From Fibrobacter succinogenes (GTDB lineage Bacteria; Fibrobacterota; Fibrobacteria; Fibrobacterales; Fibrobacteraceae), in the NCBI GenBank assembly GCA_902800345.1, contig CADCDO010000063.1, forward strand, positions 1 through 64,000: a stretch of DNA of 64,000 nucleotides, in the 5' to 3' direction. A program made the position numbers and the translations under genes. The notes under the pieces are model-generated. The model ran no database searches. It was not told where the DNA came from and worked only from the letters and a program-made list of their open reading frames with translations. Position 1 is the stretch's first letter. Each line of letters opens with the position of its first letter. This document shows positions 1-64,000 of this stretch, in pieces.

Positions 1-591
1 CATTCGGGCAATCACGAAATCAAGTGGCTCGCCATCACAAATTTTGACGAATGGTATTTCTTCGACGTTAAGGACTTTATCCGCTATTTTGGGAACAAGA
101 CGAAACCGATATACGATCAGTTCCTAAAATTCAAGGCGAATCAGATGAGCGGGAACAAGACCTCCGACTTCTACAATGACATCGCGAAACCTGCCATCGA
201 CGATTTCCTCGCCTCCTGCGACATCAACGTTGTGCACTTCAATCTTGAGGATGCTTGTAAAAACGTCATTGCGCAAGCGCATGACCGCATCGGCTCGGCA
301 ATGAAACACGCAAGCGGTTCCGCTGCACTCGCCTCGCACGTCATTGCGAGCGAAGCGAAGCAATCTAATGCAGCGTGTCATCCTGAGCGGACCCTGGAGC
401 CGAAGGCGATAGGGAAAGTCGAAGGATCCAGTGAAGTTTTGCAAGTAAACAAGGTCCCTGAGCTTGCCGAAGGGCCGACCGCTGTTGTAGAAAAACGCGT
501 CTCTGACCTTGAAACCCAAGTCAACACCCTCGTCTATCAACTCTACGGCATTACCGATACCGAAGAGATAGAAGCTGTAGAGAAGAGGTAA
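1..591 (+). pseudogene. Remnant of a type IIG restriction-modification-like protein (5' end outside window)
   Basis: The frame is open from base 1, so the true start lies upstream. The first ~85 residues (ITNFDEWYFFDVKDF, then FYNDIAKPAIDDFL) resemble the N-terminal nuclease region of Eco57I-like enzymes that fuse nuclease and adenine methyltransferase. The last ~35 residues (LVYQLYGITDTEEIEAVEK) resemble the extreme C-terminus of the same family. The ~800 residues normally between them (methyltransferase and target recognition) are absent. In their place is translated repeat DNA, including HVIASEAKQS at about 340-370 and a GTCATCCTGAG-type element at 378-430. I infer an internally deleted, repeat-scarred remnant. 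Family assignment comes from remembered motifs; the missing upstream part could alter it. Confidence 0.55.
336..478 (+). repeat. Intergenic-type repeat inserted in frame in a coding region
   Basis: The segment contains cgtcattgcgagcgaagc, then tgtcatcctgagcgg, then gaaggatcc and ggtccctgagcttgccgaag. These are the same kinds of words that occur between genes at 17249-17470 and 56426-56570. Here they are read through without a stop. Confidence 0.6.
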
Positions 592-624
592 AGTTAAAAT
601 TTTAGTTAGAAATAAAGGATAAAT

Positions 625-1614
625 ATGAAAAAAACATCTGCAACTGAAAAGCAGAAGGAACTTGTTTTTACCATAATTCAAGATTTCTTGAAAAATCCTC
701 CTGTTGTAATATGGGGTTCTGGCGCAACAGCAGGTTTTGGTATGCCTGGGATGGGAACTTTAAATGATTGTTTGAAGAAAAAAATGAAGGATTTTGATGG
801 TTCATTAAATGATTTAGAAACGGAACTTGGTAATCCCAAATACGAATCGCAAATGCCTCTGATTAGGTCAATAATATGGAATGAAATAAAGGAAAATGAT
901 GAAAAAGTGCTTGGAAATTTTTTGAAGTGTCAAGATGATTTTCTTGGAATAAAGGAAATGATAGATGTTTTTTCTAAACCATATCCTAAAAACTTAAATA
1001 TAATAACAACGAATTATGATCGTGTTTTAGAGCATACTATGTCCTATTTTGACATTTGTTATACGGATGGCTTTTCGGGGCAGAATATGTCTATTTTTAA
1101 TGAAAATTTATTTAAAGAAAAAAGAATAACTGTTAAATTAGTTAAAGTCCATGGATCTTTGAATTGGTTTGATATCAACGGGAAAATAAGATACTCTTCT
1201 GTAGAGATTGCTGAGGCTCATAAGATTATTCCCCCTGGCAAAAAGAAATACGAAGAAGCGTATACAACGCCATATCGCGAATTAATCCAGCATTCTGACC
1301 AATTTATAAAGGCTGGGAAAAGTTTTCTTGTTGTTGGATTTGGTTTTAACGACCGCCATCTTACTCCAGAAATTCGCAATCAGGTGTCGAATGGGATTCC
1401 AATTGTATTGATATCAAAAAAAATTACTAATGAAGCAAAGAACGAATTAAAAAATGCGCACAAATATGTTTTTATTGAAGAGTCTACAAAAACGGGTTAC
1501 ACCCAATTTTATTACAAAAAAAATCAAAAAGAAAAAGAAGAAATGTGCGAAATTCATGGTAATTTTTGGCAATTAAAAGAATTTATGGAAGAAATTTTCA
1601 AAGGAGATGAATAA
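625..1614 (+). CDS. SIR2-like domain protein (probable NADase of a SIR2-HerA defence module)
   Basis: This 329-residue protein has a SIR2 Rossmann core. The nucleotide-binding segment is GSGATAGFGMPGMG (about 31-44). TTNYD is near 127-131 and holds the catalytic Asn. VKVHGSLNWFD near 173-183 holds the His expected of SIR2 enzymes, and VVGFGFNDRH lies in the C-terminal third. Such defence SIR2 proteins hydrolyse NAD+ when phage infection is sensed. The start ATG follows a good aaagga ribosome site. The HerA gene begins 2 bp after the stop, matching the described SIR2-HerA (Nezha) pair. The gene is AT-rich compared with the core genome. The SIR2 assignment is firm; the defence role comes from family knowledge and context. 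Confidence 0.88.
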   Translation: MKKTSATEKQKELVFTIIQDFLKNPPVVIWGSGATAGFGMPGMGTLNDCLKKKMKDFDGSLNDLETELGNPKYESQMPLIRSIIWNEIKENDEKVLGNFLKCQDDFLGIKEMIDVFSKPYPKNLNIITTNYDRVLEHTMSYFDICYTDGFSGQNMSIFNENLFKEKRITVKLVKVHGSLNWFDINGKIRYSSVEIAEAHKIIPPGKKKYEEAYTTPYRELIQHSDQFIKAGKSFLVVGFGFNDRHLTPEIRNQVSNGIPIVLISKKITNEAKNELKNAHKYVFIEESTKTGYTQFYYKKNQKEKEEMCEIHGNFWQLKEFMEEIFKGDE

Positions 1615-1616
1615 AA

Positions 1617-3290
1617 ATGAGTGGTGATATCATTGGCAAAGTTCAAAGTGTAGATACAGGAAATGTGACAATTACTGTTGAGAAAGAGGAACTCTTAAAC
1701 AGCGTCCAAATCAATCAAATCGTGACAATCGATTCTACAAAAGTAAACGAACGGATAATAGGCTTAATTGCGAAAATCATGCGAAAAGCTTCATCCGATA
1801 AAATAGATGAAGGCGATGTTGAGGTCCCTATTGAGAATGTGATAAAAGTTGTTTTAGTTGGAACTCTTATTGAAAGGTCCGGTACTGACAAGAATATTTT
1901 TAAAAGAACCTTAAATACGGTTCCTAGCATAAATGCGGAATGCCATCTTCTTCAAGATGAAGAACTTTCCAAATTTATGAACATTATATCGTCAAATAGT
2001 CCTAATCCACTTACGATAGGAAAATATACTATTTCCGAAAATTCAAATGCCAATTTAGATGGAAATAAATTTTTTCAACGGCATGCGGTGATCGTTGGTG
2101 GTACTGGTTCTGGTAAGTCTTGGACTGTTGCAAATGTTCTTGAAAAAGCCTCTAAATTAGAGTCTATAAATTGTATAGTTTTTGATTTGCATGGTGAATA
2201 TGAACCTCTGAAGGATTTTGGAAATGTTTCTTTGTTGCGAATAGCAGGACCATCGGATAGTGCATCTAATGAAAATGCAGTGTTTTTGCCTTATTGGCTT
2301 TTATCATATGAAGAGATGGAGGCCTTATTGCTTGACAGAAGTGATTCTAACGCCCCCAATCAAGCTCGAACTTTATTTGATTTGATTATAACTGAAAAAA
2401 AGAAAACATTAGAAGCTGTAAAGGATTCTGAGGTATTAAATAATTTCACAATTGAAAGTCCTGTTCCGTATTCGATTGAGAATGTTTTAGCTTTTCTAAG
2501 AGAGAAAGATGTTGAAATGGTTCCTGGTGCACGAACCGAAAAGCAGGGACCATTAAACGGAAAACTTACTCGTTTCATTCAACGTTTAGAAAGTAAAAGA
2601 AGTGATAAACGTTTGAATTTTATTTTTAGCTCAGAACAAGAACTAATGGATTATAATTGGTTTGAAAAACTAATCGGGAAACTACTCCATTTTGGAAATA
2701 AAAATGGCTTAAAAATAATTGATTTTTCGGAAGTCCCATCTGACATTCTTCCTTTGATAACGGGACTTGTCGGTAGATTAGTTTTCTCTATTCAACAATG
2801 GATGAATGCAGATTTACGACATCCAGTAGCTTTGTTCTGCGATGAGGCTCATTTGTATATTCCGGAAAAGGCTAATGGAGGTATGGAAGAAAAAGGCTTA
2901 CATAGTTTTGAAAGAATTGCCAAAGAAGGACGTAAATACGGTGTGTCTTTGGTGGTGATTAGTCAAAGACCTTCAGATGTAAATAAAACCGTTTTGAGTC
3001 AATGCGGTAATTTCATTGCGATGAGATTGACGAATCCCGATGATCAAAATGTTATTAAGCGTCTCTTCCCAGATAATCTAGGTGACTTTTCTGAAATGTT
3101 GCCTGTTTTGGATGTGGGCGAATGTCTGATTGTCGGTGATGCTTCTTTACTGCCAACAAGAGTTATTGTTGATGAGCCTTCTATCCATCCAAACAGTGCA
3201 ACAATTGATTTTTGGGATGAATGGAGTAAGAAGAAGACTGTAAACGGAATTGCCGACGCTGTTAAGGCATTGAGAATGCAGCATAAATGA
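1617..3290 (+). CDS. herA: HerA-like hexameric ATPase/translocase
   Basis: This 557-residue protein has the HerA/FtsK plan: an N-terminal HAS-barrel-like beta region (about 1-145), Walker A GGTGSGKSWT at 161-170, an IVFDLHGEYEPL segment, Walker B ALFCDEAHLYIP near 404-415, and the ERIAKEGRKYG / VISQRPSDVNK segment carrying sensor and arginine-finger residues. HerA forms hexameric rings. In SIR2-HerA defence it assembles with the NADase and couples ATP hydrolysis to its activity. It lies 2 bp downstream of the SIR2 gene and 16 bp upstream of the next, so co-transcription and translational coupling are likely. No NurA is present, which argues against a DNA end-resection role. Confidence 0.9.
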   Translation: MSGDIIGKVQSVDTGNVTITVEKEELLNSVQINQIVTIDSTKVNERIIGLIAKIMRKASSDKIDEGDVEVPIENVIKVVLVGTLIERSGTDKNIFKRTLNTVPSINAECHLLQDEELSKFMNIISSNSPNPLTIGKYTISENSNANLDGNKFFQRHAVIVGGTGSGKSWTVANVLEKASKLESINCIVFDLHGEYEPLKDFGNVSLLRIAGPSDSASNENAVFLPYWLLSYEEMEALLLDRSDSNAPNQARTLFDLIITEKKKTLEAVKDSEVLNNFTIESPVPYSIENVLAFLREKDVEMVPGARTEKQGPLNGKLTRFIQRLESKRSDKRLNFIFSSEQELMDYNWFEKLIGKLLHFGNKNGLKIIDFSEVPSDILPLITGLVGRLVFSIQQWMNADLRHPVALFCDEAHLYIPEKANGGMEEKGLHSFERIAKEGRKYGVSLVVISQRPSDVNKTVLSQCGNFIAMRLTNPDDQNVIKRLFPDNLGDFSEMLPVLDVGECLIVGDASLLPTRVIVDEPSIHPNSATIDFWDEWSKKKTVNGIADAVKALRMQHK

Positions 3291-3306
3291 ATTTATAGGG
3301 GTTTTA

Positions 3307-5505
3307 ATGAGTTTTAGTATCAATTGTTTGGAAATAACAGCGAAAAAATACCAATGGAAATTAAGTAGAAACCTTTATAAAAATCTTTTATCTGAAGAAG
3401 ATTATGAAGGTTTAGAAGATGATTCTCCATTCCAAAAGCGTTTTTTCTTTAATGATTTCTACGGACATAATCAAGAAGGTAAGTTAGAAAAATCGCCAAA
3501 TTCATTCAATTCTGATTTATTTTTTGGGAAAAATATCAATATTCAAGCAATTGTTGGAAAAAATGGTTCTGGCAAAAGTACGTTAATGGATTTGTTGTAC
3601 GTGATGATAAATAATTATTCATGTATATTTACAGATCAGATGCAGCAGCCAAGGAGAAAGAAACGCAAATCAAATTTCTATGTATACGGATTATATGCAA
3701 ATCTATACTTTAAAAGCGATAAAGGCGAATTTCTATTAGAGAGCCAAAACAAAAAAATTTCTCTTTATCAACGAAGATATTCCCTTTGTTCTTTACTTCA
3801 AAAAAAATGGGAAAAAGTATCTTTTGGCGAATTTGATATTGATAATTACAAAGAATTAAATGATTATTTTGCAAAGCAAATTGCATTACAATTTTTCTAC
3901 ACGATTGTTTCGAATTATGCAATGCTGTCGCTTATTCCTTCAAGTTATTATGCAGCATGTTCAGAACTTATATTAGAGAAAGGCAAATGGAAAAAAAAAT
4001 TAGATAATTTTAGTGGGCATTCTTGGATTCAGCGAATCTTTCATAAAAATGATGGATATATATGCCCTATTGTTTTGAATCCAATGAGAAAGGATGAAGG
4101 GGTGATAGATGTGGCGAAGGAAATGCAACTTTCTAAATATAGATTGATTTCTTTACTTATTTATGCAAAAAAAAATGGCTTTTCATTTGATGATAGATAT
4201 GAATTAAAAAGAATTGAAGTTGTTTTTGAAAACCAACATGCTTTGCAGAAACTTAGTGAACGATGGAAAAAATTTAGAGAATTTGATGATGCAGGAAATG
4301 TTAAACCGGCAGATGTAAACAAGGTTGTTAAAATTGTTGACGAATGGCTGAATGACCCTAATAGTGTTTGTAAGTTAATAGTTGAAAAATTTGATCTTAA
4401 TATTTCTGCAAAAACAGAACTTTTAAAAAAAGCGAAAAAAATAGCCTTGGCGTATTTACAGGATAAAATTCTTTCATTACCCAACTATTATTCGTATAAA
4501 AATTTTTCAGAAGGAGGTGCTGAGGATCTTGAAATTAAGGACATTGACATAGTCAAAAAAGAAAATTTAGAAGAACTGATAAAGGCGATTTCTTTAGATC
4601 CATCGCATGTAGTCACAAAAATACATCAAGTTGTAAATTTTCTTTGCATTAAAGATGAAAATACATTATTGAAAAATGTTAATAAGTTTGGCATTATTCC
4701 GTATGAAGATTATGAAATGGCGATAAGAAATTGCATTGCAGAAAATAAAGAAAAATGGAATAATTATTCAGAAAGGGATATCAATTGTTTTAATCCCCCA
4801 TTCATCCACATTGAGCCATGGAATGAAAACAAGGCTGATGAAAATCGTGATTTTTCGTTGGATGAAATTATAGAAAACTTGCCGCCATCTGTGTGTGATT
4901 ATAGAATTTATTTGTATGACAAAATAGAAGGAAAAGATGTCCTTTATGACAGAATGAGTTCTGGTGAACTTCAATTGTTGCAGACGATTTCGACTCACCT
5001 ATACCATGTTCGAAATATAATGTCTGTAGATGGAAGTCGGCTTCGTTATGAAAATATCAATATGATATTTGATGAATTGGAATTGTGTTTCCATCCTGAA
5101 TATCAAAGAATTTTTGTGAAAAAACTAGTTGATATTTTGAAAAATCTGAAATTAACTGACACGCATTCATTTAATATTTTCTTGATAACGCATTCTCCAT
5201 TTGTTTTATCAGACTTACCTCCAGAACGCATACTCTATTTGAAAGATGGCTCTATGGACACGAACGTGAAAATCAGCACTTTTGCTGGAAATATCGGAGA
5301 AATGTTTTACGACTCATTTTTCTTAGAGAGTACAATTGGAGCTTTTGCAGAAGAGAAAATAAAACGATTAATTGATATTCGAAATGGTTTAAATCCTAAT
5401 ACAAAATCCCCTTTTACAGGAGACGAAAAGAAAGAATTTGAAAAAGAGAGAATGGTAATACTAAACAAAGTTGGGGATCCAGTTCTTAAGAGCCTGCTTG
5501 AGTGA
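3307..5505 (+). CDS. ABC/RecF-type ATPase, PtuA-like
   Basis: This 732-residue protein has a split ABC-type ATPase head: Walker A GKNGSGKST at about 84-92, signature MSSGELQLLQ near 549, Walker B NMIFDELELCFHP near 584-596 with the catalytic Glu, and a switch His in FLITHSPFVLSDLP near 625. The ~450 residues between Walker A and the signature are Lys- and aromatic-rich. They probably form an arm rather than a long coiled coil. An HNH nuclease follows immediately. ATPase plus HNH matches the Septu (PtuA-PtuB) arrangement, although this ATPase is large. The gene is strongly AT-rich. A start at ATG 3307 follows a plausible ggggtttta leader. Whether it works with SIR2-HerA is not known. Confidence 0.8.
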   Translation: MSFSINCLEITAKKYQWKLSRNLYKNLLSEEDYEGLEDDSPFQKRFFFNDFYGHNQEGKLEKSPNSFNSDLFFGKNINIQAIVGKNGSGKSTLMDLLYVMINNYSCIFTDQMQQPRRKKRKSNFYVYGLYANLYFKSDKGEFLLESQNKKISLYQRRYSLCSLLQKKWEKVSFGEFDIDNYKELNDYFAKQIALQFFYTIVSNYAMLSLIPSSYYAACSELILEKGKWKKKLDNFSGHSWIQRIFHKNDGYICPIVLNPMRKDEGVIDVAKEMQLSKYRLISLLIYAKKNGFSFDDRYELKRIEVVFENQHALQKLSERWKKFREFDDAGNVKPADVNKVVKIVDEWLNDPNSVCKLIVEKFDLNISAKTELLKKAKKIALAYLQDKILSLPNYYSYKNFSEGGAEDLEIKDIDIVKKENLEELIKAISLDPSHVVTKIHQVVNFLCIKDENTLLKNVNKFGIIPYEDYEMAIRNCIAENKEKWNNYSERDINCFNPPFIHIEPWNENKADENRDFSLDEIIENLPPSVCDYRIYLYDKIEGKDVLYDRMSSGELQLLQTISTHLYHVRNIMSVDGSRLRYENINMIFDELELCFHPEYQRIFVKKLVDILKNLKLTDTHSFNIFLITHSPFVLSDLPPERILYLKDGSMDTNVKISTFAGNIGEMFYDSFFLESTIGAFAEEKIKRLIDIRNGLNPNTKSPFTGDEKKEFEKERMVILNKVGDPVLKSLLE

Positions 5506-5515
5506 CAGTTTAAAG

Positions 5516-6640
5516 ATGATAAAAATAAAACTATTAGAAAATGATACCTTACGCAAAGATTTGGAGAAAATTCATTGGGATTGGTTCTCCGAAAGAGCAA
5601 AGACTACATGTAGTTGGGATAAATCTTTAACTTATAAGGATTTCATAAAAAATAATATTATTTATGCAACTGCTACAGAGCTAAATGGACTTACAAATTC
5701 TCAAAAGGACGACTTGTTTGATCGGCGGTTGCAAGAATTAATCGTTGGCCCTGATGATATAAAACAAAAAGGCTTAAATTTCTTTTATAGGTGGATAATT
5801 TTAAATGGTAAAATGCAAAAATATCCTAAGCAGAAAGGTGTTGCACTTCTTCAAGATCAAGAAGATTATAATAAAAAAATTGATCATTTGAAAATAGCGT
5901 TTGGATATGATGATTTTTGCACACCAAAGGAAAGCAGAGGATGGTACAAGGAATTTAAGCAAAAATATAAATGTGATTGGTCTGCTGAGATTTTTTGTGA
6001 TAAGTTAAATATAGATGTGTGCCCATATTGTAATAGAGAGTATACTTTTCTTGCGGAGCTATTTAATGGATTAAGAAAACGTCTATCAGAAATAGATCAT
6101 TTTTTCCCACAAAGTATTTATCCTTATTTTTCATGTTACCTTTACAATTTTATTCCGTCATGTTTACTTTGTAATCATGGGAAAAAGGAAAAAGTAAAGG
6201 GTATTGTATATCCATATGAAAATGAGTTTGGGAATAGGGCAAAATTTAATGTGAAATTAAAGAATGGAGGAACAATATCCCTACCATGCGATACTAATGA
6301 TGTCCAAGTTCAGCTAAAGTTGAAGGGGAGTCGTTTTGTACGTCGTAAAATTCAGAAATCTGATAAAATGTTTTGTATAAGTGCAATCTATAATGAACAC
6401 AAAACTGAAATAAATGACTTGTTACGACGTTACTATCATTATGGAGCAAATAAAAGCAAAGATTTATATAGATTATTTAATTTTGGAGGAATTGTTCAAA
6501 ATGGGGAAATTCCAAAATATTTTCGGGACATTTTGTTGGGAATACCTTTAGATGTTGGGGAAAAACAATATCCATTACGTAAATTTAAAGAAGATGTTAT
6601 TGAACAATTCGATGAAACCTACAAAGAAATGAAAAAGTAA
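5516..6640 (+). CDS. HNH endonuclease, PtuB-like
   Basis: The HNH core sits in the middle of a 374-residue protein: VCPYCNREY near 167-175, EIDHFFPQSIYP near 193-204 with the catalytic Asp-His, and NFIPSCLLCNHGKK near 210-223 with the second Cys pair and Asn. This is the zinc-bound HNH arrangement of PtuB and retron-type effectors. The frame is open from a TTG at 5471 inside the ATPase gene. I prefer ATG 5516, 10 bp after the ATPase stop, because it avoids the overlap. The ~165-residue N-terminal region is not recognised and may bind the ATPase. It is longer than the PtuB proteins I recall, so a divergent subtype is possible. Confidence 0.8.
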   Translation: MIKIKLLENDTLRKDLEKIHWDWFSERAKTTCSWDKSLTYKDFIKNNIIYATATELNGLTNSQKDDLFDRRLQELIVGPDDIKQKGLNFFYRWIILNGKMQKYPKQKGVALLQDQEDYNKKIDHLKIAFGYDDFCTPKESRGWYKEFKQKYKCDWSAEIFCDKLNIDVCPYCNREYTFLAELFNGLRKRLSEIDHFFPQSIYPYFSCYLYNFIPSCLLCNHGKKEKVKGIVYPYENEFGNRAKFNVKLKNGGTISLPCDTNDVQVQLKLKGSRFVRRKIQKSDKMFCISAIYNEHKTEINDLLRRYYHYGANKSKDLYRLFNFGGIVQNGEIPKYFRDILLGIPLDVGEKQYPLRKFKEDVIEQFDETYKEMKK

Positions 6641-6659
6641 GTTTTTTCTGATAGGGTCT

Positions 6660-7604
6660 GTGTATATGATAGACAAATTACTTGAAAATATCGTATCAAA
6701 GGAATTGGCTTCTAAAGAAGACTTAATGGGCTATGAAGCGGAAAAGCAAACTGCCCATTATTTAAAGCGCAAATTTTTTGACCATCCTGAAATTCATGTC
6801 CTTAACAATCTTCGATTCAAATGCTTGACCGACGATGGCGATTATACTCAAATAGATCATCTTGTTATTACGCCGTATTGCTTCATTGTTATAGAAACAA
6901 AGAGTTGGACTGGCGGGATGAAATATGATGAAGATGGAAATTGCTGGTATCTATCAAAAGAGGACTACGAATGGCATCCGAGTAAAGAAAGTCCTATCTA
7001 TCAAGCGAAAATCCAGTCTGAAGCGTTAAGAAAAGTTTTGCAGAATAACAAAGAAACCCTTAGAAAGAAATTTCTCTTTCTTCAAGGAGGATTTCAGAAT
7101 TATCCTGTCCATTACTTAGTTGCTTTGCATGGCGAATCTAATGTGGTAAAGCCTGACAAACCATGTAAATTTGACGGAACGGTCCTTAAATCCGAAGTTA
7201 TTCCGGATAAGGTTCTCGAAATTTATGAGAGCTATAAAAAAACGGACACGGTAAAGAATTTTGTAAAAGACGCCATCCTGAAAAACGATTCTCTTTGGTT
7301 GTTGCCGGAAGAAGATATAGTAAAGACTATAGCTTTTTTAAAAGACATTCACCGTCCGCAGTATTTTTATAAAAAAATCGAGGAAGAACAGGCAAACTGT
7401 AAATGTGGAAACGTTCTTTCGTTTGAAAAGAATAGGGAAACTAAGAAATGGGAAGCTATTTGCAAATCCTGTGGATTGGTCAAACCGTTTTCGATTAAAT
7501 GTCGTAAGTGTAAGAACCCATTAAAGTTATTTGAAGCAGGATGGCCTAGAAAGAAAATTGTATTTTGCAAATATTGTGATGAATATCGAATAGTGAAGGA
7601 ATGA
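6660..7604 (+). CDS. NERD-domain protein with C-terminal zinc ribbons
   Basis: The N-terminal half is a NERD (nuclease-related) domain. It has GYEAEKQTAHYLKRKF near the start, then YTQIDHLVITPYCFIVIETK (about 72-91). Here the Asp, Glu and Lys match the PD-(D/E)xK catalytic pattern (D76, E89, K91). The last ~70 residues hold Cys pairs (CKCG, CKSCG, CRKC, CKYC), consistent with two zinc ribbons that may bind nucleic acid. GTG 6660 is one possible start and ATG 6666 an equally good one. It lies 19 bp after the HNH gene and 10 bp before the next. NERD proteins often occur in defence loci, but no specific system is recognised. Confidence 0.8.
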   Translation: MYMIDKLLENIVSKELASKEDLMGYEAEKQTAHYLKRKFFDHPEIHVLNNLRFKCLTDDGDYTQIDHLVITPYCFIVIETKSWTGGMKYDEDGNCWYLSKEDYEWHPSKESPIYQAKIQSEALRKVLQNNKETLRKKFLFLQGGFQNYPVHYLVALHGESNVVKPDKPCKFDGTVLKSEVIPDKVLEIYESYKKTDTVKNFVKDAILKNDSLWLLPEEDIVKTIAFLKDIHRPQYFYKKIEEEQANCKCGNVLSFEKNRETKKWEAICKSCGLVKPFSIKCRKCKNPLKLFEAGWPRKKIVFCKYCDEYRIVKE

Positions 7605-7614
7605 AATAAATTCA

Positions 7615-9276
7615 GTGTCTCTATCCACAAAGAAATCAAAACCTAATCTCATTTATGCACTTAACGCAAATGGGAAACCGATACACATTGACAGTGTACC
7701 GAATGGATTTTCTTGTGGTTGCAGATGCCCTCGATGTGATAGTATACTTCAAGCGAGAAATGGGGGCAACGAAAGGGCTCATCATTTTGCCCACAAGGAT
7801 GGGGCTGACTGCGTTGGTGCAGTCGAATCAGCAATACATTGTTTGGCAAAGGAGATTCTGAAAGAATCCTTATGCGTCATGCTTCCCGATAATGCAGGCG
7901 AGTTACGATTCGACAAAGTTGAAGCAGAAAGAAACTTTCCTGATTTGAAACTAAGACCTGATTGTGTTGGTTATTATGGTGGAAAATCGCTTTGGATTGA
8001 ATTCAAGCGTACACATGAGGTGGATGCCCACAAGGCGGGTAAAATCATTTCTGCTCGCATTGATTGCGTTGAAATCGACTTAAAAGAATGTGAGCAAGAT
8101 AAAGAAAAATTGCGTGAATTCATTACTCAAAATTCCGAAAATAGAAAATGGATATATAGCAGCGAATATGGTGTAGGCTTAGCGGAACATGCAGCCTCTA
8201 ATCGTAATTCTTCTAAAAAGGATGATTCCGATTTAGAGGGTGTTAAATTAAAGCGTCATTTCGCTATAGATGATGATAGTAAGTTGATAGATTTGAGAGT
8301 CCCCTCAGAATTTGACGCAATTAATCATACCTATTATTGTCCGAATTGTGGCAATGAGGTTGTTTTGAGTGTTGATGATGAGAGCAAATACACTTTCGTT
8401 CATTTGGAAGAAAATGACTCTTGTGATGATGAAATGTATTTGAGAGGAACTGCTGTTGCTGCGATTCATCAAGCATTTGTTGAGTCCCCGAAATTTATAA
8501 TTGAAGTGCCTCAATATCGTTCCTGTAAACAGGGTGATAAATGCCCGTTCAATCAGGATTGTAAAGCTCCTACAACTCAACGATATGATTTGAAATCGCA
8601 TCGTTATCTCAAGTGTGAAAAGGACTATAAATTCAATGATGTTCCATATCGGACTGATTTGGTTTTTTATAGAGATGACGTTTTAAAGGATTCTATAGAA
8701 GTCCGTGTCAATACAGAAAATTTTTATCTTGAACTTGAAACTCCTCGTCGCTTAATTGATGTTACGGTTCATAATGAAAAAGATATTTGTCAATTGGAAA
8801 AAGGATTGAATGGTTTTGACAAGATTCGCTTCTTGGGATTTAATCAGGACTCCAAAGAAAAGGTTGATCCAAAAGAAATTCAAAATGAAGTTCTGAAATA
8901 TACAGTTTATGCTAGCGGGAAGATTCATATAGGTTTGGTCAAATGTACAGAAATACGCTTTGGTCTTAATAGAACGAGTATTTTGAGGGAAGGAGTCTTT
9001 ACAAAAACAACAGGTTATATTGACGATATGTATGTTTACCTGCTTTTCCGCTACAAGATGTTGTGGAAGGATTTGTGTTTGTGTCGATTGTGTTGCTATT
9101 TAAAAGTTGGTTGGAATAGAGAATACATTTGTTCTCGGTACAAAACGGTAGGAACGCCTAGAAACCCGTTAAATGATAACAGTTCTCCAAAGGGATGTGC
9201 CTATTTTAGAATGAATTATAATATTCAGAATCAAGAAAGTGCATTGAACGAAGAAATGGAAATTGAAGAGTTATAA
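7615..9276 (+). CDS. CoiA-like protein with two zinc-finger/nuclease-like modules
   Basis: Residues 1-190 look like a competence-protein CoiA-type module: CGCRCPRC at 34-41, RAHHFAHKDGADC at 54-66, then RPDCVGYYGGKSLWIEFKRT at 114-133. That gives a D...E-x-K nuclease pattern (D116, E129, K131). A second, diverged module follows: YYCPNCGNEVVLS near 240, FVHLEENDSC near 262, and PYRTDLVFYRDD near 343 with IEVRV where the Lys would be, so it is probably catalytically dead. A Cys-rich C-terminus (CLCRLCCYLK, then NDNSSPKGCAYFR) ends the protein. The start is GTG 7615 after aaggaatg. The role is unknown; the locus suggests nucleic-acid processing in defence rather than natural transformation. Confidence 0.65.
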   Translation: MSLSTKKSKPNLIYALNANGKPIHIDSVPNGFSCGCRCPRCDSILQARNGGNERAHHFAHKDGADCVGAVESAIHCLAKEILKESLCVMLPDNAGELRFDKVEAERNFPDLKLRPDCVGYYGGKSLWIEFKRTHEVDAHKAGKIISARIDCVEIDLKECEQDKEKLREFITQNSENRKWIYSSEYGVGLAEHAASNRNSSKKDDSDLEGVKLKRHFAIDDDSKLIDLRVPSEFDAINHTYYCPNCGNEVVLSVDDESKYTFVHLEENDSCDDEMYLRGTAVAAIHQAFVESPKFIIEVPQYRSCKQGDKCPFNQDCKAPTTQRYDLKSHRYLKCEKDYKFNDVPYRTDLVFYRDDVLKDSIEVRVNTENFYLELETPRRLIDVTVHNEKDICQLEKGLNGFDKIRFLGFNQDSKEKVDPKEIQNEVLKYTVYASGKIHIGLVKCTEIRFGLNRTSILREGVFTKTTGYIDDMYVYLLFRYKMLWKDLCLCRLCCYLKVGWNREYICSRYKTVGTPRNPLNDNSSPKGCAYFRMNYNIQNQESALNEEMEIEEL

Positions 9277-9297
9277 ACTTTTTAGAGGGAACATCCT

Positions 9298-9624
9298 ATG
9301 ACCTATCAAGAAATTGAATCTTTAGCAAAATCTCTCTCTTATCGTGATAAACTGCATCTTGCACAGACTATGTTGCAGATGGCTCGAAAAGAAGAGGAAG
9401 AACAGAATTCATCAACAGCAAAGTTTGCTGCTGAATTTCCCAATATTGTTGAACGAATTCGAAAGTCAAAGCCGGGTAAAAGAAAAACTTTAACCAGTTT
9501 TATCAAAGATATGTTCAATTTTCGAGGTGGAATTACCGATGATGAAATTGACAGCGTGATTAACCAATTGCAAAAACAGAATGTGGTTACAATAGATGAT
9601 GTTGGTCGTGTGACTTATCAATAA
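9298..9624 (+). CDS. Small winged-helix-like protein, last gene of the AT-rich run
   Basis: This 108-residue protein is not recognised as a named family. The N-terminus (IESLAKSLSYRDKLHLAQTM) is a charged helical pair similar in feel to addiction-module antitoxins. The C-terminal half (RKTLTSFIKDMFNFRGGITD, then EIDSVINQLQKQNVVTIDD) reads like a winged-helix domain with a recognition helix and wing. It begins 21 bp after the CoiA-like gene behind agaggga. Base composition becomes GC-richer right after it, so it marks the end of the imported block. It could be an operon regulator or antitoxin, as an inference only. Confidence 0.55.
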   Translation: MTYQEIESLAKSLSYRDKLHLAQTMLQMARKEEEEQNSSTAKFAAEFPNIVERIRKSKPGKRKTLTSFIKDMFNFRGGITDDEIDSVINQLQKQNVVTIDDVGRVTYQ

Positions 9625-9651
9625 TTTTTTTGTTCCATTAGAAGGTTACCC

Positions 9652-10929
9652 ATGCTCTTCACTCCCACTGGCACATTCTATTCCAAGGTTCAATTCAAGA
9701 CCGAAGAAGAGGTCGAGAAGGTTGTCGTTGACAACTTCAAGCTTCTCTTCGGCGACTATTCCATCTTGCTGCCGAAAAGTTTGATACGGACTTCTGGCGG
9801 CAAGGGGACTGTTCCCGATGACATCATCGTGGATTTCAAGGGAAACCGATGGCTCATCTTGGAGGTGGAACGCGGCGACCACGAAACGTGGGGGCATATC
9901 GCTCCGCAAATCAGCAAGCAGCTTGTCGCGGTGATGAATCGCGAGACGAAGAACAAGATTACGGAACTTTGCATTGCAGAAATCGGAAAGCAGAAGGAGT
10001 TCTCGAAGCTTCTTGAATCCGACCTGAAAATCCAGCAAATCCATGTGCACGGTTTTGTCCAGAAGATTCTGGAAAAGGACCCGATTGTCTCTTTGCCGAT
10101 AGACTATTCCCCGAGCGACCTTGAGGAATGGGCGTCGATGCAGAAGGTCGATGTGCAGATTCAGCATATCGAGAAATACATGAACGGCAAGGGCGAGGTA
10201 CTTTACGATTTTCCGGACTTGGAATTGACGCAGGAAAAGGAGTCCTTGAAGACGACGGACAAGAGCAACGCTTTGTACGAGATTGTGAAGGCAGGGCTTT
10301 TGAACGTGGGCGACGTCGTGCATTTCGATTATGGCCCGAAGGGCAAACCCAAGACGCATTTCGAAGGAAAAATCTGTTCCGATGGAATCGAGGTGGATGG
10401 AATCGTTTCTTCGGCCAACGTCTCTGCCTTGCGTTGCATCCAGCAAATCAGCCCGTCGCGCACAACGACGAACGGCTGGGTCACCTGGAAAACCGCTGAC
10501 GGAAAATTCCTCGAAGAAAAGTGGAACGCCCTGCTTAAAAAGAGTGACGACGCGGAACAAACTTCTGGACGCAAAAAGCGTAAAAAGAAGCCTCGTAAGA
10601 CATCTGCAGTAGAAGTTTCTGAAGCTAGCGGTAATGATATTCTGTATCACTTTGTGAAAGGCGGGGCGATTGTTGCAAAAGTCCGGCGTGTCGGCTCGCA
10701 GTTCGTCCTTCTTGCCGGCAGCAAACTTTCGCTGAAATATGACTTCCGTGGCTCGGGTTGGCTGAATGTCCGGAAGAACGCTTCTGTTGGTGCTGATGGA
10801 ACGCTCCGCGAGGATGTCGAATGCGATTCCCCGTCAATGGCGGCTGCGTTCGTTGCCGGTGGCGCCCGAAACGGCCTCACCTTCTGGAAAAATAAGGACC
10901 GGAAGGAATTGAAAAGCCTCGGAAAATAG
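9652..10929 (+). CDS. PD-(D/E)xK-like nuclease fused to RAMA and DUF4357 domains
   Basis: Three parts are visible in 425 residues. Residues 1-150 have PDDIIVDFKGNRWLILEVER, a nuclease-like strand pair with EVE in place of ExK. Residues ~215-300 match a RAMA (restriction enzyme adenine methylase associated) domain: VKAGLLNVGDVVHFDYG and NGWVTWKTADGKFLEEKW. Residues ~325-420 match DUF4357: FVLLAGSKLSLKYDF, SPSMAAAFVAGGARNGLTFW. RAMA and DUF4357 are common in restriction and methylation-linked proteins. Base use is core-like, unlike the preceding operon. Loss of the Lys could mean a binding-only domain. The target is unknown. Confidence 0.7.
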   Translation: MLFTPTGTFYSKVQFKTEEEVEKVVVDNFKLLFGDYSILLPKSLIRTSGGKGTVPDDIIVDFKGNRWLILEVERGDHETWGHIAPQISKQLVAVMNRETKNKITELCIAEIGKQKEFSKLLESDLKIQQIHVHGFVQKILEKDPIVSLPIDYSPSDLEEWASMQKVDVQIQHIEKYMNGKGEVLYDFPDLELTQEKESLKTTDKSNALYEIVKAGLLNVGDVVHFDYGPKGKPKTHFEGKICSDGIEVDGIVSSANVSALRCIQQISPSRTTTNGWVTWKTADGKFLEEKWNALLKKSDDAEQTSGRKKRKKKPRKTSAVEVSEASGNDILYHFVKGGAIVAKVRRVGSQFVLLAGSKLSLKYDFRGSGWLNVRKNASVGADGTLREDVECDSPSMAAAFVAGGARNGLTFWKNKDRKELKSLGK

Positions 10930-11007
10930 TTGCATTTTGTCACTTTGTGTCAAGTGGATGGAGTTATATTTAGGTAGAATAGGAATCCCATGGACTAGAG
11001 GAAAATA

Positions 11008-12744
11008 ATGAAACTCTACACTGCACAAGAACTCTATAAACTGTTGTTCGAATCCGATGAATGCGTGTGGATTGAGGCCAAGGGCGAAAGCGATTCTGTT
11101 CAGTCGTTGATGGAATCAGTCTGTTCGTTTAGCAACGAACCTGGGCTTGGCGGTGGGTATATTCTTTTAGGAATTGGTGAAGATACCAAGGCGCTCGACA
11201 ATCGTTTTTGGATTGAGGGTGTTGAAAATCCAGATAAGGCTCAGTTGGATATTTCTACGCGGTGCGCGAGTATGTTCAATTTGTCGGTGCGTCCGCGAAT
11301 CGATGTGGAAAAGCTTGATGGCAAGAATGTGCTGAAAATTTTCGTGCCGGAACTCCCTAGTCAACAAAAACCTCTGTATTTCAAGAGCGTGGGTTTACCG
11401 CAAGGTGCATGGCGACGAATCGGGTCAAGCGACCAACGATGTACAGAAGAAGACTTGTATGCCTTTTATCAAGATAATACGAGTTTCGATTCTTCTGTTG
11501 TCAAAAATACAGGTTTTGATGATGTCGATTTGGATGCCGTCAAATACTACCGTAGATGTCGCAAAGAGGTTAATCCCAAGGCGGAAGAACTCAACTATAG
11601 CGACAGGGAACTTTTGGAATCGTTGGAATGCTTGACGCAAGATGGTAACCTTACATTTGCGGGTGTAATGCTTTTTGGAACGAAGCGTGTTATTCGGCGG
11701 TTTTACCCGTTGATGCGGACGGACTATATTCGCGTACGCGGAAATGAGTGGGTAGAAAATGTCGATGAACGTTTTTCTGCGATTGAGTTCATGGGGCCGC
11801 TCATGCTCCAGATTGACAGGATGATTGATGCGGTCTTGTCGGATTTGCCTCAAAATTTTTCGCTGAAAGAAGGGCAGATCCACGCGACGACAAAGCCCGA
11901 TTTGCCGGAGCGGGTGATAAGAGAGGCTATCGTAAATGCCATTATGCATCGTTCGTATCGGCATAACCGTCCGACTCAAATTATCCGCTACAACAATCGC
12001 ATCGAAATAATTAATTCGGGGTATTCTCTGAAGGCGCAAGAAGAAATTGGAACCGCTGGGAGCGATACACGAAATCAGTTGATTGCCTCGATTCTCCACG
12101 AGACAAACCTTGCGGAATTCAAGGGAACGGGGATTCGTACCATGCGTCGCCTGATGACCGGGGCGGGACTTTCAATGCCCACGTTTGAGTCTGACAGAAC
12201 AAAGGATACTTTCACGATTCGGTTGCTCTTGCACAAGTTCTTTGACGAAGGAGATGTTGCTTGGCTCAACAGTTTTGGTGGAAAACTGTCGCAGGGTCAG
12301 CGTTCGGCCTTGATTTTTGCTCGTGAAGTTGGTGCAGTTGATACGTTGACTTATATGCAGGTTGTCGGTGAAAAACGGAAATTGGCTGATTCAAACCTTG
12401 ATTTTCTTAAAAAAATGGGCGTTTTGAAGCAAAAGGGCAAAACGGTTGACTCGGTGTATTATGTGCTGAATTCGGATTTTGACGTGACCACCCCCCAAGT
12501 CACCCCCCAAGTCACCCCCCAAGTCACCCCCCAAGATGATATACAAATTAAATGCGGTGAACTGGTCTTGTTCTGTAGAACTCCGCGGTCTAAAAAGGAG
12601 ATGATGGCATTCTTGAAGTTGTCTGACCGGAAGAGTTTTGAAAAATTGTATATCAAGCCATTGCTTAACAAAAGAATACGCTATACTGTTCCGGATAAGC
12701 CGAATAGCCGGATCCAGAAATATGTGGCGATTGGTGAGAGTTAG
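11008..12744 (+). CDS. AlbA_2 (Schlafen-like) / HATPase_c_4 protein with TPQV linker
   Basis: This 578-residue protein begins with an AlbA_2 putative DNA/RNA-binding domain (CVWIEAKGESDSVQSLMESV; GGGYILLGIGED). Around residues 300-400 is a GHKL-type ATPase region: LPERVIREAIVNAIMHRSYR, YNNRIEIINSGYS, FKGTGIRTMRRLM. A (TPQV)n linker follows, then a winged-helix-like tail. Proteins of this family are often labelled RecG-like or transcriptional regulators and are frequent in accessory regions. Start ATG 11008 follows agaggaaaata. It is probably a stand-alone transcription unit, since 78 bp separate it from the nuclease gene. The exact function is unknown. Confidence 0.8.
   Translation: MKLYTAQELYKLLFESDECVWIEAKGESDSVQSLMESVCSFSNEPGLGGGYILLGIGEDTKALDNRFWIEGVENPDKAQLDISTRCASMFNLSVRPRIDVEKLDGKNVLKIFVPELPSQQKPLYFKSVGLPQGAWRRIGSSDQRCTEEDLYAFYQDNTSFDSSVVKNTGFDDVDLDAVKYYRRCRKEVNPKAEELNYSDRELLESLECLTQDGNLTFAGVMLFGTKRVIRRFYPLMRTDYIRVRGNEWVENVDERFSAIEFMGPLMLQIDRMIDAVLSDLPQNFSLKEGQIHATTKPDLPERVIREAIVNAIMHRSYRHNRPTQIIRYNNRIEIINSGYSLKAQEEIGTAGSDTRNQLIASILHETNLAEFKGTGIRTMRRLMTGAGLSMPTFESDRTKDTFTIRLLLHKFFDEGDVAWLNSFGGKLSQGQRSALIFAREVGAVDTLTYMQVVGEKRKLADSNLDFLKKMGVLKQKGKTVDSVYYVLNSDFDVTTPQVTPQVTPQVTPQDDIQIKCGELVLFCRTPRSKKEMMAFLKLSDRKSFEKLYIKPLLNKRIRYTVPDKPNSRIQKYVAIGES
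12490..12535 (+). repeat. 12-bp coding minisatellite (TPQV)n
   Basis: The unit accccccaagtc is repeated 3.8 times without mismatch and keeps the reading frame, encoding a TPQV linker between the ATPase and the C-terminal domain. C-runs and perfect identity favour length change by slippage. Confidence 0.95.
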
Positions 12745-12800
12745 ATAAAACAGTCCCCCAACGGAGCAAATAAAAACAGGCCATATTCTTTGAAGACTTG

Positions 12801-13772
12801 ATGCCGGCAAAAACTATGCAGCCACTAAAACTTGAAGATCTCAACGCCCAGTTCGACAGCATCGTCCACAGGTATCGCGACGGTGGCCTTATCGCTTACC
12901 GCGACGCGCGCTATTTCATGAACGACATGCTGAATCTTTTCGAGCGAATCGAAAGGCTTCGCCTTTTTGTAAACAATGACGGCGCCAAGAAAGTCCTGGT
13001 CCATTTCACGAAAAAGCTCGGGAACCTGAACATTGACGATTCGAACGGCGAAATGTCGATTCTCCTGCCGGAATTCAAGAATCTTTGGATGCTTTTCCTG
13101 AATACGGCGTCGGCCGATGTCGTTACGGAATGCCGCAAGTGGATAGAGAACAATATCCTGAAGACGGAAATGTGGCTCGTGGAAGGCGAACTGTGGGATG
13201 TGTACAACGAGGCGTTCAACAGTGTGGCCGACCTGAAGGCGAAACTCAAGTATTTTGACAAGATTATCGAAAGTGAAAAACAGAGTGACAGTATCCGCTC
13301 GTACCGCATAGGGGGCTGGGCCCGTTCTCGCGCTACCGTAATGTGTAAACTGAAAATGGACCATTCCGAAGTCAAGAAATATCTTGCCGACTACGCGAAT
13401 TTTACGGATTGCGCCTTTTTGCTGTTCGATATTTTGGTGGAAGAATCGAAATTCGAAGAAGCCGAGAATTGCCTAAAGCACTTGCTGGACACGCATAAAA
13501 ACTGGTCGGGGCTTGCAGAAAAGGTCCATGCCAAGTTGAAAGAGATGTTCCGTGCGACAGGCCAAACAGAAAAGTTCGGCGACATGCTGAAAACGATGGT
13601 TGTTGCGCAATCCAGAATGGATTTTTACAAGGAGTACAAGGACTTTGTTCCAAAGCAACAGTGGAAAGACGCTCTGGTTGAATTATTGAATTCGATTACC
13701 AAATGGGATTTTCGGATGGATGTCCTTGCGTACGAAAACATGACGGCTCAACCTAGTGTAAAATTTCCTTAA
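12801..13772 (+). CDS. Hypothetical helical protein
   Basis: This 323-residue protein is predicted almost entirely helical, rich in Lys, Glu, Leu and aromatic residues (FEEAENCLKHLLDTHKNWSG, DALVELLNSITKW). The second half has TPR/HEAT-like periodicity. I do not recognise a family. It loosely recalls the helical region of SWIM zinc-finger proteins but has no CxC...CxH motif. ATG 12801 and ATG 12816 are both possible starts; neither has a strong ribosome site. It lies 56 bp after the AlbA_2 gene and is followed by repeat DNA. It might be the surviving C-terminal part of a larger gene. Confidence 0.5.
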   Translation: MPAKTMQPLKLEDLNAQFDSIVHRYRDGGLIAYRDARYFMNDMLNLFERIERLRLFVNNDGAKKVLVHFTKKLGNLNIDDSNGEMSILLPEFKNLWMLFLNTASADVVTECRKWIENNILKTEMWLVEGELWDVYNEAFNSVADLKAKLKYFDKIIESEKQSDSIRSYRIGGWARSRATVMCKLKMDHSEVKKYLADYANFTDCAFLLFDILVEESKFEEAENCLKHLLDTHKNWSGLAEKVHAKLKEMFRATGQTEKFGDMLKTMVVAQSRMDFYKEYKDFVPKQQWKDALVELLNSITKWDFRMDVLAYENMTAQPSVKFP

Positions 13773-13778
13773 GCCCGT

Positions 13779-13860
13779 TGCGCAAGCGCCAAATGCTAGG
13801 CTCGGTCATATCCATGCAAGCATGGCTGCGACACTCGCCTTACGCATTTGTGCCAACTTT
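13779..13860 (-). repeat. Inverted partial copy of the GGCGAA...GAGCC repeat module
   Basis: Read on the minus strand it gives ggcgagtgtcgcagccatgc, a small catgcttgcatg hairpin and gaccgagcc. This matches the inner module of the element at 17249-17470. Confidence 0.6.
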
Positions 13861-13890
13861 TGCGATATTAGGTACATTACACTCATGCGC

Positions 13891-13932
13891 GTCATTCCGT
13901 AGAAAGGAATGATGCGCTTTTGCTTTATTTGG
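13891..13932 (+). repeat. 42-bp direct repeat, copy 1 (terminator-like hairpin)
   Basis: The core starts gtcattccgtagaaaggaat. It is identical over 42 bases to 15130-15171. With gcgc before it, a gcgcgtcattcc / ggaatgatgcgc stem forms, followed by a T-rich stretch, so it could terminate transcription arriving from the left, upstream of dinD. Confidence 0.85.
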
Positions 13933-13986
13933 CTTTGCCATATTGCAAGGGCGTTCCTAGTAAAAACAATAAACGCAGGAGGCCCT

Positions 13987-14826
13987 ATGGCTAAAAAAGA
14001 AATTGTCACTTATTCTCAGCAGACGTTCGAGAATATCAAGCGCACCGACGAAAATGGAACTGAATTCTGGTATGCAAGGGAATTGCAAAAAGCCTTAGAA
14101 TATACCGAATATGGCAAGTTCTTACCCGTGATAAGAAAGGCTATCGAAGCATGTCGGAAAACCGGCTTTGATGAAGGAAACCATTTCGCCCACGTGAGCG
14201 AGATGGTCAATATCGGAAGTGGTGCAGAAAGAAAAATGGATAGCTACAAGCTTTCCCGTTACGCTTGTTACCTGATTGTGATGAACGGAGACCCCCGCAA
14301 AGAAGTGATTGCCCTGGGTCAAACATATTTTGCTGTTAAAACCCGGCAGAAGGAAATTTCGGACTCTGCGGCACAGCTTTCGGAAGACGAAAAGCGCTTG
14401 GCTATTCGTGACGAAGTGACCATTCGCAACAAATTCCTTGCCAGTTCTGCAAAGGCGGCCGGTGTTGAAACGCCTGTGGATTACGCCGTGTTCCAAAATC
14501 GCGGTTATCAGGGACTTTACAACGGCTTGGGAATGAAGGATATTCACAAGCGCAAGGGACTCAAGAAAAACGAACAGATCCTGGACCACATGGGTGCTAC
14601 CGAACTTGCAGCGAACTTGTTCCGCATCACCCAGACAGATGACAAACTCCGTCGTGAAAACATCAAGGGGAAGGAGAAGGCAAACGAAACACATTATGCC
14701 GTAGGTAAAAAAGTCCGCCAGACGATTGCTGAACTTGGCGGAACAATGCCCGAAAATTTCCCCACGCCCAAAATCAGTGCCAAAAAGTTGAAGCAGGAAC
14801 GCAAGAAAGCCGTTGCGAAGAAATGA
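13987..14826 (+). CDS. dinD: DNA damage-inducible protein D
   Basis: The 279 residues match the DinD family in length (E. coli DinD is about 274) and in motifs: NGTEFWYARELQKALEYTEY near 20-39, FDEGNHFAHVSEMV, YKLSRYACYLIVMNGDPRKE near 93-112, and a NGLGMKDIHKRKGLKK segment. In E. coli DinD is SOS-induced and its product inhibits RecA filament activity. I chose ATG 13987 because aggagg lies just upstream; an open frame extends to 13909 but runs into the repeat hairpin. I looked for a LexA box upstream and saw no convincing one. It is flanked by the two 42-bp direct repeats, which suggests a movable or duplicated locus. Confidence 0.9.
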   Translation: MAKKEIVTYSQQTFENIKRTDENGTEFWYARELQKALEYTEYGKFLPVIRKAIEACRKTGFDEGNHFAHVSEMVNIGSGAERKMDSYKLSRYACYLIVMNGDPRKEVIALGQTYFAVKTRQKEISDSAAQLSEDEKRLAIRDEVTIRNKFLASSAKAAGVETPVDYAVFQNRGYQGLYNGLGMKDIHKRKGLKKNEQILDHMGATELAANLFRITQTDDKLRRENIKGKEKANETHYAVGKKVRQTIAELGGTMPENFPTPKISAKKLKQERKKAVAKK

Positions 14827-14840
14827 CAAACTACGGCTCC

Positions 14841-14864
14841 CATTTTGTTGGCGCCAACAAAATG
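14841..14864. repeat. 24-bp perfect palindrome 1
   Basis: cattttgttggc followed by its exact reverse complement, 14 bp after the dinD stop. It is followed by gttatgtaggtaaaaatc, which parallels the sequence after palindrome 2 at 15188. It may be a terminator, an operator or a repeat end. Confidence 0.95.
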
Positions 14865-14923
14865 GTTATGTAGGTAAAAATCAAGATTTTACATACAATT
14901 AGTGAAAAAACGGGTTTAATCCC

Positions 14924-14971
14924 GCGTTTTGTTTGATTTTTATCACTTTTTAACACTGCGTTTTGTTTGAT
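14924..14971 (+). repeat. 14-bp direct repeat pair
   Basis: gcgttttgtttgat occurs at 14924-14937 and again at 14958-14971, a spacing of 34 bp. This could be a paired binding site or a duplication scar. Confidence 0.85.
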
Positions 14972-14972
14972 C

Positions 14973-15172
14973 GTTAAAAATTCGGGATTTGGGTCGAAAA
15001 ACTTAGGGTTTGGTGACAAAGACTTAGGGTGTGCTCCGGCTACTGCGACCAATCTTATAAAGCGGATGAAAACGCTAAATATAGTGGAACCTGTTGTGGG
15101 CACAGGCAAGGGAAAATACGTATTGATGTGTCATTCCGTAGAAAGGAATGATGCGCTTTTGCTTTATTTGGT
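14973..15172 (+). pseudogene. Remnant of a winged-helix C-terminal domain
   Basis: Frame 14967-15224 opens only from TTG and reads KDLGCAPATATNLIKRMKTL then VEPVVGTGKGKYVL. That is a typical helix-turn-helix plus wing as found at the C-terminus of AlbA_2/HATPase or Fic proteins. No N-terminal part is seen upstream. The reading then runs into the second copy of the 42-bp repeat (CHSVERNDALLLYL). I read this as a fossil gene end. It could be the stranded tail of a protein like the one at 11008-12744. Confidence 0.5.
15130..15171 (+). repeat. 42-bp direct repeat, copy 2
   Basis: Identical to 13891-13932. The pair brackets dinD, palindrome 1 and the winged-helix remnant, about 1.2 kb in all. Confidence 0.9.
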
Positions 15173-15187
15173 TTTGTCGAAACAGAT

Positions 15188-15211
15188 CATTTTGCCGACG
15201 TCGGCAAAATG
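15188..15211. repeat. 24-bp perfect palindrome 2
   Basis: cattttgccgac followed by its exact reverse complement. Its outer seven bases and its downstream flank (tttatgttattaaaaat) match palindrome 1, while the centre differs by compensated changes. Confidence 0.95.
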
Positions 15212-15388
15212 TTTATGTTATTAAAAATAGGGATTTTTGCTAAAATTGGAAAAATGGGCAAAAATATCGTAAAAATAGTTGGAAAAACGGACGAAATTAG
15301 TTGTTTTAAGGTGGGATAAACGGAAAAACTGATGATTCAACGTAAAATCGACAACTGGAGTCTCGTGGATTTTGATGGAGAAAATAAT

Positions 15389-15985
15389 ATGTGCAAAAAC
15401 GGTATTATGAAGATCTTCTTGTGTGCCATATTCTTTCTGTTTATTTCTTGTTCAACTGAAAAGGATGAACAGGAATTGAATTCTATTGAAAAGGAATACC
15501 TGGAGAAAAGAGAGACTTTTAGTGCAGCATATTGTGTTGTTTATGGATTTCCTGTAAAGCCCCTTGGGAAAATATGGAATCGAGAATTTGGAACATCAAA
15601 GATTATGTTGCGCAATGATAAAAGTGCAAAGAAAGGAATATTTGAAGTCGCTGATTCAAGCGTATATAAACATGCCTTCAGTTTGTCTTTTCCATTGGAA
15701 GAAGATTCGAGTGCGATAAAAAATTTTTATGCAACGTATAATCTGCTTGTAGATTGCTTTAATCGTGATTCGCTGTATCTTGGGTCGATTACTGTAAATG
15801 ACCGCTGTCAGACTTCGAATTCAAATGGTCGAATGGATAAAAGAATGTTGGTGGAGCTGAAATCAGTTTTCCCTGAATGGTATGCTTCGTATGAAAAAGC
15901 ATGCAAGCAGTATTGGGCCAAGGCCCCTCCCGCAAGCTTTTTTTCTACATTATCCTTCCGTAACAGTAAAGGATACGCTATATGA
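15389..15985 (+). CDS. Predicted lipoprotein
   Basis: The likely start is ATG 15389, behind ggagaaaata. It gives a lipoprotein signal MKIFLCAIFFLFISC with a lipobox Cys near residue 22. An upstream ATG at 15332 would add 19 residues before the signal and is less likely. The mature part (~175 residues) is charged with no recognised domain. The TGA stop overlaps the purD ATG (ATGA), so purD translation may be coupled to it. It is AT-rich compared with purD. The function is unknown. Confidence 0.75.
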   Translation: MCKNGIMKIFLCAIFFLFISCSTEKDEQELNSIEKEYLEKRETFSAAYCVVYGFPVKPLGKIWNREFGTSKIMLRNDKSAKKGIFEVADSSVYKHAFSLSFPLEEDSSAIKNFYATYNLLVDCFNRDSLYLGSITVNDRCQTSNSNGRMDKRMLVELKSVFPEWYASYEKACKQYWAKAPPASFFSTLSFRNSKGYAI

Positions 15986-17238
15986 ATATTCTCGTCGTTG
16001 GTAGCGGTGGTCGCGAACATGCCATCGCTCTTGCAGTCAAGAAGTCGCCGCTGTGCGACACTCTCGTCAAGTGCGTGCCGGTCGATGTGGCCGACCCGAA
16101 GGCAATCGCCGACCTCGCCGTAGCAGAGCATATTGACCTCGCGGTCATCGGCCCCGAAATTCCGCTCGTCGCTGGCGTGGTGGATGAATTCCGCCGTCGC
16201 GGGCTGCGCGCTTTCGGCCCGACTGCAGCTGCTGCCGCGCTCGAAGGCTCCAAGGCCTTCAGCAAGGATATCATGAAGAAGTACAACGTGCCGACGGCAG
16301 CCTTCGAGACCTTCACCGATCTCGCCTCCGCGAAGAAGTTCCTCGCCGAACACCCGGCTCCGATCGTGGTGAAGGCGTCGGGCCTCGCTGCGGGCAAGGG
16401 CGCTATCGTCTGCATGACCGACAAGGAAGCGAACGACGCTGTCGAAGAAATGCTCGGCGACAAGGCGGTCTTCGGCGAATCCGGCAAGACGGTCGTGATT
16501 GAAGAATTCATGGACGGCGAAGAAGCCTCCATCTTCGTGGTTTGCGACGGCAAGGACTACGTGATTCTCTCTTCTGCCCAGGACCACAAGCGCGTCTTTG
16601 ACGACGACAAGGGCCCGAATACCGGCGGAATGGGCGCCTACAGCCCGGCTCCGGTTGTTACCGACGCTCTCCTCGACGAGGTGAAGGCAGAGATTATCGA
16701 ACCGACCCTCAAGGGTATGGCTGCCGAAGGCAAACCCTACACGGGCGTGCTCTACGTGGGCATCATGGTGACTGCGAAGGGCCCGAAGGTCGTGGAATAC
16801 AACTGCCGTCTCGGTGACCCCGAATGCCAGATTGTGCTTCCGCTCTACGACGGCGACGTGCTCGCCTTGTTTGACGCTGCCGAAAAGGGTGAACTTGCCA
16901 AGCTCGGTGCCCCGAAGGCTCCGAAGGGCAGCTCCGCAATTGTCGTGCTTGCAAGCGCTGGTTATCCGGGCTCTTACGAAAAGGGCAAGGTCGTCACGGG
17001 TATCGAAGAAGCCGAAAAGAACGGCGCCCAGGTGCTCCATGCCGGTACCAAGATGGTGGACGGCAAGCTGGTCACGAACGGTGGCCGCGTGTTCGGCGTG
17101 GTCGGTCACGGTGCAACGCTTCAGGAAGCCTTGGACATTGCTTACGCCGCCTGCGAAAAGGTTCAGTTCGAAGGCAAGTTCTACCGCAAGGACATCGGCA
17201 AGAAGGGTTTGGCCCGACTGGCGAAGTTGGGTAAATAA
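15982..17238 (+). CDS. purD: Phosphoribosylamine-glycine ligase
   Basis: PurD joins glycine to 5-phosphoribosylamine using ATP, the second step of purine synthesis, in the cytoplasm. The 418-residue protein has the N-terminal GSGGREHAIA motif (7-16), the ATP-grasp loop VKASGLAAGKGAIVCM near 131-146, PNTGGMGAYSPAP and VVEYNCRLGDPECQ. Length and order are those of a complete, single-domain PurD. ATG 15982 overlaps the lipoprotein stop. purE follows after a 293-bp gap filled by a repeat element, so the two pur genes are close but may be separately transcribed. Confidence 0.97.
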   Translation: MNILVVGSGGREHAIALAVKKSPLCDTLVKCVPVDVADPKAIADLAVAEHIDLAVIGPEIPLVAGVVDEFRRRGLRAFGPTAAAAALEGSKAFSKDIMKKYNVPTAAFETFTDLASAKKFLAEHPAPIVVKASGLAAGKGAIVCMTDKEANDAVEEMLGDKAVFGESGKTVVIEEFMDGEEASIFVVCDGKDYVILSSAQDHKRVFDDDKGPNTGGMGAYSPAPVVTDALLDEVKAEIIEPTLKGMAAEGKPYTGVLYVGIMVTAKGPKVVEYNCRLGDPECQIVLPLYDGDVLALFDAAEKGELAKLGAPKAPKGSSAIVVLASAGYPGSYEKGKVVTGIEEAEKNGAQVLHAGTKMVDGKLVTNGGRVFGVVGHGATLQEALDIAYAACEKVQFEGKFYRKDIGKKGLARLAKLGK

Positions 17239-17248
17239 GGACTTAATA

Positions 17249-17470
17249 CGTCATTCTGAGTCCTTTAGGACGAAGACAACTCAGAAGGCGAGTATGCCCC
17301 AAGGCGAATGCCGCGACCGTGCTTGCACGGGCATGGCTGAGCCGTTTGGCAAGACGCAAAGCGTCAATGTTGCGGCCATGCTTGCATGGGCATAACCGAG
17401 CCAAAGAGTTGGGGGCAGCCCCCATCCAGTAAAATAAAGTTCTGGATCCTTCGCGTTGCTCAGGATGACG
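17249..17470. repeat. Inverted-repeat-bounded intergenic element (family A, long copy)
   Basis: The ends are cgtcattctgag and ctcaggatgacg. Inside are gaagacaactcagaaggcga, two tandem versions of a small-hairpin module (catgcttgcatg-type) ending in gagcc, and a tggatccttcg box near the right end. The 222-bp structure resembles a MITE or composite REP element. It fills the purD-purE gap. Confidence 0.8.
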
Positions 17471-17531
17471 GACGTGATTGTTCATCAACAATGATATAAG
17501 CTGACAGAATTAAATAAAAGAGGACTCAAAT

Positions 17532-18011
17532 ATGCAGATTAATGAAGTTCCGAATGCAAAGGTCGGTATCGTTGCGGGTAGCAAGTCCGACCAGGAAACT
17601 GTAGACAAAATCACCGCGGTGCTCGACCAGTTCGGCATCACGTGGGAATTCAACATCCTCTCGGCACACCGCACCCCGAACGCCACCGCGAAGTATGCTC
17701 GCGAAGCCGCCGGGCGAGGTCTCCAGGTCCTCATCGGTGTTGCTGGCCTCGCTGCAGCCCTCCCGGGCGTGCTCGCAGGGCACACGATTCTTCCGGTCAT
17801 TGGCCTGCCCTGCGCCGGCGGCCCACTCAACGGCGTCGATGCTCTGCACTCTATCGTGCAGATGCCCCCGGGAATCCCGGTGGCCACGGTCGGCATCGGC
17901 AACGGCAAGAATGCCGGTTACCTCGCCGCCCACATCGTCGCCCTCTCTGACGCAAGCGTCCGCGAAAAGCTCGTCGCTTACCGCAAGGGCCTCGGAGATA
18001 TAGAGGTTTGA
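17532..18011 (+). CDS. purE: 5-(carboxyamino)imidazole ribonucleotide mutase
   Basis: PurE converts N5-CAIR to CAIR in purine synthesis. The 159-residue protein shows the family motifs: VGIVAGSKSDQETVDK at 12-27, NILSAHRTPNATAKYA near 44-59 with the key His-Arg, and LPVIGLPCAGGPLNGVDALH. Bacterial class I PurE normally works with PurK; no purK lies in the window, so it must be elsewhere or CO2 may be used directly. Start ATG 17532 follows agaggactcaaat. The next gene on the strand is a lipoprotein beyond a terminator, so purE ends its unit. Confidence 0.96.
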   Translation: MQINEVPNAKVGIVAGSKSDQETVDKITAVLDQFGITWEFNILSAHRTPNATAKYAREAAGRGLQVLIGVAGLAAALPGVLAGHTILPVIGLPCAGGPLNGVDALHSIVQMPPGIPVATVGIGNGKNAGYLAAHIVALSDASVREKLVAYRKGLGDIEV

Positions 18012-18295
18012 GGTCGCGCTTCGCGCTCTTAGGTCGCTTTGCTTTGAGGTCGGTTGCGTTCCGCTCCCTCTGGGCATGCGCCTGCGGCGCGGTTCCTACT
18101 GCGAAAACTATCTCCGTGATGCGTCTGCGGCGTGTTTCCCTTTGCGAATGCACCGAAGGTGCGTTTCTAAAGAACTTAATCCCTAATATCTTTATCTAAA
18201 CAAGCACCAAAAGTGTCAAATTGCGTTATTAGCCATTAACCAATAACCATTGACTAATGACTATTGACCAATAACCAATAATCAATAGCTTAATT
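18012..18295. repeat. Gene-free repeat region after purE
   Basis: 18012-18160 has GC-rich words of the type gcgcttcgcgctcttaggtc and cgcctgcggcgcgg. 18228-18290 is a degenerate array of ttgaccaataaccaat words (family B). No gene is supported. Confidence 0.6.
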
Positions 18296-18321
18296 CGTTG
18301 GCATTCCGCCAACGTTTTTTT
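18296..18321 (+). terminator. Rho-independent terminator
   Basis: cgttggc, loop attcc, gccaacg, then seven T. It closes the purE transcript before the lipoprotein gene at 18417. Confidence 0.85.
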
Positions 18322-18416
18322 GTATTAAAATGTATATTGAAACATTGGAAGAGAGTTGCCTATAGCTAAATAAAAGTCAACTTGAAGGCTTCCGTCTTTT
18401 TAGGAGGAAAAATAAT

Positions 18417-19565
18417 ATGGCGAATAAGCTTGCCTGTGTTATCCCGTTGATGGTGTTGTTGTCGTGCTCGAGCGATTCGAACGAACCGATTATGCCGATT
18501 GCTGGCGAATCCAATCTTTCATCAAGTGATGCCGAAAATTTGCAGGGGACTTCTTCTGGCAACGGCTCCAGTGAAATTCTTTCTAGCGCTAGTTCTGACA
18601 AGCCTCTCTCTAATGGAGTTCCTCTCTCCAATGAAGTCCCTATTTCCAATGGAGTTCCTATCTCTAGCGAAATGGCATTAGTCTCTTCTGCTTCTGTCTC
18701 TAGCGGATCTGTGCCCGCGTCTTCCGTGGCTGAGACGGGTGCTGAACTCAAATATCAAGTTTTCGATGTTACCACAAGCGCTTCAAGCCAAAGCAATATT
18801 GCTGGCCGTGAGGTTCAATTCATTGGTAAAGAATCTCTTTCTGACGGAAATGTCCCGTTGCCAGCGGATGTCAGCTACATAAATCTCAATGCCAATGGGG
18901 AATATGACCGTGTCAGCTTTGTTCGTCCTACGATGAAAAACGGGATTTTGGACACGGTGACTTTAGCCCTTGAGGGGAATTGCACTCTACATGGGCTTTG
19001 CTACATCGGCTCTACTCAAATTGTTTGCTATTCGAAAAATGATTGCTCTAGGTGCCCCTCTGCATCGACGTACTACCCTCCAAAGATTACGGAGAAAACG
19101 CTATTTATCAATTATGGCCCGAATAAAATAACGGATGCAATGCCTATATATGATATCCCGGCGTTGGATTCTGTGGCCTTCCGTGCAGCTTTTGCTCAGT
19201 TGGACTATAAAACGGAAGACTATCTCAGCGGTCAAATTCTTAGCAATTACCAGCTCAACGCGAAGGGTCTTCCTGAAGGAATGTCTTTCAAAAGTAGCCC
19301 CACGATTCCGCAATCATCGTCCAGTTATTATCCGTTTCCCTTCAGTTCGTCACAAACAATTTATGTTATGAATGCTTGTATCGATCAAGTTCACGATCGA
19401 TATCCTTTTGCTTATGTGGATAAACGGAAAGTAAATTTGTATAATGCTAGTGCTCAAGCTTTGAAAACGGATACGACCATTGCTTGGACGCTGATTTACA
19501 CCGATCAGTTTGGTAGACAGGATTCGCTAGCGGTTACGACGAAGTTTATAGCAGCGAAGAAGTAG
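18417..19565 (+). CDS. Ser-rich surface lipoprotein
   Basis: A 382-residue lipoprotein: ANKLACVIPLMVLLSCSSD gives a lipobox Cys near residue 17. Then comes a low-complexity Ser-rich stalk to about residue 110, typical of Fibrobacter secreted proteins. Inside the stalk, 18603-18674 holds four imperfect 18-bp units (SNGVPL, SNEVPI, SNGVPI, SSEMAL). The globular part (~115-382) has paired cysteines (CTLHGLCYIGSTQIVC) and no recognised domain. ATG 18417 follows aggagg. It stands alone between a terminator and repeat DNA. Confidence 0.75.
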   Translation: MANKLACVIPLMVLLSCSSDSNEPIMPIAGESNLSSSDAENLQGTSSGNGSSEILSSASSDKPLSNGVPLSNEVPISNGVPISSEMALVSSASVSSGSVPASSVAETGAELKYQVFDVTTSASSQSNIAGREVQFIGKESLSDGNVPLPADVSYINLNANGEYDRVSFVRPTMKNGILDTVTLALEGNCTLHGLCYIGSTQIVCYSKNDCSRCPSASTYYPPKITEKTLFINYGPNKITDAMPIYDIPALDSVAFRAAFAQLDYKTEDYLSGQILSNYQLNAKGLPEGMSFKSSPTIPQSSSSYYPFPFSSSQTIYVMNACIDQVHDRYPFAYVDKRKVNLYNASAQALKTDTTIAWTLIYTDQFGRQDSLAVTTKFIAAKK

Positions 19566-19743
19566 TGGGTGTTTTGTTTGATTTTCCTCACAAAATCGAC
19601 ATGCTACCATCCCTTAATCATGGATTACCTACCACTTATCTTTTCCTGCAGCATCTTAATCACTAACGACTAATCGCTAGCCATTAATCCTCCTTTACTT
19701 TTGTATATTGTCGTTATCTTAAATTTTAGCCTATGTTGTGCTT

Positions 19744-20688
19744 ATGTTCTATCGCATTTTAAAAAACGTTTTATTGTTCGAGCTTGTGTTGCTCTTGACG
19801 GTCTCGTTTGCGAACGAGACGGCTTCTGCTTCATCCGACGTGCCGCAACCGACTGCGCAAACTGTTTTATCTACATCTGTAAATAAAGTGGACGCTCCGC
19901 CGTCTTTGAACGCGCCCGCTCCGTCAGCGCCATCTTCAAGCTCCGTGGCCTCTTCCTCCTCCATTCCTCTCCCCAAATGGCAGACCCTTCCCGAAATGAA
20001 AGCTCCTTGGATGAAGGGTGAACGTCTCGAATATGAACTTTGCTGGGGGTTCATTACGGCGGGTTATGCCACTCTCGAAGTCAAGCCTATCAAAGATGGC
20101 AAAACTGAATTTTTGTCGTTTGCGACCGCCAATAAGACCGTCAACAAGTTTTATCCGGTCCACGACACTGTTTATACGCGCGTCCGCAACAAGGGACTTA
20201 TGACTGAAGTCTTCCGTAAATCCCTCCATGAGGGCTCGTTCCACAACAAGTCCTTGATTGTCTTCGATCGCGATGCGAAAAAGGCTGTCCTTTCCGATAC
20301 GGTCTTCAAGGACCCGGTCAAGCACAAGGTTAAGCGCTCCGCCGATACCTCCGTGACTATTGATGGCTTGGAGCATAGCATCATGTCGGCGTTTTATCTT
20401 GTCCGCACCATGCCGTTAAAGGTGGGGGAAACCTCCCGTTTTTCTGCCGTGAGCGGTAAAAAACGCTATGAACTCAAGGTGATAACCCATGGACGGGAAA
20501 CTATTGAGACGGATTTGGGCAAGTTTAATACCGTCAAGGTGGAACCAGTACTCGACGGAGACGGTATTTTCAACTCCAGCGGCCGTATTTTTATCTGGTT
20601 TACCGACGACGAAAAGCGAATTCCGGTGCTGATGGAGTGCGAAATCAAGCTCGGAAGCATCAAAGCCAAGTTAATTAAGGCTCATTAG
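19744..20688 (+). CDS. DUF3108 envelope protein
   Basis: About 314 residues. The N-terminus is hydrophobic (ILKNVLLFELVLLLTVSFA, probable signal peptide), followed by a Ser/Pro/Ala linker to about residue 75. The rest matches DUF3108: GERLEYELCWGFITAGYATL, VHDTVYTRVRNKGL, IMSAFYLVRTMPLKVGET, ETDLGKFNTVKVEPVLDG, ending in a lipocalin-like strand set (IFIWFTDDEKRIPVLMEC). DUF3108 proteins are periplasmic and of uncertain function. GTG 19738 is an alternative start two codons upstream. Confidence 0.8.
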   Translation: MFYRILKNVLLFELVLLLTVSFANETASASSDVPQPTAQTVLSTSVNKVDAPPSLNAPAPSAPSSSSVASSSSIPLPKWQTLPEMKAPWMKGERLEYELCWGFITAGYATLEVKPIKDGKTEFLSFATANKTVNKFYPVHDTVYTRVRNKGLMTEVFRKSLHEGSFHNKSLIVFDRDAKKAVLSDTVFKDPVKHKVKRSADTSVTIDGLEHSIMSAFYLVRTMPLKVGETSRFSAVSGKKRYELKVITHGRETIETDLGKFNTVKVEPVLDGDGIFNSSGRIFIWFTDDEKRIPVLMECEIKLGSIKAKLIKAH

Positions 20689-20748
20689 AGTACTAGAAAC
20701 TTACGAAAATGTAAAATCAAACGAAAACTCAAGTTTTACATGAAGTTT

Positions 20749-20779
20749 TTGATAAAAAAGTGGGATAAAAAGTTATATT
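20749..20779 (+). promoter_or_regulatory. Candidate promoter
   Basis: ttgata, 19-bp spacer, tatatt. It is weaker in spacing than the promoters at 29920 and 38020. It lies 30 bp before the barrel-protein start. Confidence 0.4.
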
Positions 20780-20809
20780 CCAAGCGTAGTTTTTTATCAG
20801 AGGCTCTTA

Positions 20810-21841
20810 ATGCTGAAAAAATTGTTGTTGCTCGTGTGTTTGGCTAGTTTGGTTGCTTGGGCTGCGCCTGCAAAATCCCGTAGGGCGGCGTTGAAAAATA
20901 AAAAGGCGCATGTAGCCGCGGAAAAAACGGTTAAAGCTCCGGAAGCTCCTGCTCCGGAATCCGAAACCGCGCCGGCTTCACCGGCTGTGGCGGAAGCGAA
21001 TGGCGCTGCCGCGACGACTTCGGAAAGCGCTTCTCCGGCACCAAAGGTTGTCGCCGACGACGATGACGAAGATGAAAATGTCGAAGCCTCTACGGCCGGT
21101 ATGACTGCGGCCCAGAAAAAGGATTTCTTTTCTCGTAAAAAGTTTGAAGAAGAACAGCGTTTGGATGAATATGCAAACTCCGAACGCCGCCGTGACTGGC
21201 TGAAGGATCGTCTCATATTTGAACTGGGTCTCGGTTCCCGTATGCCGTTCATGGGCGAAACCGGCATGGGCATGGGTCTTGGCATCGGGGTGGAATACAT
21301 CACCCGCTGGCATGTAGCTGCCTTTGCTTCTTTTGGTTTCTTGCCGAAAGTCAAGGATAGTGAATTTGAATACTGGGAACTTGAAGGCGGTACGGGCTAT
21401 AAAGTCGGCTTGAACTATTATATCTTCCCGAAGATTCCTATTCATTTGGGCTTGTCCGCATCTTACGGTACGGTCTATTTCGACCACGACGTGACGCCGA
21501 AGGATAACCTTCGTGAATTGATTTCTGTCAAAGGGTTCCAGTTCGATATCTTGGTGGCGTACCTTACGAATGAGTGGTACTACCTGCAGTTCTCGTTTGG
21601 TATGTACTATGCGCCGGATCTCGGCAAGTCCCCGGAAAACAACCCGAGCTTTGCAAAGACCCAGGATTCCAGAACGGAAGCTGTCGATACTTACGCTTCT
21701 CGTGTCGTGAACAAGAAAGGCATGAACAAGAAGGGTATAGTCTTTGGCGTAACCATCGGTTATGCTTTCCCGGAATTCTTCCCGGACGATACCGAGAAAC
21801 GCCGTCGCCAGCGTGAAAAGGAACGCAAGAACGCCAAATAA
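20810..21841 (+). CDS. Outer membrane beta-barrel-like protein
   Basis: The 343 residues begin with a signal peptide (LLLLVCLASLVAWAAPA), then an Ala/Pro/Glu/Lys linker with an acidic patch (DDDDEDENVEAS near 81-92), then a glycine- and aromatic-rich region of amphipathic strands (ELGLGSRMPFMGETG, GLGIGVEYITRWHVAAFAS, YKVGLNYYIFPKIPIHLGLS) and a basic tail (EKRRRQREKERKNAK). This fits an outer membrane barrel or barrel-like periplasmic protein. The linker might contact peptidoglycan. No specific family is recognised. A strong terminator follows. Confidence 0.65.
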   Translation: MLKKLLLLVCLASLVAWAAPAKSRRAALKNKKAHVAAEKTVKAPEAPAPESETAPASPAVAEANGAAATTSESASPAPKVVADDDDEDENVEASTAGMTAAQKKDFFSRKKFEEEQRLDEYANSERRRDWLKDRLIFELGLGSRMPFMGETGMGMGLGIGVEYITRWHVAAFASFGFLPKVKDSEFEYWELEGGTGYKVGLNYYIFPKIPIHLGLSASYGTVYFDHDVTPKDNLRELISVKGFQFDILVAYLTNEWYYLQFSFGMYYAPDLGKSPENNPSFAKTQDSRTEAVDTYASRVVNKKGMNKKGIVFGVTIGYAFPEFFPDDTEKRRRQREKERKNAK

Positions 21842-21860
21842 TTGCGATCGAAAAAGTTTA

Positions 21861-21888
21861 AGCCCGCCTGTTGGCGGGCTCTTTTTTT
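21861..21888 (+). terminator. Rho-independent terminator
   Basis: agcccgcc, loop tgtt, ggcgggct, then ctttttttt. It ends the barrel gene and could also serve the converging tRNA-Arg. Confidence 0.92.
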
Positions 21889-21891
21889 AAA

Positions 21892-21963
21892 TACCCATGT
21901 CCGGAATCGAACCGGAATACCTTCCTTCGGAGGGAAGGACACTATCCATTGTGATACACGGGC
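21892..21963 (-). tRNA. tRNA-Arg (anticodon CCG)
   Basis: On the minus strand the 72-nt sequence folds as a cloverleaf: acceptor gcccgtg with catgggt plus discriminator a, D-loop aatggata, anticodon stem cttcc/ggaag around loop ctccgaa, and T-arm tccgg/ccgga around ttcgatt. The anticodon CCG reads CGG arginine codons. CCA is not encoded. Confidence 0.9.
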
Positions 21964-22035
21964 GTATGCTTTTTAAGCGGGTATAATATAGTAAATTAGA
22001 AGAAAGAACGTGCCTACGGCACTACAGATGACAAA

Positions 22036-22106
22036 TGCAAAAGGCGAATGTTGCAGGGCTGCTTGCAGACCTATAACTGAGCCGAGCATTTGGGGCTTGC
22101 CCAAAG
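22036..22106 (+). repeat. Partial family A repeat module
   Basis: aaaggcgaatgttgcagg, a small hairpin, then aactgagccgagcatttggg and gcttgccc. It matches the inside of the element at 17249-17470 but lacks its ends. Confidence 0.6.
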
Positions 22107-22114
22107 ACGAAAGA

Positions 22115-22258
22115 AGTGGTTAGTATGCAGTGGCTAGTAAACAGGAATGAATTTAGTGATTAGTAAACAGTGGCTAGTAAACAGGAATTGCTATTAGAAC
22201 ATCTTTACTGCATTTCTAACCACTAATCACCAACCACTAACCACTAACTCCTAATCCA
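22115..22258. repeat. Family B inverted array (long hairpin)
   Basis: The left arm has agtggttagtatgcagtggc-type words (22115-22188). The right arm has ctaaccactaatcaccaacc-type words (22216-22258). The arms are complementary, so the whole can fold into an imperfect hairpin reaching the rimO stop codon. Confidence 0.8.
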
Positions 22259-23564
22259 CAATCTTCACTACAAGTTCATGCGGTTCGGCATCGACTACGA
22301 GCGCATTGTGGAATTCGCCTACGTCGCCGTCGCCCTCGATGACCTTCACGATGTCGTCGTTTTCCATCGAGTTGCCTTCCGTGCGACCGTAAAAATGGTA
22401 TTCGCTCTCTTCGGCGACCTGGTCGATGATGATGCGGACCGTCTTTCCGATCATGTTCTCGGCGTATTCGGCGGCAAGTTCTTCCTGGAAGTCCGTCACC
22501 GCTTCGAGTCTTGCGCGGGCGTCGCTTTCGTCAACGGCGGGCAAGTCCATTTCCATCACGGGGGTGCCTTCTTCGGGGCTGAACACGAATCCGCCCAGAT
22601 GGTCAAACTGCACGTCCTGCAGCAGTTCCATCAACTCTTCGAAGTCTTCGTGCGTTTCGCCGGGGAACCCGACGAGCACCGTACTGCGGAGTGTCACGCC
22701 CGGAATGCGTTCGCGAATCTTGTGTAAAAGATCGACAAGTTCCTTTTTGCGGTAGTTGCGCTTCATGAGTTTCAGCATCTTGTCGCTAGCGTGCTGGATG
22801 GGCATGTCGACGTACTTCACCAGGCGCGGTTCGTTTGCCATCAAGTCCAACAGTTCGTCATCCACGAACATCGGGTACCAGTAAAGCATGCGAATCCACG
22901 GGATGCTCGTGTTGTCGAGGAGCGCACGCAAAAGTTGCGTAAGCGTACCGCCTTTCTTGCCTTTTTCACGTCCAAAGTAAGTCGTGTCCTGCGCAATCAA
23001 GGTAATTTCCTTGACGCCCTGGGCTTCGAGGTCTTTCGCTTCGGCGACAATGTCTTCGATGGAGCGCGAGTCCTGCTTGCCGCGGATCAGCGGGATGGCG
23101 CAGTAGGCGCAGCGGCGGTTGCAGCCTTCCGCAATTTTCAGATAAGCGTGGTGCGGGAATCCGCCCAAGTTCATGCGGGGGAGGTTCTCGGCGTCGCAAC
23201 TCTGCGGGGCGACGATGCCCATCTTCTTCAAAAGTTCGCCCGGCTTGTACGTGCCGACCCAGTAATCCACTTCGGGCAGTTCCTTCATCAATTCTTCGCC
23301 GTAGCGGCCACTCAGGCAACCCGAAACAATCAGCTTCTGCTTCGTCTTTTTCGTTTTCGCCTGTGCCAAAATCGCATTGATGGACTCTTCCTTCGCGGCT
23401 TCGATAAATCCACAGGTGTTCACGAGGATATAGTCCGCCTTGGCGGCGGAATCGCAAGTGACGAATCCCGCATGGAGCATTTCACCGACGAGATTTTCTG
23501 CATCGACCTGGTTCTTGGCGCATCCGAGATGCACGACAAATACTTTGGGCTTTTTAGTAGGCAT
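22251..23564 (-). CDS. rimO: Ribosomal protein S12 methylthiotransferase
   Basis: RimO is a radical-SAM enzyme that adds a methylthio group to an Asp of ribosomal protein S12. From ATG 23564 the protein has 437 residues: UPF0004 domain (KVFVVHLGCAKNQVDAENLV at the N-terminus), radical SAM cluster motif CNRRCAYCAIPLIRG, then a C-terminal TRAM domain. The frame is open 38 codons further upstream, but the extension is not conserved-looking and the KPKVFVVHLGCAKNQVD start is typical. It is a single gene on the minus strand, converging with the barrel gene and tRNA-Arg. Its stop overlaps the right arm of a repeat hairpin. Confidence 0.95.
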   Translation of the reverse strand: MPTKKPKVFVVHLGCAKNQVDAENLVGEMLHAGFVTCDSAAKADYILVNTCGFIEAAKEESINAILAQAKTKKTKQKLIVSGCLSGRYGEELMKELPEVDYWVGTYKPGELLKKMGIVAPQSCDAENLPRMNLGGFPHHAYLKIAEGCNRRCAYCAIPLIRGKQDSRSIEDIVAEAKDLEAQGVKEITLIAQDTTYFGREKGKKGGTLTQLLRALLDNTSIPWIRMLYWYPMFVDDELLDLMANEPRLVKYVDMPIQHASDKMLKLMKRNYRKKELVDLLHKIRERIPGVTLRSTVLVGFPGETHEDFEELMELLQDVQFDHLGGFVFSPEEGTPVMEMDLPAVDESDARARLEAVTDFQEELAAEYAENMIGKTVRIIIDQVAEESEYHFYGRTEGNSMENDDIVKVIEGDGDVGEFHNALVVDAEPHELVVKIVD

Positions 23565-23661
23565 GGCCCAAATATAGAATTTGGGGCAAGGGTTGCTGGG
23601 ATGGCTTGTTCGGGAGCTGAAATTTTTTAACCAGTACTTTCTCTTTGTTAAATTATATATA

Positions 23662-23690
23662 TTGGTAGAAAATTTCATTAAACATATTTT
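23662..23690 (+). promoter_or_regulatory. Candidate promoter for the lipoprotein pair
   Basis: ttggta, 17-bp spacer, tatttt, about 43 bp before the start at 23733. It lies in the rimO/lipoprotein divergent region. Confidence 0.4.
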
Positions 23691-23732
23691 ATTCTTCGCT
23701 GGGTTGCTTGCGAAGTTTAAAGAGGCTAAAAC

Positions 23733-24245
23733 ATGAAATTGAATTTTTTACTTTCTGCAGTTTCGCTTGCTGCATCGTTCGGCGTGGTCGCCTTGACGGC
23801 TTGCGGTTCCGATTCTGGCAGTAGTCCCTCCGACAGCGGTTCTTCTAGCGAAGGGGGAAAAAGTGGATACCAGTGTGATGTAAGCCGCTCTGACAATAGC
23901 GTCCATGTGATCGAATCGTATAAGGGCCTGGTTAATGAACAGTTTATAGACGTGTCCTTGGATGAAGATGGCCATAAAAAAGCTGATATTACAAAAAAGG
24001 TCACGTACCCGGAAGTTTCCCTTGCTCAAAGGATGTGTGCCGCAGAAAAGGAAGACGCTTCTAGTACCCAGAACCAATCTGAACGTGTAGATTGCGAGGG
24101 CAATACTGTTGTAAGCTATTATGTTGAACGTGATGATTTGGATGCGTACGAATATCAGGCGTACCAAGAAGAACGGTGCGCAAAAATGCGTAAGGCCGCC
24201 GAGCGTGGCGAGCTGGACAAAAACATGGCGGACTTGTATTTATAA
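23733..24245 (+). CDS. Small lipoprotein, paralogue 1
   Basis: 170 residues. The lipobox is in VVALTACGSDSGSSP, then a short Ser/Gly stalk. The domain GYQCDVSRSDNSVHVIESYK continues with scattered Cys and acidic residues (AQRMCAAEKEDAS, RVDCEGNTVVSYYVERDD). The next gene repeats this pattern (GYTCNVSRTDNTVTLYETHT), so the two are tandem paralogues from a duplication. Four mature Cys may form disulfides. The family is unrecognised. Confidence 0.75.
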   Translation: MKLNFLLSAVSLAASFGVVALTACGSDSGSSPSDSGSSSEGGKSGYQCDVSRSDNSVHVIESYKGLVNEQFIDVSLDEDGHKKADITKKVTYPEVSLAQRMCAAEKEDASSTQNQSERVDCEGNTVVSYYVERDDLDAYEYQAYQEERCAKMRKAAERGELDKNMADLYL

Positions 24246-24262
24246 TTTACAGAGGTGATAAT

Positions 24263-24694
24263 ATGAAAAAACTCATTCTGGCTTCGGCTGTTTTATTTGC
24301 AATGACGGCTTGCGACGATAGCAGCAGTTCGTCCACCAATGGCTATACTTGCAATGTGAGCCGCACGGACAATACCGTGACCCTTTACGAAACACACACG
24401 AGGGGAACTTACAAGCAGACTCAAACCGTGTATGGGGATCACTCCATTTTCACAACGGATATTACTTATTCGAGTTCCGCTGAGGCAGCCGAAGATTGCG
24501 CTGAAGAAAAGGAAGAAGCGAGAGAATGGCGGGACGGCAGTTATCAGGTCGAGTGCACCTCGAATTCTGTTCATGTGACGCAACGTGATGATAGCAACCG
24601 TTCTAGTATGGATGAAACCGCACGCGAATTCCAATATATTTGCGACGAAGGCTATATCCGTGCTCAAAATGGCACTCTCGATGACTATGACTAA
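24263..24694 (+). CDS. Small lipoprotein, paralogue 2
   Basis: 143 residues, with lipobox AVLFAMTACDDSSSSS and a shared core: GYTCNVSRTDNTVTL, AAEDCAEEKEEAREW, QVECTSNSVHVTQRDD, ICDEGYIRAQNG. It begins 17 bp after its paralogue behind gaggtgataat. A hairpin terminator follows. The two proteins share Cys positions but differ strongly elsewhere, suggesting diverged partners or surface variants. Confidence 0.75.
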   Translation: MKKLILASAVLFAMTACDDSSSSSTNGYTCNVSRTDNTVTLYETHTRGTYKQTQTVYGDHSIFTTDITYSSSAEAAEDCAEEKEEAREWRDGSYQVECTSNSVHVTQRDDSNRSSMDETAREFQYICDEGYIRAQNGTLDDYD

Positions 24695-24725
24695 TTTTGT
24701 CGGATTGAACTGAACGTAAAACAAG

Positions 24726-24753
24726 AAAGGCTCCGCAATTTTGCGGGGCCTTT
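24726..24753. terminator. Hairpin terminator between convergent genes
   Basis: aaaggctccgcaa, short loop, gcggggccttt, with U-runs possible on both strands. It separates the lipoprotein pair from the SPOR gene. Confidence 0.75.
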
Positions 24754-24795
24754 CGTATATTCAGTTCGTTGCTTTTTTTAGATGCTTTTGTAAAA

Positions 24796-25344
24796 CTACA
24801 TGTCTTCGCTCATGCCCGGCTGACCGATACGGTCGTTCTTGCGGTTGTCGACCCAACCGGCGTAACCCTGCGGAGCGAGCACTTCCTTGCCGAATTGTTG
24901 GGCGTTTGCGATGCTGGAGAAGTAACCGACGCGTACGCGGTAGAACGTTCCTTCGAGTTCGCCCGGATTCTCGACTTCGGCGACATAGGCCTTGATGCCC
25001 TGGTCAGAAAGCTTGCTGACGACGTTGTTTGCGGCCCTTCTGGACGCCTGGATGCTCACCTGGATGACGAACGGTCCCGAGGATTCCTGCTCGACGCTTG
25101 AATAGGACACGGGCGCCGGGGTTTCTACGGGAGCCGCCTGTTCTTCAGTTTCGTTGAGGGATTGGATAGGAACAAGCGCCGGTTCCTCCTGGACGGGGGC
25201 TGCCTCGACCGGGGCGGGTTGTTCTACGACGGGGTTAGCCTCGACTTGCGGTGCCGGTTGTTCTTCTTCCTTGCTGCCGCAGGCGGAAAGTAGTGAACAG
25301 GAAAGGGCGATTGCCCCGAGTAAAGATGCCGAATGCAACTTCAT
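24796..25344 (-). CDS. SPOR-domain lipoprotein
   Basis: From ATG 25344 (gcggag seven bases before it) this is a 182-residue lipoprotein: signal HSASLLGAIALSCSLLSAC, a Pro/Glu/Ala linker (~25-95), and a C-terminal SPOR domain (FVIQVSIQASRRAANNVVSK, YRVRVGYFSSIANAQQFGKE). SPOR domains bind denuded septal peptidoglycan, so a role at the division site or cell wall is likely. Frames upstream to 25491 are open but add no signal-like sequence. It is a monocistronic unit. Confidence 0.85.
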   Translation of the reverse strand: MKLHSASLLGAIALSCSLLSACGSKEEEQPAPQVEANPVVEQPAPVEAAPVQEEPALVPIQSLNETEEQAAPVETPAPVSYSSVEQESSGPFVIQVSIQASRRAANNVVSKLSDQGIKAYVAEVENPGELEGTFYRVRVGYFSSIANAQQFGKEVLAPQGYAGWVDNRKNDRIGQPGMSEDM

Positions 25345-25596
25345 GGCTAAACTCCGCATTAAAAAATATTCTCCATTTAATTGGAATAATCTTACAAAGA
25401 ATATACATAAGTCGTTGATACTTCGCAAGTTATGAAGATTTATTTTTGTGAAAATTAACGAAATTTTACAAAAAATGACACCGTTTTTCACGTTTTTTAT
25501 ATATACTTAGTGCTCAAATGTTTATAAAAAGGGCGTCTGCGGCTTGATGGCCGAGTCCCGGATATTTTGCTATGTGTTATTGGATTTTGTATTATG
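25345..25596. other. Gene-free region upstream of the SPOR gene
   Basis: AT-rich, with tttttatatatactt near 25495-25510 that could hold promoter elements, and a short GC-rich patch near 25532-25562. No gene or RNA could be supported. Confidence 0.4.
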
Positions 25597-25628
25597 CAAA
25601 AAAGCCCCGGTGTTTTTAACCGGGGCTT
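25597..25628 (-). terminator. Rho-independent terminator of the peptidase gene
   Basis: On the minus strand aagccccgg, a loop, ccggggctt, followed by a T-run. It lies 40 bp after the stop codon of the S8 peptidase gene. Confidence 0.9.
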
Positions 25629-25668
25629 CGTGAATTAAGGTGAAAAAGAAACTGTAGATTTTGACTTG

Positions 25669-27537
25669 TTAGGGAACCAGCGCCATGTGGTAACCAAAAG
25701 TCATGGGATCATTGGGTGCATCGTTCTGACAAATAATAGAGATGGTGATGGTTCCAGATTGGGGTGCGGTGAAGGTTTGCAAGGTATATGGTTGTTCATT
25801 AGGGGTTGCGCTGGATGTCAGACTGAGCAAGTTCTGGTTTTGAAACACGCCGACAGCCATATGGATGGGTAATCTGTTCATTGCCCTGATTGTGCTTCCT
25901 TTCATTAGCCAGGATATGGCCAATTTATATTTTTCTCCGGCAACAACATTGATAAGGTTTATTTCTATAGACTTGTTATTCCCGTTTGCATCTTTGAAAA
26001 GTGTTGCATAGTTTGCGTTTTGCCAGTAGCCGGAATAAGACTTGTTGGAGGCCATGAGGTTGAATGCCGGGATGCCTTGAACCGCTCCACCATCAGTATC
26101 CCAATTATAAATGGTATTACTCGTAGTTGTGGTCAAGAATACGGGTTTGACCATTTCTGGATGCCCCTTGAAGAAAGGGTGCTTGCTCATCAGGTCTGCG
26201 GCCATGGCGGCAGAAAATGGTGCTGCTGCACTTGTTCCATGGAATGTGTTTTCGTATTCAGAAGGAAATTCAGAGCCGTAAAATTGGGCTAGATTCAGCA
26301 TATCGGGCTTGGTATTTCCGAGATTTGAATTGAGGTAACTGTTGTATGGCGCAAACCTGTAGCCGTAAGTATTGTACTGGTTATATTGTTTTTTGGGGTC
26401 CGCTGCGCCAACGGTAATTGCATTAACGGCTTTACCTGGGGATACAACTGTTGGTTGGGGTTGAACGGGTAAACCTAGAATATTTCCGGTGACGATGAAT
26501 TCCGTAACGCCGGTGTTGTATATGTAGTTGTCGAATGCGGCATCGAAGTTTTCGTATTGAGATGTGTATTGATCGTAATACCAACTCATGGATACAGATC
26601 CGATGTAGATTTTGGGATTGAATGAGGACGACATTGGATTGTCGGGACCTGTTATTTCGGAACTGCTATCGTCATAGCCGTAAACTGTGGCTGACGGTGC
26701 AAAAAGTTGGAGTATATCAGTTACGGCTGTGGCGTGAACAATGTCATCACTATTATTACTATTTCCGCATTTTTTGCGTTTGTGCTTTGAGGGATTGGGT
26801 ATTCTAGTTGCGTCAGCACAAGCTCCTTCCATATAATAGATTCCGATGCCGTTTCCTTTGTAGCCACTTGCATGTGCGTAATTAAGTTGAGACGTATTGA
26901 GAGCTTCTTGAGGGGATGCAAAATTGATGGTGTATGTGCCATTACCTGGAACGTATGTTGTTCCGGTGACGTAGTTAGGTACCGCTATATAGTTGTCGTC
27001 ATCAATGTAAATGTTTTTCGATGACAATAGTTTGTCTTCTATTTGTGTGGGAGTCAAAAAGGCCTTGTAAGGCTTTTTTAGCGGCTTATGTTTCTTTGCG
27101 CGACGTTGTTCCCAATCTTCTGATTTTTTAAAGAAAGATTCCTTGTCTGTTTTCTTTCCGTTTAGCCAGAAGTGCTCTTCCTTGGATTCGCCGTTGTAAG
27201 AATATTGGGCGCTGATGGGTTCGATATCGACGTCTTCTACGGTCAAGTCCGTGACGAGAACTTCCATTTTCGGCTCGGTTTCATCTTTAGTGATGTAATA
27301 GACCGTGGTATCCTGAAGGTGTCCGTTCTTTATTTTTCGGCCAAGGACGTCGTTCTTGAGGACGACCTTTTTTTGTTGCATTTTGCCATTGATTTTGTTG
27401 CTTGCCTTTTCTGCTTTGTATTTTTCAACAAATTCCCTGGCTTTGGGTGACAAACGGTCTAGGTGACTGTTTGCAGATTCTGCCTGAGCATAAACGGCTC
27501 CGGCAAGTGAAAGAACCAATATAAGATTGGCGTTCAT
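25669..27537 (-). CDS. Secreted S8-like serine peptidase with atypical acidic site
   Basis: 622 residues with signal peptide (LILVLSLAGAVYAQAES). Residues ~25-165 look like a propeptide. The subtilase domain follows: GYKGNGIGIYYMEG near 228-241 where the catalytic Asp is expected, DDIVHATAVTDILQL with the His, VTGNI with the oxyanion Asn, and HGTSAAAPFSAAMAADLMSK with the Ser. The acidic residue appears to be Glu rather than Asp. A C-terminal ~130-residue beta domain follows (TFTAPQSGTITISIICQN), resembling the pre-peptidase C-terminal type. aaaggggg precedes the ATG. It is probably secreted and protein-degrading. Confidence 0.8.
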   Translation of the reverse strand: MNANLILVLSLAGAVYAQAESANSHLDRLSPKAREFVEKYKAEKASNKINGKMQQKKVVLKNDVLGRKIKNGHLQDTTVYYITKDETEPKMEVLVTDLTVEDVDIEPISAQYSYNGESKEEHFWLNGKKTDKESFFKKSEDWEQRRAKKHKPLKKPYKAFLTPTQIEDKLLSSKNIYIDDDNYIAVPNYVTGTTYVPGNGTYTINFASPQEALNTSQLNYAHASGYKGNGIGIYYMEGACADATRIPNPSKHKRKKCGNSNNSDDIVHATAVTDILQLFAPSATVYGYDDSSSEITGPDNPMSSSFNPKIYIGSVSMSWYYDQYTSQYENFDAAFDNYIYNTGVTEFIVTGNILGLPVQPQPTVVSPGKAVNAITVGAADPKKQYNQYNTYGYRFAPYNSYLNSNLGNTKPDMLNLAQFYGSEFPSEYENTFHGTSAAAPFSAAMAADLMSKHPFFKGHPEMVKPVFLTTTTSNTIYNWDTDGGAVQGIPAFNLMASNKSYSGYWQNANYATLFKDANGNNKSIEINLINVVAGEKYKLAISWLMKGSTIRAMNRLPIHMAVGVFQNQNLLSLTSSATPNEQPYTLQTFTAPQSGTITISIICQNDAPNDPMTFGYHMALVP

Positions 27538-27974
27538 TTTACCCCCTTTGTTTATTTTAAATGATTTCTGTTTGTGGAAAAGTTTGATAGTATTCTTTTA
27601 GTTTAGATTGTTTTGTTTAACATTGCTTATTGTAATTTTATTTTTATAGAAAATAATTTGTTTGGAATGATAATTTGTTTGAAATTTGTATAATAATAAT
27701 ACGGGTGCGTTCTCTGGTATGGTGATGTGAGTGCGATTTTTATATGATGATGCTAGTACTATTTCCGGTATATGCCGTTTTTTCAACAACACCTGCAGGA
27801 AACGTCTTTGAGGTTGCCTGTTTATGGCTGTTATTGGCGTTTTTTTGAAAGATTTGGTAAAAAAATGCATGGAATAGCGTCTCAAAATGGTGTTTCTGGC
27901 AATCTGCCTTTTATTGTTTTACATATATTTATATTGCGCAAAAAGGATTTTTTACTTATAGAGAAAAGGTTTCT
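27538..27974. other. AT-rich divergent intergenic region
   Basis: It separates the peptidase (minus) and phosphatase (plus) genes. It contains aatttgttt twice (27655-27680) followed by tataat at 27689-27694, a possible -10 box without a well-spaced -35. No gene is supported. Confidence 0.4.
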
Positions 27975-29909
27975 ATGGGATTCAATATACACGGGCTTGC
28001 GTTCAAACAGTCGATGCTGACATTGGTGGGGTTCAGCATCGTCTTTGCGACGCTGTTCGGGATTCTCAATTTTCAGGTGAAAAGCGAGTTTTCGACATTG
28101 CTCACGCAAAAGGGTGAGGAAATCAGTCTTGCAAATGTCGCCATTATTGAGAAACTGTTTGAAAAGGGCAAAAAACTTGGCGATGAGTATGCCGAAGTCC
28201 TGGGGGATGAAATGCTTTCCGGCAAGGACCTCGATGATTTCCTGACTCAGGCAGTCTTTGATGCGAGACAGTCCTTGCCGCAGGTCCTGGCTGTGGTTGT
28301 CGCCTACGAAACCGGCATGGCTCCCAAGTCGAAACCGAACGAAAACGTGATGCGTCTTGCGCAGTATGCGGACAATGAAATCACCCTTTTCAATGGCAAG
28401 AACTATTTCGATAAGGTCTGGTACAAGAGTACGAAGAACTTGCAGAAGGGAATTTGGCAGGAACCGTTCATCGGCGACTTTATCAGGGAACCGATTGCTA
28501 TTTACACGACTCCCATTTACCATAAGGATTCTTCCGGGAACAAGGTGTTTGCGGGTGTTCTTTGCGTCGATATGTCCATCGCGTTCCTCAAGGAGACGAT
28601 TGCCTCGATTCCTGTGTCGAATTCGGGTTACGTTGTTGTCTTGTCTGCGAACAACACGGTTATCGCGCACCCTAAGAACGATGTCATCTTCAAGGAGACG
28701 CTGGCCGATTTGGCCAGGGACGGAAGCGAGCAGTCCGTTTCTGATTTTGAAAAAACTGTGCAGAGCATGAAAAAGGGCCTGTTCATGGGGTTTACTCCCG
28801 ATGGTTACGAAACGGCCATCTATTTCAGCGTGATGGAATCGAACGGCTGGACGTTCATGATTGTATGGCCTGCCCAGAAGTTCCTGGAAAGTCAGCGCTC
28901 GATGGAAAAAATGTTTGCGTGGATGAGCTTAGTCGGCTATATCGTCATGTTGATTTTGATATTTGTGATCACGTCGAGAGTGTCGCGTCCGCTCAATGAA
29001 CTTGCTTCTGCAGCGAATAAACTGGGGAGTGGCGATTTCAATGCGACGATTCCACATCCATCGGGACGTGACGAGATTGCGCAGTTTGCGTGGGCGTTCT
29101 CGAACATGCGTACGTCCCTCAAGGAACACATGGAAAAGCAGAAGGACCTGGACCGCATCGAAAGCGAGCTTGATTTTGCGAAGGACATCCAGATTGGTTT
29201 CTTGCCCATGAACGAAGCGGAAGAAAATTCGGAAGACGAATTTCACGAGTTGACTCCGTTCCTCCGTCCGGCCAAGGAAGTCGGGGGTGATTTCTACGAC
29301 TTCTTTAAACTCGATGACGGACGTTTGTGCGTGGTCGTGGGCGACGTTTCGGGGAAGGGCGTGCCTGCGGCGTTGTTCATGATGGTTTCGAGAATAGTGC
29401 TCCGCACGATGGCGAAAAACTTGAAATCTGTGGTCGAGACCTTTAACAATACGAACTTCGAACTGGAAAAACGCAACAGGGCGAACATGTTCGTGACTGT
29501 CTGGATGGGGTTCATCGACCTTACGACGGGACATATCGAATTTGCTTCGGCTGGCCACAATCCGCCTGTGATTCGACATAAGGATGGTACGGTCGAATTT
29601 GCAAAGAGCAAGGCGGGAATGGTCATGGCCGCTATGGACTGCACGCAGTACAAGATGCAGACGCTCGATCTCGCTCCTGGCGATACCCTGTTTCTTTATA
29701 CCGACGGTGTAACTGAGGCGACCGATGCGAATAACGAACTTTTCGGAAACGAACGGTTGCTCGATGCCGTGTCTAAAGGTGGCGGGGGCGAGTCCAAGGA
29801 AACCTGCCTTTACGTTAAGAAGCAAATCGACCTATTTGTTGGGGATGCTCCGCAGTTTGACGATATAACGATGTTGACCCTCAATTATAAGGGACAAAAT
29901 AAGGGATGA
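27975..29909 (+). CDS. Membrane sensor serine phosphatase (dCache-HAMP-SpoIIE/PP2C)
   Basis: A 644-residue, RsbU-like phosphatase. It has an N-terminal membrane helix (MLTLVGFSIVFATLFGIL), an extracytoplasmic Cache-type sensor to about 305, and a second helix (MSLVGYIVMLILIFVIT). A HAMP domain follows (SRVSRPLNELASAANKLGSG near 332-351), then a PP2C-like SpoIIE domain from ~425 with VGGDFYDFFKLDDGRLCVVV and GDVSGKGVPAALFM. The Asp pairs that bind metal are present (DGVTEATD, QFDDITMLTL). Such proteins dephosphorylate anti-sigma-antagonist proteins in partner-switching pathways. No partner genes are nearby. Confidence 0.9.
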   Translation: MGFNIHGLAFKQSMLTLVGFSIVFATLFGILNFQVKSEFSTLLTQKGEEISLANVAIIEKLFEKGKKLGDEYAEVLGDEMLSGKDLDDFLTQAVFDARQSLPQVLAVVVAYETGMAPKSKPNENVMRLAQYADNEITLFNGKNYFDKVWYKSTKNLQKGIWQEPFIGDFIREPIAIYTTPIYHKDSSGNKVFAGVLCVDMSIAFLKETIASIPVSNSGYVVVLSANNTVIAHPKNDVIFKETLADLARDGSEQSVSDFEKTVQSMKKGLFMGFTPDGYETAIYFSVMESNGWTFMIVWPAQKFLESQRSMEKMFAWMSLVGYIVMLILIFVITSRVSRPLNELASAANKLGSGDFNATIPHPSGRDEIAQFAWAFSNMRTSLKEHMEKQKDLDRIESELDFAKDIQIGFLPMNEAEENSEDEFHELTPFLRPAKEVGGDFYDFFKLDDGRLCVVVGDVSGKGVPAALFMMVSRIVLRTMAKNLKSVVETFNNTNFELEKRNRANMFVTVWMGFIDLTTGHIEFASAGHNPPVIRHKDGTVEFAKSKAGMVMAAMDCTQYKMQTLDLAPGDTLFLYTDGVTEATDANNELFGNERLLDAVSKGGGGESKETCLYVKKQIDLFVGDAPQFDDITMLTLNYKGQNKG

Positions 29910-29919
29910 ATTGTTACCC

Positions 29920-29948
29920 TTGACGGAATTTAAAAATTTAGGTATATT
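29920..29948 (+). promoter_or_regulatory. Promoter of rpsU
   Basis: ttgacg, 17-bp spacer, tatatt: near-consensus sigma-70 spacing, placing the transcript start about 33 bp before the rpsU start codon. Confidence 0.75.
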
Positions 29949-29987
29949 TGGCTATCCAAAAATTGAATTTTTAACCAAAGGATTATC

Positions 29988-30137
29988 GTGATCGGCGTTA
30001 TTGTTAAGTCCAACGAACCTTTCGAACGCGCTCTCAAGCGTTTCACCAAGTCTTGCGAAAAGAACGGCATCATTTCCGATGTCCGTCGCAAGCGTCTCAA
30101 AGAGATTGCTGACCAGAACCGCAAGCGTCTCTACTAA
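29988..30137 (+). CDS. rpsU: Ribosomal protein bS21, short form
   Basis: A 49-codon gene starting at GTG 29988: [19 protein letters not shown], then [15 protein letters not shown], then [17 protein letters not shown] and [12 protein letters not shown] are bS21 hallmarks, and the tail RKRLY matches the usual end (RRTRLY). bS21 sits near the anti-Shine-Dalgarno of 16S rRNA and helps initiation. Typical proteins have about 65-71 residues; here the central FYEKPT-type segment is missing. Aaagga lies upstream. The neighbour yqeY follows, a common bacterial pairing. Confidence 0.92.
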
Positions 30138-30173
30138 TTCGATTCCGTAATCGGATTTTTTTGCTAAACTTTA

Positions 30174-30215
30174 ATGAGTTGTCGATGGATGTCGATGACT
30201 CATTAGGTGTTTTAT
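30174..30215 (+). terminator. Weak hairpin between rpsU and yqeY
   Basis: aatgagt and actcatt can pair around a 16-nt loop, followed by a T-rich run. It is preceded by a short tccg/cgga hairpin with seven T at 30147-30165. These may attenuate readthrough from rpsU into yqeY. Confidence 0.4.
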
Positions 30216-30246
30216 TAGACTGCGGAATTTCCGCAAAGGAAATAAT

Positions 30247-30717
30247 ATGGCAAGTGAACTTTTGACAAAAATTCTCGACGACATCAAGACTGCAATGAAG
30301 GCTCACGATGCCGGAACTCTCGGAACGCTCCGTACGCTCCATTCTGACATCAAGAACGAGGCCATGAAGGCAGGGGCCGCCCCGGCTCAAATCATGGATA
30401 CCATTACGGATGCCATGTGCGTTGACGTTCTTGCCAGGAGCGTAAAGCAGAAACAGGAATCTATCGAAATTTTGAAGAAGGGTGGCTTCTTGGACAAGAT
30501 TCCGGAAGAAGAAGCTTGCATCGCTTTGTACCGCAAGTACATGCCCGCCGAAATGACCGAAGACGAAGTCAAGGCCCTTATCGCCGAAATCAAGGCTGCA
30601 ACGGGCGCCTCTTCTCCGAAAGACATGGGCAAGATCATGAAGGAACTTTCCCCGAAGGTCAAGGGCCGTTTCGACGCCAAGCGCGCTTCCGCTCTCGTGC
30701 AAGAAGCTCTTAAGTAG
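30247..30717 (+). CDS. yqeY: GatB/YqeY domain protein
   Basis: 156 residues covering the whole YqeY family: LLTKILDDIKTAMKAHDAGT, LRTLHSDIKNEAMKAG, QKQESIEILKKGGFLDKIPE, EEACIALYRKYMPAEMTEDE, and a C-terminal helical YqeY/GatB tail (KDMGKIMKELSPKVKGRFDA). The domain is shared with the tail of GatB, which binds tRNA in amidotransferases; the role of stand-alone YqeY is unclear. Start ATG 30247 follows aaaggaaataat. Confidence 0.93.
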   Translation: MASELLTKILDDIKTAMKAHDAGTLGTLRTLHSDIKNEAMKAGAAPAQIMDTITDAMCVDVLARSVKQKQESIEILKKGGFLDKIPEEEACIALYRKYMPAEMTEDEVKALIAEIKAATGASSPKDMGKIMKELSPKVKGRFDAKRASALVQEALK

Positions 30718-30908
30718 TAGACGGTAGGAAGTAGACAGTAGGAAGTTGGTGGAGGCCACTCACTCCAACTTCATCGTCATGGCGGACGGAGCCTGCCCTG
30801 AGCTCGGTTGGTGAGCTAAGCCTGTGCTGAGCCGATGCACTGAGTATGCCGAAGTGTTGTCGAAGCAAACCATGTCGAATGGGATCCGCCATCTGTCTTT
30901 GCATTGTC
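30718..30908. repeat. Repeat-like spacer
   Basis: agtagacggtaggaagtaga-type words (family C) start it, then a ccctgagctcggttggtgag and gtgctgagccgatgc region related to the cctgagc.....gaag words seen in the first gene remnant. No gene is supported. Confidence 0.5.
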
Positions 30909-30937
30909 ATGCCCGACTTGGTCGGGCATCTCCTTTT
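30909..30937 (+). terminator. Rho-independent terminator
   Basis: atgcccgac, loop ttg, gtcgggcat, then ctcctttt. It lies 32 bp before the regulator start and insulates it. Confidence 0.88.
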
Positions 30938-30968
30938 ATACGGTTCTAAAAATTTATATTGTTAGTCC

Positions 30969-32498
30969 ATGCCCACGACTCACGCCAAAATTCAAGAATT
31001 GGAACTGCTCTACAAGATCAGCTCCATTTTGAACCAGAGTCTTGATTTCGAGACGGTCGCGCATCCCGTATTGCAGACGGTCGAATCGGTGATGGGCGTT
31101 GAGCATGCAACTCTTACCTTGTACAATCGCCACACGGGCGAAATCTCCATCGAAATTGCAGAAGGCTTGAGCAGCCGCCAGGCGAGCAAGGGCCGCTATA
31201 AGGTGGGCGAAGGCATTACTGGACGTGTCGTTGAAACCGGCAAGCCCATCATCATCCCCTCTGTCGCGAAGGATCCGGATTTCTTGGACCGCACGGGCCG
31301 CGGCAAGACTGAAGACAAGGCGTTCCTTTGCGTCCCGATTATCATGGAGCAGGAAGTCGTTGGCGCCTTGAGTGCCGACGAACACAATCCCGATGAGGCT
31401 AATCTCAACGACCAGATTCATTTGCTCGAAATTATCGCGCAGATGCTTGCAACTGCGGTGAAACTCCGCCGTCAGGCCCGAGAAGAAAATGAAATTCTCA
31501 AGGCCGAAAACGAACGCATGGCGATGGAACTCAAGGCGCGTTTCCAGCCGGACAACATTATCGGCCGCACGCCCGAGATGCAGCAGGTCTATACGCAAAT
31601 CGACCAGGTGGCGAAAAGTCCGCTGCCGGCGCTTATCGTAGGCGAGGTGGGGACTGGCAAGGGACTTGTCGCCGAAGCGATTCATTTCCGCTCCGACCGG
31701 AATTTGGGGCCGTTCGTGCGTGTGCATTGCGCGGCCCTCCCGGAGTCCGTCCTGGACCGGGAACTTTTCGGTAGCGAAAAGGGCGCCTTGGTCGGTGTCG
31801 TGAACGAGGCGCCTGGCCGCGTAGAACAGGCCGAAGGCGGAACGCTATTCTTGGACGAAGTTGCGGAACTCACGCCGAACTTGCAGATAAAGTTGCTCCG
31901 TCTTTTGCAGCAGGGCGAAATGGAACGCGTAGGCGCCCGGTTCCCGAAGAAGGTGAATGTGCGTGTCATCTGTGCGACAACCAAGAACTTGCAGCAGATG
32001 GTCTCCGACGGGACCTTCCGCGAGGATTTGTATTACCAGCTCCATATTGTCCCGATTTACGTGCCTCCATTACGCAAACGCCGTACGGATATTGTGCTGT
32101 TGGCGGATTACTTTGTTGAACATTACTGCCGTTTGGTGGGCAAGAACGTTCGTCGTCTTGCTCGCGGGACGATTGAAATGCTCATGAGTTACCCGTGGCC
32201 GGGCAATGTGCGTGAACTCGAGAATGCGATTGAACGTGCGGTGCTTTTGACAGAAGAAGACGTCATTTACCCGCATCATTTCCCGCCGACCATCCAGACG
32301 GACGAAACGAGCGGAACTCCTGTAAGCGGAAACCTCAAGCTTATGGTTGAAGCGTACGAACGCGATATCATCTGCGATGCCCTCAAAAGCAGCAGGGGTA
32401 AAATGGCTGCTGCAGCCCGCAGCCTTTCGACCACTCCGCGCATTCTCACGTACAAAATCAAGCAACTCGGCATAGACCTCGCTGCGTTCAGTAAGTAA
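30969..32498 (+). CDS. GAF-AAA+-Fis regulator of NtrC/NifA type lacking the GAFTGA motif
   Basis: 509 residues: N-terminal GAF (about 1-165), linker coil, AAA+ domain with Walker A GEVGTGKG near 224, Walker B GGTLFLDEVAEL near 289, and arginine-rich sensor II (PWPGNVRELENAIERAV). A C-terminal Fis-type helix-turn-helix is present (KMAAAARSLSTTPRILTYKI). In sigma-54 activators loop 1 carries GAFTGA; here the corresponding stretch is GALVGVV (~271). The protein may therefore not engage sigma-54 normally. The GAF domain suggests small-molecule or redox control. Confidence 0.88.
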   Translation: MPTTHAKIQELELLYKISSILNQSLDFETVAHPVLQTVESVMGVEHATLTLYNRHTGEISIEIAEGLSSRQASKGRYKVGEGITGRVVETGKPIIIPSVAKDPDFLDRTGRGKTEDKAFLCVPIIMEQEVVGALSADEHNPDEANLNDQIHLLEIIAQMLATAVKLRRQAREENEILKAENERMAMELKARFQPDNIIGRTPEMQQVYTQIDQVAKSPLPALIVGEVGTGKGLVAEAIHFRSDRNLGPFVRVHCAALPESVLDRELFGSEKGALVGVVNEAPGRVEQAEGGTLFLDEVAELTPNLQIKLLRLLQQGEMERVGARFPKKVNVRVICATTKNLQQMVSDGTFREDLYYQLHIVPIYVPPLRKRRTDIVLLADYFVEHYCRLVGKNVRRLARGTIEMLMSYPWPGNVRELENAIERAVLLTEEDVIYPHHFPPTIQTDETSGTPVSGNLKLMVEAYERDIICDALKSSRGKMAAAARSLSTTPRILTYKIKQLGIDLAAFSK

Positions 32499-32575
32499 TT
32501 TCCATACCCCAAAGCGAAGCGACCTCTTAGCGAGTTTACGAGCGTGCTCACCGCTCATTTGCTATAATTGCAAAC

Positions 32576-33466
32576 ATGGAACTCACACAACTTAAATACT
32601 TCTTGGAAGTGGCGCGCACAGAGCATGTGACGCAAAGTGCAAAGAACCTCTGCATTGTCCAGCCGGCACTCACGCAAGCCATCCACAAGCTCGAAGACGA
32701 ACTGGGCATCTTGCTGTTCAAAAATTCTGGACGAAATATCAAGCTCACGGATAGCGGAAAGTTTTTCTACGAAAAACTCTTGCCGCTTTACGAAAATATG
32801 ATGTCGCTTCCTAGACTTTTGAAGGAAACGGCGAACAAGCAGAACAATAATGTCAAGCTAAACGTTCTTGCCGCATCAACGCTTATTACGAGTGCAGTGA
32901 TAGAGTACAAACAGAGTAATCCCGACATTGATGTGGATATCGTGCAGAACGAGGAAACTAGCATCTTTGACATTTGCGTGCGCACATATTCCGTTTACAA
33001 GCCGGAACTCGACAATACGGAAAGCGACGAAACGTTTGTCCATTCCGAAAAAATTTTCTTGGCTGTTCCGAATACGGCACAGTACAAAAAAATGAATTCC
33101 ATCTCGCTGTTTGATTTGAAAGACGAAAAGTTTATTCGCCTTTACGGTTCCAAGCAGTACCGCAAAATATGCAATGAACTTTGTGATAGTATCGGGTTCC
33201 GTACAAATGTGACTTTTGAAAGTGATAATGCCGCCGTTGTCAAGGAGGCCGTAGCCGCAGGAATCGGTGTCGGTTTCTGGCCGGAACTTTCATGGGGCAA
33301 GATGGACCACAAACGTGTCAAGCTTCTCGAAATTACCGACACGGATTTCAAGCGCGATATCGTGGTCTCGCTCCGCCGCAACAAGCAGGACAATTCCAAG
33401 ACCGAACAGTTTTACAGCTTTTTGACAAAGTACATTCTCCAACGCCAATCAAAGAAACGAAAATAA
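32576..33466 (+). CDS. LysR-family transcriptional regulator
   Basis: 296 residues. The N-terminal winged helix is LKYFLEVARTEHVTQSAKNL, QPALTQAIHKLEDELGILLF (about 6-45). The periplasmic-binding-like effector domain starts near 90 (NNVKLNVLAASTLITSAVIE) and ends with GVGFWPELSWGKM, typical of the CynR/CysB-like fold. LysR regulators usually control a neighbouring divergent gene, but here both neighbours run on the same strand, so the target is unclear. tataat at 32563-32568, just before the start, may be a -10 box. Confidence 0.93.
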   Translation: MELTQLKYFLEVARTEHVTQSAKNLCIVQPALTQAIHKLEDELGILLFKNSGRNIKLTDSGKFFYEKLLPLYENMMSLPRLLKETANKQNNNVKLNVLAASTLITSAVIEYKQSNPDIDVDIVQNEETSIFDICVRTYSVYKPELDNTESDETFVHSEKIFLAVPNTAQYKKMNSISLFDLKDEKFIRLYGSKQYRKICNELCDSIGFRTNVTFESDNAAVVKEAVAAGIGVGFWPELSWGKMDHKRVKLLEITDTDFKRDIVVSLRRNKQDNSKTEQFYSFLTKYILQRQSKKRK

Positions 33467-33524
33467 TTTTGCTTAGATTGCTAAAAACGATGGCCTTGAA
33501 ACAGAGTTCCGTATTATGCGACAT

Positions 33525-33674
33525 CTCTAATGACTAATGACCAATAACCAATAGCGACTAATTACTATCTTTACCTTCGTTATGATTATCCATTCCTTCT
33601 ATATGGGCTTTCAGTGATTAGCGGTTTAAATCTGTAATTTCCCTAACCACTAACCACCAACCACTAACCACTCG
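33525..33674. repeat. Family B repeat words upstream of tyrS
   Basis: Two clusters, 33525-33561 (taatgactaatgaccaataa) and 33641-33674 (ctaaccactaaccaccaacc), up to 10 bp before the tyrS start, where a ribosome site would be expected and is not obvious. Confidence 0.65.
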
Positions 33675-33683
33675 ATTAAAAAC

Positions 33684-34901
33684 ATGCAATTCCGTCCTGT
33701 TAAAGAACAACTTGAAATTTTGATGCGCGGCGTTATCGATGTCGTGCCGCAGGAAGAACTCGAAAAGAAACTCCAGAAGTCTTACGATACTGGCGTCCCG
33801 CTCCGTATCAAGATGGGTGTGGACCCGACGGCTCCGGACGTGCACTTCGGCCATACGGTCGTGATGCGCAAGCTCCGCCAGTTCCAGGACCTTGGCCATA
33901 CGGTCGTCCTTATCGTGGGTGACTACACGGCCCAGATTGGTGACCCGAGTGGCCGCAACAAGGCCCGTCCGCGCTTAAGCCACGAGCAGGTGCTCGAAAA
34001 CGCGAAGGAATACCAGGAACAGTTCTTCAAGGTCGTCCGCCGCGATCAGGTGGAAATCCACTACAACGGCGAATGGTTCAGTAAGCTCCCGTTCAGCAAG
34101 GTGACCGAACTCATGGGCCAGTTCACCGTGGCCCAGATGCTCGAACGCGAAGACTTCCACAACCGCTATACGGCCAACACGCCGATTAGCCTGCACGAGT
34201 TCATGTACCCGATGATGCAGGGCTACGATTCTGTCGCTGTCCAGAGCGACGTGGAACTTGGCGGCACCGACCAGAAGTTCAACGTGCTTCGTGGCCGTGA
34301 CCTCCAGCTTTTCGAAGGCATGGAACCGCAGATCGGCCTCTTCATGCCTATTCTCCTTGGTACCGACGGCAAGGTCAAGATGAGCAAGTCCATCGGCAAC
34401 TACGTGGGCCTGAACGAGCCTGCCGACGTGATGTACCACAAGATTTACAGTCTCGCCGACAGCATCGTCGAGAACTGGTTCGAACTTTTGACGAACATCC
34501 CGCTTGAAGAAATCAAGCAGATGATGGCCGACATCGCCGCGGGCAAGATGAACCCGAACGATGCCAAGCACCGCCTCGCTATCGACATTGTGACGCAGTA
34601 CTACGGCGCAGAAGCCGCCGAGGCCGCCGCAGCGAAGGAACGCGAAATTCACAGCGGTAACGCCATCCCGAGCGATGCTGCCGAGTGCAGCGTCGATGCC
34701 GGTACTTATGGCGCCCTCGACTTGCTTGTGAACATCAAGGCATTCGCCAGTAAGGGCGAAGCCCGCCGCATGGTCCAGAACGGCGGCGTGAAGATTGGCG
34801 GCGAAAAGCTTGCCGACCCGCAGTCCCAAATCGAAATCAAGGGCGGCGATCAGCTGGTGGTCCAGGTGGGCAAGCGCAAGTTCTACAAGGTGAACTTCTA
34901 A
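33684..34901 (+). CDS. tyrS: Tyrosyl-tRNA synthetase
   Basis: Charges tRNA-Tyr. 405 residues of the TyrRS subgroup with HFGH (54-57) as the HIGH signature, GDPSGRNKARP, VELGGTDQKFNVLRGRDLQ for amino acid recognition, and KMSKSIGNYVGL (about 231-242). A C-terminal S4-like RNA-binding domain follows (EARRMVQNGGVKIGGEKLAD). It resembles the TyrZ-like subgroup. Translation begins directly after a repeat array without a clear ribosome site. It heads tyrS-pfkB-mqnB with 9- and 11-bp gaps. Confidence 0.96.
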   Translation: MQFRPVKEQLEILMRGVIDVVPQEELEKKLQKSYDTGVPLRIKMGVDPTAPDVHFGHTVVMRKLRQFQDLGHTVVLIVGDYTAQIGDPSGRNKARPRLSHEQVLENAKEYQEQFFKVVRRDQVEIHYNGEWFSKLPFSKVTELMGQFTVAQMLEREDFHNRYTANTPISLHEFMYPMMQGYDSVAVQSDVELGGTDQKFNVLRGRDLQLFEGMEPQIGLFMPILLGTDGKVKMSKSIGNYVGLNEPADVMYHKIYSLADSIVENWFELLTNIPLEEIKQMMADIAAGKMNPNDAKHRLAIDIVTQYYGAEAAEAAAAKEREIHSGNAIPSDAAECSVDAGTYGALDLLVNIKAFASKGEARRMVQNGGVKIGGEKLADPQSQIEIKGGDQLVVQVGKRKFYKVNF

Positions 34902-34910
34902 GGCTTTTCT

Positions 34911-35867
34911 ATGTCGAAGGAAATCCTAGTTCTCGGCCTCAATCCTGCATGGCAGCGTGTGTTCTTTCTGGACAAGTTTACTCCAGGAGAGGTTCACCGT
35001 ATTTCTAAAGTCAAGGAATATGCGTCGGGCAAGGGAATCAACTGTTGCCGCGTGTTGCAGCTTTTGGGCGGAACGCCGCGGTTGATGCATTTTCTCGGGG
35101 CAGAGCACGGTTCGAAAATTTTTGACGAACTCTCCGCCTGCGGCATACAGCAGGTACCGATTTGGATTCGCGAAAACACGCGTATCTGTACGACAATTGC
35201 CTGCAACGGTGATACTACGGAACTCGTGGAACCGTCGCCGATGCTCGCCTCTTCCGAAAATGATGATTTTGCCCAGACATTGAACGACCACTGGGATTCC
35301 ACTCAATATGTTGCTCTTTGCGGAACGTTCCCGCAGGGCTTCAATGCGAAGATGTTCAACAGGCTTGACTTTAACGGGAAACATGTCTTTGTCGATGCTA
35401 TTGACGGTATCGATGAACTTCTCGCGATGGGTGTGGATTTGCTGAAAATCAACATGCTGGAATACTGCAAGTTGCTCGAACGCATGAGCATCCCTTTGGT
35501 GAAGTCTAGCCCGCAGTTCTGGAAGATGACGGCAACTGCTGTTCTAGAACGCCTCCCCATCAAGAATCTCGTCGTAACGAACGAAGATTCCCACGTCCGT
35601 GCGTTCCGTCTTGTCGAAAAGAAATTCCAGGGCATTCAGCTGCAGCCAGCTGCAGTCACGGTCAAAAACGATATCGGCGCTGGAGATTCGTTCTTTGCGG
35701 GTTGGCTTTATGCGTGCGACCAGGGATTGAGTTTTGAAAGCTGCCTTGCCAAGGCGACCGCCGTTGCTTGTGCCCGCTGTGAAGTCGAGCGCCCGTGGAA
35801 CTTGAGCTTGGACCGAGTCGTGGAGCTGGAAAACGAACTGGCGACAAAGGTTGAACGCCTCGAATAA
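34911..35867 (+). CDS. PfkB-family sugar kinase (1-phosphofructokinase-like)
   Basis: 318 residues with the ribokinase/PfkB plan: VLGLNPAWQRVFFLDKFTPG at the N-terminus, YASGKGINCCRVLQLLGG near 39-56 for sugar binding, and the ATP/anion-hole motif NDIGAGDSFFAGWLYACDQG near 255-274 with the catalytic Asp. The start resembles 1-phosphofructokinase and tagatose-6-phosphate kinase. No phosphotransferase genes are nearby, so the substrate is open. It begins 9 bp after tyrS and is likely co-transcribed with it and mqnB. Confidence 0.85.
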   Translation: MSKEILVLGLNPAWQRVFFLDKFTPGEVHRISKVKEYASGKGINCCRVLQLLGGTPRLMHFLGAEHGSKIFDELSACGIQQVPIWIRENTRICTTIACNGDTTELVEPSPMLASSENDDFAQTLNDHWDSTQYVALCGTFPQGFNAKMFNRLDFNGKHVFVDAIDGIDELLAMGVDLLKINMLEYCKLLERMSIPLVKSSPQFWKMTATAVLERLPIKNLVVTNEDSHVRAFRLVEKKFQGIQLQPAAVTVKNDIGAGDSFFAGWLYACDQGLSFESCLAKATAVACARCEVERPWNLSLDRVVELENELATKVERLE

Positions 35868-35878
35868 GGATTTGGCCG

Positions 35879-36589
35879 ATGTGTGACCGCTTTGTTCCTT
35901 TGTTTGTCTTTGCGTCAAACGTGGAATTTTTCGGAACGTTCCCGGAATGCAGGTCCTTTGTTCAAAATAATATTCGTTTGGGCGAAATCGTCGAGTTGCC
36001 CGGAAATCGTGGATTTGCCGTGGTGCTTGGCGTTGGACTCCTTGAATTTTCTACAAATTTGTCGGTCCTGCTTTCGCGTTTTTCTTCGGAAGGCGCTTTT
36101 ACGCATGTGATGCTTGCCGGTATTTGTGGCGCCTATCCTGGTCGTGGATTGAACATCGGGGATGTTGTTCGAGTCGATTCTGAAAGGGTGGGGGATATGG
36201 GCGTTGTTGAACATGACGGTTCCTTTACGCCTTGGCATAAAGTTTGCAATGGCTCCGAAAATGCGCAAAATCCGGCTGCTTCCGCTCATGTCTATGAATC
36301 TTCTCCGCTGCGGGGCGTCCCTGCCTGGCTCGCTGGTTTAAAGTCCGTTGCCGCGCTTAGCGTTAACTGTTGCACGGGAACGGCTGCTATGGCGGCAGAA
36401 CGTGTCCAGAACTTCGATGTCGATGTGGAATCGATGGAAGGGGCGGCTTGCTTCTCGATTTGCCATGCTTTCGGTATGCCTTGCTACGAAATCCGCGCCG
36501 TAAGCAACTTGGCCACAACCCGCGACAAATCCACCTGGCGCATCGCAGATGCACTTGCCGCATTGCGATCGCTCGTAAACTCGCTTTGA
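35879..36589 (+). CDS. mqnB: Futalosine hydrolase
   Basis: MqnB cleaves hypoxanthine from futalosine in the futalosine route to menaquinone. The 236-residue protein belongs to the MTA/SAH nucleosidase fold: GICGAYPGRGLNIGDVVRVD near 80-99, then VDVESMEGAACFSICHAFGM and YEIRAVSNLATTRDKSTWRI, with the conserved ESMEGAA and SN..RD catalytic segment. mqnD lies 235 bp downstream, supporting the pathway assignment. ATG 35879 is 11 bp after the kinase. Confidence 0.9.
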   Translation: MCDRFVPLFVFASNVEFFGTFPECRSFVQNNIRLGEIVELPGNRGFAVVLGVGLLEFSTNLSVLLSRFSSEGAFTHVMLAGICGAYPGRGLNIGDVVRVDSERVGDMGVVEHDGSFTPWHKVCNGSENAQNPAASAHVYESSPLRGVPAWLAGLKSVAALSVNCCTGTAAMAAERVQNFDVDVESMEGAACFSICHAFGMPCYEIRAVSNLATTRDKSTWRIADALAALRSLVNSL

Positions 36590-36614
36590 GGCTATGGGCT
36601 ATGAGCTCGGGGCT

Positions 36615-36653
36615 AAAGCCCCTTTGAGCGCGCATCGCTTTGGGCTTTTTTTT
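36615..36653 (+). terminator. Rho-independent terminator
   Basis: aaagccc and gggcttt pair around a long loop followed by eight T; an inner ggggctaaagcccc hairpin overlaps at 36610-36623. It ends the tyrS-pfkB-mqnB unit. Confidence 0.75.
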
Positions 36654-36824
36654 CTAATTTCTTACAGGATTGCAAAATGAAAAATTAAAAATGACAATTT
36701 CATTCTTCATTCTTAATTTTTAATTCTTAATTTCTAATTCCTAACCACTAACCACAAGCATTTCTTATTGCATTTCGCTCACACCCCATACCTCAAAGCG
36801 CCGTAGGCGCGACCTCATACCTCT

Positions 36825-37616
36825 ATGCAACTCACTCTCGGTATTTCCACTTGCCCCAACGATACGTTCATCTACGAAGCCTTGATCCGCGGTCTCGAGG
36901 AATCTCCCTTTGATTGGAAGGTGACGTTTGCCGACGTGCAGACGCTCAACGAAATGGTTCTGCGGGGCGAACTGGATGTTGCAAAGATTAGCGCGCAGGT
37001 CTATCCTGAAATTCGCGAGTCTTACCGTTGTCTCGGCTGCGGCGGTGCGATCGGGTACGGCTGCGGTCCGCTTTTGCTCTCCTCTTCGTCGAGTTCTTTT
37101 GACCCGGAACTCCCGACGACGCTTCCGGGGGCAAATACGACTGCAGCGCTTCTGTTCAAGTTTTGGTATGCCCATCGATACAAAAACGCCCCAAAAATCG
37201 AATATGCGCTTTTTAACGAGGTCTATTATGGGCTCCTGCGCAAGGACATTCCGCAGGGCGTTACCATCCACGAGCATCGTTTTACTTGGAAACGTGACGG
37301 TCTCCATCTTTTGCAAGATTTGGGCGCCTATTGGGAGCAGGAAACCGGTTCCCCGATTCCGCTGGGTATTGCCGTCGCACGCAAAGAACTTGGTTTTGCG
37401 GCAATCGAATCTGTTGAAGGTGAAATTCGTCGCAGTCTCCAAATTGCACGTCAGAGGACTAGTCCGCTGACGCCATTTATCGTCGAAAAAGCGCAAATTG
37501 ACAATGACGATGTCATCAAGTCGCACATCGCCATGTTCGTGAATGATTTCTCCGAAAACGTCGGTGAAACGGGTTGGAGGGCTTTGGAAAATCTGTGGCG
37601 GTTATCACACTGTTGA
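36825..37616 (+). CDS. mqnD: 1,4-dihydroxy-6-naphthoate synthase
   Basis: MqnD converts cyclic dehypoxanthinylfutalosine to 1,4-dihydroxy-6-naphthoate in menaquinone synthesis. 263 residues: LGISTCPNDTFIYEALIRGL, FADVQTLNEMVLRGELDVAK, GCGGAIGYGCGPLLL, LPGANTTAALLFKFW, with the periplasmic-binding-like fold of the family. No clear ribosome site lies before ATG 36825. Upstream is a family B array (36735-36760) and c/g-rich words. It forms its own unit. Confidence 0.95.
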   Translation: MQLTLGISTCPNDTFIYEALIRGLEESPFDWKVTFADVQTLNEMVLRGELDVAKISAQVYPEIRESYRCLGCGGAIGYGCGPLLLSSSSSSFDPELPTTLPGANTTAALLFKFWYAHRYKNAPKIEYALFNEVYYGLLRKDIPQGVTIHEHRFTWKRDGLHLLQDLGAYWEQETGSPIPLGIAVARKELGFAAIESVEGEIRRSLQIARQRTSPLTPFIVEKAQIDNDDVIKSHIAMFVNDFSENVGETGWRALENLWRLSHC

Positions 37617-37742
37617 TAAGTTGTTGAATAGTCCGTAAACTATGTAATAGTTTGTAAACGTAAATGTAATTTTGCAAAACGGCGAATTTTTAGCAAAAAC
37701 TTTATTTATTTTCCAAAAAGCATCTTTTTTTGGAGTTTGCTT

Positions 37743-37946
37743 ATGAGTTTAGTGAACGATCTTGAACAAGAAATTGAAAATTTCAAGCGCGAATACGAAA
37801 AGTTCGAGCGGGGCAACAAGTCCGCTGGTACACGTGCTCGCAAGGTACTGCAAAGTATCAAGAAAACCTGCCAAGAAATCCGTGTTTCAATTCAAGGTGC
37901 AAAGAAGGAGGAGGAGGAAAAGGACGATCTTCCTAGCGAGGATTGA
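37743..37946 (+). CDS. Hc1-like (histone H1-like) nucleoid protein
   Basis: 67 residues: EQEIENFKREYEKFERGNKS, AGTRARKVLQSIKKTCQEIR, then a Lys/Glu tail. GNKSAGTRARK is the hallmark of the Hc1/histone H1-like family of Bacteroidota and Chlamydiota, small proteins thought to bind DNA. tggag lies upstream of ATG 37743. The acidic tail (EEEEKDDLPSED) is unlike the long basic tails of chlamydial Hc1. Confidence 0.8.
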   Translation: MSLVNDLEQEIENFKREYEKFERGNKSAGTRARKVLQSIKKTCQEIRVSIQGAKKEEEEKDDLPSED

Positions 37947-38019
37947 CATATAAGTTTTCCCTAAATGGCTATACCTGTGTTTTTTTTACACGAAAATGGC
38001 GCTTTTTGAAGAAAAGTAT

Positions 38020-38048
38020 TTGACTAAAGTCATTTTTGAAGGTATATT
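38020..38048 (+). promoter_or_regulatory. Promoter of the envelope-machine operon
   Basis: ttgact, 17-bp spacer, tatatt, the same layout as the rpsU promoter. The predicted transcript start (~38055) lies before every candidate start codon except ATG 38054. Confidence 0.7.
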
Positions 38049-38102
38049 CCCACATGGGTTTTGTGTTTGCCAAACTGGCAAGCGTATGTTTAACGAATTT
38101 AA

Positions 38103-39551
38103 GTGTTCTATGTGCCGGGCGATTTCGCTAAGATTGCAGATGCTCTCGGAAATGCGGATGCCGGGGATACCATCCTTGTCAAACGCGGTGTTTATAACGA
38201 AAACATCACCCTTATCATGGGTGTTGTCCTCAAGGGCGAGGATCCTTTGACAACCATCATTGATGGTGGTCGTAGAGGTCCGACCGTCATGGGTACATCG
38301 GGCGCCGAAATGTCGCACTTCACTGTGAGGAACGGTCTCGAAGGTATCCTTTGCGAAAACGCAGCTCCCTACATTCATCATTGTTATGTCATCGATAACC
38401 ACGCAACGGGTATCGGTGCTTTTATTTCTCTGCCCTGGCTTCGCAACAACGTGGTGTACGGCAACCGCTGGTCCGGTATTCTCGCCTGGGGTGCTAAGTC
38501 TCTCGATGCTTACGTCGAACAGAACGTCGTGCTCCGCAATGGCTACTCTGGCCTTGCATTGAAGGGCCCGACCAACATTATCGCACGTAACAACATCTTC
38601 ATGGAAAACCACTACTACGGTGTGTTTGCTGACCCGGCTGCCGGTCAGACGAAGGTGGAGTACAACAACATCTACAAGAACTACTACCCGTTCAACCAGT
38701 TCATCAAGGTGAACCGCACGAACGTGTCCCTGGACCCGAAGTTCATCAGCCCGTCTCTCGGCAACCCGAACTTCTTCTGCCAGTCCACCTCGCCGATGCT
38801 CAAGCGCGGTAAGGGCAAGCTGGATATCGGTCTTACGGCGACGGACGTAGTCAAGGAAGAAGAAGTTGTCGAGGAAACTCGCAATCCGGATACCGACGGT
38901 GACGCTCTCTGCGATCCGTGGGTCTCTGAAGAAGGCCTCTCTGAAAAGTACGCCGGTACTTGCACGGGCTTCGACAACTGCCCCGAAGAAGCCGAAGACT
39001 TTGACGGTTTCCAGGATGACGACGGTTGCCCGGATGCCGATAACGACCGCGACGGTCTCTGCGATCCGTGGGTCGAAGCGAAGGGTATGCTTTCTCAGTA
39101 CGCCCACATCTGTAAGGGCGTTGACCTCTGCCCCGAACAGTCTGAAACTTTGAACAGCTACAAGGACGATGATGGTTGCCCGGACGAAGTCCCGCAGCCG
39201 CCTAAGAAGGTCTTCGTGCTTGAAGGTGTGAACTTCGAATCCGGAAAGTCCACCATTACTCAGGACTCCTACGTCTCCTTGATGAAGGTGGTCGACATTA
39301 TGGAAACCTTCCCCGAAGCTACATTCGATATTATTGGCCATACCGACAACATCGGTAGCAAGGACAAGAACATGACTCTCTCCGCAGACCGTGCAAACGC
39401 TGTGAAGAACTTCCTTGTCGAAAAGGGCATTGCCGAAAGCCGTATGACAACCCAGGGCTTGGGCGATACAAAGCCTGTGGCTTCCAACAAAACACCTGAA
39501 GGGCGTGCGCAGAATCGTCGTATCGAATTCATCCGCACGGATATTAAGTAA
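38103..39551 (+). CDS. Beta-helix/TSP3/OmpA-domain envelope protein; N-terminus unresolved
   Basis: Residues 1-245 have right-handed beta-helix repeats (GVVLKGEDPLTTIIDGG, YIHHCYVIDNHATGIGAF). Two thrombospondin-3-like calcium repeats follow (DTDGDALCDPW, DDDGCPDADNDRDGLCDPW), then an OmpA peptidoglycan-binding domain (VNFESGKSTITQDSYVS, IIGHTDNIGSKDKNMTLSAD, NRRIEF). The open frame begins at GTG 38103, directly after a TAA, without signal peptide or ribosome site. Frame 38063-38131 (GTG) reads MFAKLASVCLTNLSVLCA, a plausible signal peptide shifted by one frame. A frameshift or sequencing error near 38095-38110 is possible. Confidence 0.8.
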   Translation: MFYVPGDFAKIADALGNADAGDTILVKRGVYNENITLIMGVVLKGEDPLTTIIDGGRRGPTVMGTSGAEMSHFTVRNGLEGILCENAAPYIHHCYVIDNHATGIGAFISLPWLRNNVVYGNRWSGILAWGAKSLDAYVEQNVVLRNGYSGLALKGPTNIIARNNIFMENHYYGVFADPAAGQTKVEYNNIYKNYYPFNQFIKVNRTNVSLDPKFISPSLGNPNFFCQSTSPMLKRGKGKLDIGLTATDVVKEEEVVEETRNPDTDGDALCDPWVSEEGLSEKYAGTCTGFDNCPEEAEDFDGFQDDDGCPDADNDRDGLCDPWVEAKGMLSQYAHICKGVDLCPEQSETLNSYKDDDGCPDEVPQPPKKVFVLEGVNFESGKSTITQDSYVSLMKVVDIMETFPEATFDIIGHTDNIGSKDKNMTLSADRANAVKNFLVEKGIAESRMTTQGLGDTKPVASNKTPEGRAQNRRIEFIRTDIK

Positions 39552-39562
39552 AGGAGTAGGTG

Positions 39563-41797
39563 ATGTTGCATACTAGTTTCATCAAGACGTCCGCAATTGG
39601 ACTTGCCGTAGCCAGCACTTCTTTGTTCGCTGAGGCAACCTACACGCCGAATAAGTATCAGCAGAATGACTGGTTTGCCGAATTTGGTGGTAACACCTCC
39701 ATGTATGTGAACCCCGCTGGTATTTCTGAAACTGATCAGCTTGAATTCAGCGCTGCATTCTTTAGTACCATTAGTGGCGAAGCTAGCCAGGAATATGTCA
39801 GCTTGACATATCCGATCGACTACAAGCACACTTGGGGCATTTCACTTTTTGAAAACGGTGCTTCCATCGAAGGTGGCGAATCCTATGGCGAAATTGCCGC
39901 TTTAATCGGCTATTCCTATAGACTCTTCCACTTGCTCTCTCTTGGTATCGACCTCTCTGTCTTGTACATCAACCAGTTTGATGAACTCAAGCAGCTCACG
40001 ATCGGTGCTGACGTGGGCTTGAGCTGGAACCCGCTCGCTTCTTCGAAGTACGGTTACTTGCTCATTGGCGTTGCCGTCCAGAACCTCCTTGCTCCGGCTG
40101 TCAGCGAAGCTGATGGCGACGGTAGCTTCAAGTTCGTGTTCATGACCGCAAAGGATGCCTATAAGATCCCGACGAACCTCAACCTCTCCATTTTCTGGCG
40201 TGGCTTCAACCGCCTCCTCGAATTGAAGGCTGAAATTTCCTTGATCGATATCATCCATGATTCCGATGAAGGTGGCACGGGCTCTAACCTCGAAATGAGC
40301 TTCACCTTGACCTATTACCTTTCTTCTCACCTCGGCGTTCGCGCCCGTTTCACGAAGGAAGGCTACCCGGTCATCGGCGCTACGGTTAACGTGAAGGACG
40401 TGAGCATCTTCCGTTACCTCGCTCTCGACCTCGAAATGTCTCATGACGACATTTGGGCCAAGAAGAACCGCGGCTTTGTTTGGGCTGTCAAGCTGACTTC
40501 TCGCTTCGGTGATACCCGTGAAGAGAAAATCGGCGAAGAACGCTATCGCCGCTTGAAGATCGAACCTGAAAACGATTACCGTGCAGCTATGCGTCTGTAC
40601 TTGAACCGTCAGTTCCTCGAAGCTGCTTATGCCTTCGGTAAGGTCCAGACGAAGTACCCGGCATTCCACTTGGTGGACCAGGCTGCATTCTACAAGGCTA
40701 AGTCTTTCGAAAACCTCCGCATGCACAAGGCCGCTAAGTCCGTGTATGAAGACGCTATCAAGCGCTATCCTCAGAGTGACCAGCGTCCGAAGTACCACTT
40801 CCAGTTGATGAACATCGACTATAAGGAAGGCAAGTATACGGAAGCCATGAACAAGTATCAGAACATCGCCCAGAAGTATGGCGAAAGCGACGTGAAGGCT
40901 GACGCTGACTACGTTGCCGGCCAGATCAAGTTCGAACAGGGCCTCTATCAGGAATGCGTGGACTTGCTCGCCGCAATCCTCCCGGGTAACGCGAACTACT
41001 TCTACGCCCGCTACACCATGGGTATCGCAAACAGCCGTATGGGCAAGTTTGACGAAGCCGAAAACTGCTTCCGTGACATTACGGAACAGCCGGTATCCAA
41101 CCAGTCCGAACGCGACTTGCAGGATGCTGCCAAGGTGAAGCTCGGCCACTTGTTCTTCTCTGGTGAAAAGCCTGACATCGCAGCTGCCGCTCAGATGTAC
41201 GGTCAGGTCCAGAAGGGCTCTCCGGTGTTCGACGAAGCTATGCTCGGTATTGCATGGTCCTTCCTCAAGGTGAACAAGCCGGATGAAGCCATGAAGCCTG
41301 CAAAGTGGATCATCAGCAATCTCCCGGAATCCTTCCTCGTTTCTGAAGCATACCTCGTGGTGGGTTACTGCTACTTCATGAAGAAGGACTACAAGAATGC
41401 TGTTGAAGCCTTGACCGAAGCAGACAAGCGTACGCAGCAGCCGATTGTGTCTGTTGCCGCTCGCGACAGTGCTCGCCAGGCATATGACGCCATGCAGAGC
41501 CAGTTCGACTCCGTCCAGGTTCTTGCCTTGGATCTTGCTCGCCAGTTGCCGACTCCGCGTGTGGAAAGCAAGCGTGAAGCTTTGCGCCCGACGTTCGATA
41601 AGGCCAACCAGGCTATCGAAGATTACGCTTCCTTCATGCAGAAGTCCATCCAGAGTGACCGCTTCGAATCCAACCGTAAGCGTATCTTGGATGACGCTGG
41701 CTTTACTTTGGCAACCGTCAAGACGAAGATGGGCCAGGGTCAGGGCGTTTCCGAAGAAGCAAAACAGCAACTCGACCAATTGGAGGACCTGGAGTAA
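39563..41797 (+). CDS. Outer membrane barrel plus TPR protein
   Basis: 744 residues: signal peptide (SAIGLAVASTSLFAEA), then ~300 residues of barrel strands (FAEFGGNTSMYVNPAGISET, YPIDYKHTWGISLFENGAS) similar to PorV/OMP families. A TPR region runs from about 325 to 700 (AAYAFGKVQTKYPAFHLVDQ, AAKSVYEDAIKRYPQSDQRP, FRDITEQPVSNQSERDL). Aaggag precedes GTG 39560 and ATG 39563. It follows the OmpA gene by 8 bp, and the next TPR protein lies 46 bp away. It likely anchors the complex at the outer membrane. Confidence 0.8.
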   Translation: MLHTSFIKTSAIGLAVASTSLFAEATYTPNKYQQNDWFAEFGGNTSMYVNPAGISETDQLEFSAAFFSTISGEASQEYVSLTYPIDYKHTWGISLFENGASIEGGESYGEIAALIGYSYRLFHLLSLGIDLSVLYINQFDELKQLTIGADVGLSWNPLASSKYGYLLIGVAVQNLLAPAVSEADGDGSFKFVFMTAKDAYKIPTNLNLSIFWRGFNRLLELKAEISLIDIIHDSDEGGTGSNLEMSFTLTYYLSSHLGVRARFTKEGYPVIGATVNVKDVSIFRYLALDLEMSHDDIWAKKNRGFVWAVKLTSRFGDTREEKIGEERYRRLKIEPENDYRAAMRLYLNRQFLEAAYAFGKVQTKYPAFHLVDQAAFYKAKSFENLRMHKAAKSVYEDAIKRYPQSDQRPKYHFQLMNIDYKEGKYTEAMNKYQNIAQKYGESDVKADADYVAGQIKFEQGLYQECVDLLAAILPGNANYFYARYTMGIANSRMGKFDEAENCFRDITEQPVSNQSERDLQDAAKVKLGHLFFSGEKPDIAAAAQMYGQVQKGSPVFDEAMLGIAWSFLKVNKPDEAMKPAKWIISNLPESFLVSEAYLVVGYCYFMKKDYKNAVEALTEADKRTQQPIVSVAARDSARQAYDAMQSQFDSVQVLALDLARQLPTPRVESKREALRPTFDKANQAIEDYASFMQKSIQSDRFESNRKRILDDAGFTLATVKTKMGQGQGVSEEAKQQLDQLEDLE

Positions 41798-41843
41798 TCC
41801 GGGCCCGTCCCTTTATTTTGTTATCATAGGTGGATAGAGAACG

Positions 41844-44800
41844 ATGAAAAATCTCTTGCTCGTCTCGGCAATTGTTTGCTCCATGATAGGAACGACATTT
41901 GCTGCATCGGATCCGTGTAAAGATAAAACGGCCGAAGCAAAGAAACTGCTTGCTAAATGCAAGTCCATTGGAAAGGGCAATTCTGGTTATGAACAGTGCG
42001 CCGGTTCCTATAAAGTTATCAAGAACCAGGCCGAACAGGCTTGTCGTTCTGGCGGTCTGAACGAAGCTGAAATGCGCGATGCTATTGCGCAGTGGGAACG
42101 CCAGGTCGAACGTTGCAAGGGCAAGGTGAGTAACCGTTGCGCATCCGCTTTGCAGCAGCTCGGTCATTATCAGTTCCAGCTCGAAGAAAAACAGTTCCTC
42201 GACAAGAACGCCCAATATGAAGAAGATGTGGCATGGTGCGCCGACCGCGATAACAAGCCGGCAAAGTGCGCCAACATCAACGAATTCCCGAAGGCAGATC
42301 ATAAGAAGTCCTTGGGCTACTTCCTTGAATATATCGACAAGTATCCGAAGGAAGCCAAGGCTCCGACCGTGATTTATCAGGCTGCTGCCGTGCAGGAAGC
42401 CAGTGGTGAAGACGACAAGGCATACAAGCTCCGTATGCAGCTCGTCCGCGACTTCCCGGACAACGGTCTCGTGCCGAAGGCATGGCTCCGTATTGCTGAA
42501 TACCACTTCATGAACCGCAAGTTCAAGGACGCTATCGACGCCTATAAGAAGGTGACGGGCTTCGAGAACCTCACGGGTAAGGAAGCGGCACTTGCCATGT
42601 ACCACTTGGCAGAATCTTACTATAACACAGCAGAATACGAAATCGCCGCTAAGCAGTACTTCGATTACATCGTCGGTGCTGACAAGGGTAAATATCCTGC
42701 TGACTTGCGCGGTGAAGCTATGGACTTCATGGCAGCCTCCTTCTCTGACTTGGAAGGTGGTGGTGTCCAGGAAGCTGAAGCTTTCTTGAAGGACAAGAAG
42801 GTTGCGTTCAAGGACTCCGTCTACTACCGTATCGGTATGAAGAACAAGGACCATGACCGTAACGAAGAAGCTGTCCAGTCCTTCAAGCGCTTGATGAAGA
42901 TCAACCCGGACTATATCGATGCTCCGCTCGCCGATATCGCCATGATCGAAATCTTGATCGTCCAGCAGAAGTTTGAAGACGCTCAGGCTCACCGTTACGA
43001 AGTCGTGAAGCGTTACGACCGTAGCTCTTCTTGGTACAAGAAGAACCAGAAGTATCCGGAATCTGTGAAGAACGCCGAAGCCGCCATCCGTGGCGCTATG
43101 CTCGACATTCCGCAGTACCATCATGCTCAGGCTGCCAAGCTCACCAAGGAAGGTGATATCGAAGGTGGCAAGAAGCAGTATGGCAAGGCTATCGAAGCAT
43201 ACGAAGCATTCCTGAAGCGCTATGCCAAGGAACCGACCTGGGACGAATACAAGGTTCACATCAACCTCGCTCTCGTTTATCAGGAAATGGGCCAGCATGC
43301 TAACGCTGCCAAGATGTTCAACTGGATCGTCGAAACCGATACGACTCGCTATGGCCGTCGCGAAATGGGTTCTGGCAACCTCCTCTCCAAGGATGAAGCT
43401 GGTTACAACGCCGTTCTCATGATGGACCAGGCTCGCGAAAACGCAAGAAAGACGAAGGCTAACGATGATGCAGTCCAGGCTTACAACTTGCCCGAAACCA
43501 AGGCTTACTTCGACCAGGTCGATAAGTACATGGCCAAGTTCGGCAAGAACAAGGAAGCTGCAGAACTTGCTTACAACGCCGCTATCGTCCATTACGACGC
43601 AAAGCAGTTCAGCGTTGCCGTGAACGTTCTCCGCAAGCTTAAGAAGGACTTCCCGAACCATCAGTATATTTTGCTTATCAGCCGTATGTTGGCTCAGTCC
43701 CTCTTGGAATCCAACCAGCTCGACGAATCCCTCACGGAATTCGAATGGCTCCTCAAGCAGTACAAGTCCAAGGAAACTAGAAACGATTCCATGGCTCGCG
43801 AAATCGAAAAGGCTATCGCCTACGTCCTCTTCCAGAAGGCTGAATCTTCTGTCAAGGCTGGCAAGAGCGAAGCGGGTGCCAAGGCTTACATGGACCTCGT
43901 CAAGCGTTATCCGGATATCGACATTGCTGACAAGGCCGTGTTCGAAGCCGCTGCCGCTTATGAAAGCGTGAACCAGTTCAACAAGGCTGCTGAAACGTTC
44001 ATGATCCTTCCGAAGAAGTATGCCAAGTCCCCGCTCACTGTGAAGGGTATCTTGCGTGCTGCTAGCAACTACAAGAAGGACAAGAAACCGGTGGTTGCCG
44101 CCCAGACGTTCTTGTTCATTACGGACAACTTCCCGCAGGATTCCATGGCCTTCCCGGCAATTGGTTTTGCCGCCCAGACCTACGACTCCATTCCGGACAA
44201 GAAACAGGCTGCTATTACCTTTGAAATCGCCTACAAGCGTTACCCGAAGAACGAAGAAACTCCGTCATTCCTCTATAGCGCATGCTTGAGCTACGACGAA
44301 GCCAAGATGACGAACGAAGCTATCCGCTGCTCCAAGGACCTCGTCCGCGATTATCCGAAGAGCTCCTACGCTGTTGACGCTGCCTTCTCTATCCCGATGG
44401 CATACGCTAACGCCAAGAAGTGGGACCTCGCCATTCAGGAATATCGCAACTTCGTGAAGATGTATCCGGAAGACAAGGAAAAGCTGATTGCCGCCTATAT
44501 CGGCATGGCTCGTGCATACCGCGCTCTCAAGGACGAAGAAAACTCTGTTGATGCTTACGTGAAGACCCTCGAAGCCTACGACAAGTACGGCTTGCAGATC
44601 AAGAACGCCGATGCTGGAATCCCGGCTGAAGCTGCCTTCTACATGGGTGAACACGAATACAACAAGATGACTCCGGTTGTCTTGAAGGGCAAGGAAAAGG
44701 AAAAGGCGAAGATCGTCAAGCAGTTGGTCGAAATCCTTCAGAAGGCTATGGGTCACTACTCGAAGTCTGCTGCCTACGCATCTGAAAAGTGGACCTTCCG

Positions 44801-45722
44801 CGCCACGAACAAGATGGGTATGCTCTTCGTGACGATGGCTGCAAAGATTCGTGAACAGCAGCTCAACGGTAAGAAGGAAGAAGAAAAGTTTGCCGAACGT
44901 ATCGGTATCGTGCAACAGCTCCCGACTTACTACGAACAGGCTCGTCCGATCTTCCAGAAGAACATCGACCTCGCTCGTGACCAGGGCTTCTACAACAAGG
45001 ACGTTATCGCTGCAGAAATGGGCTACATCGAAATGTACTACCAGGGCTGCGCTGTGTTCGTCGAAGTTGCCGATGCATTCGCCAACTCCCCGATTCCGGA
45101 TAGTGCTTTGATCGTTCGTGAATACGTCGGTCAGGGCATGGTGAAGGATGACGCTATCATGGCTGCACACGAAGACTTGGAAGCCTACCGCGAAGAACTG
45201 AACAACCGTTCTGACGCTGCCAAGCAGCTCGCCATCCCGCAGTGCGCTACGGGTATCAAGGCTTCTGCTCACTATGGCATCGACAACGAATGGACGACGA
45301 AGCTCTTTGAAACCTTGAGGAAACTGGACGAAAACAACGAAGATCTCAATACCAAGATCGAAAAGTTCGACCCGTCTACGCTGTTTGCCGACCCGACGTA
45401 CTTCAAGTTGAAGGCTCGTATCGAACAGATCGAAAAGTCTGACGCTATGACTCTTGAAGAAAAGGTTACCACCTTCCGTAACATCGTCAAGGAAACTAAG
45501 GACGATCGTACCAAGCTTGAAGAAGAACTCGCCAAGCTCAAGGAATGGACTGCTAACCCGAGCCTGATCCCGGCTTCTGAAAGAGGTGTCGAATCCACTT
45601 CTGACTCTTCTAGCGACGAAGAAGCTGTCGAACAGTCCTCCAAGAAGGGTAAGAAGGCCAAAAAAGCCAAGACCGAAGCCAAAAAAGCCAAGAAAAAAGG
45701 CAAGAAAGGCAAGAAAAAATAG
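41844..45722 (+). CDS. Giant periplasmic TPR protein with Lys-rich tail
   Basis: 1292 residues with signal peptide (LLLVSAIVCSMIGTTFAA). Cys-rich for the first ~140 residues, then many tetratricopeptide-like helix pairs (FLEYIDKYPKEAKAPTVIYQ, AIEAYEAFLKRYAKEPTWDE, LTEFEWLLKQYKSKETR, AAETFMILPKKYAKSPLTVK). The C-terminus has a Ser-rich acidic patch followed by ~30 mostly Lys/Ala/Gly residues (positions 1262-1291). It is the largest gene in the window. Order with ExbB/ExbD genes resembles the TPR components next to Agl/Glt or Tol-type motors. The Lys tail may bind peptidoglycan, lipid or acidic partners. Confidence 0.82.
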   Translation: MKNLLLVSAIVCSMIGTTFAASDPCKDKTAEAKKLLAKCKSIGKGNSGYEQCAGSYKVIKNQAEQACRSGGLNEAEMRDAIAQWERQVERCKGKVSNRCASALQQLGHYQFQLEEKQFLDKNAQYEEDVAWCADRDNKPAKCANINEFPKADHKKSLGYFLEYIDKYPKEAKAPTVIYQAAAVQEASGEDDKAYKLRMQLVRDFPDNGLVPKAWLRIAEYHFMNRKFKDAIDAYKKVTGFENLTGKEAALAMYHLAESYYNTAEYEIAAKQYFDYIVGADKGKYPADLRGEAMDFMAASFSDLEGGGVQEAEAFLKDKKVAFKDSVYYRIGMKNKDHDRNEEAVQSFKRLMKINPDYIDAPLADIAMIEILIVQQKFEDAQAHRYEVVKRYDRSSSWYKKNQKYPESVKNAEAAIRGAMLDIPQYHHAQAAKLTKEGDIEGGKKQYGKAIEAYEAFLKRYAKEPTWDEYKVHINLALVYQEMGQHANAAKMFNWIVETDTTRYGRREMGSGNLLSKDEAGYNAVLMMDQARENARKTKANDDAVQAYNLPETKAYFDQVDKYMAKFGKNKEAAELAYNAAIVHYDAKQFSVAVNVLRKLKKDFPNHQYILLISRMLAQSLLESNQLDESLTEFEWLLKQYKSKETRNDSMAREIEKAIAYVLFQKAESSVKAGKSEAGAKAYMDLVKRYPDIDIADKAVFEAAAAYESVNQFNKAAETFMILPKKYAKSPLTVKGILRAASNYKKDKKPVVAAQTFLFITDNFPQDSMAFPAIGFAAQTYDSIPDKKQAAITFEIAYKRYPKNEETPSFLYSACLSYDEAKMTNEAIRCSKDLVRDYPKSSYAVDAAFSIPMAYANAKKWDLAIQEYRNFVKMYPEDKEKLIAAYIGMARAYRALKDEENSVDAYVKTLEAYDKYGLQIKNADAGIPAEAAFYMGEHEYNKMTPVVLKGKEKEKAKIVKQLVEILQKAMGHYSKSAAYASEKWTFRATNKMGMLFVTMAAKIREQQLNGKKEEEKFAERIGIVQQLPTYYEQARPIFQKNIDLARDQGFYNKDVIAAEMGYIEMYYQGCAVFVEVADAFANSPIPDSALIVREYVGQGMVKDDAIMAAHEDLEAYREELNNRSDAAKQLAIPQCATGIKASAHYGIDNEWTTKLFETLRKLDENNEDLNTKIEKFDPSTLFADPTYFKLKARIEQIEKSDAMTLEEKVTTFRNIVKETKDDRTKLEEELAKLKEWTANPSLIPASERGVESTSDSSSDEEAVEQSSKKGKKAKKAKTEAKKAKKKGKKGKKK

Positions 45723-45740
45723 CGGTAAAAACTATTTTAC

Positions 45741-45766
45741 GGGGAATCCTGGTTCATGGGATTCCC
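45741..45766 (+). terminator. Terminator/attenuator hairpin after the TPR gene
   Basis: ggggaatcc, loop, gggattcccc, followed by tattctatt. It is weak in U content, so it may only partly limit readthrough into the ExbB gene. Confidence 0.6.
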
Positions 45767-45913
45767 CTATTCTATTGGGCTTGAGGGCGATTGCTATGCG
45801 GTAAAGAAAGTTTTACTACTAAAATCTCCCACAACGCTCCAAAAAAAAATAAATATGAACGAAGATTATCAAAAACAACAAAAAAAACAATAACTCAATT
45901 AAAGGAGTCTCTA

Positions 45914-46447
45914 ATGTCTAAAATGCTTCAATCCTTCAGCCCTGAATCTGATGGTTACCAGTTCATGTGGATCATCTTGGTCGTGTTCGTTATCGGCCTT
46001 GGCTTCTCCATCGAACGCTTCTTCTACATCATGGTGAAGAGCTCTTCTGGCCGCGCTAAGTTCATGGCTGATTTCGGTAAGCTCGTTATGCAAAACCAGT
46101 TGGAACAGGCTCTCCAGTTTGCCAAGAGCTCGAACCTCCCGATTGCCAAGGTTATGGACGCAATCGTTGGTGCTAAGCTCAACTGCAAGGATGCTGACAA
46201 GGCTCGCGACATGATGACTGCTGCTTCTGACGCTGTGTTCCTGACTGAAGCTCCGCGCCTCACTCGCTACATCTCCATCATTTCCGTTATGGCTTCCATC
46301 TCCACGTTGCTCGGACTTATGGGTACGATTTACGGTCTGATCGCAGTTCCTCTCCTCGTCATCGTCGGTCTTCTCAACATGAACTCCGAACGCCTCATCC
46401 AGGAAATGGAAGAAAAGGGTCTCAAGATTATCAACTCCCTTTCCTAA
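45914..46447 (+). CDS. ExbB/TolQ/MotA-family channel protein, internally short
   Basis: 177 residues from ATG 45914 behind aaaggag; an upstream open frame to 45791 lacks a ribosome site. TM1 is YQFMWIILVVFVIGLGFSIE; the long cytoplasmic loop leads to RYISIISVMASISTLLGLMG and TIYGLI. In ExbB/TolQ proteins ~40 residues with conserved Thr/Ser follow TM2 before TM3. Here TIYGLI joins straight to AVPLLVIVGLLNMNSERL, so the end of TM2 and start of TM3 appear fused. Normal lengths are 210-245. A deletion or a special channel is possible. It should be the proton-channel partner of the two ExbD-like proteins. Confidence 0.82.
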   Translation: MSKMLQSFSPESDGYQFMWIILVVFVIGLGFSIERFFYIMVKSSSGRAKFMADFGKLVMQNQLEQALQFAKSSNLPIAKVMDAIVGAKLNCKDADKARDMMTAASDAVFLTEAPRLTRYISIISVMASISTLLGLMGTIYGLIAVPLLVIVGLLNMNSERLIQEMEEKGLKIINSLS

Positions 46448-46487
46448 TCGTTAGAGAAGGTTTCATTTTAACTGGAGTTTTTAAAAC

Positions 46488-47378
46488 ATGGCACAACAAA
46501 TCAAGAAACCAAAAAAAGTCGAAGAACCGGATTTGCTTCCGGCGATGGGCTTGTTTACCATCTTGATTCCTATGCTTCTGACCATGACTGCATTCTCCAA
46601 GCTCGCTATTGTCGAAGTGAATCTGCCTGAACGTAGCCAGATGATCATGGACAATAATGAGCCGCCTCCACCTGATGAGCAGGCTTTGAACTTGTCACTC
46701 GCCATCGCTAGCGAATACCTCGTTATCGGTGCACGTGGTGGTTTCCAGCCGAACGTCTATTTCAAGGAAATGTGGACGTTCCGCTGCAAGTCCGATGCCC
46801 AGCTGGTTACCTATTCGATGGATGACGTCAAGGCTGCAGTCGAAAGTGGACATGGTCCGAAGTGCAAGAATGGCACAGAGATGGACAAAGAGAAGTATCT
46901 CTACGAAATCGAAAACATCGAACTCTGGGCTATTCAGAAAGAATCTGAAGAAGATCCGGGTCGTGTGATCTGGGCCGCTTACAAGAACGACGGTAGTGCT
47001 GAAGAAGCTCATGCTGACAGTGCTTACGTCGATGGCGCTAACAACTTCTTGTCCCTCCCGGGCGAAGGCGTATTGGGTCTCACCCCGCCACCGGCCCTCA
47101 AGGCTCCGACTCCGGGCATGGCTGTCGCAACGCTTCAGCCGAACTCTGCCCGTACTCTCAAGCCGGGTGACAAGAGCATGATTTATCCGCTTTCCGCATA
47201 CGATCTCATCGCTAAGGACTTGATCGCAATCCATACTCAGTTCATCGACATGGACGATGTTGACAACATCATCATCGTTGCAAACGACGACGCTCAGTTC
47301 GACAAGATCATCCAGCTCATGGACCGTGCCAAGGAAGCTGGTTTCAGCAAGATCAACCTTGCTAAGTTGGGAGGTTAA
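46488..47378 (+). CDS. ExbD-like protein with insertion and no membrane Asp
   Basis: 296 residues. A single N-terminal membrane helix (LLPAMGLFTILIPMLLTM) has Gly where ExbD/TolR have the proton-carrying Asp (P-F-I-D in E. coli ExbD). The periplasmic domain has ExbD ends (ALNLSLAIASEYLVIGARGG and IIIVANDDAQFDKIIQLMDR, then AKEAGFSKINLAKLGG) split by ~130 extra residues (about 95-225) with a Pro-rich part (LTPPPALKAPTPGMA). Typical ExbD is ~140-170 residues. It is followed 2 bp later by a normal-length ExbD. Confidence 0.8.
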   Translation: MAQQIKKPKKVEEPDLLPAMGLFTILIPMLLTMTAFSKLAIVEVNLPERSQMIMDNNEPPPPDEQALNLSLAIASEYLVIGARGGFQPNVYFKEMWTFRCKSDAQLVTYSMDDVKAAVESGHGPKCKNGTEMDKEKYLYEIENIELWAIQKESEEDPGRVIWAAYKNDGSAEEAHADSAYVDGANNFLSLPGEGVLGLTPPPALKAPTPGMAVATLQPNSARTLKPGDKSMIYPLSAYDLIAKDLIAIHTQFIDMDDVDNIIIVANDDAQFDKIIQLMDRAKEAGFSKINLAKLGG

Positions 47379-47380
47379 TC

Positions 47381-47875
47381 ATGGCTAGAAAAACTCGTAA
47401 ATATAGCGAAGACGTACCTTTCTCTTTGACGTCCATGATGGACATGATGACCATCATCTTGGTGTTCATGATCAAGAACATGGACGCTGAAGGTCAGCTC
47501 TTGACCCAGGCAGAAAACTTGATTCTTCCGATTTCGACTTCCAAAATACAGCCGAAGGAAGTGTCTCTGACTGTCGTGGTCGATGCTAACTACGTTATCG
47601 TTGACAATGAACAGGTGGTTCCGACCGCTGACGTTCTCGCTCAGGAAGATCTCCTTGTAACAAAGGTTGACGACGTCCTGAAGGACCGTCGCGCTATCGA
47701 ACAGGAACATGCCCTCAAGATGGGTCTTCCTGCCGACGAAGCGGGTCACATCATTGTCCAGATTGACAAGAACATCCCGTATGATGCGATGTACAAGGTG
47801 ATGGCCACGTGTGGTTTCTCCGGATACACGAACGTCGCATTCGCCGTGATGCAGAAGAACGGCGGGGAGGAATAA
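47381..47875 (+). CDS. ExbD/TolR-family protein
   Basis: 164 residues, one membrane helix. SMMDMMTIILVFMIK retains the conserved Asp. The periplasmic part has the ExbD/TolR fold (VSLTVVVDANYVIVDNEQVV, HIIVQIDKNIPYDAMYKVMA, GYTNVAFAVMQKNG). It pairs with ExbB to form the proton-driven stator. The gene starts 2 bp after its long paralogue, so the two may form a heteromer with only one Asp-bearing subunit. Confidence 0.9.
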   Translation: MARKTRKYSEDVPFSLTSMMDMMTIILVFMIKNMDAEGQLLTQAENLILPISTSKIQPKEVSLTVVVDANYVIVDNEQVVPTADVLAQEDLLVTKVDDVLKDRRAIEQEHALKMGLPADEAGHIIVQIDKNIPYDAMYKVMATCGFSGYTNVAFAVMQKNGGEE

Positions 47876-47878
47876 TCA

Positions 47879-48805
47879 ATGGCAAAGAAGAACATAGATC
47901 CGTTTATTGCGTCGCTTATGCCGGAATCCGACAAGAAGATGGGCGCAATTGCCGGTGTCTCTCTTGTGATTGCTTTGGCGATGTGTATATGGGCTTCCAT
48001 GTACGAACAGGTCGTTGCTGAAGTCGTGTTCGACAATGCGGACTCTGTTGACCTTACTACTTCCATGCAGATCGAGCAGAAGGAAGAAAAGAAGGAAGAA
48101 AAGAAGAAGCCTGAACCGAAGAAGCCTCGTAAGAAAGCTGGTGGCGGTGGTAAGCCGCGTGGTAAGGGTCAGCCGAACGCTCCGCAGACTCGCGGCGTGC
48201 TCAAGCTCCTCACCGCTCAGACCAAGAACGCCTCTGCTGCTGCTTATGACTTGATGAAGAACCAGAAGTTCACCAAGGACATCGACAAGGTGCTTAAGGA
48301 CGTCGCTGGCCTCCAGACTACGGGTAAGACCGTTCTCGGTGGTCGTCGCGGTAAGGCCGACGGTGGCTTCAACGAAGGTTACGCAGAAGGTGGTTCCGGT
48401 GGTATCGGTGACGGTCTCGCAGGCCTCCTTGGCGGTGGCGGCGGTGGTATCGCTACCAAGGCCAAGGGCTCCATCAAGACTCCGTCTATGCGCGATATCG
48501 ACATGGGTGCCGGTGGTGGATCCCGTTCCGCTGCAGACATCATGAAGGTTGTGCGTCAGCGTACTCCGGGTCTTCGCCACATCTATAACAAGTGCCTGAA
48601 GAAGAAACCGGGATTCCAGGGTAAGGTTACCTTGAGATTCACGATTGCTCCGGGTGGCGAAATCATTAGCATTTCCACTGTGTCTTCTACGACTGGTTAC
48701 AGCGAATTTGACAACGAAGTCAAGAATGCTGTCAGCCGCTGGACCTTCAGCAAGGTGAAGTCCGGTAACACGACGGTCACGATTCCGTTCACGTTCTCCG
48801 AATAA
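47879..48805 (+). CDS. AgmX/TonB-like energy-transducing protein
   Basis: 308 residues: cytoplasmic start, one membrane helix (MGAIAGVSLVIALAMCIWAS), a charged Lys/Glu/Pro spacer (EEKKEEKKKPEPKKPRKKAG), a Gly-rich region, and a C-terminal AgmX/PglI or TonB-like domain (IMKVVRQRTPGLRHIYNKCL, KVTLRFTIAPGGEIISIST, YSEFDNEVKNAVSRWTFSKV). Such proteins carry energy from ExbB/ExbD-type motors to outer membrane or periplasmic partners. It starts 3 bp after ExbD, and a strong terminator follows, closing the operon. Confidence 0.88.
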   Translation: MAKKNIDPFIASLMPESDKKMGAIAGVSLVIALAMCIWASMYEQVVAEVVFDNADSVDLTTSMQIEQKEEKKEEKKKPEPKKPRKKAGGGGKPRGKGQPNAPQTRGVLKLLTAQTKNASAAAYDLMKNQKFTKDIDKVLKDVAGLQTTGKTVLGGRRGKADGGFNEGYAEGGSGGIGDGLAGLLGGGGGGIATKAKGSIKTPSMRDIDMGAGGGSRSAADIMKVVRQRTPGLRHIYNKCLKKKPGFQGKVTLRFTIAPGGEIISISTVSSTTGYSEFDNEVKNAVSRWTFSKVKSGNTTVTIPFTFSE

Positions 48806-48822
48806 TTCACTAGGAAAGCTTG

Positions 48823-48854
48823 AAAAAAGGCTAGACGAAAGTCTAGCCTTTTTT
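48823..48854 (+). terminator. Rho-independent terminator of the machine operon
   Basis: aaaaaaggctagac, loop gaaa, gtctagccttttttt: a 14-bp stem with T-run. Confidence 0.95.
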
Positions 48855-48961
48855 ATGTTCTAGAAATTTTTCAAAAAAAAAACATGTTTTCTTAATTTCC
48901 TGTTGCGTTTTTTCGTATATAAAACTAACTTTATAAAAGAATTTCCAATAGGAGTTGTTCC

Positions 48962-50266
48962 ATGAATTTAAAAACTGTAGCCGCCGTGGGCACCGCATTT
49001 GGGATCCTAGGTGTAGGGTCTGCTTTTGCAACATTTGCTCGTATCGAATCTATGGGTAAGAATACGACTTACATCATGGATGATGTGAGCATTTTTGATA
49101 ACCCGGCAAACATCAACCTTTACTCCAATTACCTGATTGGTGAATTCGGACCTTATACGCAGGACGTGGAAACAGGTACAAACCGCGACCCGCAGCACCC
49201 GAACTTCGGTGGCATTTTCTCCATTTCTCTTGGGGATGCCAACAATCCGGATCCGCGTATTTCTATCGGCGGTCTCTTCGGGCGCATCAATTCTGAACTT
49301 ATCCAGTACTTGCCGGATGTCGTGATCGGCGAAACTGGTGAAAGGACTGCAGTCCCTGAAACGGTGACGAACTTCGACGGTTTCTTGGGCGGTACGCTCT
49401 CGAACGGCAACGCTTGGGGCTTGCATGTCTATATCGCTCAGCAGGACGGTGGTGATGTTGGCGAAGACGGCAACTACCAGGTGAAGAAGGATGCCTACGC
49501 TTCTATCGTGCAGGCCGATGGTGGTTTCAACTTCCAGATTACCAATTACTTTGATTTGGAAGGTTCCTTGGCCTTGGCCCGTATCCAGTATGGTCCGGAA
49601 CACCACAACTTCTTTGATGACGGTAATTTCTCGTTCCTCATCAAGTCCCGTGCATTCTTTACTTTGGACGCTATCAACGGCGAACTCGTCCCGGCCTTGA
49701 ACCTCAAGTTCATCGATGCTCCGGGCCTGGATGAAAAGCATGCGCAGGTGGGCTTCGGTATAAACGTTGCCCTCGATCGTGGCTTCTTCTGGATGGGTGC
49801 AGACTTTATCTGGAATAAGAAAAAGGCTCACGACTGGATCTTTGATGTCGATACCAAGACATGGACTTACGATTCCCGTAACGAAGACAATAGACATTGG
49901 GACGAACGTACCGATATCGGCGGCATGATCAGCTTCGGTATCGAACGCAACATCTGGTGGGACTGGTTCGTCATCCGCGTCGGTGGCCAGAAGTCCATCC
50001 TTTATACGGACTGCGATGTCAATGCCAAGAATGCAGACAAGTACAACGACAAGCGTTATGGCATCTGCAAGGATGACGGCAACTTCTTCAGCACGAACCC
50101 GCTCGCTGACGGTACTTCCAAGGACCATATCGGCTTCGGTTTCGGCATCAATATCGAAGAAAAGCTGAAGATCGACGTGACTGTCGCCGAAGACTTGCTC
50201 TTCCGTAACCCGTTCCAGGGCGAAGGCCGCATCTTCTCCAGAATCTCTGCGACGTACTCGTTCTAA
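48962..50266 (+). CDS. Outer membrane protein (barrel)
   Basis: 434 residues, signal peptide (VAAVGTAFGILGVGSAFA), then strands rich in aromatic and glycine residues: YIMDDVSIFDNPANINLYSN, FGGIFSISLGDANNPDPRIS, WGLHVYIAQQDGGD, VGFGINVALDRGFFWMGADF, ending in RIFSRISATYSF with a terminal Phe, as in many outer membrane barrels. N-terminal DDVSIFDNPAN recalls PorV-like (gliding/secretion) proteins. A good ribosome site (aggag) precedes ATG 48962. It is a separate unit after the machine operon. Confidence 0.78.
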   Translation: MNLKTVAAVGTAFGILGVGSAFATFARIESMGKNTTYIMDDVSIFDNPANINLYSNYLIGEFGPYTQDVETGTNRDPQHPNFGGIFSISLGDANNPDPRISIGGLFGRINSELIQYLPDVVIGETGERTAVPETVTNFDGFLGGTLSNGNAWGLHVYIAQQDGGDVGEDGNYQVKKDAYASIVQADGGFNFQITNYFDLEGSLALARIQYGPEHHNFFDDGNFSFLIKSRAFFTLDAINGELVPALNLKFIDAPGLDEKHAQVGFGINVALDRGFFWMGADFIWNKKKAHDWIFDVDTKTWTYDSRNEDNRHWDERTDIGGMISFGIERNIWWDWFVIRVGGQKSILYTDCDVNAKNADKYNDKRYGICKDDGNFFSTNPLADGTSKDHIGFGFGINIEEKLKIDVTVAEDLLFRNPFQGEGRIFSRISATYSF

Positions 50267-50271
50267 AATAG

Positions 50272-50361
50272 AGTGGTTAGTAAACAGTGGTTAGTAAGCA
50301 GGAATGTAACAGGAACGTTCTTATTGCAATCCTAACCACTAATCACTAACCACTAATCACT
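50272..50361. repeat. Family B inverted array (hairpin)
   Basis: The left arm agtggttagtaaacagtgg... (50272-50303) and right arm cctaaccactaatcactaac... (50330-50361) are complementary for most of their length with a ~26-nt loop. It lies 6 bp after the stop of the barrel gene and could stop transcription or protect the mRNA end. Confidence 0.8.
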
Positions 50362-50419
50362 GGCAACAATTTTCGAAGCGCACTCCATCTGGGTGTGTTT
50401 CTTTTTTTATTTTATAGCC

Positions 50420-50782
50420 ATGAAAAAGATTTTGTTCCTCTTAATTCTCGCATTGCTTTCGTCTTGTTCCGAACCGACGGAGCGCATTGAAAAGAAACTT
50501 CTCCCGTATCTGCAAGAAGACTTGAAGTTCATGGTGGCGGAAGCCTTGAATGCTAATACGAAAAAAGAGGATTTGCTCGAAGAACCGTATTACAAGATTC
50601 GTGATTTTAGGTTGTTCGAAGGCGCCGAAGCCGAAATTTATGCGGCCTATGCCGAAGTCGATTTTTATCTCTACAGGAACATGGCTATTTACGCAAAACG
50701 CAAGTACCGTTACGAGGTTCATGGCAGGCACTGGGACCGTTATTATAAGGTCTTAAAATTTGGTAAAGATAAAACGCCTTGA
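50420..50782 (+). CDS. Predicted lipoprotein upstream of mreB
   Basis: 120 residues from ATG 50420: signal ILFLLILALLSSC with lipobox Cys at about 16. The frame is also open from 50393, which would add a hydrophobic run before MKK and is less likely. The mature part, EKKLLPYLQEDLKFMVAEAL and GAEAEIYAAYAEVDFYLYRN, has a cystatin/NTF2-like alternation with no assigned family. It precedes the shape operon by 64 bp. Confidence 0.7.
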   Translation: MKKILFLLILALLSSCSEPTERIEKKLLPYLQEDLKFMVAEALNANTKKEDLLEEPYYKIRDFRLFEGAEAEIYAAYAEVDFYLYRNMAIYAKRKYRYEVHGRHWDRYYKVLKFGKDKTP

Positions 50783-50813
50783 TTGTAAAATTGCGACCTT
50801 TTTTAATTATATT
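50783..50813 (+). promoter_or_regulatory. Candidate promoter for mreB
   Basis: ttgtaa, 19-bp spacer, tatatt, 33 bp before the TTG start. The spacing is two bases longer than in the rpsU and OmpA promoters. Confidence 0.4.
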
Positions 50814-50846
50814 TCAAGACGGGTTACATCTATAGAGGGCTAAATT

Positions 50847-51869
50847 TTGTTCGGACTTTTTTCTTGTGATATTGGTATCGATCTGGGTACTGCAAATACG
50901 CTTGTCCATGTGGCTGGACAGGGCATTCTCATTAATGAACCGACTGTGATTGCGGTGGACCGCAAGAGCAACCGTGTGACTGCTATTGGCTCCGAAGCTA
51001 AGAAAATGCTGGGCCGTACTTCGGGCGAAAGCCGTGCGATTCGCCCCATGCGCGATGGCGTGATTGCCGACTTCGAGCTTGTGGAAACTCTTTTGCAGAC
51101 GTTTATCAAGCGTGTGCAGCGCTACCCGCTGTGGGTGGTGAAACCGCGTGTGGTGGTTGGCGTTCCGAACGGGATTACCGAAGTGGAAACGCGCGCCGTG
51201 ATTGATGCCGCAAAGATGGCTGGCGCAAAGGAAGTCCACCTGGTGCATGAACCGATGGCTGCCGCTATCGGCATGGGCATCCCGGTCGAAGAACCTGTCG
51301 GCAACATGATTGTGGATATTGGCGGCGGTACGTCCGACATCGCCGTGATTGCCTTGAACAAATCTGACTGCAACGGCTCCGTGCGCGTGGGCGGCGACGA
51401 AATGGACGAGGCTATCGTGCGTTACCTGCGTACGATGTACAACCTCTGCGTGGGCGAAAGCACCGCTGAACAGATCAAGATCCAGATTGGCTCTGCAAGC
51501 CCGCTCGAAGAGGAATTGACGATGGAAGTCAAGGGTCTCGACTTTATTGCGGGTATGCCGCGTACGATTCCGATCGGAAGCGCCGAAATCCGCGAAGCCA
51601 TCAACGAGCCGGTCACGTCGATTATCGAAGCGGTGAAGCAGGCACTGAGCATTACGCTCCCGGAACTTTCCGCCGATATTTACGACAAGGGCATTATCCT
51701 CACGGGTGGCGGTTCCCAGCTGCGCGGTCTTGACGAACGTATCCGCAAGGAAACGGGTCTTTCCGTGAACGTGATTGACGATCCGATGACGTGTGTTTGC
51801 AAGGGTGCTGCCCGCATTCTTGAGGACTTGGACAAGTACCGTCCTGTCTTGATAGCCTCCTCTACGTAA
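50847..51869 (+). CDS. mreB: Actin-like shape protein
   Basis: MreB is the bacterial actin that guides lateral wall synthesis at the inner membrane. 340 residues: DIGIDLGTANTLVHVAGQGI (8-27), adenosine motifs VDIGGGTSDIAVIALN and GIILTGGGSQLRGLDERI. The start is TTG 50847, after gaggg; translated as MFGLFSCDIGIDLG it matches the family N-terminus (GLFS/DIGIDLGTANTL). The GTG/TTG start is unusual for such a highly expressed gene. mreC follows after 20 bp. Confidence 0.96.
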   Translation: MFGLFSCDIGIDLGTANTLVHVAGQGILINEPTVIAVDRKSNRVTAIGSEAKKMLGRTSGESRAIRPMRDGVIADFELVETLLQTFIKRVQRYPLWVVKPRVVVGVPNGITEVETRAVIDAAKMAGAKEVHLVHEPMAAAIGMGIPVEEPVGNMIVDIGGGTSDIAVIALNKSDCNGSVRVGGDEMDEAIVRYLRTMYNLCVGESTAEQIKIQIGSASPLEEELTMEVKGLDFIAGMPRTIPIGSAEIREAINEPVTSIIEAVKQALSITLPELSADIYDKGIILTGGGSQLRGLDERIRKETGLSVNVIDDPMTCVCKGAARILEDLDKYRPVLIASST

Positions 51870-51889
51870 TTTTTAAAATTTGCACTTCG

Positions 51890-52717
51890 ATGCTTAGAGC
51901 TTTTCGCTTTATTGTCGATTTGTTTACCCAAAGGCATGGCGTTGTCGCTTTTGCCTTTTTTCTCGTTTTGGGAATCCTGTTGCGCGAGGCTTCGACTCAG
52001 GTCCGTGAAAGCGTTGTCGAAAGCGCTCTTTCGACTGTTTTTTACCCGGTGCAGCTGCTGGCCTCGTCCATCAACGACTTCAAGAACTTGCAGGCGGAAA
52101 ATGACCACCTGAAAGCGGAAAACGCGAGGCTTAGGCAGGAAACTTACCACGCAAGCGAAGGCTTGCAGGAACTCGCGAGGCTCCACACGCTTGTGCGCTT
52201 TGACGACAAGTGGGACTATCCGATTGTGACATCCCGCGTGGTGGGGCATAACCCCGGCCGTTTTCTTACGACGCTTGTCATCAACCGCGGGACGTATCAC
52301 GGCGTCAAGGACAACATGCCGGTGATGTCGATGAACGGGCTTGTCGGGAAGATTTCGAAGGCGATGATGACGCATTCCAGGGTGCAGCTTCTAGTCGATC
52401 CGAACCTCAAGCTCTCCGTGCTCGAACGCCGTACGCGCGTGGTGGGCTTTCTGGAATCGATGGACGGTCATCTGCTTTCGGCGATGATTCCCTCCCATGC
52501 GGGCGTTGCCGAGGGCGATACGCTCATTACCTCTGGACTGGGCGGCATTTTTCCCAAGGGTATTCCTGTGGGTACGGTCCGTTCGGTTCGCAAGGCGGAC
52601 CTGGACGTGATGAGTCTCATGGACGTGGAACCCTTCCAGGAATTTTCCACGCTTGAAGAAGTCTTCGTGATGCAAAAGGAACCGGATTGGATTATCCAGG
52701 AGTTGCTCGATGAGTAA
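51890..52717 (+). CDS. mreC: Rod shape-determining protein MreC
   Basis: 275 residues: N-terminal membrane helix (GVVAFAFFLVLGILL), a coiled coil (LQAENDHLKAENARLRQET), and the MreC beta-barrel core (VTSRVVGHNPGRFLTTLVIN, VSMNGLVGKISKAMMTHSR, GDTLITSGLGGIFPKGIPVG). MreC lies in the periplasm and links MreB, PBP2 and MreD. The stop overlaps mreD start by 8 bp. Confidence 0.95.
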   Translation: MLRAFRFIVDLFTQRHGVVAFAFFLVLGILLREASTQVRESVVESALSTVFYPVQLLASSINDFKNLQAENDHLKAENARLRQETYHASEGLQELARLHTLVRFDDKWDYPIVTSRVVGHNPGRFLTTLVINRGTYHGVKDNMPVMSMNGLVGKISKAMMTHSRVQLLVDPNLKLSVLERRTRVVGFLESMDGHLLSAMIPSHAGVAEGDTLITSGLGGIFPKGIPVGTVRSVRKADLDVMSLMDVEPFQEFSTLEEVFVMQKEPDWIIQELLDE

Positions 52718-53195
52718 TTATGGATGGTTGAGGACGCTTCTCTTTTTTGTCATCGTGTTCACCGTGCAATCGACGGTGGGCGAATGGCTCCAGATTTTGG
52801 GCATAGGGCCCGATTTCGTGGTCATCTTCGTGGTGTCCGTGGCTCTCCGCTTCGGGGCCGCTACGGGTTGTTTATGGGGCTTCCTGGCGGGGTTCACGCA
52901 GGACGTGTATGCCCCGGTGGAATGGCTTGGCGCGAATTCAATCGCGATGACTATCGTGGGGTTTGCCGTAGGGCAGCTCGAAGAGCGGTTCCTCACGCTG
53001 AATTTACCTGCAAAAGTAGGTGTCCTTGGGTTAGCCTTTTTTGTGAACGACATGTTCTATTTCCTCATCACGGGCCTCGAAAAGGACGTGGTGACGACGC
53101 TTTTTGTGACAAAGACGGTGCCGGAATGCCTTTACACCTTGGTTATCGGTGGCATTTTGTTCTATCTCTCTTCGGGGAAGAAGGCGAATGTATAA
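52710..53195 (+). CDS. mreD: Rod shape-determining protein MreD
   Basis: 161 residues with about five membrane segments (TLLFFVIVFTVQSTVG, GPDFVVIFVVSVALRFGAAT, GCLWGFLAGFTQDVYAP, VGVLGLAFFVNDMFYFLI, LYTLVIGGILFYLSSG). The order after MreC and the GFLAGFTQDVYAP motif mark MreD. It overlaps both neighbours (mreC stop and mrdA start), indicating translational coupling. Confidence 0.9.
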   Translation: MSNYGWLRTLLFFVIVFTVQSTVGEWLQILGIGPDFVVIFVVSVALRFGAATGCLWGFLAGFTQDVYAPVEWLGANSIAMTIVGFAVGQLEERFLTLNLPAKVGVLGLAFFVNDMFYFLITGLEKDVVTTLFVTKTVPECLYTLVIGGILFYLSSGKKANV

Positions 53196-55038
53196 CGATA
53201 CTTCGGAGAACGAGGCTAGAGTCCGCAGAAACTGGAACGTCCTGATTTTTTTGGCCGGGACGGTAATTCTTTTCTCGATTATATTGTTCAAACTGTTTTC
53301 GTTGCAGTATATCCACTACGAAGAAAATTTCCAGCGTTCCGAGAACAACCGCTTGAGAAGAATCGAACTGATTGCAGACCGCGGCTACATTTACGACCGG
53401 AACGGCAACGTCTTGGTACGGAACCGCCCCTCGTACCAAATAGCCCTCCAGGCGCTTGAAATGCCGAAAAAAAAGGCTGACAGGGATTCCGTGTTTAAAA
53501 GGCTTCTGGGTATCCGCGATTCATTGGGTGTACGTCTTTTCGATTCGCTCATGCTCGATACGGCGTTTCAGCGCATTCGCTGGGTGAGGACGCATCCGGT
53601 CCGCATTCTGGAAGATGCGACGATGGAGCAGGTGGCGGTCATTGAAGAGCATTCGACGGAACTGCCTGGCGTTTCCGTGATTATCGAGTCTCGTCGAGAA
53701 TACCCGTACGGGACGCTTGCTTCGCATGTACTGGGCTATACGAGCGAAATTTCGGAAGAACAGTTGAAACTTCCGGAGTACGCCTCGTATTCGCAGGGCG
53801 ACCGTATTGGGCAGAAGGGGTTGGAGCAGGAATATGACAAGGAATTCCGCGGGAAAAACGGTCTCAAGCTGGTCGAAGTCAACGCTTCGGGGCGCGAAGT
53901 GCGGACTCTTTCGGATGTGGGGGCGTTGATAGAGCCGCAGGCGGGGCTTCATATGATTTCGACCATCGATTTGAAATTGCAGAAGGTGGCCGAAGCTGCG
54001 ATTCCCGATACGGCTAGGGGTGCCCTAGTCGCGCTGGACCCTCGCAACGGCGAAATCTTGGCGATGGTTTCGTCGCCGCGCCTGGACCCTAACATTTTTT
54101 CGCTGAAGCGACGTGAACGCAACAAGGGCTGGGCGCACGTGGCGCTCGATTCCATGAGGCCGCTCACGAACCGTGCTATTTCGGGCGTCTATCCGCCGGC
54201 GTCTGTCTTTAAGCTCGTGACGGCGGGGGCGGGCCTTGAAAATGGAATCATTTCGGAAACAAAGTATTACCCGAAATCCTGCACGGGCGGCTACCAGTAC
54301 GGGGCTCGTTACCAGAAATGCTGGGGCGTGCATGGCAACTTGAACGTGGTGCATGCGCTTCGCCTGTCGTGCGACGTGTATTTTTACCAGGCAGGTCTCG
54401 AAATCGACATGGCTCGTATAAATGAATTTGCGCGCCGCTTTGGTTATGGCGAAAAACTGCTCGGTGTGGATATCCCGGGGGAACGAGCGGGCTGGCTTCC
54501 GGATTCCGCATCGTTTAACCAGAGGAACAAGCGCCTGGGCTGGCGTTGGGCGCGTGGACTTATCCTGAATTTGGCGATTGGGCAGGGACAGATGGTGACT
54601 CCTTTGCAGCAGGCCGTTTTTGTAGGGTCGCTTGCTACGAACAAGGGCGTCTATCGTCCGCATTTCATGAAGGAACTGCGTGATGCCCAGGGCAACGTGG
54701 TGCGCCGTTTTGAACCCGAAATTATCCGTTCCGGGACGATGAAGCCCGAGACGCACCGCGTGCTGATGAACGCGATGGACTCCGTGGTGAACCATCCGGG
54801 CGGAACCGGGAAGAGGGGTGCTGTGCCCGGAATTCGCGTGGGCGCAAAGACTGGGTCCGGCGAATGGAAAAAGGGGCAGAAAACGCATGCTTGGTATGCG
54901 GCGGTTGCGCCTCTCGATGATCCGCAGATTGCCGTTGCGGTGGTGATGGAAGCTGCCGGAGGCGGAGGCTCCGTGGCTGCTCCGATAGCCCGTAAAGTAT
55001 TGATGGCATTTTTCGGGAAGGAGGAAGAGGAAAAATGA
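53188..55038 (+). CDS. mrdA: Penicillin-binding protein 2
   Basis: PBP2 is the transpeptidase of side-wall elongation. The best start is ATG 53188 (MYNDTSENEARVRRNW), inside mreD, with gggaagaagg before it; open frame continues to 53149. 616 residues: membrane anchor (VLIFLAGTVILFSIILF), dimerisation domain (IADRGYIYDRNGNVLVRNRP, ESRREYPYGTLASHVLGYTS), transpeptidase with SxxK (PPASVFKLVTAGAG), SCDVYFYQ and the KTG box (VGAKTGSGEW). The TGA overlaps rodA's ATG. Confidence 0.96.
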   Translation: MYNDTSENEARVRRNWNVLIFLAGTVILFSIILFKLFSLQYIHYEENFQRSENNRLRRIELIADRGYIYDRNGNVLVRNRPSYQIALQALEMPKKKADRDSVFKRLLGIRDSLGVRLFDSLMLDTAFQRIRWVRTHPVRILEDATMEQVAVIEEHSTELPGVSVIIESRREYPYGTLASHVLGYTSEISEEQLKLPEYASYSQGDRIGQKGLEQEYDKEFRGKNGLKLVEVNASGREVRTLSDVGALIEPQAGLHMISTIDLKLQKVAEAAIPDTARGALVALDPRNGEILAMVSSPRLDPNIFSLKRRERNKGWAHVALDSMRPLTNRAISGVYPPASVFKLVTAGAGLENGIISETKYYPKSCTGGYQYGARYQKCWGVHGNLNVVHALRLSCDVYFYQAGLEIDMARINEFARRFGYGEKLLGVDIPGERAGWLPDSASFNQRNKRLGWRWARGLILNLAIGQGQMVTPLQQAVFVGSLATNKGVYRPHFMKELRDAQGNVVRRFEPEIIRSGTMKPETHRVLMNAMDSVVNHPGGTGKRGAVPGIRVGAKTGSGEWKKGQKTHAWYAAVAPLDDPQIAVAVVMEAAGGGGSVAAPIARKVLMAFFGKEEEEK

Positions 55039-56282
55039 GTTCCGGCCGTTTTTTGGACAAATCGTTAAAGTTCGATTGGTTCTTCATTGGCGTCACGGTT
55101 TCGCTCATGACGTTGGGTGTTTTTCTAGTTTATTCGGCGACGGTCAGCGAAGAAATCGTTTTTTACGACACGCACTGGTTTAGGCAGATTATTTACTTCT
55201 TGGTGGGGATTGCCATCGCGGTGGGGCTTGTCTTTGTGAAGATTGACTGGCTCAAGCGTGCTGCGGTCCCGTCTTACGTGATTGCGTTGGTGTTGCTTTT
55301 GTTCGTGCTTTTCTTTGCGGGAGACGTCAAGGGGGCGGGGCGCTGGATAGACTTGAAGGTCATCAAGCTCCAGCCGTCGGAATTTGCAAAGATTGCGTAC
55401 TTGGTTACCATTTCGTACTGGCTCTCGAAACACCCTGTGAGTTTGCACCAGCTAAAGACCTTTGTGGTTCCGCTGGGGCTTTTCATCGTGCCTTTTGCGC
55501 TTGTGCTTAAGCAGCCGGACTTGAGTACAGCGCTTGTGTTCACTGCCGTTACCTTGGTCGGATTCTTTTTTGCAGGGCTTACCTTTACGGACATGTTCCT
55601 GATTTTGAGTCCTGTGTTTTCGGTGCTTTTTTCGCATTCGCAGTCCATGGTGTTCCAGGTTTTATGGGGCGTGCTCATTTGTCTAGTCGTCCTGTCGGTT
55701 GCCCGCAGACATTTGCCCAAGAAACTTGCGGGCGTGATTATAGCGACGAACATCTTGGCCGGTTATGCGAGTTCCATGGTCTGGAACATGCTGGAACCGC
55801 ACCAGCAAAAGCGAGTGAATACGTTTCTCGATCCGATGAGCGACCCGTTGGGAGACGGCTACCAGGTGCTGCAGTCGCTGACTGCTATCGGAAGTGGCGG
55901 TATTGGCGGCAAGGGGTTCGGGAACGGCTCGCAGACGAACCTCTCGTTTTTGCCCGAAGAACATACGGACTTTATTTTTAGCGTCCTCGGGGAACAGTTC
56001 GGCTTTGTCGGGTGCGTCATGGTCCTTGTGCTTTTCGCTTTGTTCCTGTGGCGAGCGTCCTCGATTTGCAAGACGAATGACGATCCGTTCGTGACGCTTT
56101 TGACGATGGGCGCCTCGACGATTTTCCTGTTCCATATCACGGTGAACATCGCGATGACAATAGGGCTTATGCCGGTGACAGGGCTTCCGTTGCCGTTCCT
56201 TTCGTATGGTGGCTCGTTTGCGCTCGTTTGCATGTTCCTTGTGGGGCTGTTGATGTGCCTCAGGTATCAGGGGAATAAGTAG
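55035..56282 (+). CDS. rodA: Rod-shape glycosyltransferase RodA
   Basis: RodA is the SEDS peptidoglycan polymerase that works with PBP2. 415 residues, about ten membrane segments, with SEDS motifs KGAGRWIDLKVIKLQPSEFA, FLDPMSDPLGDGYQVLQSL, IGSGGIGGKGFGNGSQTNLS, LPEEHTDFIFSVLGEQFGFV, and LPFLSYGGSFALVCMFLVGL at the end. It closes the mreBCD-mrdA-rodA operon by overlapping mrdA in ATGA. No terminator is visible; repeat DNA follows. Confidence 0.96.
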   Translation: MSSGRFLDKSLKFDWFFIGVTVSLMTLGVFLVYSATVSEEIVFYDTHWFRQIIYFLVGIAIAVGLVFVKIDWLKRAAVPSYVIALVLLLFVLFFAGDVKGAGRWIDLKVIKLQPSEFAKIAYLVTISYWLSKHPVSLHQLKTFVVPLGLFIVPFALVLKQPDLSTALVFTAVTLVGFFFAGLTFTDMFLILSPVFSVLFSHSQSMVFQVLWGVLICLVVLSVARRHLPKKLAGVIIATNILAGYASSMVWNMLEPHQQKRVNTFLDPMSDPLGDGYQVLQSLTAIGSGGIGGKGFGNGSQTNLSFLPEEHTDFIFSVLGEQFGFVGCVMVLVLFALFLWRASSICKTNDDPFVTLLTMGASTIFLFHITVNIAMTIGLMPVTGLPLPFLSYGGSFALVCMFLVGLLMCLRYQGNK

Positions 56283-56425
56283 TTTGTAGAACTTAGAGCT
56301 TAGTAGGCAGTAGGCGGTAGGGACTTAGACGAGAGAACGGCGCTACGCGCCTACAGACGAAAGACGAGAGACGCGTCATCCTGAACGCAGTGAAGTATTA
56401 GCTGGTAGAACTTAGAGCTTAGGGG
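56283..56425. repeat. Family C repeat words after rodA
   Basis: tagaacttagagcttag occurs at about 56286 and again near 56405, separated by gacgagagaacggcgctacg and gaaagacgagagacgcgtca. Related words are at 58998-59012 and 59163-59175. No gene is supported. Confidence 0.6.
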
Positions 56426-56570
56426 CGTCATCCTGAGTGTAACGAAGACAACTCAGAAGGCGAGCGTTGCAAAAATGAGTTTACTCATTTTTATAATCGA
56501 GCCGAAGAGTTGGGGCTTTAGCCCAGCGATAAATAACTGGATCCTTCGTACCTTCGGTCCTCAGGATGAC
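56426..56570. repeat. Family A inverted-repeat element, short copy
   Basis: The ends are cgtcatcctgag and ctcaggatgac. It shares gaagacaactcagaaggcga and gagccgaagagttggggctt with the copy at 17249-17470, but one hairpin module is replaced by aaaaatgagtttactcattt. Confidence 0.8.
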
Positions 56571-56727
56571 TGCTTCGAGGGATGTTCCTCTTTGCATTCC
56601 TAATCCCTACAACCTAAAACCTAATCCCTAAAAGTATATTAACGAAATTTTTACAGTCCAATAGTCCGAAAAAAGCGTGTTATAGAAATGAGGCGCAAAT
56701 GGCGCCGATTTTATAACAGGAGTCTAT

Positions 56728-57474
56728 ATGGGCGTTTTGAGGACGGTTTCAAATTTTGTCTTTGGGATGGAGTGCCTCGGGTGCGGATCTTCGTCGGAGA
56801 GGCTCGACCCGTGGCTTTGTCCTGCTTGTGCTACTGAACTTGTACGCGAATCGGCTTTGCCTGCGTTTCCTAACGAGGATACGTTCTGCCTTTTTCCGAT
56901 GCGCCCGTTGACGAGGCGGCTTGTGCATGCGCTCAAGTACCGGAACATTCCTGGGCTTGCGTCTTATCTGGTGCGGCATTCGTCAGCGGTGAAGCGCGGA
57001 ATGGTGGGGCAGGAACTTTTGATGCTTGCGCAACCGCTCCACTTTGCGCCTGTGCCTTTACATAGGGCGAGGTATCGCGAACGCGGGTACAACCAGGCTG
57101 CACTTTTGGCTGCAGCGCTTGCGACGGCGACTGGCGGCAAACTTTGTCGCATGCTCAGACGCAGGACTTTCGTCGTCTCGCAAACCAAGCTTTCGAAGGA
57201 AGAACGCGAGATGAACGTTGCGGGGGCGTTCGAGATGGCTCGTTTGCGGGAAATCCCCATGCGTGGTAGTATTGTCGTTGTCGATGACGTGTTTACGACG
57301 GGGGCGACGACTTCGGCGTGTCTTGCCGCTTTTGGCGCGAATTTTCCGCTTCCGCTTAAAGTCTGTACATTGCTTTATGACGAGCCTTCGACGGCAGCCG
57401 CCGACTTTGCCGCGGACTGCCGGGCGGATTGGGACGGGATGGTTAGACGAAAGAACGCCGCTTTGCGGCTATAG
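56728..57474 (+). CDS. ComF-family phosphoribosyltransferase-like protein
   Basis: 248 residues. The N-terminal zinc site is CLGCGSSSERLDPWLCPAC. Then LVHALKYRNIPGLASYLVRH, FAPVPLHRARYRERGYNQAA and the PRPP-binding motif SIVVVDDVFTTGATTSACLA. ComF proteins take part in natural transformation, helping move or process single-stranded DNA. A Gly-Arg-rich tail (RADWDGMVRRKNAALRL) is present. ggag precedes ATG 56728. No other competence genes are near. Confidence 0.9.
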   Translation: MGVLRTVSNFVFGMECLGCGSSSERLDPWLCPACATELVRESALPAFPNEDTFCLFPMRPLTRRLVHALKYRNIPGLASYLVRHSSAVKRGMVGQELLMLAQPLHFAPVPLHRARYRERGYNQAALLAAALATATGGKLCRMLRRRTFVVSQTKLSKEEREMNVAGAFEMARLREIPMRGSIVVVDDVFTTGATTSACLAAFGANFPLPLKVCTLLYDEPSTAAADFAADCRADWDGMVRRKNAALRL

Positions 57475-57652
57475 ACGAGAGACTAGAGAGGAAAATGGCG
57501 AATGCATAGAGATCTGTCATTCTGGAGGGAGGCCTGGCCCCTGTAAAGGAATAGGGCGACTGATAGAAGCATTTTTTATGGACTCTATCGGCTTTGCAAG
57601 CCTCCTGAGAGACAAAATCAGTCTGCTACACATTATATTTGCGGATGATTGC
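57475..57652. other. Gene-free spacer between comF and tRNA-Ser
   Basis: Starts with ggctatagacgagagactag (family C-like), and holds a tgtcattctggaggga box at 57516-57531. Nothing else stands out. Confidence 0.4.
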
Positions 57653-57678
57653 AAAAAAGCTCCCCGAAGGGAGCTTTT
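57653..57678 (-). terminator. Rho-independent terminator of tRNA-Ser
   Basis: On the minus strand aaagctccc, loop, gggagcttttttt, directly downstream of the tRNA. Confidence 0.85.
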
Positions 57679-57679
57679 A

Positions 57680-57760
57680 CGGAGGAAGAGGGACTCGAAC
57701 CCCCAAGCCTTACGGCGGCGGTTTTCAAGACCGCTGACTTACCAATTAGCCTATTCCTCC
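57680..57760 (-). tRNA. tRNA-Ser (anticodon TGA)
   Basis: On the minus strand: acceptor ggaggaa/ttcctcc with discriminator g, D-arm ggct/agtc around aattggta, anticodon stem gcggt/accgc around cttgaaa, variable arm of 13 nt with gcc/ggc pairing, T-arm ggggg/ccctc around ttcgagt. TGA reads UCA serine. The 81-nt length is short for a Ser tRNA because the variable arm is reduced. CCA is not encoded. Confidence 0.9.
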
Positions 57761-57823
57761 AATTGGTGCGCAAGTCAACGATACTTTGCATTTTGAGCGG
57801 ATTTAACTATTTTTTTACATACC

Positions 57824-58999
57824 ATGGCCTATCAAGTAAATGATACCGATCTTAGGGACAGTCAAGTCGCAGACCTTTTGTTTGAGTATATGCCCAAAAT
57901 TGCCGCCGAGCATCGGACGGACAGCCTGCTACTTCTCATGGCCGACCTGGGCAGGCGCATCGTCCAGGCGGACCGCTGCTCCTTGTGGCTGATTGACGAA
58001 GAACGCAACGAACTGTGGACCAAGGTCGCCCATGGTGTGAATGAACTTCGGATTCCGCTTACTGCTGGCTTTGTCGGTTATTCCCTCAAGACCGGTCAGC
58101 CGGTTTTGGTCGAGGATGCCTATCAGGATTCCAGGTTCGACCGCCGTAGCGACTTGAAGAACAACTACCACACGACATCCGTCATGACGATGCCTATGGA
58201 AAGCGAAGGACGCGTGATGGGCGTGTTCCAGGCCATCAACAAAATTGGTGATAACGTGTTCTTCTCGCAAAAGGATCTGGAACACCTGAAACTTATTTCG
58301 GTTTATTCTGCAAAGACAATAGAATCGGCGATTCGCGCCCAGAAACTGGAGCACAAGGCCGAAGAGCTTGAATCTGCGCATATGGAACTTATCCGCATCT
58401 TGGGTGAAGTGTCTGAATTCCGCAGCCAGGAGGTGGGTGACCACATCCATCGCGTTTCGGAGATTTCCAGGATGCTCGCGCGTTATTACGGTCTTTCCGA
58501 AGAACAGCAGAAATTGATATACTACGCCTCGCTTCTCCATGATTTGGGCAAGGTCGGCATACCGGATATGGTGCTCAAGAAGGAAGGCCGCCTGACGGAT
58601 AGCGAATATACCCAGATGAAGAGCCATTCCGTTATCGGGCGAACGTTGTTGCGTGATTCCAGGACGGACCTGCTCCGCATGGCGGCTGACATTGCTGGCG
58701 CTCACCATGAACGCTGGAACGGAAATGGTTACCCGGATCGGCTTGAAGGCGAAAATATTCCGCTTGCGGCGCGCATTTGCTCCGTGGCTGATGTCCTGGA
58801 TGCCCTTGCGTGCCCTCGTTGCTATAAAACGGCCTGGTTGGAGGAGCACGTCAGGGAAGAGATGAAAAAGTCCAGAGGGACATATTTCCAGCCGGAACTC
58901 ATCGATATCCTTATGGATCATTGGGACGAATTTTATTCCTGCTACAAGCCGAACGGCATGTTCATCAAGAAAGGCCTCTTGCCGCCTGTGAAAGCATAG
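57824..58999 (+). CDS. GAF-HD-GYP signalling protein
   Basis: 391 residues. A GAF domain spans ~35-180 (RCSLWLIDEERNELWTKVAH, GFVGYSLKTGQPVLVEDAYQ), then a short coil, then an HD-GYP domain: LLHDLGKVGIPDMVLKKEGR near 240-259, HSVIGRTLL, HHERWNGNGYPDRLEGENIP near 295-314, ICSVADVLDAL. HD-GYP enzymes hydrolyse cyclic di-GMP (and some act on related dinucleotides). HD and GYP residues are intact. No clear ribosome site lies before ATG 57824. It may be regulated through the GAF sensor. Confidence 0.92.
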   Translation: MAYQVNDTDLRDSQVADLLFEYMPKIAAEHRTDSLLLLMADLGRRIVQADRCSLWLIDEERNELWTKVAHGVNELRIPLTAGFVGYSLKTGQPVLVEDAYQDSRFDRRSDLKNNYHTTSVMTMPMESEGRVMGVFQAINKIGDNVFFSQKDLEHLKLISVYSAKTIESAIRAQKLEHKAEELESAHMELIRILGEVSEFRSQEVGDHIHRVSEISRMLARYYGLSEEQQKLIYYASLLHDLGKVGIPDMVLKKEGRLTDSEYTQMKSHSVIGRTLLRDSRTDLLRMAADIAGAHHERWNGNGYPDRLEGENIPLAARICSVADVLDALACPRCYKTAWLEEHVREEMKKSRGTYFQPELIDILMDHWDEFYSCYKPNGMFIKKGLLPPVKA

Positions 59000-59178
59000 T
59001 CGGTAGAACTTAGGGACGTCATCCTGAACGGCGAAGCCGTGAAGGATTCAGTGAAGGTATGGGCTATGGGCTCGGTCGCCTGCGTTCTCCACAAAGTGGA
59101 TAACTCTACTAAGACACTAAAGTGTCAAGTATCGTTTACCTTTGGGGTATGGGATTTTAGTTGGTAGAACTTAGGAAT
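59000..59178. repeat. Repeat-word region after the HD-GYP gene
   Basis: tagaacttagggacgtcatcc at 59004 onward, with tgaacggcgaagccgtgaag, then ctaagacactaaagtgtcaa (a short palindrome tgacactttagtgtc-like) and ttggtagaacttagg at 59161-59175. Family C words. No gene is supported. Confidence 0.5.
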
Positions 59179-59212
59179 TCTGATGTGAGCCATGTCACGT
59201 CAGATTTTTTTT
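59179..59212 (+). terminator. Hairpin terminator
   Basis: tctgatgtga, loop, tcacgtcaga (one mismatch), then tttttttt. It closes the HD-GYP side of the gap. Confidence 0.8.
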
Positions 59213-59261
59213 ATTTACGTTGAACTTTTTGAAGAAATGGTCAAAATTGCCGAAAATAAAG

Positions 59262-59288
59262 AAAAAACCTCGGTTTTCACCGAGGTTT
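59262..59288 (-). terminator. Rho-independent terminator (minus strand)
   Basis: aaacctcgg, loop, ccgaggttt with an A-run on the plus strand (T-run on minus). It sits 6 bp beyond the 3' end of the tRNA-Phe fragment, as if it once ended that tRNA. Confidence 0.8.
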
Positions 59289-59293
59289 CTTCG

Positions 59294-59342
59294 TGGTTCC
59301 GATTGGAATTGAACCAACGACACGCGGATTTTCAGTCCACTG
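59294..59342 (-). pseudogene. 3' fragment of tRNA-Phe
   Basis: On the minus strand the sequence has an anticodon arm (gtgga, ctgaaaa, tccgc; anticodon GAA), variable loop, T-arm (gttgg, ttcaatt, ccaat) and the 3' acceptor strand cggaacc plus a. The 5' acceptor strand and D-arm are missing; upstream is an A/T run (ttttaaaaataaca). This is the size of fragment often left at integrase attachment sites. Confidence 0.8.
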
Positions 59343-59448
59343 TTATTTTTAAAAAAAACTACTAAATTTAATGGTGTTGGATGGACAAAGAGGTGCCTCA
59401 TGGTATTTTTCCATGGGGAAATGTGTTCTTTATTTTTAGGTGGTCATC

Positions 59449-62001
59449 GTGATTCGCTCAAAAAAATGGTTTAAAGCGTCTGTTTCCCTGCTAGCGGCTT
59501 TCGGGTCGGCATTTATTGTCTCCTGCGCCGATGACAATGGTGAACTTCCTGTTATGGTGCCTATGTCAGAATCGGTAGGCTCTTGTGAAGCTCTGAATAA
59601 TTGCATTTCTTCTGGGAATGTTCCGAAAGGCAATCAGTCTAGCAGTAGTATAGTCAGTGGACTCTCCTGGAGTCAAAGTTTTGATACGACATGGCGCATT
59701 GATGGAACGGATACGATACGTGTTATCGATACGATTTATCTGCCTCCTGATACTTCTATCCAGTGGGTCGGCCAATCTGCGTTACGTATAACGGAAATCG
59801 CTCCGTTGAACTTGGACTGGATGGATGAAAATGGAGACGATCCTTCTTGGGTGGAGCTTTATAACTCCAGCGATAAGGATGTTGACCTGAAGGGCTACGT
59901 GCTTATCGAAAATTTGCAGAAGCTTCGCGAAAAGGATAAGAAGATCCGCAAGTTTGTATTTGGAAGCGATATTATCAAGGCGAAGTCCTTTAAGGTTGTC
60001 TTCTGCGACGGTAAAAATATTTCCGCTGTAAAGAGCGAAGACAAAGACGGCCGTCATACGCGTCCGCATGCAGACTGGAAGCTGGACAAGCATGGCGGCA
60101 CGGTTTACCTTTTGGATGTGTATAACGGAATCCGCGACTCGGTCGATTATCCTGAACTGAGTCCGGGCATTAGCTGGGGTATTGTCGATGGCGGTTACTG
60201 GAAATATTTCGATAAGCCGACTCCGGAAAAAGCGAATACCGCAGAAAAAGGCTATGACGAAATTGTTCCTGTTGCGGACATGAGCAGTCTCAAGTCCGGA
60301 TTCTATAGCGAACCGTTTACGTTGAATCCGCCTGCTCTTGAAGAAGGCGTAAAGCTCCGCTGCACGACCAATGGTTCCGTGCCGACGGAAAACTCTCCGG
60401 AATTCAACTCTCCGAAGAAGATTGATCACAACATGGCCTTCCGTTGCGCTGCGTTCAAGAAAGGCGCTCTTTCGAACAAGGTTACCACCCGCACGTTCTT
60501 CATTGATGAAGACCAGGTGAGAATGCCTATAGTCGCCATCAGCGTCGATTCCAGTTTCTTCCAGAAACATTATATCAAGACATCTTGCTCCTCTCCTAAG
60601 GGCTGCCCCGATAGTGCCGGTCTCTATGCCGATGTCGAAATTCCGGTTCATATCGAATATTTCGAAAAGGGTTCTTCTACGAAAGACGGTGCTACTTGGG
60701 AAAAGGATGCCGGTATTTCTTTGATGGGTGGCTGGAGCCGCTTGAACGATAAAAAGTCCGTTTCTATCCGTCTCCGTGAAATTTATGAAGACGGCAGCAT
60801 CAATTATCCGTTGTTTGAAACTCGCAAGGGTGTGAATGACAAATACAGATCTTTCAACCTCCGTAATAACGGTAACCGCTTTGTGAGCGACTACATTGGC
60901 GATGCTGTTGGCGGCGCGATTCTTGAAGGAAGCGGAGTGGATTACCAGAGAAGCCGCCAGGTGGTGGTGTTCTATAACGGCAAGTACTATGGCATTCACG
61001 ACATGCGTGAGCGTTTCAACAAGCACTTTGTGGAAACAAACTACAATATTGATGCCAACACGGTGAACTTTGTCAAGCATTTGGGCCAGGAAGTCGAGGC
61101 CAGCAGCGGCACCATTGATTCTTATATGGACATGCTGCATTTCGTTGGAACCGCAAATTTTGAAGGCGAAAACAATAAGGATTACGCACAGGCGAAGGCT
61201 TTGCTGGACGTGGGCAACCTTGCCGATTACATGGCTGCGGAAATTTATATCCACAATGGTGACTGGCCGAACAACAACGTGCGCGCCTGGTCCGCTCCGG
61301 ATCATCCGTGGAAGTTCATGCTTTATGACGTGGACCACGGTTTTGACTGGATGTGGGGCGTGAACGATAAGGAATTCCATCAGGATATCAACATGTTCGA
61401 GTGGATCAAGAAGGGTGGCGGAAACAATCCGTGCAAAAAAGAAGGCTGCTTCGCGAACCTTTACTTGAAACTTATTGAAAACCCGGATTTCAAGCGCCTG
61501 TTCATCAACCGTTCTGCCGTTATTCTTAATAGTTACGCGAACGGCAACAATGTGGAAAAGGTTGTCAACGAAATGACGTCGAAGATTGATAATGCCGAAA
61601 TGGAACGCGACCTTGCCAAGTTCAAACAGAACGAAAAGTATTATGAGAACTGGTGTGGACATGGATTCAGCAAGGACGGTGCCTGCATCAAGCAGTGGGC
61701 TAAGGAACATCGTGATTCCAAGGTTATTCAGGAATACAAGCAGGAATTCGGTCTGAGCGACATGATTACCGTGACGATCAAGGCTTCCGGAAATGGACAG
61801 GTGCTTATGGAAGGCATGAAACTCCCGGGCAAGTCCGAAAGTACGGATTACAAGGGCAAATTCTTCGGTGGCGTGAAGATGGAACTCACAGCTGTCTCGG
61901 CTGAAAACTCATCGTTTATCAAGTGGAGCGACGGCTCTAAGGATAACCCGCGTTTGGTAAGCCCGAAGGATGGAGATACCTTTACGGCTGAGTTCAAGTA
62001 A
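59449..62001 (+). CDS. CotH-family lipoprotein with lamin-tail domain
   Basis: About 850 residues. The best start is GTG 59449 behind aggtgg, with GTG 59440 as alternative. Signal: VSLLAAFGSAFIVSC, lipobox Cys near 25. An LTD (lamin-tail) domain lies near ~105-250 (LRITEIAPLNLDWMDENGDD, SWVELYNSSDKDVDLKGYV). A chitobiase/FN3-like repeat follows, then the CotH kinase-like domain (~360-740: RSRQVVVFYNGKYYGIHDMR, ERFNKHFVETNYNIDANTVN, PWKFMLYDVDHGFDW). The C-terminus has an InlB/bacterial repeat-like fold (SFIKWSDGSKDNPRLVSPKD). CotH proteins phosphorylate coat or surface proteins; Fibrobacterota carry many with unknown targets. Confidence 0.88.
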   Translation: MIRSKKWFKASVSLLAAFGSAFIVSCADDNGELPVMVPMSESVGSCEALNNCISSGNVPKGNQSSSSIVSGLSWSQSFDTTWRIDGTDTIRVIDTIYLPPDTSIQWVGQSALRITEIAPLNLDWMDENGDDPSWVELYNSSDKDVDLKGYVLIENLQKLREKDKKIRKFVFGSDIIKAKSFKVVFCDGKNISAVKSEDKDGRHTRPHADWKLDKHGGTVYLLDVYNGIRDSVDYPELSPGISWGIVDGGYWKYFDKPTPEKANTAEKGYDEIVPVADMSSLKSGFYSEPFTLNPPALEEGVKLRCTTNGSVPTENSPEFNSPKKIDHNMAFRCAAFKKGALSNKVTTRTFFIDEDQVRMPIVAISVDSSFFQKHYIKTSCSSPKGCPDSAGLYADVEIPVHIEYFEKGSSTKDGATWEKDAGISLMGGWSRLNDKKSVSIRLREIYEDGSINYPLFETRKGVNDKYRSFNLRNNGNRFVSDYIGDAVGGAILEGSGVDYQRSRQVVVFYNGKYYGIHDMRERFNKHFVETNYNIDANTVNFVKHLGQEVEASSGTIDSYMDMLHFVGTANFEGENNKDYAQAKALLDVGNLADYMAAEIYIHNGDWPNNNVRAWSAPDHPWKFMLYDVDHGFDWMWGVNDKEFHQDINMFEWIKKGGGNNPCKKEGCFANLYLKLIENPDFKRLFINRSAVILNSYANGNNVEKVVNEMTSKIDNAEMERDLAKFKQNEKYYENWCGHGFSKDGACIKQWAKEHRDSKVIQEYKQEFGLSDMITVTIKASGNGQVLMEGMKLPGKSESTDYKGKFFGGVKMELTAVSAENSSFIKWSDGSKDNPRLVSPKDGDTFTAEFK

Positions 62002-62011
62002 ACTATAATGG

Positions 62012-62042
62012 AGCGCCGCATGAAAATTCATCGGCGCTTTTA
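62012..62042 (+). terminator. Rho-independent terminator 1 after the CotH gene
   Basis: agcgccg, long loop (gcatgaaaattcat), cggcgct, then tttta. Confidence 0.8.
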
Positions 62043-62047
62043 TCGTG

Positions 62048-62080
62048 AATCCGCAACTAATCTTGGTTGCGGATTTTTTT
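62048..62080 (+). terminator. Rho-independent terminator 2
   Basis: aatccgcaac, loop taatcttg, gttgcggatt, then ttttttt. Tandem with the previous terminator. Confidence 0.88.
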
Positions 62081-62203
62081 ATACGTAAACGATAAATTTA
62101 TTATACAAAAAAAACGTTATTTGATGCTTATAAAGTTGTATATTTACCCTATCTGTATTTTTTAGTGTAAATTTTTGGTGTCGGGCGATGAGGAGGAAAT
62201 CCT

Positions 62204-64000
62204 GTGAGATTAGTTTGCCTTGGCATCCTGTTGTCGTTTGTCCTGTCGTTTGCGCAAATTAGCGTCGAAGTAAAGGACGAACAGGCGTATAATCCGAATA
62301 TGCTTGGCCTGCGGGCCCGTGTTGTCAACAGTTCTGGCCAGAGCTATGACAACGTGACAGTCAATATTTTGTTGAAAAAGAACAACGCGTCAGAGACGTA
62401 TGCGTTGGACGCCTATTATACGGAAGACTGGAACTGTACGATTGCTGAACAGTCCGGCGAATATGTTGTCGTGAAAATGGTTATCCCGCATATCGGGGCA
62501 GGAACGTCTCCGAACGAGAGTGGCGTAAGTGTTGGAATCCACCGTACCGGTTGGCAAGCGTTGCCGAAGTCGAGCGAGAACGGATATCCGTCTGGAATCG
62601 CGTTCACGACGGCGCTCAATTATAGCGTCTATCAGGGAGACGTGCTGATAGGCGGAACCTCTTATACAGACCCGAGTTCGTTGGTCCCGAGCCTGCGTTT
62701 TGTGGGGGTGCAACCGGTAAAAGGTCTTGATAAAGGAAATGTCTGGATTCCTTCGTGGATTGAAATTGAAAATTATGGGATGATTCCTGCGGATTTGGGT
62801 GACCTTACGTTAGAATGGCCCACGAGCATGGGTGTCGTTTCTAGCGTAGTTTCTAGTGCGACGTTGCAACCCGGAAAAAGAATACGTATCTGTGTGGAAC
62901 AGTTGCACTGCCCAGACGATGATGTCGTTGCTACTATACCTATGCTTCCTTTGGAAAATACCTTTGGGGAGATTCTTCTTCGTTATAATTCTCTTGCTAT
63001 GGATTACTTGTCTTGGGGGCCGAATGATGGCGTTCTTGCTGCTGAAGCACGTAGCGCGAATATTCAATACACAAGAATTCGATTCAGGCATGGTTTTGTT
63101 GATGAATTTTGGAATATGGTATGGAATGGTATTTTCTTCAAAAAGATTGACGGAAAATGGTACAGTTACAAAACGGCGGAATATGATGCTAATACAATTT
63201 ATAGGCCTGGTCCTATCTCTTATCAGAACAACGAAGAATTGTGTATGGATGATTCCGGACTGAAAACGGTTAAGTTTGCATGGCATCCAGTAGATGAAGC
63301 TATAGGTTATAATTTGATTGTAAAAAAATCTGATGGATCGATTGTCTTTAATCAGTTTATTCACCATTTTAGTCACAAACTAAAATTAGGCGAAGGAACG
63401 TACCTATGGAGTGTTAGTGCTGTTTTTAAAGATAATCAGTATACTATAAGCAATCCTTGGATGGATCATTATATAATTTGGAAAACAAAAAGTCTTGCGC
63501 CTTGTTCGACAATCACTGATGAGGTATACTTGCAAGTTCCTCAGTATGGAGTCCATAAAGATACAAGGATGTTAGTTCCTAACTGGGGTGAACTGGCTGA
63601 ATACCCCGAAATATCTTGGGATCATCCAGATGTATTTGTTTACAAATTTGGTTATGAGTTTTCGATTAACAATATTATTTTAGGAAATCCTCTTTTTTAT
63701 GAAGTGGATTCACGTTGTTGGGCTGTAGGAATCCAAATACTCAACGCTTATTATCATGGCAATTTAACACAGGATGAAATCAAGTTTTACGGGAAAACGG
63801 TAGGATTTGAAAATGTGACTACGATGTTAGGAACTCATTCAAGGGATGAACGAGATAAAATCATCTCTCCTTTTGTACTTAAAGATTTGGGATCAGGTTA
63901 TGCCCCAGAGGTTTATGTCACTTTGAAATGGGCTTTGCAAATAGATGATTCTCGGTTGGTTCATGGAGGATTCGATGGAGGTCCTTTTGATCCTGATTTT
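62204..64000 (+). CDS. Secreted protein with FN3-like and C39-like peptidase regions (3' end outside window)
   Basis: The frame starts at GTG 62204 after gaggaggaaat and stays open to the window end (~599 codons). Signal: LGILLSFVLSFAQ. The first ~190 residues (LGLRARVVNSSGQSYDNVTV, GGTSYTDPSSLVPSL) suggest a carbohydrate-binding or CBM/FN3-like domain; ~330-430 holds FAWHPVDEAIGYNLIVKKSD, a clear FN3-type segment. Around 505-525, SRCWAVGIQILNAYYHGNLT resembles the CWxxxxxxxxxYYG start of C39/papain-like cysteine peptidases, with the candidate Cys. Later residues turn AT-rich. It is incomplete, and possible His/Asp catalytic residues lie outside or were not identified. Confidence 0.65.
   Translation, partial: MRLVCLGILLSFVLSFAQISVEVKDEQAYNPNMLGLRARVVNSSGQSYDNVTVNILLKKNNASETYALDAYYTEDWNCTIAEQSGEYVVVKMVIPHIGAGTSPNESGVSVGIHRTGWQALPKSSENGYPSGIAFTTALNYSVYQGDVLIGGTSYTDPSSLVPSLRFVGVQPVKGLDKGNVWIPSWIEIENYGMIPADLGDLTLEWPTSMGVVSSVVSSATLQPGKRIRICVEQLHCPDDDVVATIPMLPLENTFGEILLRYNSLAMDYLSWGPNDGVLAAEARSANIQYTRIRFRHGFVDEFWNMVWNGIFFKKIDGKWYSYKTAEYDANTIYRPGPISYQNNEELCMDDSGLKTVKFAWHPVDEAIGYNLIVKKSDGSIVFNQFIHHFSHKLKLGEGTYLWSVSAVFKDNQYTISNPWMDHYIIWKTKSLAPCSTITDEVYLQVPQYGVHKDTRMLVPNWGELAEYPEISWDHPDVFVYKFGYEFSINNIILGNPLFYEVDSRCWAVGIQILNAYYHGNLTQDEIKFYGKTVGFENVTTMLGTHSRDERDKIISPFVLKDLGSGYAPEVYVTLKWALQIDDSRLVHGGFDGGPFDPDF

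Follow-up and report, generated by a model that had tools for sequence, protein, structure and literature searches.

The window, a stretch of 64,000 nucleotides from a Fibrobacter succinogenes assembly (GCA_902800345.1, contig CADCDO010000063.1; 103 contigs totaling 4.27 Mb, completeness 94%), carries on its forward strand a conserved block of genes encoding, in order, a giant TPR protein, an ExbB, two unlike ExbD proteins (hereafter ExbD1 and ExbD2), and a TonB-like protein (Table 1). A TPR protein also lies directly 5' of exbB in most KSB1 and Calditrichota loci with enough flanking sequence. Four other ExbDs are encoded in the genome, each of them single and each with the membrane aspartate (motifs PLMDIV, PMLDMV, PLIDCV, and NMIDIV), which makes the pair in the window the only ExbD pair of this genome. 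On the 3' side of the motor operon, Fibrobacteraceae carry genes for an outer-membrane protein and a small lipoprotein, and then mreB-mreC (positions 48962-52717 of the window); the Agl motors of Myxococcus are linked to MreB, and the adjacency of mreBC is a possible lead. Upstream, at 38103-41797, lie genes for a parallel-beta-helix/OmpA-like protein and for a protein of 745 aa in which an outer-membrane-barrel-like N-terminus precedes TPR-like repeats, as judged by eye; these proteins may form the outer-membrane end of this machine (compare the OmpA family protein FSU_2396; PMC4619616).

Table 1. Features of the exbB-exbD1-exbD2-tonB locus in the window, and related proteins from other contigs
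Feature	Location	Strand	Basis or remark
TPR protein, 1292 aa, secreted	41844..45722	+	First gene of block; Pfam/NCBIfam TPR and YbgF-like repeats
ExbB/TolQ, 177 aa	45914..46447	+	PF01618, 36.0 bits, above cut-off
Junction of private in-frame 105-bp exbB deletion, between GGTCTGATC and GCAGTT	46342..46343	+	Flanks 100% identical to relative L039
ExbD1, 296 aa, long ExbD, one TM helix, without membrane Asp	46488..47378	+	ORF and PF02472
Gly21 codon of ExbD1, at the proton-binding Asp position	46548..46550	+	Sequence; N/G/S/A/C in alignment of relatives
Extra periplasmic region of ExbD1 (approximate, residues ~60-235)	46665..47192	+	AF2; strand-rich, high-confidence
ExbD2, 164 aa, with membrane Asp	47381..47875	+	ORF and PF02472
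Asp21 codon of ExbD2	47441..47443	+	Invariant, 148/148 distinct ExbD2s
Lys32 codon of ExbD2, 11 residues past Asp, within helix	47474..47476	+	K/R in 142/148
TonB-like protein, AgmX/PglI C-terminal domain, force arm	47879..48805	+	NF033768, 80.5 bits (cut-off 40); PF03544, 38.4 bits
Outer-membrane beta-barrel-like protein	48962..50266	+	NF053618, weak, below cut-off; conserved next gene in Fibrobacteraceae
ExbB-ExbD1 fusion, examples from Fibrobacterota	L113:8778-10094; L110:2047-3330; L171-L189		
Secreted, helix-less ExbD1 domain with TonB arm	L240:2470-3696		Window's own genome, contig C8
Secreted, helix-less ExbD1 domain with TonB arm	L241 (464 aa)	-	42% to ExbD1, 63% to TonB
Secreted, helix-less ExbD1 domain with TonB arm and Fib_succ_major domain	L242:1411-3384		
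Lipoprotein-like stand-alone ExbD1 periplasmic domain	L243:2631-3404; L244 (252 aa)	L244: -	33-41% identical

Both ExbDs scored above the cut-off of the Pfam ExbD family (PF02472), ExbD1 with 35.8 bits mainly over residues 251-292 and ExbD2 with 52.0 bits over residues 13-156. ExbD2 has the single transmembrane helix (SLTSMMDMMTIILVFMIK), the membrane Asp (Asp21), and the periplasmic domain expected of an ExbD. ExbD1 lacks the Asp: as a preliminary description of this DNA had noted, its helix (PDLLPAMGLFTILIPMLL) has a glycine, Gly21, at the proton-binding Asp site of ExbD, TolR, and MotB, and the second ExbD keeps the Asp. Pro-x-Met-Gly of ExbD1 aligns with the canonical Pro-x-x-Asp (as seen in PLMDIV, PMLDMV, and PLIDCV above), a register that rests on the Pro-x-Met-(N/G) motif; hhalign paired ExbD1 with ExbD2 at 93.7% through the retained C-terminal ExbD domain and did not register the transmembrane helices.

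An Asp elsewhere in the ExbD1 helix was looked for, and no other acidic residue was found in the helix core of Fibrobacter ExbD1. Asp15 lies six residues before the Asp site, ahead of the helix-starting Pro and outside the predicted helix (residues 17-33). An Asp at this -6 position occurs in 116 of 157 distinct ExbD1s and in most Fibrobacterota; it lies at the membrane edge, but may have a role in protonation. Each paralog has its own signature, namely Pro at -3 (151/157) and at +7 (153/157) in ExbD1, and Ser at -3 with Lys or Arg at +11, within the helix (142/148), in ExbD2. A Glu at +14 of ExbD1 is present in some clades and absent in Fibrobacter. Acidic residues at +14 were mutually exclusive between the paralogs (72 in ExbD2 only, 62 in ExbD1 only, none in both, 49 in neither); this exclusivity could hint at a contact, but it tracks the phylogeny and does not count as independent evidence.

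ExbD1 exceeds ExbD2 in length by 132 residues, in agreement with the insertion of ~130 residues described earlier. AF2 gave a confident model of its periplasmic part (mean pLDDT 84), in which the extra residues form a well-predicted, strand-rich region (~65-235). In fold searches the C-terminal domain of ExbD1 resembled TolR (5by4) and ExbD (8vgc and 8p9r), its sole believable PDB relatives, and the search of the PDB with the insertion returned no convincing match, the top hits being MreB/actin-like with TM-scores of about 0.2, which are not credible. Most stand-alone ExbD1s of Fibrobacterota are about 261-311 aa long, versus 177-187 aa in Calditrichota and KSB1, where the insertion is absent and the Asp is still missing. 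Because of this difference in length, the insertion is, on sequence comparison, an elaboration of one lineage, and the missing Asp is the constant; the earlier picture of a long, Asp-less subunit thus stands for the Asp and falls for length as its defining trait.

We examined how far this asymmetry extends in three sets of sequence: loci fetched by ExbB similarity, regions from all major Fibrobacterota groups, and two further phyla reached from those loci. Among 157 distinct ExbD1s the Asp site was Asn in 90, Gly in 52, Ser in 9, Ala in 3, and Cys in 3, and never Asp or Glu, while all 148 distinct ExbD2s had Asp (counts for Fibrobacterota, Calditrichota, and a KSB1-like phylum, with the paralogs assigned by profile). 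The asymmetry spans 14 Fibrobacterota families and the two further phyla, and loci fetched by ExbB similarity alone, which are hence unbiased for ExbD1, show it equally. The order exbB-exbD1-exbD2-tonB was fixed across the loci surveyed; in the two other phyla all four genes were present in order at 48 of 50 loci, and the remaining two were partial. Neither paralog was seen alone in the surveyed loci except at contig ends: in one tally the loci without ExbD2 were either contig ends or L132, in which the search pattern missed the motif and the Asp was recognized by eye. The suggestion that the motor needs two unlike stator subunits is thus borne out to the extent that the two co-occur, and conservation of only one of them was looked for and not found.

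In a maximum-likelihood tree, ExbD1 formed one clade (support 98/94) and ExbD2 another (100/97), both apart from canonical ExbDs, and the two clades branched broadly in parallel. From this topology we infer that the split between ExbD1 and ExbD2 predates the divergence of these phyla, or that the pair traveled together. Judged by sequence, the asymmetry is real, old, and strict, and the pair is neither private nor decaying.

The ExbB of the window is a different matter. Assignment to the ExbB/MotA-type channel subunits with three transmembrane helices follows from the PF01618 match and from full-length relatives; the window copy lacks part of TM2-TM3. The ExbBs of complete relatives have 203-212 aa or more versus 177 aa in the window. 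No complete relative lacks the 35 residues that are missing from the window copy, which span the periplasmic TM2-TM3 loop and TM3 up to its middle, and the hydropathy profile of this copy has two hydrophobic blocks, not three. The gap is a deletion of exactly 105 bp, and its junction occurs in one of 80 genomes of the genus, the window's own, the other 79 being without it. No second, intact copy was found elsewhere in the window's genome. Having lost this stretch of TM2-TM3, the copy probably does not work as a channel. In a relative, the 9.7-kb contig L044 stops two bases past the same deletion point. The deletion may be a private mutation, and this contig break makes an assembly error or a mixed population possible as well. 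The short ExbB had been proposed as part of an unusual energized complex, a proposal that fails because the 35 residues are present in all complete relatives, the junction is unique to this assembly, and no intact copy exists elsewhere; we therefore rule out the short form as a design element.

Natural fusions bear on where ExbD1 resides. About 20 Fibrobacterota genomes from eight families encode a protein of about 430 aa in which ExbB is fused to ExbD1, and the ExbD1 part is always Asp-less (Asn or Gly). The fusion belongs to a second operon that consists of a free ExbB (where the contig reaches), the fusion, an ExbD2 with Asp, and TonB. It joins the cytoplasmic C-terminus of ExbB to the cytoplasmic N-terminus of ExbD1 and is topologically sound; an AF2 model of it was of moderate quality (pLDDT 73, pTM 0.48) and says nothing about assembly. 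These fusions argue for a place of ExbD1 inside the ExbB complex, and with the separate ExbB encoded beside them, a ring could contain a single fused subunit.

Fibrobacter genomes, including that of the window, also encode secreted proteins and lipoproteins that have the ExbD1 periplasmic domain and no helix. Because several of them join this domain to the TonB arm of the window's operon, ExbD1 can be placed beside TonB; the domain fusions suggest joint action of the TonB arm with the periplasmic part of ExbD1, and that ExbD1, which the preliminary description had cast as structural, may also couple to TonB. The secreted ExbD1-TonB fusions might serve as free decoys or as partners of the motor at the surface.

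Published data show that the operon is expressed. In the type strain S85, the operon FSU_2400-2403 (ExbB, ExbD, ExbD, TonB) encodes proteins of 23.06, 32.44, 18.24, and 32.45 kDa (PMC4619616). The masses that we computed, 23.14 (using a relative's full-length ExbB), 32.5, 18.23, and 32.51 kDa, match these four proteins, as do the pI values, and the mass of FSU_2400 is that of the full-length ExbB. FSU_2401, FSU_2402, and FSU_2403 are listed as detected on cellulose only (PMC4619616), and the four-gene operon is reported as up on cellulose, with a hypothesized role of FSU_2400-2403 in cellodextrin uptake (PMC6851124). The type strain produces all four proteins, mostly on cellulose.

The locus shares with ExbB5-ExbD2, TolQ5-TolR2, and MotA5-MotB2 its ExbB and ExbD families, the TonB-type arm, and the Asp in ExbD2. 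In those complexes the two axle helices are identical and both carry an Asp, whereas here the two are unlike and one is Asp-less. The AglRQS motor of Myxococcus gliding and sporulation is similar in that one TolQ/ExbB-like and two TolR/ExbD-like proteins are encoded together, and the Agl-Glt core complex has a TonB-like arm (GltG) and TPR partners, the TonB-like protein of the window having an AgmX/PglI C-terminal domain. A Fibrobacter homolog of the Agl-Glt core complex has been reported (PMC3169522). The conserved Asp is, however, predicted in AglQ and AglS alike (PMC9389320), and the motor stops when AglQ has the D28N substitution (PMC3858216), in contrast to the Asp-less state of ExbD1 in 157 of 157 sequences, a comparison made with the published description of AglRQS. 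Because both of its TolR-like subunits are predicted to have the Asp, we do not claim membership of AglRQS for the window motor; its TonB-like protein did not match the GltG equivalog either (NF033760, 56 bits against a cut-off of 650), and passed only for the C-terminal domain that the two share (NF033768).

Tandem exbD operons likewise hold one exbB, two adjacent exbDs, and tonB in one cluster, as in tonB-exbB-exbD1-exbD2 of Xanthomonas and exbB2-exbD21-exbD22-tonB2 of Riemerella in the Bacteroidota (PMC3551730, PMC4446302). By contrast, the available text of these descriptions of Xanthomonas and Bacteroidota reports no Asp loss, ExbB-ExbD fusion, or universal co-inheritance. Neither an Asp-less ExbD partner nor a natural fusion of ExbB to ExbD turned up in the literature searched, a search that is thin in subscription papers.

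We propose, with a probability of roughly 0.6, that the operon encodes a proton-driven motor of the ExbB/ExbD/TonB type whose axle is an obligate ExbD1:ExbD2 heterodimer. Five ExbBs would enclose one ExbD1 helix and one ExbD2 helix, ExbD2 would carry the sole protonatable Asp, and the Asn, Gly, or Ser of ExbD1 would act as a permanently neutral partner resembling the protonated state. Asn is the commonest replacement in ExbD1 (90/157), and the D-to-N change in MotB has been described as mimicking protonation (PMC9389320). Under the rotary scheme, the proton use of such a motor per turn would be about half that of a symmetric 5:2 motor, and each ExbB would give one power stroke and not two. Coupling of the axle to the TonB-like arm and to the adjacent TPR and outer-membrane proteins would fall to the ExbD1 periplasmic domain, which is enlarged in Fibrobacterota. 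Against the proposal, the presence of one gene for each paralog need not mean that the two stand 1:1 in the pore. In its most specific form the proposal becomes a naturally half-geared 5:1:1 proton motor with a single working Asp, a reading that we consider rather unlikely; such a motor would perhaps lack free continuous rotation, because ExbB, the wheel, and ExbD1, the axle helix, are one polypeptide in about 20 genomes.

We weighed an alternative in which two homodimeric motors share ExbB, with ExbB5(ExbD2)2 working and ExbB5(ExbD1)2 an inactive competitor that regulates output. The presence of exbD1 and exbD2 in one operon is compatible with it, and tandem exbDs with separable functions are known: Xanthomonas does not require exbD2 for iron uptake, but does require it for pectate lyase induction (PMC3551730). 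A silencing subunit would, however, be expected to be lost occasionally, yet ExbD1 is present at every locus with enough sequence, and a fusion of ExbB to ExbD1 encoded with a separate ExbB better fits one ExbD1 per complex; we consider this alternative unlikely. It is less likely again that ExbD1 sits outside the pore as an ExbD-derived, single-pass periplasmic adaptor between the motor, TonB, and peptidoglycan or outer-membrane partners, with a helix that lost its Asp and serves only as an anchor. Such an adaptor would suit the near-invariant Pro at +7 of the ExbD1 helix, the strand-rich extra periplasmic sequence, and the helix-less lipoproteins and secreted proteins with the same domain. 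A mere anchor should drift, yet conservation of the helix is high and its Asp site admits a restricted set of small or polar residues, and the direct ExbB-ExbD1 fusion again speaks for a position within the ExbB complex.

The truncated ExbB and the contig break of L044 at the same point could also be taken to mean that the Asp was lost through decay in a dying or misassembled locus. We regard this as highly improbable: ExbD1 is Asp-less without exception across three phyla, the other frames of the locus are unbroken and share 92-94% identity with near relatives, and the proteins are detected in S85 (PMC4619616). Decay of ExbD1 is refuted by that universality, and decay explains the exbB deletion only.

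The locus points to an energized envelope machine linked to growth on cellulose in Fibrobacter. It bears on whether Ton/Tol-type motors rotate, on whether such motors require both of their axle aspartates, and on whether pairs of the AglQ/AglS type are heterodimeric, which PMC9389320 describes as not known. Here, in fiber-degrading gut bacteria and distant relatives of theirs, one Asp has been lost for good and the subunit kept, over three phyla and also fused to the wheel, which offers a natural system for direct tests of stoichiometry, proton count, and rotation, and this lasting one-Asp asymmetry could test how such motors convert proton flow to force.
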